Of a DNA stretch of 33,197 nt, positions 1 to 33,197 are shown in pieces. The DNA lies in NCBI GenBank assembly GCA_902790465.1, contig CADASF010000028.1, positions 1 through 33,197 on the forward strand, read 5' to 3'. The number at the start of each line of letters is the position of its first letter. Position 1 is the first letter of the stretch. Both the position numbers and the translations under genes were made by a program. The notes below the pieces were generated by a model. It was not told where the DNA came from. It did not search any database and saw nothing but the letters and a program-made list of their open reading frames with translations. This DNA is from an uncultured bacterium. Its GTDB lineage: Bacteria; Vulcanimicrobiota; CADAWZ01.

Positions 1-1580
1 GTCTGCGTTTGTAACGCTCTTGTCTGTGTCCATCATCAATTTAGACAAAGCCGAAATACTGCCCATTATTCGAGATTTAAGCCCTAAATCATCAACATTT
101 GGCTTCTTCAAATCTTTTAAGTCGTCAAAATTAATATCTTCATCAAGAGCATTTTGCGAAGTTGACAAAATAAAGACCTTGTAATCTGTTAAAAGTTTTT
201 CTTTTACAGCTCGTGAAAAATTAAGGCGGAACATCTCCTCGCCATACATTTCGACATCGTCCATCGAACAAAGGATCGATTCGTCTTTTCCTTTTGCATT
301 TTGTTCTCGTACTTTATTTTTTGCCTGTGCAGAATAAATACGAGGTGTAGCTGTCATATAAATTCGTTTTTTTGCTCTTATAAAATCGTTGTCGTGTACT
401 TTTGTAAATGCACTTCTTGTTTCTTCACTATCTGCATAACCAGTCGTGCGGTGTGCCTCATCACAAATGATTAGGTCTAATTCCCCTGCCGCCCCTCTTC
501 CGTCCTGTGGCTCTTGCGTATTATTCATAATCGAAGCAGTTGTGGAAGCAGAATTTTCACCAGTAGCCGAAGTGGGGATAAGGTAATTCACGGAATTAGA
601 ACGCAGTGGAGTTGGAGTGAATGCCTTGTCCCCATTCGGGCTTATAAGCTGTTCACTATCATTTCCACAACTGCGAGAACTTCCAAAATTAACTCCATAA
701 TTAGAATAATAAGTGTCAAGAGCCAGTTTTACTGCTTCTATTGATTGATAAGTAGAGAAAATGACTGTAAAATGACCGCTATTGCGACCTTCTGCAATCT
801 GACGAGCTATCTCGTGAGGATCAGTCGAGGCAGGATATGCCAAATCCTCCACAGATTCTACATTTGTGTCCTCATCTTTTTTTGTCTTTTTAGAAACCTT
901 TTCATCAGAACAAACACAAACCGCCTTAAATACTCCGTCATATTGATATTTCCACTCTCTCAATGTCTGCCCCAAAAGTGCAATAGAAGGAACAAGAAAC
1001 AATACAAAGCCCTTTCCGTTCGTCTCTTGTTCTGCAATCTTTAATGATGTAAAAGTTTTACCTGTGCCACAAGCCATAATGAGTTTGCCTCTGTCGTGAG
1101 TCAAAAGGTGCTTATGGACGGCTTCAAGTGCCTCTTTTTGATAAGGGCGGATTGTTTTTAATGGGATATTTGGATCACGCTGTGGAGTATTTAAAATAAC
1201 TTGATTGTAAAGTTCAAGCCAATCAATATTTGAATTTTCAAGTTCGGTTTTGGTTATTGTTATTATTCGGTTTTGTTGTTGATGTGCTTCATTTACTGCG
1301 TGGTCTGTCCAGTTGTTGGTGGAGGCAATAAAAAAGCGTTGATCAAATATTGACTTTCTGTTTGGATTTTGTGGTTCTTTTGAAAATAGGCGATTTGAGG
1401 CCGCAACAAATTTGGCTACATCTTCCTTGCTTACAAGTGTGCCTTCATCATAGCATTTACATTGAATAGCCCAATATTCGCCATTTTTTGTAGTTGCTAC
1501 AATATCTATTCCAATATCTTGACCACTGCCAAATTGCTTTTTTAATGGAAATGTCGTTGTATTATCTCTTCAAAGTGCAT
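1..1580 (-). CDS. Mrr-like nuclease + SF2 helicase (type ISP restriction enzyme-like), 3' part outside window, frameshifted near its start
   Basis: A long minus-strand reading frame stays open from about 1569 down to base 1, so the C-terminal part lies outside the window. The translation shows an Mrr-type PD-(D/E)XK nuclease near the N-terminus (GQDIGID, then EYWAIQCKCY with the Q-x-K signature). A superfamily II helicase follows: Walker A ACGTGKT, motif II DEAH, motif III MTATPR. This order matches large single-chain type ISP restriction-modification enzymes (LlaGI-like, COG4889-like), whose methyltransferase and target-recognition parts would lie beyond the left edge; that assignment is inference. 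The likely start is ATG at 1580, preceded by AGGAG and beginning MHFEEIIQRHF, but that frame stops at 1542-1544. The nuclease frame has an in-frame TGA at 1570-1572. A one-base indel between about 1545 and 1569 would join them. The gene is probably cotranscribed with the TIR gene upstream. It may be a pseudogene, phase-variable, or a sequencing error. Confidence 0.8.
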
Positions 1581-1591
1581 TGTAAATGTTT

Positions 1592-1612
1592 CTCCTAAAA
1601 ATCATTTAGGAG
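1592..1612 (-). promoter_or_regulatory. Hairpin sequestering the helicase-gene Shine-Dalgarno
   Basis: CTCCTAAA (1592-1599) and TTTAGGAG (1605-1612) form a perfect 8-bp stem with a 5-nt loop. On the minus strand the second arm contains the AGGAG that serves ATG 1580. The stem starts two bases after the TIR stop codon (1614-1616), so a ribosome finishing the TIR gene would melt it. This geometry suggests translational coupling; it lacks the U-tract of a terminator. Confidence 0.5.
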
Positions 1613-1613
1613 G

Positions 1614-2450
1614 CTAATCCCCCTGTCTCTTCTCTTTATCTTTGTCTATTATTTCCGTGATTTTGCTAAGAAATTCATTTCTTTTTCTTTCCCAATATGA
1701 AGAATTAAATTCACTTAATTTAAATTCTTCTATTATGTCGTTTTTTAGTTCCTCTAATCTTAGATTTAATAAATCTTTATCTGTATCATCTAATTTAATA
1801 CTTATTTGATTTTTATCAATACAGCCTTCAATTTGACTAAAATCAAATTTAGGCAAAAGGATAGATGTCCATTTATGCCTTAAAACCCAACTTGCTCCCA
1901 TTTCATTTAAACAAGCAGGACTGTCATAATATTCTTTTGATAATAGATAAATAACATGCAAATTGCTATTTTGAAATTCACTTCTTAGCCAGTCATAAAT
2001 ATTTTTATTAAGTGGTATAGAATAATCGGAAATAGAAGAACAGATAATATTTTTTCTTAATCCAATATCTTCAAGGAACTCAACAAAAGCCTTTACATAA
2101 TCTTTATTTTTACTTGAATGTGATATGAAAAGTTTTATAGTTTTTTCTTCTTTTTTCGATTTATTTAATAATTGATCCATTTTTTCTTTAGTAATCCTTG
2201 TATATTTCATTTGATAATTATCAGAAATATCGTCATCAATTCCCTTATAAAAGCCACGATCTTTTATTAAAAAATATTCTTTTGAACCATTTGGAAGATT
2301 TCTTTCCAATATATCATATTCTTCTATATTAACAGATGTATCTTCTGAAAATATCATCTTTTCTTGAACATTTGCTTTAATCTCTTTTATTTCACCATTT
2401 TGTTTATGAAGAGTTAAAGTCTCAGTAGGAAAATCATCTAAAAAAGACAT
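1614..2450 (-). CDS. TIR-domain protein with a conserved-looking N-terminal domain (defence effector-like)
   Basis: This 278-residue protein has a C-terminal bacterial TIR domain from about residue 104, opening with KLFISHSSKNKDY. The later segment SPACLNEMGASW places Glu183 where NAD-cleaving TIR domains carry their catalytic glutamate. Residues 1-95 form a separate small domain with the pattern ERNLPNGSKEYFLIKDRGFYKG. I remember similar segments at the N-termini of other bacterial immune-type proteins but cannot name a family. No signal peptide or membrane segment is visible, so it is probably cytosolic. The start is supported by AAAGGAAG upstream of ATG 2450. It lies between an HNH nuclease gene and a restriction helicase gene on the same strand, which fits an NADase or signalling effector in phage defence. 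No ThsA-like partner is present, so this is not a recognisable Thoeris system. Confidence 0.8.
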   Translation of the reverse strand: MSFLDDFPTETLTLHKQNGEIKEIKANVQEKMIFSEDTSVNIEEYDILERNLPNGSKEYFLIKDRGFYKGIDDDISDNYQMKYTRITKEKMDQLLNKSKKEEKTIKLFISHSSKNKDYVKAFVEFLEDIGLRKNIICSSISDYSIPLNKNIYDWLRSEFQNSNLHVIYLLSKEYYDSPACLNEMGASWVLRHKWTSILLPKFDFSQIEGCIDKNQISIKLDDTDKDLLNLRLEELKNDIIEEFKLSEFNSSYWERKRNEFLSKITEIIDKDKEKRQGD

Positions 2451-2583
2451 TTTTACTTCCTTTATGTTATATTTTTCTATAATAAAATATTTCGATAAAA
2501 ATTACTATTTTGCCTTTACACAAAGTGTGTAGTTGCTTATTATTCAACTTGTTAAGTTTACTTTTTATCATAACATTTTGCTT

Positions 2584-3558
2584 TTAAAATTCAACAATCT
2601 CGCCATCTTCTGTAATGAAAGTTAAAAAATATGGCTCATTAACAATTATATTATCAGATAATAAAATTGTTAATGTCAAAAAATTTTTATTAAACAAACT
2701 TACTATACAAAAAAGTTGTTTATTTATATTTACTAAAGATATAAAATGTCTTATTTTAGACAACTCAACATTTTCAACCGATAGTATATTCTTACACATT
2801 TCTATTATATTATTGTAGTCAAAAAAATTAAAATCAACAGAGCAAACTTTATGGCAAAAATCATAATTAAAATCTGTTTTTGTTGTAATTGCCTTATATA
2901 AATAATTTCTGATTTTCTCTGCAAAATTATTTTCTATATATGAAATCCCTAACTTCTCTACAGCATACTCATAAGCTATCTTCATAAAACCAAGACAAAT
3001 TTTAGAATAGTTTATTTCTTCACGATCTGTTAATTTAACAAAATTATTGTCTTTAGTCATTGAAACAGGATTATTGAGAATATTTTCAATGTCTTGTTCG
3101 CTCAAAAATTTAAATTCTCTTCGTAATTTTTTAGTTAAAATCTTTTTACATTCTTCAATACTTGAAAAAGTAGCGTTAATATTCACAATATTATCTTCAT
3201 TTTCTTTTATATCAATAATAGTTTTCAATTTAAAGCCATTATTTTTTTTCAAATATTCTCTTCCATCATCGCCAGTAATTGTTTTTATTTTTTTGTCAAA
3301 AAGTCCAATATCTTTATCTTTTTCTAATTCTGTCTTTCTTATTAACCTAGATAGAATATTATCCTTAACTAAATATGAATCAACTATTCTACCAAGCTCA
3401 TTATTACATTTTTTACAAACTCCAAAAGTAACTAATTTAGTATTTCCAAATGCTTCTGGTATTATATGTTCTTTACTTCTTGTTACAAGATCATCAAATT
3501 TTTTCTTACAAATCATGCAAAAATCTATCTTTTTATTTTCCATTTTGTATTTTCTCAT
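2584..3558 (-). CDS. HNH-type endonuclease-like protein
   Basis: This 324-residue protein carries a zinc-binding HNH-type N-terminus: C14-x2-C17, then SKEHIIPEAFG with His31, then VCKKCNNELG with Cys48, Cys51 and Asn52. The spacing matches the HNH proteins whose signature is EHIIPxxxGG...CxxCN. The rest (about 90-324) is rich in Lys, Asn and Ile and shows no motif I recognise; it may recognise a target or partner. GGAG lies about 15 nt upstream of ATG 3558. ATG 3543 (MENKKIDF) is an alternative start. The gene is followed after 133 nt by the TIR gene and may share a transcript with it. The nuclease fold is seen; a role in defence is inferred from the neighbours. Confidence 0.72.
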   Translation of the reverse strand: MRKYKMENKKIDFCMICKKKFDDLVTRSKEHIIPEAFGNTKLVTFGVCKKCNNELGRIVDSYLVKDNILSRLIRKTELEKDKDIGLFDKKIKTITGDDGREYLKKNNGFKLKTIIDIKENEDNIVNINATFSSIEECKKILTKKLRREFKFLSEQDIENILNNPVSMTKDNNFVKLTDREEINYSKICLGFMKIAYEYAVEKLGISYIENNFAEKIRNYLYKAITTKTDFNYDFCHKVCSVDFNFFDYNNIIEMCKNILSVENVELSKIRHFISLVNINKQLFCIVSLFNKNFLTLTILLSDNIIVNEPYFLTFITEDGEIVEF

Positions 3559-3560
3559 TA

Positions 3561-3690
3561 CTATATGTTTGGCTTTTCTCCGTGTTCAAATCTTGCTTGT
3601 CGAGCTAATGCCAAAGCCTTTTCTGTTCCTTCTTCATCTACATCGCTTATATCCCTTATAAATAGTCTCAATAGGTTTTATTTCAATCAT
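3561..3690 (-). pseudogene. Internally deleted remnant of a small hypothetical gene
   Basis: ATG 3690 begins MIEIKPIETIYKGYK, which I recognise as the start of a widespread phage/plasmid hypothetical family (typically MIEIKPIET.YKGY.FRSR.EARWAVFFD). After that codon the frame breaks. In another frame the DNA continues as DVDEEGTEKALALARQ, then ARFEHGEKPNI and a stop at 3561-3563, which resembles the C-terminal end of the same family (ARFEHGE). The middle of the gene is missing, so this is a deletion remnant. It abuts the HNH gene start (3558) and may have been part of a mobile element that carried the cluster. Family recognition is from memory; the broken frame is seen directly. Confidence 0.6.
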
Positions 3691-3832
3691 AATTCTGTTT
3701 TTTAAAAAAAATTAGACAAAATTTTTCATTTTGCCTTTAAAAACATTAAAATTAGTCTAATATGATAATTACTTGATAGATAAATAAAAACAGGGTGTCT
3801 TTATAAACTCTAATTTTGAAAAATTTCCCATT

Positions 3833-5425
3833 TTATAAAATTATTTGCCTTTTTTCATCGTCTGCGACAAATACTGCTGTTATTATTTTTTTTGTCGATT
3901 TATAAGCAGAAGCATAATCTCTCGATTTTATCTGTTCCTCTCCTTCTTGTCGCTTTTTATCTACATCTTTTGAAGTTGAAGCAAATTTAAATTCGATAAC
4001 TATAACTAATTTGTCTTTAAAGACAACAACTACATCTGGACGACCTTTAAAAGTATGTACTTCTGAAAAATATGTTATTTTTGCACCACTTAGCAACATC
4101 AAAAATAACGAACGATACCAAGATTCATCTCTATCTTTGTAGTCATCCTGTTTTTTTTCTCCTTCGATAGAAGGAGCGAATATGTTTTCGGGAATAGCTT
4201 TTAATGCCTCATTAAATATATTGGCAACCTGTGCAATATCTTCTACTTCCAAAGATTCCCAAATATCACTACTAAATTCAGCATCATCTTGTATATTGTA
4301 AAAATTTTCAAGAAAAAGCCTATCCATTGAACTTTTTACTTCTTCATTTGGATAATCAAGAATAAGTATATTGCCCTTTCTTTCTGAAATAGTCAAATAA
4401 CCTGCTTGATATAAAAAACTTTCTACACTTGTACTTTCTATTTCGTGAGAATTTGTAAAATCTTCATATACTTTTTTATGTATATATTCTTTTGGGGCTT
4501 TTATTTTATGACTTTTTAAATATTTAGCAAGAAATGAAGGAGTTGCAGAATTGTACCAATAATTGCTAAAATTTGAATCAGCAAAAAAATTTAAAACTGA
4601 AAATGGATTATATACTCTTGTTTCACCATCAAATGAGAATCCATCATAATATTCTTTTATTTTTGCAATTAACTCTTCTCTATCCATATATAATTCTTTT
4701 TCTGTATTTTCTATCCAATCAACAAAATTATCTTCAAGTTCTTTTTGGGTATATCCAACTATATCACTGTATTCTTTTAACATTGATATATCTTTTAAAT
4801 TATTTAAACAAGAAAAAACTCCAGTTTTACTAAATTTTGAGACACCTGTTATAAATATAAATTTTACTTGACTACAACCTTTTAAAACACCATAAAATGA
4901 ACGAAGAGTTTCTCGCATCTCATTCGCTTTTTCTAAATTATTTATATTGTCTGTTATTGGTTTATCATATTCATCTATAAGAAGTACAACATGTCCAAAC
5001 TGCTCATATAATTCATTTATTACATCAAGAAAAACATCATCTGAATTATCTTTAACAACTATATCAAGTTTATATTTTTTTATATAATACCTAACAAGAT
5101 AATTTATAAGTGAATTATTTAATCCTCCACCATCTTTATATTTAGCTAAAAGACTCATATCCAATTTTATAACTGGACTTGGGTGTTTTGATTGCTCTTT
5201 TACCCATTCCTCTGCATATAATCCTTTAAATAGTTCTGCTTCACCTTGAAACATCGCCTCTAATGTTGACAAAGTAAGAGATTTTCCAAAACGACGAGGA
5301 CGAGATAGAAAATAACTTTTTTCTGTTTTAGCAAGTTGAAGTAATTTTTCTGTTTTATCTACATAAAGATAATTATTTCTGCGAATTTTTTCAAAATCTT
5401 GAACACCTATTGGCAATTCTTGCAT
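3833..5425 (-). CDS. AAA-ATPase-like / PD-(D/E)XK nuclease family protein
   Basis: A complete 530-residue protein of the family annotated as AAA-ATPase_like plus a C-terminal PD-(D/E)XK domain (formerly DUF1703). The N-terminus MQELPIGVQDFEKIRRNNYLYVDKT is typical. Walker A is the family variant RPRRFGKSL (42-50), and Walker B is VVLLIDEYDKP with D151-E152. The C-terminus has GRPDVVVVF (Asp464) then VIVIEFKF (Glu478, Lys480), the nuclease core. AAGGAGG lies upstream of ATG 5425. Such genes are often present in many copies in gut bacteria, and their function is unsettled (defence, toxin or transposon-associated roles have been suggested). Its promoter region is unusually hairpin-rich (5455-5589). 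The gene looks intact. Confidence 0.88.
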   Translation of the reverse strand: MQELPIGVQDFEKIRRNNYLYVDKTEKLLQLAKTEKSYFLSRPRRFGKSLTLSTLEAMFQGEAELFKGLYAEEWVKEQSKHPSPVIKLDMSLLAKYKDGGGLNNSLINYLVRYYIKKYKLDIVVKDNSDDVFLDVINELYEQFGHVVLLIDEYDKPITDNINNLEKANEMRETLRSFYGVLKGCSQVKFIFITGVSKFSKTGVFSCLNNLKDISMLKEYSDIVGYTQKELEDNFVDWIENTEKELYMDREELIAKIKEYYDGFSFDGETRVYNPFSVLNFFADSNFSNYWYNSATPSFLAKYLKSHKIKAPKEYIHKKVYEDFTNSHEIESTSVESFLYQAGYLTISERKGNILILDYPNEEVKSSMDRLFLENFYNIQDDAEFSSDIWESLEVEDIAQVANIFNEALKAIPENIFAPSIEGEKKQDDYKDRDESWYRSLFLMLLSGAKITYFSEVHTFKGRPDVVVVFKDKLVIVIEFKFASTSKDVDKKRQEGEEQIKSRDYASAYKSTKKIITAVFVADDEKRQIIL

Positions 5426-5454
5426 ATATATATATCCTCCTTCGCATTTTTTTT

Positions 5455-5589
5455 CTCCTTAATTTCATTAAGGAGCTTATTTTTCGAAAGAGCTTAAATG
5501 CTCCTTACTCATTTCTTAGCTTTATAGCTAAGGAGCTTATCCTTCCTATTATTTATTTTTTTCTAAAATTAAGGAGCTTAAATGCTCCT
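5455..5589. repeat. Array of short hairpins built on AAGGAGCTTA
   Basis: AAGGAGCTTA occurs three times in the same orientation (5470-5479, 5530-5539, 5571-5580), each able to pair with nearby complements. The hairpins are 5455-5463 with 5467-5475 (9 bp, 3-nt loop), 5470-5476 with 5500-5506, 5515-5520 with 5527-5532, and 5572-5577 with 5584-5589. On the minus strand these lie in the leader of the AAA/PD-(D/E)XK gene. They could be alternative RNA structures, a protein-binding array, or decayed terminator-like repeats. Confidence 0.55.
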
Positions 5590-5672
5590 CTTAATATATA
5601 TCTACAATAAAAATATCAACAAATTAATTTTATCACACCTCGATAAAAAATGCAATAAAAGACACTTTTGAA

Positions 5673-5706
5673 CAAAAAAAAGACCTCTAATCTAAAATTA
5701 GAGGTC
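5673..5706 (-). terminator. Orphan Rho-independent terminator
   Basis: GACCTCTAAT (5682-5691) and ATTAGAGGTC (5697-5706) form a perfect 10-bp stem with a 5-nt loop. Read on the minus strand, it is followed by a run of Us (5673-5681). No minus-strand gene lies immediately upstream, so it either ends an unannotated RNA or is left over from a deleted gene. The sequence just before it resembles that before the terminator at 7445-7492. Confidence 0.65.
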
Positions 5707-6004
5707 GGAGACTATGACAAAAAATTTTACCCTTTTTTTGTACCTGATATAAATAATTTTAGAAAAAAAATAAAAATCCTTCTTTTTTTTTAAAAAAAAT
5801 AAAAAAAAATTAAGGGATGTTTGTAAACTTTATTTCTTATAAATTTACATTGTTTATTTTCAGCTTACGCCACTTTTTGGATATAAGATATTCACTAGGT
5901 CATTTTTTCCTCTTAAAATTTACTTAAAAATTGAGCCGATCGCCTCTATCGTAGAATGAGATTGTGATCTATTTAATAAATTGCTAAATTAAAATTAAGT
6001 GGTT

Positions 6005-6083
6005 GAGATTGCCACGGTCGCACAGCTCCCTCGCAATGACATCGCTTCTAAATAGTGGCTATTCGCTTCTAAATAGTGGCTAT
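6005..6083. repeat. REP-like intergenic repeat fragment plus 21-bp tandem duplication
   Basis: Bases 6005-6040 run from GAGATTGCCACGGTCG to CTCCCTCGCAATGAC, the recognisable form of a dispersed GTCATTGCGAG...GGCAATCTC intergenic repeat found in many unrelated bacteria. Directly after it, 6042-6062 is repeated perfectly as 6063-6083 (21 bp, TCGCTTCTAAA...GGCTAT). The base composition differs from the surrounding AT-rich DNA. Probably a non-coding mobile or slippage-derived element. Confidence 0.55.
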
Positions 6084-6152
6084 TTTGGTATATTTTAAAA
6101 TATAAAAAAAGCAAATTAAGAGGCTTTATATTTTATTTTTGAAATTTTTTTA

Positions 6153-6181
6153 TTGACTTCCAGCTGTAGTTCTGATATAAT
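6153..6181 (+). promoter_or_regulatory. Consensus sigma-70 promoter of the DUF3089 hydrolase gene
   Basis: TTGACT at 6153-6158 and a perfect TATAAT at 6176-6181 are separated by 17 bp. Transcription would begin near 6188, giving a leader of about 130 nt before ATG 6319. The leader contains small hairpins: CCTG/CAGG around 6204-6215, CATTG/CAATG around 6237-6250, and GCAGAA/TTCTGC around 6250-6280. None matches a riboswitch I know. Confidence 0.75.
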
Positions 6182-6318
6182 TTGTTTGTATCTTTGTGCC
6201 TGTTTGCAGGTATAAAAATTTCAATATATATTTCCTCATTGTGGACAATGCAGAAGTCTAAAAAGAATAAGATTTCTGCGTTTTCAAAATACATAATTAA
6301 TAGCGAAAGGATTTAGAG

Positions 6319-7305
6319 ATGAATAACAATACTTCGTCATCAGAAGCATACGGTGTTAAACCCGACTACTCTAAGAAAACCAGCTGGTACAAAATTCCAG
6401 ATATCACCAAGGATGTCGACACATTCTACATTTATGCAACAAACTATATACTGACGAGCTACGAAGACGGTGCACCCAATTACGCAACAATCGACAATGC
6501 CGAGATGTTAGCTAATGTACCAATCGAATATAGGGAACATACAACCACATTCGAAGACTCTACCAATGTGTTTATGCCGTACTATCGCCAAGTTGGTATG
6601 AAATATGCTGGGGAAGCCTGTAATAAGATGGGAAACTTCGATTTAGCACTTTCTGGCATTTGCTACGATGACATAGCTGCTGCACTCGACTACTATTTTG
6701 AACACTACAATGAAGGACGTCCATTCATCATTGCAGGTCACAGCCAAGGTGCGGCCTTAGTTAGACTCATACTAAAGAAATACTTCAAGGAGCACCTCGA
6801 TCGCTACGAGAGAATGGTTGCCGCATATGTTATAGGCTACTCCATCACAAAAGAAGACCTCGAAAACAACCCACACTTGAAGTTCGCCTCTGGTGAGACC
6901 GACACAGGCGTCATCGTCAGCTGGAACACCGAAGGCAAAAAGAATGTGGAATCAAAGGCTCATAATGTTGTGGTAATAAAGAACGAAATCAGCATCAACC
7001 CACTAAACTGGAAGCTCGACGAAACATACGCACCAGCGAGTGAGAACTTAGGTTCACTCATACATAACGAAAAAACTGACGAGCTTGAGATTGCGGATAT
7101 TGGTGCAGATGCTCAGATAAATCTTGCCCGTGGCGTTGTCGTGACAAACGCTACTTCCCCAGCACTACCAGAGGAAGCCATTAAAATTTCGACAGAATTC
7201 TTTGGAGCGGATGCTCGCCATGCCTGTGACTACACATACTTTTACAACAACATCAAGGACAATGTAGCAAAGAGAGTTGCCGCATATCTATCTAAGCAAA
7301 AATAA
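6319..7305 (+). CDS. DUF3089 family alpha/beta serine hydrolase
   Basis: A 328-residue protein with the nucleophile elbow AGHSQGAALV (Ser142) and a late HACDYTYFYNN (His301) typical of DUF3089 lipase-like proteins. It begins MNNNTSSSEAYGVKPDYSKK without a signal peptide, whereas I expect many relatives to be exported or lipoproteins, so this one looks cytosolic. The upstream in-frame stop TAG lies just before AGATG, and the SD is probably GAAAGGA. It is monocistronic, with its own consensus promoter and flanking hairpins. Its codons (CTC, GAC, AAC, TAC, ACC) and base composition are visibly less AT-rich than the genes on both sides. This means either recent acquisition or selection for high expression; the giant coiled-coil gene at the right end shares part of this preference. 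The substrate is unknown, an ester or acyl bond. Confidence 0.8.
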   Translation: MNNNTSSSEAYGVKPDYSKKTSWYKIPDITKDVDTFYIYATNYILTSYEDGAPNYATIDNAEMLANVPIEYREHTTTFEDSTNVFMPYYRQVGMKYAGEACNKMGNFDLALSGICYDDIAAALDYYFEHYNEGRPFIIAGHSQGAALVRLILKKYFKEHLDRYERMVAAYVIGYSITKEDLENNPHLKFASGETDTGVIVSWNTEGKKNVESKAHNVVVIKNEISINPLNWKLDETYAPASENLGSLIHNEKTDELEIADIGADAQINLARGVVVTNATSPALPEEAIKISTEFFGADARHACDYTYFYNNIKDNVAKRVAAYLSKQK

Positions 7306-7364
7306 AAAGAATTAAAGATAGGTAAAATTTTTTCTATATTTTTCTAAATATCAAAAATGCGAAA

Positions 7365-7423
7365 TAAAAAAGGGGCTGTGAAAGCAAATAATAAATAAAT
7401 TATTTACTTTTTTCACAGCCCCT
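7365..7423 (-). terminator. Long-stem hairpin terminator in the convergent gap
   Basis: AGGGGCTGTGAAA (7371-7383) pairs perfectly with TTTCACAGCCCCT (7411-7423), a 13-bp stem with an AT-rich 27-nt loop. The U-run is on the minus strand (7365-7370). It could back up the RNase J terminator and also stop plus-strand transcription from the DUF3089 gene. Confidence 0.6.
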
Positions 7424-7444
7424 AAAAACTAAAAGATTCAATAC

Positions 7445-7492
7445 AAAAAAAAAGGCTCGGAAACTCACTTCTTAAAGAAATATGTTTCCGAG
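7445..7492 (-). terminator. Terminator of the nadE-dapA-rnj operon
   Basis: CTCGGAAAC (7456-7464) and GTTTCCGAG (7484-7492) form a 9-bp stem with an inner TTCTT/AAGAA stem. On the minus strand this is followed by nine Us (7445-7453). It lies 85 nt past the RNase J stop codon. Confidence 0.75.
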
Positions 7493-7576
7493 GTTAAGAG
7501 ATAATGAAAAAACATTTTACCCTTTTCTTTATGCCTTATTAAATATCTTAGACACGAACCCCCAAAATCCTTTTTT

Positions 7577-9355
7577 TTACTTATGTCTTTTGTATCTTTT
7601 TTTTGAATGTTTGTCGTGTTCTTCTAAATCTTCCATTATCATTGAAATAACAATAGGCTTTCTCTGTGTCCTCTTTGAAAAGAAACTTCTTATTTCAGAT
7701 TTAATTCCATTATTCAAATCATCTAAAGTTTGTATTGAATTGTTAAAAAATATATCTGAAGCCGTATTTACTGCATCATTCATTATTTCTTCAGATTCTT
7801 TTTCATAAACTAATCCCTTTGTTGAAAAGAATGGTCCTTGTACAAACTCTCTTCTTTTCATATTCACTATTCCAGTGATAAAACAGATTCCACTCTCTGC
7901 CAAATTGAGTCTTTCTCTCAAAACAGCTCTTCCAATATCGCCAATTCCATAACCATCAACAAGAATTTCACAGAGTTTTATATAACTTAAAACTTCAACT
8001 CCATCTTGACTCAATTCTATCACAGCACCATTATCACAACATAGAATATGTTTATCATCATATCCAAGTTCTTTTGCAATTCGCATATAGCTCATTTGGT
8101 GTCTATGTTCGCCATGAATGGGCATTACATATTCTGGATTTGTCATCAAAATCAATGCTTTTAGGTCTTCTCTATTTCCATGACCGCTTGCATGTACATA
8201 TAAATTTTGTTCTCTCATCATTGGGTTTTCATAAATGACATTTGCACCAAGTCTGAAGAGTGAATTTATATTTTTGTATACAGCAGCTTCATTTCCAGGA
8301 ATTGGTGTTGCAGATATGATAACAGTATCTCCATGACCTGCTTTTACCCATTTATGTGAATCATTTGCTATTGAAGAAATTGCAGATAGCGGTTCACCTT
8401 GAGCTCCTGTTGCTATTATCAATAATTTATCTGCTGGAACTTCATCTATATCTTCCATTTTTACAAACATATTATGTGGAACTGTTATATAGTCGAGTTC
8501 TTTAGCTATTGATATTGTCGTTTCAAGACCTTTTCCCAAAATACAAATTTTTCTTTTGTGCTTCATTGCAAGAGCCATTATTCCCTTGATTCGAGGAAGT
8601 GAAGATGCAAAAGACGAGATAATAATTCTACCAGGACATTCAGCAAAAATTTTGTCAAGTGATTCATTGACTTTTGCTTCAGGTGTTGAAAAGCCTATTC
8701 TTTCAGCATTTGTACTGTCCGACATCAAAAGTTTTACTGGTTTTTCTGAAAATACATTGTAAGAACTTGAATCTTGTACTTCATCTGCAGGTCTTGCTTT
8801 AAAATCACCACTGTGGATTATTCTTCCCTGTGGTGTGTCTATTATCAAACCAAAACATTCAGAAAGACTATGTGTAACACTGTAAAATTCTATTGTAAAA
8901 TCTGGTGATTGCAATTTATCACCCGCATTTACTTCTATCAATTCTGCAGGTTCTTCAAGAACAGTATTTGCCAATTTCACTTTTACGAGTTCAAGTGTCA
9001 ATTTACTTCCATATATTGGAGCATTTATCATTCTCACAAGATATGGAATTGCTCCGATGTGGTCTTCATGTCCATGTGTCAATACAATTTTTGAAATTTT
9101 ATCTTGTTTTAGTAGCAAATATCTGATGTCAGGCATCACATAATCAATACCAGGCATGTCGTCATCTGGAAAAGTGATTCCTGAATCTATTATTACAATT
9201 TCATCATGTGATTCAAGAGCCATCATATTTTTTCCGATTTCACCCATTCCACCGAGAGGAATTATCCATATATTGCCTTTGGGAGGACCTTCTTTTATGA
9301 ATTCCTCAATTTCTGGTTCTTCATCAAAAATGCTACAAGTATAATATTTTTTCAT
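7577..9355 (-). CDS. rnj: Ribonuclease J
   Basis: A 592-residue metallo-beta-lactamase/beta-CASP ribonuclease. The catalytic zinc motif THGHEDHIG (His94, His96, Asp98, His99) follows IDSGITFPDDD. Further ligand motifs VTHSLSECFG and HSGDFKA are present. The beta-CASP region includes SDSTNAERIG, GKGLETT and ATGAQGEP, and PIHGEHRH contains the late histidine motif. About the first 25 residues are an acidic extension before the core. It acts in mRNA turnover and 5'-end maturation as endo- and 5'-3' exonuclease. It is the last gene of a minus-strand operon after dapA (20-nt gap). Bacillus subtilis has a comparable dapA-rnjB arrangement, so the neighbourhood is probably old. The start is supported by AAAGGT, which sits inside a small ACCT/AGGT dyad. 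Confidence 0.95.
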   Translation of the reverse strand: MKKYYTCSIFDEEPEIEEFIKEGPPKGNIWIIPLGGMGEIGKNMMALESHDEIVIIDSGITFPDDDMPGIDYVMPDIRYLLLKQDKISKIVLTHGHEDHIGAIPYLVRMINAPIYGSKLTLELVKVKLANTVLEEPAELIEVNAGDKLQSPDFTIEFYSVTHSLSECFGLIIDTPQGRIIHSGDFKARPADEVQDSSSYNVFSEKPVKLLMSDSTNAERIGFSTPEAKVNESLDKIFAECPGRIIISSFASSLPRIKGIMALAMKHKRKICILGKGLETTISIAKELDYITVPHNMFVKMEDIDEVPADKLLIIATGAQGEPLSAISSIANDSHKWVKAGHGDTVIISATPIPGNEAAVYKNINSLFRLGANVIYENPMMREQNLYVHASGHGNREDLKALILMTNPEYVMPIHGEHRHQMSYMRIAKELGYDDKHILCCDNGAVIELSQDGVEVLSYIKLCEILVDGYGIGDIGRAVLRERLNLAESGICFITGIVNMKRREFVQGPFFSTKGLVYEKESEEIMNDAVNTASDIFFNNSIQTLDDLNNGIKSEIRSFFSKRTQRKPIVISMIMEDLEEHDKHSKKRYKRHK

Positions 9356-9375
9356 TTTTTTACCTTTAGGTGAAA

Positions 9376-10269
9376 TTATTTTTTTAGATTTTCTATAATT
9401 TTAGCCAATTTATCTGATTGCTCTTTTGTTGCTTTTACAAGAGGCAATCTTGGAGAGCCAACATCTATTCCTCTCAATTTTAGAGCTTCTTTTACAAGAA
9501 TTGGATTTGTTGTTTCAAAAAGACCTTTGAAAAGTGGAAGCAATTTTAGATGTAATCTTCTTGCTTTTTCTACATCCCCTGATAGAAAAGAATTGATCAT
9601 ATCTTTTATTTCTGTTCCTGCAACATGTGATGCAACACTTATCACCCCTGAAGCTCCACAACACATCATAGGAAGGGTTAATGAGTCATCTCCAGAATAA
9701 ATTGTAAAATCGCTGTCATATACATTCATTGTCAAAGCAAGTGAACTCGTCTTGTCAACATTACCTACAGCATCTTTTATTGCTACAATATTTTTGTGTT
9801 GATCGAACAATTTTTTAACTGTATCATTTTCAATATTTATTCCTGTTCTTCCAGGAATGTTATACAGAATTATAGGTGTTTTTTCACATGCTTTTGCAAT
9901 TTGTGAAAAATGTTCAAAAAGACCTGATTGTGGTGGTTTATTGTAGTAAGGAGATACTAATAAAAGTCCATCTACTCCTTCCTCCACAGCTCTTTTGGAT
10001 TTTTTAATTGCATGTTCTGTATTGTTAGAGCCTGTCCCCATCATTACTGGATATTTGTTACCAAGTGATTTTTTGACTTCTCGTAATAGTTCGAACTGCT
10101 CATCTTCTGTCATAGTGGGTGATTCACCAGTAGTTCCGCAAACAAGAATAGAATCACTGCCTTCATGACAGAGCTGTAATGCCAATTCTCCACCTTTTTT
10201 GGCATCTAATTTTCCTTCTTCATCAAAAGGAGTAACCATTGCGGTTATCAATTTTCCAAAAATATTCAT
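9376..10269 (-). CDS. dapA: 4-hydroxy-tetrahydrodipicolinate synthase
   Basis: A full-length (297 residues) TIM-barrel DHDPS. The pyruvate/aldehyde-binding loop is CGTTGES (44-50), the catalytic tyrosine is Tyr136 in LYNIPGR (with Arg141), and the Schiff-base lysine is Lys165 in IVAIKDAVG. It condenses pyruvate with aspartate semialdehyde, the first committed step to diaminopimelate and lysine, in the cytosol. The DAP needed for peptidoglycan fits a walled bacterium. It lies between the NAD synthetase fusion (15-nt gap) and RNase J (20-nt gap) in one operon. AAGGGG precedes ATG 10269. A PLP aminotransferase that might act later in the same pathway is encoded in the next operon upstream. Confidence 0.95.
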   Translation of the reverse strand: MNIFGKLITAMVTPFDEEGKLDAKKGGELALQLCHEGSDSILVCGTTGESPTMTEDEQFELLREVKKSLGNKYPVMMGTGSNNTEHAIKKSKRAVEEGVDGLLLVSPYYNKPPQSGLFEHFSQIAKACEKTPIILYNIPGRTGINIENDTVKKLFDQHKNIVAIKDAVGNVDKTSSLALTMNVYDSDFTIYSGDDSLTLPMMCCGASGVISVASHVAGTEIKDMINSFLSGDVEKARRLHLKLLPLFKGLFETTNPILVKEALKLRGIDVGSPRLPLVKATKEQSDKLAKIIENLKK

Positions 10270-10284
10270 TTGTTCCCCTTTTTC

Positions 10285-11550
10285 TTATGGTTCATAAACT
10301 GGAGGAGGCACTCTTTTATGAGTTGTTGAAGCATGCATTGCCTCTATTTTAGCTTTTATTTCCTTATCTTCACATTCTCCAGTCTTCATATATTTATTTA
10401 ATTGTGGATAAGTAAAACCTATATTATCCTCATCTGTTTTTCCACAAAGCCCATCAGAAGGTGCTTTTCTTGTGAATTTTTCAGGAAGTCCTAAATACTC
10501 TCCTATTGCAATGACTTCTTCTGTGTTTAGATTTCCTATTGGATTGATATCAAATGCTCCATCTCCCCACTTTGTGAAATAGCCTATATATTTTTCACTT
10601 GCATTTCCTGTTCCACAAACTAAATATCCATTTTCTTGGGCTATTGCATAAAGAACAGTCATTCTGATTCTAGGAGGAATATTTGTCTTTGTCTTAGCTC
10701 CTAATTCAGTATCCACTCCTTCGAGCAACCCCTTATATGCTTTTTCTATATTTACCGTTTTATTTGGAATTTGTAAAAATTCGCAGAGGTCTTTGCTATC
10801 TTGAATATCAGATTGAACACCATTGGGCATTAGAATTCCGAGAACATTTTCTTTTCCAACGCTTTTTGACAATAATGTTGCGACAACAGAACTGTCTTTA
10901 CCGCCAGATATTCCGACAACAAATCCCTTTGTTTTTGTTGTCTCTTTTATGTTTCTAATCCACTTGATTATTTCTTCTGTTTTTTCAGCTGTTGATTTTA
11001 TTTTCTCTTTTTTTCTGATTGTAAAATCAACATGTAGTGATTTCATAACATCAAGTGCTTTTTGGTGCATTTCAGGTGTAGTACCTGCACAACATTCTGG
11101 ATCAACTAAGATTGGAACTTCAGGAAAATGTGCTTTTAATATTGCAATATTGCTTATTACACATATATCAGTTACAAGTCCACATATCTCTATTGAAGTT
11201 ATATTTGATACAACTGATTTTATAACATAAGGCAAATCTACAGATCCAAAAGATTTTTTCAATATCTTGTGGCATTTTTGATTTGAATTTACTATTTTTT
11301 CAAAGTCTCCATAGAGTTCATGCCCCTTTGTCCCTTCGATACAATGTTCGACTGGAAGATGTTTACCTTCATTTGTGCTAAGGTAATTTTTTTGATGTGT
11401 GTCATAAGTAAAAAATATGTGTTCGTTTCTTTCTATATAACCCTTTATTTTTTTATCGACATTTTTTGCCACATTCAAGGCTTCTTTAGATGAAAGAACA
11501 CCTGTTACAAAGTCATTTTGGCAATCTATTACAACAAGTACACCACTCAT
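10285..11550 (-). CDS. nadE: Nicotinamidase-like hydrolase fused to ammonia-dependent NAD synthetase
   Basis: A 421-residue two-domain fusion. Residues 1-180 are an isochorismatase/nicotinamidase domain: catalytic Asp9 (VVIDCQNDF), metal ligands Asp50, His52 and His69 (TYDTHQ, VEHC), a lysine at 98 or 99, and nucleophile Cys130 in GLVTDICV. Residues 185-421 are a NadE domain without the glutaminase of the longer form: P-loop SGGKDS (215-220), GTGNASEKYIGYFTKWGD, and KAPSDGLCGKTDEDN. The metal triad favours nicotinamidase over other cysteine hydrolases. Nicotinamidase releases nicotinate and ammonia; NadE uses ammonia to amidate nicotinate adenine dinucleotide, so the fusion joins the first and last steps of NAD salvage. 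It is first in the operon with dapA and rnj. GGAGG lies 14 nt before ATG 11550, a long spacing. Confidence 0.9.
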   Translation of the reverse strand: MSGVLVVIDCQNDFVTGVLSSKEALNVAKNVDKKIKGYIERNEHIFFTYDTHQKNYLSTNEGKHLPVEHCIEGTKGHELYGDFEKIVNSNQKCHKILKKSFGSVDLPYVIKSVVSNITSIEICGLVTDICVISNIAILKAHFPEVPILVDPECCAGTTPEMHQKALDVMKSLHVDFTIRKKEKIKSTAEKTEEIIKWIRNIKETTKTKGFVVGISGGKDSSVVATLLSKSVGKENVLGILMPNGVQSDIQDSKDLCEFLQIPNKTVNIEKAYKGLLEGVDTELGAKTKTNIPPRIRMTVLYAIAQENGYLVCGTGNASEKYIGYFTKWGDGAFDINPIGNLNTEEVIAIGEYLGLPEKFTRKAPSDGLCGKTDEDNIGFTYPQLNKYMKTGECEDKEIKAKIEAMHASTTHKRVPPPVYEP

Positions 11551-11617
11551 TTTTTTGTTTTTTACCTCCGACTTATTTTTGAAATTATATTATATACCAT
11601 TTTTCAAATAAAGTAAA

Positions 11618-11652
11618 TAACGGCGAATTCAAATTTATGAAATTCGCCGTTA
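11618..11652 (-). terminator. Terminator after the MFS transporter gene
   Basis: TAACGGCGAATT (11618-11629) pairs with AATTCGCCGTTA (11641-11652) around an 11-nt loop, starting 9 nt after the transporter stop codon on the minus strand. The tail is T-rich rather than a pure U-run. It separates the aminotransferase-MFS unit from the nadE-dapA-rnj unit. Confidence 0.65.
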
Positions 11653-11661
11653 TAATTTTTG

Positions 11662-13011
11662 TTATTTTTCTTCTACTGATTCATGACTTATTGCTTTTTT
11701 CTTTAATGTTGGACAAATTCCAGCGGCTATAAGTAGCAGAACTCCGCCAAATCCTACAGCATATGCTTGGTTGCCGTTTAACATTCCCATTATTACTGCA
11801 GAAAGACCAAGAGAAACGAGTATTTCAGGAATTACTATAAACATATTAAATATTCCCATATATATTCCATATTTCTCTTTTGGAATTTGATCTGAAAGGA
11901 TTATATATGGAAGAGATGTTATTGCCGCCCAACCAATACCTGCAAGTATCATTGGAATATAAAGAATCTGGTGATGTCCAACACCTATAAATGGAATTGC
12001 CAAAAATCCAAGTCCACAACCGATAAGGCTCATAGCATGTGTATTTACAATTCCCATTTTCTTTGTCAACCATGGTATCATTAGAGCAAATAATGGGGTG
12101 GCAAATCCTTTTATCATCATTGTGTGAGCTCCAAATCTTATTCCTTCTTGATAAAGTTCAGAATTTGGATCAGCTGCTCCAAAAACATATCTTGCAACTG
12201 CTACAGAATAGAAAATCCAAAAACAATATAATCCCATCCAAGTAAAAAACTGTACCCATGCGAGTTTTTTCATGACATCAGGCATTTTTGTAAAGCATTC
12301 TGTTGTCTCTTTGAACCATTTTTTTAGAGATTCGATAGGTGTTAAACTGTTTTTTTGTTCCTCTAATTGCTTTTCATCTGGTGGATATTCATCTGTTGTT
12401 ACAACAGTATAAATTATTGATAAAATATATATAATCGCACATATATAGAATGAGGCATGCATTGATGTTGGACAATATTTTTGCATCCATGGCATCTGTT
12501 TTACCCAATCTAGAGAGGCTATAAAATTACCCAAGATCGTTCCAAGTCCGATCATCAATGTCTGCATTGCAAAACCATTTGATCTCTGTTTTTCATTTGT
12601 CTTATCTGCAACAAAAGCTCTGAATGGTTCCATGCTTATATTCAGTGAGGCATCGAGAACCCAAAGAAGACCTGCAGCCATCCAAAGTGAAGATGAATTT
12701 GGCATTAAAAATAGTGCGATAGTCGCCAATATAGCTCCTATCATAAAATATGGTCTTCTCCTCATTTTCAGAGGACTTATCCAAGTTCTGTCACTCATAT
12801 ATCCAATGATAGGCTGTACTATAAGACCTGTCATTGGAGCTGCAAGCCACAACATAGGAATTGTTGAAGGGTCTGCCCCAAGTTGCTCATAAATTGAACT
12901 CATTCTTGCAAATTGAATTTCAAATCCATGCTGAATTCCAAAGAATCCAACACTCATATTCAATATTTGCCAAGGACTTAGATCAGGTTTATCTTTTTCT
13001 AATTTTTCCAT
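11662..13011 (-). CDS. MFS sugar-type transporter (GPH/sucrose-maltose transporter-like)
   Basis: A 449-residue integral membrane protein of 12 predicted segments. The opening [19 protein letters not shown], the segment [22 protein letters not shown] with the MFS loop 2-3 motif, [10 protein letters not shown], and [15 protein letters not shown] are the pattern of MFS transporters related to sucrose/maltose permeases of anaerobes. It would sit in the inner membrane and probably import a disaccharide with a cation; the substrate cannot be read from sequence. It follows the aminotransferase gene by 13 nt in one transcript, although no metabolic link is obvious. The SD is weak (AAGAG), so translation may depend on coupling to the upstream gene. 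Confidence 0.85.
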
Positions 13012-13024
13012 TTTTGCTACACTC

Positions 13025-14215
13025 TTACTTTAAACTTTTGATTGCTTTTATTATTTTTTCAGCAGCTTCCGCTGTATCTTCTTCTGTTGGAACAAGAGCA
13101 AACCTCACAAACCCTTCACCAGCATTGTTGCCATTTTCATCAGTAATAGCAAGAGCAGGTCCAGGTGTTACAACTATTGCATATTCCTCTTCAAGAAGTT
13201 TTTCTGCAAATTCTACAGATTTAATACCTTCAGGAATTCTCTGCCATATATAGAATGTACCCTCAGCATATCCTTTTGGCAATCCAGCTTTTTGTGTAGC
13301 GTCCATGATCAATTTTCTTTTTCTGTCATATTCGGCTCTCATCTCTTTTACATGCTCCTCATCTTCATAGGCCTTTGCTGCGGCATATTGAACAAAATTA
13401 GCACAGCCAGAGTCCATGTTCTCTTTTGCAGATAGGAAAATTTTTATAATGTCTGGATCGCCTGCCATAAATCCAACTCTCCAACCAGTCATGTTACTTC
13501 TTTTAGAGAGACTTTGGAATACTATTACTCCATCTTTTGCAAAATTCAAGGCTGATTTTGGTTTTTCATTTGTGTACATTTCACTATAACATTCATCAGA
13601 AGCCAAGATTATACCATATTTTTTGCAGAATTCTATTGCATCTCTATAAAAGCTGTCTGGAGCCAATGCTGTTGTTGGATTATTTGGATAATTTATCCAC
13701 ATAATCGAAGCCTTTTTTGCGATTTCTTCAGGAATTGCAGAAAGATCGGGCAAGAATTTATTTTTTTCGAGAAGTGGCATGAGGTGTACTTTTTTATTTG
13801 CAGCCAATGCTCCACTATTATATGGAGGATAGCCTGGTGTTGGAACAAGTACATATTCGCCTTTTATTGAATTTGGAAAAGCAAATACAGCTTCTTTTGC
13901 CCCAAGAGATGTAAAAACTTCTGTATCAGGATTTAAATCGACATCAAATCTCGATTTCATCCATTTGACAACAGCTGATTTAAACTCTGGAAGCCCACTG
14001 TTTTCAGGATATCCTGCTCTTTGATTTTTTTTCATTCCCTCTGTTGCAGATTCGAGTATAAAATCAGGAGTTGGAGCAGTCGGATCACCTATGGAGAAAT
14101 CAATTACTTTTATTCCCTTTGCTTTTAGAGCTTTCTTCTTTTCTCTAAGACTTACAAAAGGATATCTTGGCAATTTTGAAAGCCATTCGGCTGAAGTTAT
14201 TTTTTCGTTTAACAT
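13025..14215 (-). CDS. Class I/II PLP aminotransferase, possibly acting on diaminopimelate intermediates
   Basis: A complete 396-residue fold-type I aminotransferase. Features include IDFSIGDPTAPTPDFI near the N-terminus, INYPNNPTT (substrate/PLP loop), ASDECYSEMY (Asp and Tyr contacts), the PLP lysine in SLSKRSNMTGWRVGF, and the C-terminal arginine in EGFVRFALV. The IGDPTxPTP opening resembles succinyldiaminopimelate aminotransferases (DapC) and related LL-DAP aminotransferases, and dapA is in the next operon. An alanine- or aspartate-aminotransferase role cannot be excluded. AAAGG precedes ATG 14215. It is first gene of a two-gene unit with the MFS transporter. Confidence 0.85.
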   Translation of the reverse strand: MLNEKITSAEWLSKLPRYPFVSLREKKKALKAKGIKVIDFSIGDPTAPTPDFILESATEGMKKNQRAGYPENSGLPEFKSAVVKWMKSRFDVDLNPDTEVFTSLGAKEAVFAFPNSIKGEYVLVPTPGYPPYNSGALAANKKVHLMPLLEKNKFLPDLSAIPEEIAKKASIMWINYPNNPTTALAPDSFYRDAIEFCKKYGIILASDECYSEMYTNEKPKSALNFAKDGVIVFQSLSKRSNMTGWRVGFMAGDPDIIKIFLSAKENMDSGCANFVQYAAAKAYEDEEHVKEMRAEYDRKRKLIMDATQKAGLPKGYAEGTFYIWQRIPEGIKSVEFAEKLLEEEYAIVVTPGPALAITDENGNNAGEGFVRFALVPTEEDTAEAAEKIIKAIKSLK

Positions 14216-14287
14216 TTTTTTAACCTTTCTTATTGTTATTAATTTGAAAATTCTTTTTTTCTTTTTTTAAACCTTCAAATATAATTC

Positions 14288-14317
14288 TTGACAAATTAAA
14301 ATCTTAAAATATATAAT
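14288..14317 (+). promoter_or_regulatory. Sigma-70 promoter of the GNAT gene
   Basis: A perfect TTGACA (14288-14293) and a perfect TATAAT (14312-14317) with an 18-bp spacer lie in the divergent gap between the aminotransferase and acetyltransferase genes. Transcription would start near 14324, about 33 nt before the GTG start codon. Confidence 0.75.
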
Positions 14318-14356
14318 ATAAAAAATTATTAGCTATTGTTTTTTGAGGAGTTTTAA

Positions 14357-14839
14357 GTGAATATAATAATTAGAAGAGCTGAAACAAAAGATATAAAAAG
14401 AATGGCTCAATTAGCAGCTTTATGTATTGAAGATAGTATTCCACCTACAAGAGAAGTTTCTCTTAAAAATTTAAAACAAGCTCGAATTATTGATATAGAG
14501 ACTTCCCTCGCTAAAATCATTAATTTAAGTCATATTGGTATTTATCTTGCCGAAGACGAAAAAGGTAATCTATTGGGTCATTTAATGGGATATGTTGGAG
14601 ATATAGAAAGTGTTACAGGTGAACCACAAGGTTGGATATTTGATTTATCTGTAGACCCAAAATATAGACGACGTGGTATCGCAAGAAGACTTGTTGAAAA
14701 ATTCACTGAATTTGTAAAAAAAGCTGGTTATAAATTTATAGGTCTTCTTGTAACATCAAGCAATAAAGCAGCAGTTGCACTTTATGAAAATTTAGGTTTT
14801 GTTGAAGAAAGAAAACGAATGGCAAAAAGACTTTTTTAA
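14357..14839 (+). CDS. GNAT family N-acetyltransferase (RimI-like)
   Basis: A 160-residue single-domain GNAT protein. The acetyl-CoA pyrophosphate loop is in DPKYRRRGIARRLVE (the R/Q-x-x-G-x-G/A motif), preceded by the strand GWIFDLSVD and followed by VTSSNKAAVALYENLGFVE, typical of RimI-like acetyltransferases. The start is GTG 14357, chosen because GAGGAG stands 6 nt upstream. The acceptor is unknown: protein N-terminus, small amine or amino acid. It has its own consensus promoter. The PilT-like gene follows after 100 nt with no clear terminator between, so partial readthrough is possible. Confidence 0.85.
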   Translation: MNIIIRRAETKDIKRMAQLAALCIEDSIPPTREVSLKNLKQARIIDIETSLAKIINLSHIGIYLAEDEKGNLLGHLMGYVGDIESVTGEPQGWIFDLSVDPKYRRRGIARRLVEKFTEFVKKAGYKFIGLLVTSSNKAAVALYENLGFVEERKRMAKRLF

Positions 14840-14939
14840 AAAGGTTTTTTTATAGAAATAAAGAATTGACTTTATAATATACAAAGAACGATTTTATTTG
14901 TGATTTTTTTTGTACTTTTCTGGAAGGATGTTTTTTTTG

Positions 14940-17120
14940 ATGGATAACATAGGAGTTTTAGAAGAACGACTAAATGAGCTTGGCTCTAAGATTAGTACGG
15001 CTATAATTGAAACAAAAGAGCTTGAGTCTAAAGTTAAATCTGCTGAAAATGCAAGTCGCAAAATGGAAGAGATTTCAGCTGTGATTACAGCTAAACTTGA
15101 TGATATGTCCATTTTGTACAATCAGTCAGATGTATGCACTCAGCGACTTGAAAAAGTTGAAGTTAAACTTCAGCAAGCTACTTTTTTGTCTAAAATAGAC
15201 GATTTAAAAGTTTTAGTTGAAGCTACAAATAAAAAAGTAGATACCCTTATGGGAGTCAAAAGAGAAATAGATACTCTTTATGAAACGATAAGTGGCTTTA
15301 CTGAAGAAATGGGAGATATAAGAGACAACATATCTTCTGTTTCAGAAGATTTATCTTCTTTTGAGAAGAAAGCTGATTCTAAAATAAATTCAATCGCTGA
15401 ATCAGTCAAACAAGCTTCACCAGTTTCTACTGGAGCTTCCGAGGGAACAGCTACTGAAGTTTCTCCAGAAATTGCAGGTAATATAAAAGAACTCGAATCT
15501 AAACTTTCATCATTTACTTCTGCTTTTGATGAAATAAAGAAAGAGCTTGGAGTAAAGTTTAAAAATATAGATGAAAAAGCAGTTGCAAGAGATATTGTAA
15601 TAAAGTCTTTCCAAAAGAGTTTAGAAACATTTAAAACGGAATTTGTATCATTAAAACAAGAAGTCAGCAATGGTGCCAGTTCTTCTGGAGCACCTAATGT
15701 TGTTGACAATTCAGAAAAAATTGCAGGAATTGAATCAAAATTAGCTGATTTGACAACTAAATTAGAAAAAGGCGAATTTGCTTCATCAACAGCACCAGCT
15801 TCTCCAGCTCCAATTCCAGACGAAATAAATTCTAAAATAAACAATTTTGAGAAAAATATTGCTGATTTATCATCAAAGATAAGTGTTTTAGAATCTCGTC
15901 CACAAGCAAATCCACAGGTTGTAGCTACACAGCCTTCATCTTCTGCTGATTATGATGCTGAATTAATAGAATCATTTGAAAATCCAAAATCAGAGCCAGG
16001 TCTTGGTTTCCAATTAAATGATCTTTTACAGGTCATGATTAAACATCAGGCTTCTGATTTACATTTAAAAGATGGTGCTCCTCCTACAGTAAGACTTGAA
16101 GGTGAATTGATTCCAATTGGAAGTGAAATTCTATCAGATGTAAATTGTAAATACTTAGTTATGTCAGGAGTTCCAAAACACCTGAGAAGAAAAATAATAA
16201 AAGATAAAGAGCTTGATTTTGCATACTCAATTCCAGAGGCAAGATTTAGAGTTCATGTCTTTATGCAAAAGGGAACAGTAAGTGCTTCATATAGAATGAT
16301 AAAGACTGTTATTCCTTCTATTGAAACACTTCATCTTCCAACATCACTTAAAAATCTTTCAAATTTGAATTCTGGTCTTATACTTGTTACAGGTTCAGCA
16401 GGAGCAGGCAAGACAGTTACATTGACTTCAATGATTGACTACATGAATACAAATAGGAAGTTACACATTGTAACTATTGAAGACCCTATCGAATATATAC
16501 ATACAGATAAATTAAGTCTTGTAACCCAAAGAGAAATTGGCAATGATACACTCTCATATTTAAGTGCTATAAAGTCATCTTTGAGAGAAGATCCAAATGT
16601 CATAATGATCGGCGAATTGACAGATGCAGAAACACTCATGACAGCAATGACTGCAGCAGAAAATGGTCATCTTGTTTTGAGTAGTCTATATACTCCAAAT
16701 GCAATACAGACTATAACAAGATTAATTGACATGATCCCAGAAGAGAGAAAGAATCAGTATAGATCTATGTTATCTTCAACTCTCAAAGCTGTAATCTCTC
16801 AAAAACTTATACCAAGAGCTGATGGTGATGGTAGAATTCCTGCTTGTGAAGTTCTTATAGTAAATCAAGCTATATCAAAATTGATTTCAGCAGGTAAATT
16901 TGATGACATATATCCTCTCATAGTCGAAGGCAAAGGTGAGGGAATGATGACATTCTCTCAATCTCTAAATGAACTATGCGATTCTGGAATTATTTCAAAA
17001 GATGAATTATATTTACATACTGAAAATAGCGAAGAAGTTACAGTAGTTCAGGAAGGCGGAGAAGGTAATAATGCCCCAGCTTCTGCTATTCAAGACGATG
17101 TAATGATGAGTTGGTTATAA
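14940..17120 (+). CDS. pilT: Coiled-coil / PilT-type retraction ATPase fusion
   Basis: A 726-residue protein, about twice the length of ordinary PilT. Residues 1-345 are coiled coil rich in Glu, Lys and Ser with low-complexity linkers. Residues 355 to about 690 form a PilT/GspE-family ATPase, with LNDLLQVMIKHQASDLHL at its N-terminal domain. Walker A is GSAGAGKT (485-492), the Asp-box region VTIEDPIEYI, Walker B IGELTDAET (557-565, catalytic Glu kept), and the His box GHLVLSSLYT (576-585). Canonical PilT has GEMRDxET and TLHT, so an Arg and a His are replaced. It probably drives type IV pilus retraction or a related motor at the inner membrane, with the coiled coil recruiting it. ATG 14940 is chosen as start (GGAAGG upstream); ATG 14928 would add four residues. 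Confidence 0.85.
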   Translation: MDNIGVLEERLNELGSKISTAIIETKELESKVKSAENASRKMEEISAVITAKLDDMSILYNQSDVCTQRLEKVEVKLQQATFLSKIDDLKVLVEATNKKVDTLMGVKREIDTLYETISGFTEEMGDIRDNISSVSEDLSSFEKKADSKINSIAESVKQASPVSTGASEGTATEVSPEIAGNIKELESKLSSFTSAFDEIKKELGVKFKNIDEKAVARDIVIKSFQKSLETFKTEFVSLKQEVSNGASSSGAPNVVDNSEKIAGIESKLADLTTKLEKGEFASSTAPASPAPIPDEINSKINNFEKNIADLSSKISVLESRPQANPQVVATQPSSSADYDAELIESFENPKSEPGLGFQLNDLLQVMIKHQASDLHLKDGAPPTVRLEGELIPIGSEILSDVNCKYLVMSGVPKHLRRKIIKDKELDFAYSIPEARFRVHVFMQKGTVSASYRMIKTVIPSIETLHLPTSLKNLSNLNSGLILVTGSAGAGKTVTLTSMIDYMNTNRKLHIVTIEDPIEYIHTDKLSLVTQREIGNDTLSYLSAIKSSLREDPNVIMIGELTDAETLMTAMTAAENGHLVLSSLYTPNAIQTITRLIDMIPEERKNQYRSMLSSTLKAVISQKLIPRADGDGRIPACEVLIVNQAISKLISAGKFDDIYPLIVEGKGEGMMTFSQSLNELCDSGIISKDELYLHTENSEEVTVVQEGGEGNNAPASAIQDDVMMSWL

Positions 17121-17809
17121 TGGAGTCTATCAAAAATAATATTGATGGTGTTTTAAATAGAATTAGAATTGCCGAGAAAAAAGCAAATGTTGAACCAAAT
17201 TCAGTGAAATTGCTTGCAGTCAGTAAGACTATGCCAACAGAATATGTTAAAACAGCTATTGATTGTGGTTTAAAAGAATTTGGTGAAAATTATATACAAG
17301 AGGGAATCCAAAAAGCAGAATTATTTCAAGATTATGCAACTTGGCATTTCATAGGTCATCTTCAAAAAAATAAAGTGAAACTTGCAGTTGCTCATTTTGA
17401 TGTTATTCAAACGATAGATTCGATTGAACTTGCAGAAAAAATAAGCCGTGTTGCTGTTGAACTTGGAAGAAAATTGGATGTTTTTATCGAAGTTCATTTT
17501 GGTGATGAATCAACCAAAACAGGTTTTCTTCCTAAAGATGCAGAAAAAAATGCCCAAAAAATTGCTTGCCTTGAAAATATCAACTTAAAAGGGCTCATGA
17601 CAATACCACCTTTGACAGAGGATCCGAATGACAATAGATGTCATTTTGAAAATCTTAGGAAAATGTCAGAAAGAATATTTGCAGGTTGTAATTTTAAACC
17701 TGTCTTATCAATGGGCATGACAGCTGATTTAGAGGTGGCAATTTCAGAGGGATCAAATATGGTCAGAGTTGGTACAGGTATTTTTGGACCTCGCAAAATC
17801 AAAAAGTAA
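17120..17809 (+). CDS. yggS: YggS family PLP homeostasis protein
   Basis: This 229-residue protein matches the YggS/PLPBP family in length and motifs: LLAVSKTMP with PLP lysine Lys36, FGENYIQEG, WHFIGHLQKNK, GLMTIPP, and the C-terminal LSMGMTADLEVAISEGSNMVRVGTGIFGPR. It binds PLP without known catalysis and buffers B6 and amino-acid homeostasis in the cytosol. The start ATG 17120 shares its A with the pilT stop codon (TAATG), so the two are translationally coupled. In many bacteria yggS sits beside pilT, so this pairing is conserved although its meaning is unclear. A strong shared terminator follows. Confidence 0.93.
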   Translation: MESIKNNIDGVLNRIRIAEKKANVEPNSVKLLAVSKTMPTEYVKTAIDCGLKEFGENYIQEGIQKAELFQDYATWHFIGHLQKNKVKLAVAHFDVIQTIDSIELAEKISRVAVELGRKLDVFIEVHFGDESTKTGFLPKDAEKNAQKIACLENINLKGLMTIPPLTEDPNDNRCHFENLRKMSERIFAGCNFKPVLSMGMTADLEVAISEGSNMVRVGTGIFGPRKIKK

Positions 17810-17810
17810 T

Positions 17811-17848
17811 AAAAAAAGTGGCTATGAAATTTCATAGCCACTTTTTTT
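17811..17848. terminator. Bidirectional terminator
   Basis: A near-perfect palindromic hairpin with core AGTGGCTATGAAAT paired to ATTTCATAGCCACT and flanked by A7 and T7. It lies between the convergent yggS and acidic hypothetical gene ends and can serve both strands. Confidence 0.9.
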
Positions 17849-17855
17849 ATTACTA

Positions 17856-18380
17856 CTAAATATTAAAATATTCGAGTATCTCGTCTTCTTCTATTGGTTC
17901 CATACAAAAAACCCATGTTGAATCTGTATTCCAAAGAACACAATAATCTGTCAATACTTCATCATCTTCGAGATCGTAATCTTCTTCATCATTTTCATAA
18001 ATGACATCTGCCATTTTAACAACTGTTTCTTCTGTTGGAAGATCTCCAACTTTGCCTTCTACATCTATTGTTCTAAGACCTCTTTCAATTTGTACATCAT
18101 CAAAAGATTTCCAGTCATTAAAAATTTCATTTGCAGCTTCTTCAAAACTTCTTGTGTCATTTGGGTCTAAATCTGAGAGAATATCATAAGTTGTCTCATC
18201 ATCATCTTCAGTTTCACCTTCACTGAATATCTCTCTGATTATAAAACTTTCTCCACTGTCAGATTTCAATCTCCAAAGAGTTACATCAATATCCTCAGAT
18301 TGAAGAGTTACTCTTCCTGTTATTTTGGCTGGTCCATCTAAGAATTCTCCAGTCATTCCTATTTTAAGTAAACTGTCCAA
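17856..18380 (-). CDS. Acidic hypothetical protein
   Basis: About 174 residues, strongly acidic in the middle and near the C-terminus (EGETEDDDETTYD, YENDEEDYDLEDDE). The start looks beta-rich: LKIGMTGEFLDGPAKITGRV, VTLWRLKSDSGESFIIRE. That opening resembles small beta-barrel domains of the DUF4178 type, but I do not regard this as established. There is no signal peptide or membrane segment. The start is uncertain: TTG 18380 (GGAG about 14 nt upstream) or ATG 18356. It follows the coiled-coil gene by 22 nt in the same transcript, so the two products may act together. Function unknown. Confidence 0.65.
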   Translation of the reverse strand: MDSLLKIGMTGEFLDGPAKITGRVTLQSEDIDVTLWRLKSDSGESFIIREIFSEGETEDDDETTYDILSDLDPNDTRSFEEAANEIFNDWKSFDDVQIERGLRTIDVEGKVGDLPTEETVVKMADVIYENDEEDYDLEDDEVLTDYCVLWNTDSTWVFCMEPIEEDEILEYFNI

Positions 18381-18402
18381 TTTTAGCTAAACGCTCCTTT
18401 TA

Positions 18403-19779
18403 TTATTTCTGTTTTTTTAGTTTATTTAATTCTCCGATCATTGCTGAATATTCATCTTTTGATTCAACAAGTCTTTTTCCTGCTTTGCTTATTGCTTCGA
18501 CAAATTCCATTTTTGTAATTTCATCGAAAATATCTGTATCATCTTCTGTTTTTCCAACTCTTGCAAGGGCTTTCTTGATCAAAAATTCTGCAGATTCTTT
18601 ACCAATAAATTTATGTATTATCTCATAGGATTTATTGACAAAACTTCCATCTTCAAATACATTTTCTTCTTCATCAAGAAGTTTATTTGCTCTCGCCATA
18701 AAGTCTTGTTGCATATTTTCATTTAGAGTTTCAAGTTTTGTTACTTGGTCTAAAAGTCCTTCTTTTTCGCTTTCCAACTGTTTTATTTTTTCTTCTTGTT
18801 TCTTTATTGTATTTTTACTTGTTACAACTTCAAGACTATTTTTCTCTCTTTCTATATTTAGTTTCTCTAATCTTGATTTTGTATCTTCAAGTTCTAATAC
18901 TTTTGATTTGAGTTCCTGTCTTGAAATCTCAAGGAATGTATTTTGCTCTCTCAATTTATTTTCAAGATCAAGTATTCTCTTTTTCTGTGCTTCTTCAACT
19001 TCTTTTGCTTTAGCAATTTTCTCTTTTTCTATTTTGTCATACTTGTCAATTTTTGATTTTAATTCTGCTATGCGATCTTCTGAATCCATAAGTTCGAATG
19101 CTAATTCACTATTTTTTTCAGCTAACATTGAACTTTTTGTCTTTAACTCTATATTTGCCTTTTCAAGTTCTTGATTTATTTTAATCAATGTAACATCTGA
19201 AAGTCTATCTTGCTTTCCACTTTTTCCTGCTTTTCCATTTGATGCATATTCAAGTGAATTTATCTTTTTTTGTAATCCTGATATCTTATCAGATACAATT
19301 TTTAAAAGATCTAAATTCAATTTTTCCATATTCTTTTGTGTTACACAATTTTCTTCATCATCTTCAGGATCTATGCGTACAAAAAATATGAAAGAATCCT
19401 CATCACTTGGTTCTGGAACAACAGAACATCTTGAAAATGCCTCAGCACCTATTGCAGATATAAGACCTTCTAAAAAAGATATTTCAAATATATCATCATT
19501 TGCCAAAGCTGTTGGAATTATTATTATAGTCAAAGAATTATCTTCTATATCAGTTGCTTCACTCTTGCAATCGAGAAATTCAGATACATTATCAAGTATT
19601 TTTCTGAATTTGTTTATTCCCTCTCCTATCCCAAATTCAGAGGAAATCAATCTCCCTATCTGAAGTCCAACTTCTGTCATATATGATTCACGATCGTCAT
19701 GAACATAATGCTTTTTTAGAAATCCAAAAAGTTCTGTAACAAACTTTTTGAAAACTACTTTACTAAGAGTGTCTATCAT
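18403..19779 (-). CDS. Coiled-coil protein with a possible V4R-like N-terminal domain
   Basis: A 458-residue cytosolic protein in three parts. Residues 1-150 form a globular domain (VGLQIGRLISSEFGIGEG, then FEISFLEGLISAIGAEAF); the pattern of a GR helix, a beta strand and a late EGLISAIG helix is reminiscent of V4R/hydrocarbon-binding domains, but this is only a resemblance. Residues about 165-375 are continuous coiled coil rich in Lys, Glu and Leu. Residues 380-458 form a helical C-terminal domain (SYEIIHKFIGKESAEFLIKK). AAGGAG lies 10 nt before ATG 19779. It is flanked by queC (24 nt upstream) and the acidic protein (22 nt downstream). Function unknown; a scaffold or sensor is possible. Confidence 0.7.
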   Translation of the reverse strand: MIDTLSKVVFKKFVTELFGFLKKHYVHDDRESYMTEVGLQIGRLISSEFGIGEGINKFRKILDNVSEFLDCKSEATDIEDNSLTIIIIPTALANDDIFEISFLEGLISAIGAEAFSRCSVVPEPSDEDSFIFFVRIDPEDDEENCVTQKNMEKLNLDLLKIVSDKISGLQKKINSLEYASNGKAGKSGKQDRLSDVTLIKINQELEKANIELKTKSSMLAEKNSELAFELMDSEDRIAELKSKIDKYDKIEKEKIAKAKEVEEAQKKRILDLENKLREQNTFLEISRQELKSKVLELEDTKSRLEKLNIEREKNSLEVVTSKNTIKKQEEKIKQLESEKEGLLDQVTKLETLNENMQQDFMARANKLLDEEENVFEDGSFVNKSYEIIHKFIGKESAEFLIKKALARVGKTEDDTDIFDEITKMEFVEAISKAGKRLVESKDEYSAMIGELNKLKKQK

Positions 19780-19803
19780 CGAAACGCTCTCCTTTTACAT
19801 GTT

Positions 19804-20499
19804 TTAATATATCTCAATTCTATATTTAGCAGGATCTTTTATTCCTGCCTCTTTAAATCCATTTAATCGAAGTTTACACGATTCGCATGTACCACAAGCA
19901 CCTAAATTTGGATCATAGTCATAACAGGTTACAGTCTCTGCATAATCAACACCTAATTTTATTCCTGTTTGTATTATCTCTTTTTTTGTCATGTTTTCAA
20001 GTGGTGAATGTATTTTTATTTTATTTCCTGTCTTTTTGACAATACTTGCAGATATGTTTGCCATGTTTTCAAATGCTTTTATAAATTCAGGTGTGCAGTC
20101 TGGATAACCACTGAAGTCAACAGAATTTACACCGATGAAAATATCAAAACAATTTATAGTCTCTGAATATCCAAGTGCATAAGATAGAAATATTACATTT
20201 CTTGCTGGTACATAAGTTATTGGAATTTCCTTGCCTATGTCTTCAATTTTTTTGTCTTTAGGAACTGCTATATCAGCAGTTAACGCACTTCCTCCGAGTT
20301 GACCAACGCCAGATTTTATGATTTTGTGTTCTTTAAATCCAAATCTTTTAGCTGTCTTTTTAGCGACTTCAAGCTCGCCTTTATGCCTTTGATCATAATC
20401 AAAAGAAATCCCATATAATTCGTAATTTTGATTTTTTGCAATAGCCGAAACTGTTGTTGAATCAAGACCACCGCTTAATAGTATTATAGCTTTTTTCAT
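19804..20499 (-). CDS. queC: 7-cyano-7-deazaguanine synthase
   Basis: A full-length (231 residues) QueC. The ATP pyrophosphatase P-loop is LLSGGLDSTT (8-17), followed by SFDYDQRHKGE. PARNVIFLSYALGYSE and GYPDCTPEFIKAF are family signatures, and the zinc site is YDYDPNLGACGTCESC with three clustered cysteines near the C-terminus plus Cys191. It converts 7-carboxy-7-deazaguanine to preQ0 in queuosine synthesis. No other que gene is nearby, and no preQ1 riboswitch is visible in the 89-nt gap upstream. It is first in a transcript with the coiled-coil and acidic hypothetical genes, whose links to queuosine are unknown. Confidence 0.95.
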   Translation of the reverse strand: MKKAIILLSGGLDSTTVSAIAKNQNYELYGISFDYDQRHKGELEVAKKTAKRFGFKEHKIIKSGVGQLGGSALTADIAVPKDKKIEDIGKEIPITYVPARNVIFLSYALGYSETINCFDIFIGVNSVDFSGYPDCTPEFIKAFENMANISASIVKKTGNKIKIHSPLENMTKKEIIQTGIKLGVDYAETVTCYDYDPNLGACGTCESCKLRLNGFKEAGIKDPAKYRIEIY

Positions 20500-20588
20500 T
20501 TTTTTCCTCCGTTATTTAAAGGATCGCAAAATTTTATTAATGAATAATATATATATTTCAAATATAAATAATTTTGGAGTGTTTTTTT

Positions 20589-22592
20589 ATGGATTACAAA
20601 ATATTTACAGAACTTATAATCATTTCTGTTCTTGCAATACCTGTTGTTTTAATTTGTAGAAAATTAAAAATTCCTGTAATTGTCGGTTTTTTGTTCGCAG
20701 GAATTATTATAAATCCTTCTGCAGACTTTTTCAAGATTATGGATCAAGAAAGAATCAAACTTTTAGCAGATTTTGGTGTTATATGTCTTATGTTTACTAT
20801 TGGTCTTGAATCTTCCTTTAAACAATTAAAAGAACTGAGAAAGCCTCTTTTGATAGGTGGAAGTCTGCAAGTAGGACTCACAATATTAGTTGTGGGAGCT
20901 ATTTTTTACTATTTTTTTAAACAGAGAATTCAGGTCTCTATTTTCTATGGCTGTGTTATTTCTCTGAGCAGTACTGCACTTGTTCTTTCATTTTTACAAA
21001 AAAATGGCGATATAAGTCTACCTTATGGTAGAATAAGTGTTACAATACTGATTTATCAAGATATTGCCTCTGTGCTCATGGTTATTCTATTTCCATTATT
21101 GGGAGAAAATACAGGTGGACTATCTACATCGCAAATGCTTCTAAATTTAGGAAAAAATCTTTTGATTCTTCTTATTTTTTCTTTTGTCTGTTATAAATGG
21201 ATAATTCCAAAATTACTATATCATGTAGCAAAAACTCAGAGTAGAGAACTATTTATATTGTCAGTAATGTTTATATTCTTCACATTTGTTGCAGTATGTG
21301 GTTCTTTATCCATATCACTTGCACTTGGAGCATTTATTGCTGGTCTTTTAATTGCAGAATCACCTTATAATCACAGGGCTATGGGCGGAATAATGCCTTT
21401 TAAAGATTTATTTACAAGTATTTTCTTTGTTTCTATAGGAATCATGCTCGATTTGGATTTTGCAATAGACAATTTATTAATAATAGTTGTATCTGCTCTT
21501 CTTGTACTCATTATAAAATCTATTATAGGCGGAATAGCTGTATATGTTTTAAAATATCCTCTTAAAGTTGCTTTTTTAGCTGGATTAGCTATTTGCCAAA
21601 TAGGAGAATTTTCTTTTGTTTTATTTAATATGGGTTATAAAAATCTTGGAGTTATAAATGAAAGTCAACTAAATTATCTTTTGGGAATTGCAATTATGAC
21701 CATGATTTTTACTCCTTTTATACTTCAATATGCTCCCAAGATTTATGATATGTTTGCTAAAATATTTAAATTAAATGATGTTGCTGAAGATTCTAACACA
21801 GCCGAAGAGCTTTCAGGTCATGTCGTAATAATCGGTTTTGGAGTAGTAGGAAGAAGAGTTGCATTTGGAGCAAAAATGGCAGGTCTTAAATATTGTGTTA
21901 TTGAATCAAATCCAGATACTGTAAAAAGGGAACAGGCAAAAGGAGTACCTATTTTTTATGGTGATGCAACACAAGAATCTGTTTTAGAGTTTGCAAAAAT
22001 AGGAAAAGCATCTGTTGCTGCAATAACTATTCCAGGAAATAGTAGAACAGAAGAGATGACTGAACAAATTCGCAATTTGAACAAAGATATAAATCTTCTT
22101 GTTAGGGCAAAATTTGAGTCTTCTATAAAAAATTTAATTGATGCGGGTGCTACTTATGCAATAGCTGATGAAAAAGAGACATCTTTTGAAATGCTTTCAA
22201 GAATTTTGAGGCTTTCAAATGTTTCTAATCAAAATATCAGAAATATTGTTGAAGCTCAAAGTAATTCTGATTCAGATTCTTTGATTTCTGATCCTGTCAA
22301 AACTGCAAAAACAGTACAAAAAAGTATTCTTGCAAATGTTGTTATTTCCAAATCTTTTAAATATATTGGAAAAACTTTGCAAGAGATGGATTTTAGAAAT
22401 AAATTTGATCTCAGTGTTTTGACTATAGAAAAAAAGAAGGGAGAACCTGAAGCAGCAAGTCCAAATGATGTAATAAAGGCAGGATATAGTCTTCTTGTTT
22501 TAGGTAAAAAAGACAAAATTGCCGATTTTGCAGATATGCAACTAAGAAAAAATGAATTTGAAGGCGATTCGGCACATGATAGAACAATTTAG
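20589..22592 (+). CDS. CPA2 family cation/proton antiporter with RCK (TrkA-N/C) domains
   Basis: A 667-residue KefB/C-like transporter. Residues 1 to about 385 are a Na+/H+ exchanger membrane domain of about 12 segments (RKLKIPVIVGFLFAGIII, FTIGLESSFKQLKEL, SLSSTALVLSFL, LALGAFIAGLLIAESPY, FFVSIGIMLDLDF). The cytosolic part follows: TrkA-N Rossmann domain GHVVIIGFGVVGRRVA, and a TrkA-C domain around SKSFKYIGKTLQEMDF to GYSLLVLGKK. It exchanges K+ or Na+ for protons at the inner membrane, gated by nucleotide binding. ATG 20589 is preferred over the in-frame TTG 20574 because GGAG stands 9 nt before it. It is divergent from queC. Endonuclease IV follows in the same direction after 53 nt. Confidence 0.9.
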   Translation: MDYKIFTELIIISVLAIPVVLICRKLKIPVIVGFLFAGIIINPSADFFKIMDQERIKLLADFGVICLMFTIGLESSFKQLKELRKPLLIGGSLQVGLTILVVGAIFYYFFKQRIQVSIFYGCVISLSSTALVLSFLQKNGDISLPYGRISVTILIYQDIASVLMVILFPLLGENTGGLSTSQMLLNLGKNLLILLIFSFVCYKWIIPKLLYHVAKTQSRELFILSVMFIFFTFVAVCGSLSISLALGAFIAGLLIAESPYNHRAMGGIMPFKDLFTSIFFVSIGIMLDLDFAIDNLLIIVVSALLVLIIKSIIGGIAVYVLKYPLKVAFLAGLAICQIGEFSFVLFNMGYKNLGVINESQLNYLLGIAIMTMIFTPFILQYAPKIYDMFAKIFKLNDVAEDSNTAEELSGHVVIIGFGVVGRRVAFGAKMAGLKYCVIESNPDTVKREQAKGVPIFYGDATQESVLEFAKIGKASVAAITIPGNSRTEEMTEQIRNLNKDINLLVRAKFESSIKNLIDAGATYAIADEKETSFEMLSRILRLSNVSNQNIRNIVEAQSNSDSDSLISDPVKTAKTVQKSILANVVISKSFKYIGKTLQEMDFRNKFDLSVLTIEKKKGEPEAASPNDVIKAGYSLLVLGKKDKIADFADMQLRKNEFEGDSAHDRTI

Positions 22593-22645
22593 AATTTAAC
22601 AACACGCCATATTTGCAATAGACAGAAAGGGACGGAAGAGACGGA

Positions 22646-23488
22646 ATGTCGATGAAATTAAAAATAGGTTGCCATCTCTCATTTTCACAGGGATATGTTG
22701 ACATGGCAAATACAGCTATTGAGATAAATGCAAATACATTTGCATTTTTTACAAGAAATCCACGAGGTGGAAGTGCTAAAGCAATAAAGAGAGAAGATGT
22801 TGATTCTTTTTTGGAAATGGCAGAAAGACATGATTTTGCCAAACTCGTTGCACATTCACCATATACTTTAAATGCCTGTTCTGCTGATCCTTCGATAAGG
22901 GATTTTGCAATTAGAACAATGAGTGAAGATTTGGAGAGAATGGAATATACTCCAAACAACTATTATAATTTTCATCCAGGTAGTCATGTAAAACAGGGAG
23001 TAGAAATTGGAATTGATTTTATCTGTCAAATGTTAAATACTGTTTTGAAAGCAAATCAGACAACTATAGTTTTGCTTGAAACAATGTCTGGAAAAGGTTC
23101 AGAAGTTGGCAGAACTTTTGAAGAGTTGAAACAGATAATAGACAGAGTTGAGCTTAACAAAAAATTGGGTGTCTGTTTTGATACTTGCCATGTTTGGGAT
23201 GCAGGTTATGATATTGTAAATAATTTAGATGGTGTCTTGGAAGAATTTGACAAGATAATTGGTATAGACAGACTAAAAGCCATTCATTTGAATGACAGTA
23301 AAAATCCATGTTCTGCACATAAAGATAGACATGAATTGATTGGAATGGGACATATTGGAAATGATGCAATAATTCGAATCATAAACCATCCAAAATTGCG
23401 AGACCTTCCATTTATTTTAGAAACTCCAAACAACCTTGACGGCTATGCAAAAGAAATTAAATTTTTGAGAAACAACTATAATGAGTAA
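22646..23488 (+). CDS. nfo: Endonuclease IV (deoxyribonuclease IV)
   Basis: A full-length (280 residues) AP-endonuclease TIM barrel. Metal-ligand motifs occur in order: [73 protein letters not shown] and FILETPN. It cuts DNA at abasic sites during base-excision repair. MSMKLK starts at ATG 22646; GGGACGGAAGAGACGGA upstream provides a loose SD. It follows the antiporter gene by 53 nt and ends at a strong terminator shared with meaB. No functional link to the transporter is apparent. Confidence 0.95.
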
Positions 23489-23491
23489 ATG

Positions 23492-23533
23492 AAAAAGTTC
23501 CAGTTGAGAAAATGTTCTCAGCTGGAACTTTTT
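23492..23533. terminator. Bidirectional terminator between nfo and meaB
   Basis: An 18-pair stem (AAAAAGTTCCAGTTGAGAA against TTCTCAGCTGGAACTTTTT, one wobble pair) with an AATG loop and A/T runs at each side, placed between convergent genes. Confidence 0.9.
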
Positions 23534-23542
23534 GCTTATATT

Positions 23543-24478
23543 TTACATCTTTACCAAGTTTTTTAGCTCTTCTGTCAGATATACTTTTCCGTCTGTCATA
23601 TTCAAAATTGAATCAATACCACCTAATTTTTTGATTTTTTCTTCTGTGATTTTTTCGATTTCGCTTTTTATGAGATCATAAATATCTCTTCTTTTTCTGT
23701 TAAGTCTTCTTTCATCGAGTATTTTTTCTTTTTTGAAATAATCAACACGCTTTTTTATTTCCGAATAGACATTTTCAAAATCATCATCTCTTGTGCTACA
23801 ACATTTTATTACTGGAATTGATGTGTCTGTGTAATTCAATTTTAAAGTTTGCTTTAATTCAAGTTCAAGTTTATCTGCCCCAGCCAAATCACTTTTATTT
23901 ACAACAAAAATATCTGCAATTTCAAGGATACCTGCTTTTAGTGCTTGTATGTCATCTCCAAAACCAGGTGCTAAAATTACGGCTGTCATATCGGCTGTTT
24001 TTGAAATTTCTGTTTCAGATTGACCAACTCCAACAGTTTCTACTATTATTACATCCATTCCGAATGCGTCCATAAGTGAAACTATTCTTGATGTTTTTAG
24101 AGAAAGACCGCCTAAAGCACCTCGTGAGCCAAGACTTCTCATAAATACATTTTCATCTTTTGTGTGAACTCTCATTCTTATTCTGTCGCCTAAAACTGCT
24201 CCACCTGTAAATGGACTTGAAGGATCGACTGCAATTATTCCAATTTTTAGATTTTGTTTTCTTAGTTCTGTTACAAAAGATGATGTAAATGTACTTTTTC
24301 CTGCACCAGGTGGACCTGTTATTCCAAGTATAAAAGCATTTCCTGTTTTTTCTTCTATTTTGGAAATTATCTCTTCAGCACCATTTAGATCGTTTTCAAC
24401 AATTGTTATGCCTCTTGCAAGAACAGACCTATCCCCTGATAATATTCCATTTATTATAAATTCAGGATTATTCTTCAT
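23543..24478 (-). CDS. meaB: Methylmalonyl-CoA mutase-associated GTPase MeaB
   Basis: A 311-residue MeaB/ArgK G3E GTPase. Walker A is GPPGAGKST (55-63), followed by [22 protein letters not shown], the [14 protein letters not shown] switch region, [13 protein letters not shown], and the base-specificity motif VNKSD. It protects and reloads the cobalamin cofactor of methylmalonyl-CoA mutase. Its ATG overlaps the end of the B12-binding subunit gene (start 24478, stop of the neighbour at 24468), so translation is coupled. It is last gene of the mutase cassette. Confidence 0.95.
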
Positions 24479-24869
24479 CGCATTTTACATTTTCTTTTAT
24501 GAAATTGATGAGTTCTTCTGTTTTTGAGCCTGGTGTGAATATCTCTTTTATTCCTTTTTCTTTCAAGAATGGAATATCGCTCTCAGGAATAACTCCACCA
24601 CCAACAACAAGTCTATCGCCAAGACCTTTTTCTTTTAGGAGTTCAACAACCTTTGGAAATAGGGTATTGTGAGCCCCTGACAACAAACTCATAGCTATTA
24701 CATCTGCATCTTCTTCTTGGGCTATTACAGCTATATCTTCAGGTGTCTGTCTTATTCCTGTATATATTACTTCAAATCCTGCATCTCTCAATGCTCTTGC
24801 AATTACTTTTGCCCCTCTGTCATGACCATCAAGTCCAGGCTTTGCAACGATTACTTTTATTTTTTTCAT
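24468..24869 (-). CDS. mcmA2: Methylmalonyl-CoA mutase, B12-binding small subunit
   Basis: A 133-residue stand-alone cobalamin-binding domain. The DxHxxG cobalamin motif is DGHDRG (Asp14, His16, Gly19) in [18 protein letters not shown], followed by [12 protein letters not shown] and [10 protein letters not shown], the remaining cofactor-contact segments. ATG 24869 is the start because AAGGAG lies 6 nt upstream; a longer in-frame extension to 24926 exists but has no SD. The subunit pairs with the separate catalytic subunit encoded upstream at 25191-26837, the two-subunit arrangement seen in many archaea and some bacteria. A 117-bp inverted-repeat element lies in the gap between the two genes. 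Confidence 0.95.
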
Positions 24870-25190
24870 GATTATCTCCTTATTTTTTAGTCCTATGCTG
24901 TTAATAATGTCTCTTTGTATTGTCAATTTTTCCTAACGGAAGTCAATTTTTGTTGTTTAATTTTGCAATTATGGCAATTTTTAAAAATAATAAATAATAT
25001 AAGAAAAATAAACTATTTTAGTTTGGGGTGTAATGCGGGCAAATTAACTCCTTGCAAGCAAGGAGAAAAAATACTGGAACTGCATCATGAGCGAAGCGAG
25101 TGTTAAAGTGAGTGTACTATACCCCAAACTAAATTTACACTATTTTTGAAAATTATTATGAACTAAAAAATTGATTTCCGCATCTTGGTA
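24870..25190. other. 320-nt gap inside the mutase cassette
   Basis: No gene is supported here. The gap contains the inverted-repeat element 25017-25133, AT-rich flanks, and a likely leader for the B12-binding subunit. The gap is long for two subunits of one enzyme, which elsewhere are usually adjacent. I see no clear sigma-70 promoter. Confidence 0.5.
25017..25133. mobile_element. 117-bp inverted-repeat element (MITE-like or structured RNA)
   Basis: TTTAGTTTGGGGT (25017-25029) is perfectly repeated in inverse orientation as ACCCCAAACTAAA (25121-25133). Inside is a second 8-bp hairpin CTCCTTGC/GCAAGGAG (25048-25065). ACTATTTT occurs on both flanks (about 25013 and 25139), a possible target duplication, though it overlaps the repeat ends. 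The interior has no reading frame of note and is less AT-rich than its surroundings. It could be a non-autonomous transposon or a folded RNA in the mutase transcript. Confidence 0.6.
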
Positions 25191-26837
25191 CTATATATTT
25201 GTATGTGGCTCATATTCCCCAAATACATCTCTCATAACTCTGCAAATTTCTCCAAGTGTAGCATAAGTCTTTACACATTTCAAAATAACAGGCATGAGAT
25301 TTACATTTTCATCTCCACATGCAGTGCGAAGCTCTTCAAGAGACATTTTAACAGCCTCGTTATCTCTTTCAGCTCTCAATTTAGCAAGTTTCTCTTTTTG
25401 GAGTTCCCCAGCTGTTGCATCTATTCTCATCAAATTTTTGACAGGTGGCTCTTCAATCTGGAATTTATTTACACCAACAATAATTCTATCATTATTTTCT
25501 ACTTCTTTTTGCCATTTATAAGCACTGTCTTGAATCTCTTTTTGAATATATCCAGCTTCTATTGCCTCTACAGCACCACCCATTTTTTCAATTTTATCAA
25601 TATATTCAAGTGCTTCTTTTTCGATTTTGTCAGTGATTGCTTCTACATAATATGAGCCTGCAAGTGGATCGATTACATCCGCAAGACCTGATTCATAGGC
25701 CACAATTTGTTGAGTTCTCAAAGCTGTTCTTACTGATTCTTCTGTTGGAAGAGCAAGAGCCTCATCTCTTGAATTTGTATGAAGTGATTGTGTTCCACCT
25801 AATACTGCAGCCACTGTCTGAAGTGTTACTCTTACGATGTTGTTGTCAGGTTGTTGTGCTGTGAGCATTGAACCTGCTGTCTGAGTATGGAATCTCAATT
25901 TCATTGATTTTGAGCTTTTTGCATTGAATTTTTCCTTCATTATTCTTGCCCAAATTCTTCTTGCTGCTCTAAATTTGCCAACTTCTTCAAGAACATTGTT
26001 GTGAGCATTCCAGAAAAATGAAAGTCTGCCTGCGAATGTATCTACATCAAGCCCTGCTTTTACTGCAGCTTTTACATAGGCGATTCCGTCAGCAATGGTG
26101 AATGCGATTTCTTGTGCTGCTGTTGAGCCTGCTTCTCTTATGTGATAGCCAGAAATGCTTATCGTGTTCCAAAGTGGAACATTTGTTGAACAATATGCAA
26201 ATATATCTGTTATCAATCTCATAGAAGGTTTTGGAGGGAATATATATGTTCCTCTTGCTGCATATTCTTTCAATATGTCATTTTGAATTGTTCCACTTAG
26301 AGATGTTGACGGATTTCCCTGTTTTTCAGCAACTGCTATGTACATTGCAAGTAGTACAGAAGCAGGAGCATTTATTGTCATTGATGTTGAAACCTTGCTC
26401 AAATCTATTCCATCAAACAATATCTCCATATCTTTTAAGCTATCTATAGCAACTCCTACTTTTCCAACTTCACCTTCTGAAATTGGATCGTCTGAATCGT
26501 AACCAATTTGGGTTGGAAGATCAAATGCACATGAAAGACCTGTCTGTCCCTGTTCGAGAAGATATTTGTATCTCTTGTTTGATTCTTCAGCAGTTGCAAA
26601 ACCTGCATATTGTCTCATTGTCCAAAGTCTGCCTCTGTACATTGTAGGCTGAACTCCTCTTGTATAAGGATATTCACCTGGAAATCCGATGTCCTCTACA
26701 TAGTCAAGATTTTCAATGTCTGTTGGTGTATATAACCTTTTTTCTTCAAATGTCTTTCTCTCAGGATGTTTTTCAAGTGTTTTTTGAACAGAATTTTCCC
26801 ATTTTTCTTGTTGTTGTTTTATATCTTCAATACTCAT
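25191..26837 (-). CDS. mcmA1: Methylmalonyl-CoA mutase, catalytic large subunit
   Basis: A 548-residue TIM-barrel mutase subunit without a fused B12 domain. Diagnostic segments are [21 protein letters not shown] (broken here by no gaps), [89 protein letters not shown] and [13 protein letters not shown]. It interconverts methylmalonyl-CoA and succinyl-CoA with adenosylcobalamin, supporting propionate formation or consumption. GAGG precedes ATG 26837. The small subunit and MeaB follow on the same strand. No epimerase or carboxylase gene lies in the window, so the rest of the pathway is elsewhere. Confidence 0.95.
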
Positions 26838-26961
26838 TTTTTACCTCGCTTTTTTATTGTCTTTGAATAACTTTATTTTTTTTTTACTTTTTCCTTTTTC
26901 TTCAAGGTTTTTTTATAATAATAGAAGAATTTTAGTAAATAATGGAAAGGTGGGACTTCGG

Positions 26962-28008
26962 ATGAATAATTATATTGAATATGTAAGGCGTTGGGCATCT
27001 ATTGATGTTGTTCAAAGTGCATTAAAATACAAAAAATTGTCTCTATATCAAAAGATATTCAAATTTTTAGATAGAAAAATAATTCTTGTAAATGATTTAG
27101 ATCGAAATAGAAAATTTTATTGCTTCTGTGGATTTGATGAAGCAGCAGACCTTTATATATCTCCTGAAGAACAATTTGTAAATAATTTTGTTTTACTCAA
27201 TAGAGCAACTATTGAACCTGATTTTGAATTTAAAATTAATGGTATTTTACTAAATTTTGAATTCGAAAGTGCTTTTACTGATTTTGAACTCAATGAATTA
27301 AAAAAAGCTGGATTAAAATTTACTGGTTCACAATATCCCCGCTTTCCTTATGTCAGAGTTTTGAAATATCAAAAATATTTAGAAGATATTTCAAATGATG
27401 ATGCTGAAGTTCTTAAATTTGTCTTGAATACATTGAGCTTTGCAGATGAAAATATAAAAGGACTTTGTAAAACAGTAAAAAAAATAAAAGAGCCTAAAAT
27501 TATCGAATTGATTTATTCGGAATCAAGTAAAAAGATTGAACTAAAAGAAAAAATCATAGAATCTGATTTAGGTGTTGAATATCAAATATTTAAACCAGAA
27601 GAACCAAAAAGTGTACTTGATTATATTGGCGAGCATAAGAAAAGTGGTATTTGGGAGATAGGACTCTATTCTTTTCCTTTCCATATACCAATTGATGATT
27701 CAAAAGATATGATCTTTGATGATTTTTTAATTATGGCAGACCATGCAACAGGGAAAGCTATAACTTTAAAAATTTCTGAAAATAAGGGAAAAGTTGCTCT
27801 TGTTGATGAATTTTTGTTAAAGATGAAAGAACTTAAACAAGTGCCTAAAATTTTATTTGTCAAAAATTTAGAAACATTTTCTTTCTTCACTGAGTTGTCA
27901 AAAATTTTGGACATTGAAATGATTATTCCAATTACCCCTATGGTAACTAATCATATCTGGACTAGTTTTAGAGATGATATGAATAACATATCTAACATAT
28001 CTGAGTAA
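26962..28008 (+). CDS. DUF7309/DUF6930-like hypothetical protein
   Basis: A 348-residue cytosolic protein. The N-terminal half (about 12-175) begins ALKYKKLSLYQKIFKF and contains NRKFYCFCGFDEAADLYIS and LNFEFESAFTDFELNELKKAGLKFTG. I recognise this as the arrangement of the DUF7309-type domain, which in relatives reads YCCVMG...FALA.Y. The C-terminal part (about 240-335), with DEFLLKMKELKQVPKILFVKN, resembles the DUF6930 domain usually found after it. Both assignments are from memory. ATG 26962 (MNNYIEY) is chosen over an upstream in-frame codon because GGAAAGGTGGG precedes it. It is followed after 64 nt by a secreted-protein gene on the same strand. Function unknown. Confidence 0.7.
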   Translation: MNNYIEYVRRWASIDVVQSALKYKKLSLYQKIFKFLDRKIILVNDLDRNRKFYCFCGFDEAADLYISPEEQFVNNFVLLNRATIEPDFEFKINGILLNFEFESAFTDFELNELKKAGLKFTGSQYPRFPYVRVLKYQKYLEDISNDDAEVLKFVLNTLSFADENIKGLCKTVKKIKEPKIIELIYSESSKKIELKEKIIESDLGVEYQIFKPEEPKSVLDYIGEHKKSGIWEIGLYSFPFHIPIDDSKDMIFDDFLIMADHATGKAITLKISENKGKVALVDEFLLKMKELKQVPKILFVKNLETFSFFTELSKILDIEMIIPITPMVTNHIWTSFRDDMNNISNISE

Positions 28009-28072
28009 GTAATTGTATTATTATTCCAAATAATATTATAAACAAAAATAATATATCGGAGGATTTAAAAAA

Positions 28073-28708
28073 ATGAAAAAGGTTATTACTTCGTTTTTGC
28101 TTATGTTTTTGCTTTGTTTTTCAGTTGCTTTTGCAGCTGACGTCGATGTTGTAAAATGCGGAACTTATATTCTTGATGGAAGTACAGAATATACAAATGG
28201 AAAACTTATAATCAAGCAAATACACAACAAAAATATTCAAGGTGATCAATTTATATTTTACTTTGATGTCATGAGAGGCACTGAAACTCAAACTCCTAAG
28301 GTTACAAGATATTCAAATTTTGCAGCAATAGACAAAAAAGATGGTAAAATTAAAGGTGTACTCGACCTTGAAACCAAAAAACTTGAATTTGCTTTTGATG
28401 GTGATAAAATAAATGTAGTTTGTTCAGGATTTTTCCCAAAAGATTTAGAGGGATCATACACATTTCTTGAATCATATTTTGAATTGACACAGCCAATGGC
28501 AGTTGCATTTCTCGAAACACTTCCACCACCTATGACAAGTTTAACAAAGGTAAATAGACCTTATAAGATTGAACTTGCTTCAGACAAAGTAAAAAAAGGT
28601 TCAATAATGTATTATTCAGCAAAAGCTGTAAATTTAAATACAAAAAAAGTTTTTGCAAGATATTTAATCACTGAAGACTTAAAGCAAGTGATTTTAGAAA
28701 ATAAGTAG
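28073..28708 (+). CDS. Small secreted hypothetical protein
   Basis: A 211-residue protein with a clear signal peptide: MKKVITSFLLMFLLCFSVAF, likely cut at FA-A near residue 22. There is no lipobox cysteine at the cleavage site, so it should be periplasmic or released. The mature part looks beta-rich and lacks motifs I know (FIFYFDVMRGTETQTP, LEFAFDGDKINVVCSGFF, SYTFLESYFELTQP). GGAGG lies 10 nt before ATG 28073. The next gene starts 9 nt after its stop codon, indicating coupling with a DUF697-like membrane-associated protein. Function unknown. Confidence 0.75.
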   Translation: MKKVITSFLLMFLLCFSVAFAADVDVVKCGTYILDGSTEYTNGKLIIKQIHNKNIQGDQFIFYFDVMRGTETQTPKVTRYSNFAAIDKKDGKIKGVLDLETKKLEFAFDGDKINVVCSGFFPKDLEGSYTFLESYFELTQPMAVAFLETLPPPMTSLTKVNRPYKIELASDKVKKGSIMYYSAKAVNLNTKKVFARYLITEDLKQVILENK

Positions 28709-28717
28709 TGAATAAAT

Positions 28718-29785
28718 ATGAGTAAAAAAGATAAAAAGAAAAAAGAAGAATTATTTGGGGAAAAAGATGTTCAGTTTATAACTGAAGATGAAAAAAAAAG
28801 ATGCCATGTTGTAATACATACTCATGCTGTATTGGTCGGAGCAGGTAATGCTGTTCCAGTTCCAGGACTTGGTTTTGCGGCAGATGTTGGTACTATGACG
28901 ACCATGGCAATAGCTTTATCTCAGATTTTTAATGATAAACCACTTGATAAAAATGTTGCTTTCAGTCTAGTTACTGGGGTACTCAAAAGACTTCTTTTAA
29001 GATATCCTATAAGAATGCTTGCCAAAGAAGCTTCTAAACTTATTCCTGGATTAGGGCAAGTTGTTGCTCCTACTATAAGTATTGGAATGATTGAATCTGC
29101 AGGTTGGGTTTTAGTAAATCAATTTGCCAAAGATAGATATGATAGAGATGAAGAAGAAAAGGCAAGAATGGAAGCAATCAAAGCTAAAGAAATGATAAAT
29201 GCCCAAGCAGATTCTATGTTTAATAAAGAATCAACAGCAAGTTCAAAGCCTATTGTAATTTCAAATTTAAACGGTATGACATCTGGACTTCCTACTGCTC
29301 AAGTATTAAAAACATCTGAAGAAGAGATAAAGAAGCCATTTTTAGCCTCTAAAGTTAAATTATCAAGTACAAAAAATAATTTATCAAATGCAGGCAAAAT
29401 GAAACAGATTGATTCTGATGTTTCTGTTAAACCTTCTTTAGATGATTCATTATTAAATAAATCAAATCCAGTAGAAGTATTGGGAAGTAAAAGTGATTTA
29501 TCTTCTATTAAAGAAAATACATTTTTTATTGAAGCCCTTTCTAAAAGTAAGACTAAATTAACTACATATACCAAAAAAAATCAGTTAACTAATACTAAAG
29601 ATAAAATAAGTCAATTAGAATCTGATTTAAAACAACTTACAATAGAAAGAACAAATACTTCATCTCCACCATGCCCTGTAAATAATTTAAGAAATAGTGC
29701 CTTAATAGACAGAAGTAGGTTTGATAAAAAAGCACTGAAATTAGAAGATGATTTAAAATCATTTGCAAGGCAAAGAGAAATGTAA
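28718..29785 (+). CDS. DUF697-like membrane-associated protein with low-complexity tail
   Basis: A 355-residue protein. After a Lys/Glu-rich start (MSKKDKKKKEEL), residues 30-140 contain two glycine- and proline-punctuated hydrophobic stretches, HTHAVLVGAGNAVPVPGLGF and LIPGLGQVVAPTISIG. These match the DUF697 pattern, where PVPG and IPGxG mark hairpin membrane insertions. DUF697 is often linked to GTPases, but no GTPase domain is present here. Residues 145-355 are Lys/Ser-rich and partly coiled coil, with no motif. It follows the secreted protein gene by 9 nt and ends at a terminator. A membrane-remodelling or envelope role is possible but unproven. Confidence 0.7.
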   Translation: MSKKDKKKKEELFGEKDVQFITEDEKKRCHVVIHTHAVLVGAGNAVPVPGLGFAADVGTMTTMAIALSQIFNDKPLDKNVAFSLVTGVLKRLLLRYPIRMLAKEASKLIPGLGQVVAPTISIGMIESAGWVLVNQFAKDRYDRDEEEKARMEAIKAKEMINAQADSMFNKESTASSKPIVISNLNGMTSGLPTAQVLKTSEEEIKKPFLASKVKLSSTKNNLSNAGKMKQIDSDVSVKPSLDDSLLNKSNPVEVLGSKSDLSSIKENTFFIEALSKSKTKLTTYTKKNQLTNTKDKISQLESDLKQLTIERTNTSSPPCPVNNLRNSALIDRSRFDKKALKLEDDLKSFARQREM

Positions 29786-29791
29786 AAATCT

Positions 29792-29829
29792 AAAAAGCAT
29801 TATATAATAATTATATAATGCTTTTTTTG
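29792..29829 (+). terminator. Terminator after the DUF697-like gene
   Basis: AAAAAGCATTATATAAT pairs with ATTATATAATGCTTTTTTT around a 2-4 nt loop, with a T7 tail on the plus strand, 7 nt after the stop codon. Confidence 0.85.
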
Positions 29830-30132
29830 TTCACTTATATAATTAATGAAATAACTGTACATGAATTTAAGTAATTAATTAGATTTATATATGTTTTTTT
29901 TTGTTTATTTTTAAGATATTTTTAAGATTTTTAAGCATGCTTTTATAAATATTATTCAAATATCTAATTTTTTTTAATTTATATTTTTTTTTTAAATAAG
30001 ACTAAATTGTAATAATTTAGTAAACAAAAGTTAATAATCTTTTGATAAATTAGAATTGTAAAAAAGCAATTATTTTTTATTTTACATTGGGAAATAAAAT
30101 AAAAAAAATCTAAAAAAAAGGAGAATAACAAT
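29830..30132 (+). promoter_or_regulatory. AT-rich regulatory region of the coiled-coil surface protein gene
   Basis: No gene is present. TTTTTAAG occurs three times at 29908, 29919 and 29928, roughly one helical turn apart, suggesting intrinsically curved DNA. A 10-bp palindrome AAGCATGCTT follows (29933-29942). Two further dyads are ACTAAATT/AATTTAGT (30001-30008 and 30014-30021) and CAAAAG/CTTTTG (30025-30030 and 30039-30044). AAGGAG stands 8 nt before ATG 30133. I could not fix a -35/-10 pair. Confidence 0.45.
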
Positions 30133-32928
30133 ATGAAGAAGCTCGTAACTTTAGCACTCGCTGGTGTCTGTGCATTGGCATTTGCAGCAACTGCAGATGC
30201 AGGATCTGCTCTCAGAATTAAAGCTCCTACAGTAAAACAGGGAGTCACAAAAAATGTCGGTTCAGCAAATGTTCAGGTAAACCATGTTGAAACAGCATAT
30301 TCAGTTTACGCCGTAAATGATGGAACTAGAGCATCACAAGGTGGTTACTTTGTTGTTAATTCTATATGGACAGACAATCTTTTAAATTCTCAGACTGTTT
30401 ATGATGATATAAAAACTTCTCTTACTAAACTCGGAAGTCAATATTCTAATTTGTTCCCAGCAGTAGCACAAGAAGCAACTTATGTCCATGCTGCTCAGAT
30501 TTCTTCTGGTAATGCTAAATATAATATGACAACTCAAGCTGCAGGCACAGGTTATTCAAGTGTTTACAATATTGCTCACTATGTAATTCCTGGAAGAGTC
30601 GCATCTCTTGCACAAGGAACTACAGAAATAGATATGTCAACTGAAAATGCTCCAAACGGTGCAGCTCCAGCAAATTCAAATGCAAAGACATTTGAAAATG
30701 AAGAAGCAGCTGCAAAATGGGTTAATGAAGTAAGAACAGCATTTAATAACCAAGAAGCATCAAACTCTCAGAGCGTTGCTAATAAAGTTTCAGCATTATC
30801 AGCAATTTACAATTCATTCTTAGCAGACCAAGCAGCAACTCTCGCAGCAGCTCAGAAAGAATATGACGATGCAGTAGCAGCAAGACAAGCAGCTCAAAAT
30901 GCTTATGATAATGCAATACAAGAAAGAAAAGATGCAAAAGCTGACTATGATTCTAAGGAAGATGTATCAGCATTTGAAAATGCTCTTACAGATGCAACAA
31001 ATGTTCAAAATGAAAAACAGGGTATCTATGATGAGTCAGTAGATGCAAGAATTGCTGCAGAAAAAGCACTCGAAGCAGCAATAAAGGCTGAAGCAGAGGC
31101 TCTTAAAGCTCTCCAGGATGCAGAAGCTGCTCAAAAAGCCGCAGAAGAAGATTATAATGCTAAAGTAGCTGTAAAAAATGCTAAAGTTGGAGAAGCAGCA
31201 GAAGCACTACAAGCAGAAAAAGATGCAAAAGATGTTCTTGATAAAGCAGTAGCAGCTCATGAAGCAGCACAAGCTGATTACGATGCAAAAGTAGCAGCAA
31301 CAAAAGCTGCAGCAGAAGTTCTTGAAGCAGCAAAAGCTGAAGAAGCAAATGCACTCACAGCTCTCAATGAAGCAAAAGCAGATAAAGAAGCTGCACAGGT
31401 AGCTTTAGATAATGCAAAAGCTGAAATTGCAGCATTTGATCGTGCTATGGCAGAAGAAGGTTTAGCAGATGCTCTTCATACAGCAAGAGAAGAATATGAC
31501 GATGCACACATTGCAGTTGCCGATGCAAAAGAAGCACAAAAAGAAGCACAAAAAGAAGTTACTTCTATACAAGATAAAATTGATGTAGCAAGTGAATATA
31601 TGACATTATGGAATGCCTATGCAGGTGTTAGAAACAGTCATGCAAACATAGGTGAAACAGGAATAGAACAGTTAGAAGCAGTAAGAGAAAAAGCAGAAGC
31701 AGTAAGAGCTTTTGAAGAAGAACATGGCTTAGCACATTCTTATATGCTTATAGATGGTAGTAGCCACAATGTCAGCGTAATAATGTATGGTGATGATTAC
31801 CCAAGCAAAACATATTCATATCCTTCTAAATCTTCTAATATAGCCCCCTTCCTTGGTCATCCTGATACATCTGAATTAGAAAGTCAGTTATCTTCAGCAA
31901 ATTCAACTGTAGCACAAGCAAAAGAAGCTGTAACAGCAGCAGAAAAAGCTGAAGCAACAGCAAAGGCAGCTTATGCTGCAGCAAAACAAGCTTATGAAGA
32001 TGGTATTGCAGCATTAGATGCAGAAAAAGCAAGACTTGACAAAGCAAAAGGCGACGCTGAGTTAGCTCTCGACGATGCAATAGGAGCTGAAACAAATGCA
32101 CAAAGAGCTTACGATGCAAAAGTATCTGTAAAAGATGCAAAGGCAGAAGAACTTGCAGAAGCACAGGAAGCTGAAGCAGATGCACTCGTAGCACTTAATG
32201 AAGCAAACGATGCAAAAGTAGCAGCACAAACAGCCTATGATGAAGCAAAAGCAGCAAGAGTAGCTAAAGATGGTGAAGTCGTAGATGCAGAAAATGCAGA
32301 AGCAGATGCACTCGCAGCACTCAATGCAGCAAACGGAGTTCAGGCAACAGCACAAGCTGACTACAATTCAGCAGTAGAAGTAAGAGAAGGCAAACAATCA
32401 GACCTTGCAAATGCACAAGCAGATGAAGATAATGCCCTCGAAGTTCTCAAAGCAGCAAAAGCAGCAAAAGCAGCAGCAGAAAAAGCTCTCGCAGATGCAA
32501 AACAAGCAAGAGCAGATGCTTTAGCATTATTCAAAAATAAACAACAAGCAGAAGCAAGTGCTTTGACATCCCTCAACAACAAGAAACAAGTAGAAGCAAG
32601 AGAACTCGCAGAACTTGAAGCCTTGAAGGTAAAACAGGCAAATGACAATGCAGCTAAACTTGCTGAACTCAAATCACAGTTGACAAGCCACATCAATTCA
32701 TTGAAGTATATTGATGACCAAACTGGTATTTACGGTCTCAACTACAATGTAAACATGATTGATGGATATGACAACTTGAGATTTGATCAAGTAGTATATC
32801 AAGCAAATGCATTCACAGAACCTGAATATTCTCTCTCATCTGCAAATAAGAAAGATGACAAAGCAATAGAATCAATCGTATCTGTTTCATACAGACAGCA
32901 ACCATACACAATGCTTATGTTGATATAA
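30133..32928 (+). CDS. Large exported alanine-rich coiled-coil protein with 42-residue repeats
   Basis: A 931-codon frame with a strong signal peptide: MKKLVTLALAGVCALAFAAT, likely cleaved after ADA (residue 23). Residues 24 to about 235 form a globular head. About 236-480 and 580-855 are Ala/Glu/Lys/Asp-rich coiled coil. Residues 480-580 are a non-coiled insert with Tyr, Ser and Pro. Two blocks of an exact 42-residue repeat lie at 298-423 and 659-784, each unit opening with a Y-D heptad such as DYDAKVA. Residues 856-931 are globular again. The frame ends at 32926-32928, but the protein appears to continue in the -1 frame (32910 onward). The gene has preferred codons (CTC, AAC, GAC), suggesting high expression. 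It may be a surface-layer, stalk or adhesin-type protein; no homologue is recognised. Confidence 0.85.
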   Translation: MKKLVTLALAGVCALAFAATADAGSALRIKAPTVKQGVTKNVGSANVQVNHVETAYSVYAVNDGTRASQGGYFVVNSIWTDNLLNSQTVYDDIKTSLTKLGSQYSNLFPAVAQEATYVHAAQISSGNAKYNMTTQAAGTGYSSVYNIAHYVIPGRVASLAQGTTEIDMSTENAPNGAAPANSNAKTFENEEAAAKWVNEVRTAFNNQEASNSQSVANKVSALSAIYNSFLADQAATLAAAQKEYDDAVAARQAAQNAYDNAIQERKDAKADYDSKEDVSAFENALTDATNVQNEKQGIYDESVDARIAAEKALEAAIKAEAEALKALQDAEAAQKAAEEDYNAKVAVKNAKVGEAAEALQAEKDAKDVLDKAVAAHEAAQADYDAKVAATKAAAEVLEAAKAEEANALTALNEAKADKEAAQVALDNAKAEIAAFDRAMAEEGLADALHTAREEYDDAHIAVADAKEAQKEAQKEVTSIQDKIDVASEYMTLWNAYAGVRNSHANIGETGIEQLEAVREKAEAVRAFEEEHGLAHSYMLIDGSSHNVSVIMYGDDYPSKTYSYPSKSSNIAPFLGHPDTSELESQLSSANSTVAQAKEAVTAAEKAEATAKAAYAAAKQAYEDGIAALDAEKARLDKAKGDAELALDDAIGAETNAQRAYDAKVSVKDAKAEELAEAQEAEADALVALNEANDAKVAAQTAYDEAKAARVAKDGEVVDAENAEADALAALNAANGVQATAQADYNSAVEVREGKQSDLANAQADEDNALEVLKAAKAAKAAAEKALADAKQARADALALFKNKQQAEASALTSLNNKKQVEARELAELEALKVKQANDNAAKLAELKSQLTSHINSLKYIDDQTGIYGLNYNVNMIDGYDNLRFDQVVYQANAFTEPEYSLSSANKKDDKAIESIVSVSYRQQPYTMLMLI
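31024..31401 (+). repeat. Three tandem 126-bp (42-residue) coiled-coil repeats, block 1
   Basis: Units start at residues 298 (IYDESVD), 340 (DYNAKVA) and 382 (DYDAKVA). Each is exactly six heptads with no insertion, and the fourth and fifth heptads resemble AEAEALK-ALQDAEA. The DNA copies have diverged while the protein pattern holds, so the period is maintained by structure. Confidence 0.8.
32107..32484 (+). repeat. Three tandem 126-bp (42-residue) coiled-coil repeats, block 2
   Basis: Units start at residues 659 (AYDAKVS), 701 (AYDEAKA) and 743 (DYNSAVE), each 42 residues. The first two carry AEADALV-ALNEAND and AEADALA-ALNAANG at heptads 4-5, close to block 1 unit 3 (EEANALT-ALNEAKA). A near-copy of 39 residues precedes the block (620-658). 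Confidence 0.8.
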
Positions 32929-33197
32929 ATACATACGAAACATCTATTTACTTCCAGTCAGGTCAAAAATACATTTCTCCACTCGTCCTCGATATCACAG
33001 GAAATGGTCAGCTTCAAGCATCAAATGGTCAGAATATGCCAGGTCATGATGCTGTCAAAGAAGGCAATATCATTGGTGATTTCTTCGGTGATGGTTTCGA
33101 AATCGCTATGGAATGGGTTGGTCCACAAGATGGTCTTCTCGTAGCTCCAAAGGCTGATGGTTCAGTCGATATGAGCTGTCTCTTCGGAACAGCTGGT
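32910..33197 (+). CDS. Continuation of the surface protein in the -1 frame (RTX C-terminal-like region), open at window end
   Basis: From 32910 the -1 frame stays open to the window edge (96 codons). It reads NAYVDINTYETSIYF, then YISPLVLDITGNGQL, FFGDGFEIAMEWVGPQDG, and LLVAPKADGSVDMSCLFG. Order and spacing match the C-terminal region of RTX/haemolysin-type proteins (P-LVLDLDGDG...FDLDGDG...GW...DGLLVLD..GDG..ELFG), although several acidic calcium ligands are replaced. The frame is closed upstream by a TGA at 32856, so it is not a separate gene. Joining QQPYT to NAY needs one added base near 32905-32915. Either the gene is broken here or a base was lost during sequencing. Confidence 0.7.

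Follow-up and report, generated by a model that had tools for sequence, protein, structure and literature searches.

A nicotinamidase-like domain fused to an ammonia-type NAD synthetase in a family of gut bacteria lacking the de novo NAD genes tested

The stretch of DNA analyzed here (33,197 nt, hereafter the window) is from the genome of an uncultured bacterium and carries on its reverse strand a gene (10285..11550) for a predicted PncA-like amidase joined to an ammonia-type NAD synthetase. A dapA gene (PF00701; 9376..10269, reverse strand) lies 15 bp downstream of it, followed by a gene for RNase J (PF22505/PF17770; 7577..9355, reverse strand); this order is the same in three genera, and both genes are conserved neighbours with no evident functional link to the fusion. 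No Rfam riboswitch match was found in the window, and promoter and terminator scans gave results at chance level. The fusion gene is a single unbroken frame of 421 codons (421 aa) with no internal stop, and its product matches the isochorismatase domain PF00857 over residues 4-171 (E 7.5e-22) and the NAD synthetase domain PF02540 over residues 192-414 (E 1.4e-58), with a TIGR00552 nadE score of 207.7 bits vs. a cut-off of 63.65. Apart from these, the Pfam search gave a weak match to PF03054 over the P-loop region and no CN-hydrolase (nitrilase-fold) glutaminase domain of the kind that defines type F synthetases. Full-length fusions, 60-91% identical over the whole length, were found in all four genomes of the family (three genera), the three relatives being the public assemblies RUG13696, Horse_feces333 and CO.B36.metabat-bins.133. 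Because the identical architecture is present in four separately assembled genomes, an assembly or frameshift artefact was ruled out and the fusion is genuine. A nicotinamidase-like/NadE fusion is also what the sequence-only reading of this DNA had claimed, and the intact frame and the PF00857, PF02540 and TIGR00552 matches bear it out. Judged from the two closest copies, both halves are under purifying selection, with a dN/dS of 0.12 in the N half and 0.07 in the C half, and 0.30 in the short and variable linker (about residues 176-191, 10978..11025, reverse strand), which is 20-29% identical between genera.

The N half (residues 1-175, 11026..11550, reverse strand) is an isochorismatase-fold, nicotinamidase-like domain according to PF00857, an AF2 model of this half alone (pLDDT 93.9) and its fold matches in the PDB. 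The first 17 of these matches are all solved nicotinamidases or pyrazinamidases, including those of B. subtilis, S. pneumoniae, S. mutans and P. horikoshii, with TM-scores (query) of 0.80-0.88, and the carbamoylsarcosine, biuret and maleamate amidases rank below them. By residue alignment, the Asp-Lys-Cys triad of PncA is present as the catalytic Asp9 (11524..11526), the catalytic Lys98 (11257..11259) at the end of a strand that spans residues 93-98 in the model, and the nucleophile Cys130 (11161..11163) within G-L-V-T-D-I-C-V; all three are encoded on the reverse strand and are invariant in 43 of 43 aligned hydrolases. The metal site, D50-x-H52 ... E61 ... H69 (11344..11403, reverse strand), matches D53/H55/E64/H71 of the S. 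pneumoniae nicotinamidase and has the D-x-H...H arrangement of PncA, with Glu as fourth ligand as in the Firmicutes type. G124, the Gly preceding the cis-peptide, and the Cys-Val pair C130-V131 are also as in PncA. Across the four fusions D9, D50, H52, E61, H69, K98, C130 and the P-loop of the C half are invariant. The Asp9/Cys130 active site and the Asp50/His52/His69 metal triad pointed out in the sequence-only reading were thus correctly named, but that list had omitted the catalytic K98 and the fourth metal ligand E61. It had also considered that homologues might have lost the hydrolase active site; the active sites are intact in every homologue.

Firmicutes nicotinamidases (SpNic 3o90, B. 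subtilis PncA 5zn8 and O. iheyensis OiNIC) share the fold and the Asp-Lys-Cys triad with the N half, as well as the D-x-H...E...H metal site and the TDICV around the cysteine, but they stand alone and their substrate pocket differs. In proven nicotinamidases the second metal His has a P-x-H flank and is preceded, at a distance of three residues, by Trp or Phe, and the loop that follows the catalytic Lys carries a Tyr (PMC3581539, PMC13398362). In the fusion the flank reads L65-P66-V67-E68-H69, so Pro66/Leu65 replaces the W/F68 aromatic and a PxxH stands instead of the PxH, which leaves the N half without either the flank or the aromatic at His -3 (PMC3581539). The N half also lacks the YSxF-loop Tyr of the pocket, and its loop after the catalytic Lys is three residues shorter. 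Against the NCBIfam PncA equivalog model NF008623 the N half scored 20.9 bits, far under the cut-off of 174; the hydrolase of the Selenomonas ruminantium operon described below is also under this cut-off (39.5 bits). In our alignment the altered pocket and loop traits are common to most of the clostridial hydrolase type, and therefore mark a subfamily rather than decay of this copy. With two pocket aromatics replaced, the identity of the substrate rests on the catalytic residues, the fold and the gene context. The lost aromatics, the altered flank and the low PncA score could be explained by an N half that is no nicotinamidase, and that either hydrolyses another amide or senses nicotinamide to regulate the NadE half. 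We find this unlikely, since the triad and the four metal ligands do not vary among the fusions, the best folds are all nicotinamidases, genes of this type occur together with NrtR, pncB, nadE, NAMPT and nadD, and the genome would otherwise be without any nicotinamidase. On sequence and model grounds the N half very probably works as a nicotinamidase, and we label it PncA-like rather than canonical PncA.

The C half (residues 192-414, 10309..10977, reverse strand) is an NAD synthetase without glutaminase, as seen from PF02540, TIGR00552 and fold matches to 2e18 and 3fiu. Its P-loop was read from the sequence as SGGKDSS (residues 215-221, 10888..10908, reverse strand) and is invariant in the fusions, in agreement with the earlier description of a glutaminase-free NadE with an intact P-loop. 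The SGGxDS motif, the nadE score above cut-off and a C-terminus that ends about 8 residues past HKR, without an extended C-terminal loop, are those of a type N synthetase, whereas the type F NadE of the sister family continues beyond the HKR point. The extended loop is a mark of glutaminase-partnered synthetases, and for type N synthetases there is evidence for use of free ammonia in vivo (PMC3376133). Type N enzymes such as P. horikoshii 2e18 and S. typhimurium NadE have the same core, the SGGxDS P-loop and the short C-terminus, but are single-domain, while the fusion adds an N-terminal amidase domain. In this it resembles the type F synthetases (CN-hydrolase + NadE), which likewise combine NadE with an amidase domain in a single chain, although the type F amidase is a nitrilase-fold glutaminase feeding ammonia and that of the fusion is isochorismatase-fold, on a NadE of clostridial type. 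The second-best PDB match of the C half, in sequence and in fold, is the Francisella NMN synthetase 3fiu, and the C half could accordingly be an NMN synthetase (NadE*) that amidates NaMN and not NaAD. This is very unlikely, as the P. horikoshii NAD synthetase 2e18 scores higher and is the best match, TIGR00552 is matched, a nicotinate-nucleotide-type NadD is present and the genome has no NadE other than the fusion.

Queries of the genome, one protein family at a time, found a single isochorismatase domain and a single NadE, both in the fusion gene. The genome also encodes PncB (nicotinate phosphoribosyltransferase, 503.8 bits) and NadD (NaMN adenylyltransferase of the nicotinate-nucleotide type), while family searches of this genome found no NadC, no NadA and no NAMPT, the sole NAPRTase-family match being PncB. 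A NadE-glutaminase-like gene was not found in it either: its two CN-hydrolases look Lnt-like and deaminated-glutathione-amidase-type, and a separate glutaminase subunit (type R) was rejected on this basis. With PncB and NadD present, NadA, NadC and NAMPT missing, and a single NadE and isochorismatase domain, the fusion appears to supply both ends of an obligate niacin salvage route. This is in line with the PncB/(PncA)/NadD/NadE variant described for niacin auxotrophs among gut bacteria (PMC6593275), and domains, residues and inventory together uphold the original suggestion of two enzymes of one salvage route within one chain. Two of the relatives (G001 and G002) have an identical gene inventory; the fourth family genome (G003) is 69% complete and its PncB was seen only as a piece at a contig edge. 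The sister family (G004) has NadA, NadC and a glutamine-dependent NadE, and its sole isochorismatase protein is biuret-hydrolase-like. As a separate observation, the PncB of our genome (L082 4058-5809, C37) is a 584-aa protein with a ~50-aa insert relative to TIGR01513, and the same position divides the PncB matches of G001, G002 and G004 in two.

How widespread the fusion is had been raised as a question with the first reading. It is confined to the four family genomes among 149 genomes of the phylum; the other 145 have none, and other families of the phylum have a stand-alone or glutamine-type NadE. It was also absent among the matches listed, best first, from 398 genomes of the clostridial phylum that holds Marvinbryantia, where a chain with both halves would be expected near the head. 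Scanning 84,980 genomes for peptide patterns, which detects close relatives only, returned the fusion solely in its own family, and independent fusions may exist elsewhere. No full-length fusion was present in the phage or plasmid collections, and a scan of viral contigs with the full fusion alignment gave no match. Two phage records were rejected as candidates: MT835544.1, which covers 96%, has two adjacent genes, and MT835512.1 has a lone hydrolase. The former (L127) carries a cluster of NAMPT, a macro domain, nadE and the hydrolase.

The two halves have counterparts as separate genes in salvage operons. The order NrtR - hydrolase - pncB - nadE was found on Selenomonas ruminantium plasmid pSRC1 (L132) and in two genomes of the clostridial phylum, G491 (L164) and G294 (L165), and the NUDIX proteins of these operons bear the NrtR DNA-binding domain. 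These operons have a homologous hydrolase and a sister-subtype NadE in the same order as the fusion, but as separate genes with pncB between them, while the fusion genomes keep pncB elsewhere. In G549 (L163) nadE follows the hydrolase directly, 83 bp apart, and Acetoanaerobium (L172) has hydrolase - prs - NAMPT - nadE. That hydrolase and nadE stay separate within the same operons, often with pncB between and NrtR in front, points to a linkage through the pathway. Such clusters were also noted on viral-labelled IMG/VR contigs, as nadE - pncB - hydrolase (L112), nadE/hydrolase - prs-like - pncB (L113) and hydrolase - nadE - nadD-like (L123); should these contigs indeed be phage, the clusters, like that of L127, would represent cassettes that restore NAD by way of nicotinamidase and NadE. 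In G522 (L167, 3652-5051) the start of nadE shares a one-base overlap with a divergent hydrolase gene; this pair is likely to be translationally coupled and is a possible step towards fusion. The recurring pairing with nadE suggests a nicotinamidase function for a clostridial 'cysteine hydrolase' type about which little is known.

In the NadE tree the fusions form a clade (100/99) that is sister to the operon/mobile NadE type (98/84) within a joint clade (100/100), apart from the other NadEs of the phylum, and in the hydrolase tree the fusion clade (97/92) lies inside the Firmicutes type (100/99). If clostridial-type salvage genes were transferred horizontally and these neighbours then joined, both placements would be economically explained. 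The genes may have been acquired as one operon, and the loss by the family of de novo synthesis and of its glutamine-type NadE probably accompanied the acquisition.

The sequence-only reading further proposed a local hand-off, in which the NadE half would use ammonia set free by the nicotinamidase half in place of a glutaminase. Both reactions share one chain, the steady-state supply of and demand for ammonia would balance one to one if nicotinamide were the only precursor, and a conventional NadE glutaminase was not found among the CN-hydrolases of the genome. However, the hydrolase/nadE pair also exists unfused, sometimes with pncB between, and the NadE of the sister subtype manages without fusion. 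The poorly conserved linker indicates no fixed path, and in the whole-chain AF2 model (pTM 0.54) the domain arrangement is too uncertain for a tunnel search. The ammonia of nicotinamide is moreover released two enzymes (PncB, NadD) before NadE and on another molecule, and cells grown on nicotinate would get no such ammonia. Ammonia in gut and rumen is usually millimolar, which also counts against a local hand-off. The NadE half has no glutaminase-contacting C-terminal loop, and its type N relatives use free ammonia in vivo (PMC3376133). Given the unfused neighbours, the unconserved linker, the type N C-terminus and the different molecules, the hydrolase as nitrogen source is unsupported and, in our judgement, very unlikely. 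A 2012 survey of the family looked in genome context for a non-orthologous glutaminase that might partner NadE and found none (PMC3376133); a hand-off, if true, would supply NAD synthetase with ammonia from a source other than a glutaminase.

Taken together, we consider it probable that the fusion is a bifunctional NAD-salvage enzyme from welded, horizontally acquired clostridial-type operon genes, which draws on pool ammonia and whose benefit lies in co-expression. For the two activities, the ammonia source and the benefit we infer the following. The N half would deamidate nicotinamide to nicotinate and ammonia, using the Asp-Lys-Cys triad and a D/H/E/H-bound metal, the separate PncB and NadD would convert nicotinate to NaAD, and the C half would amidate NaAD to NAD with ATP and ammonia from the general pool. 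The chain would have arisen from hydrolase - [pncB] - nadE salvage-operon genes, and its benefit may most simply be a fixed 1:1 co-expression of both ends of the only NAD route of a niacin auxotroph. No published description of this fusion was found in the open literature searched; the single-chain architecture appears to be new, while its two components, the salvage pathway and the operon logic were already known. In its hosts, gut bacteria without the de novo genes tested, one chain represents both ends of the only visible NAD route, and the fusion lets the nitrogen source of single-domain NAD synthetases be tested in a natural construct.

Elsewhere in the window, a 931-aa protein (30133-32928, forward strand) begins with a signal-like sequence and contains long repeat stretches rich in Ala, Lys and Glu, with no Pfam match, and a protein with a predicted AAA-ATPase and a PD-(D/E)XK nuclease is encoded at 3833-5425 (reverse strand). 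An HNH endonuclease gene (2584-3558, reverse strand) adjoins a gene for a TIR-domain protein (1614-2450, reverse strand) that strongly matches the abortive-infection protein SpbK (PADLOC 7.7e-66). Nicotinamide is a product of TIR NADases, and the fusion could return it to salvage.
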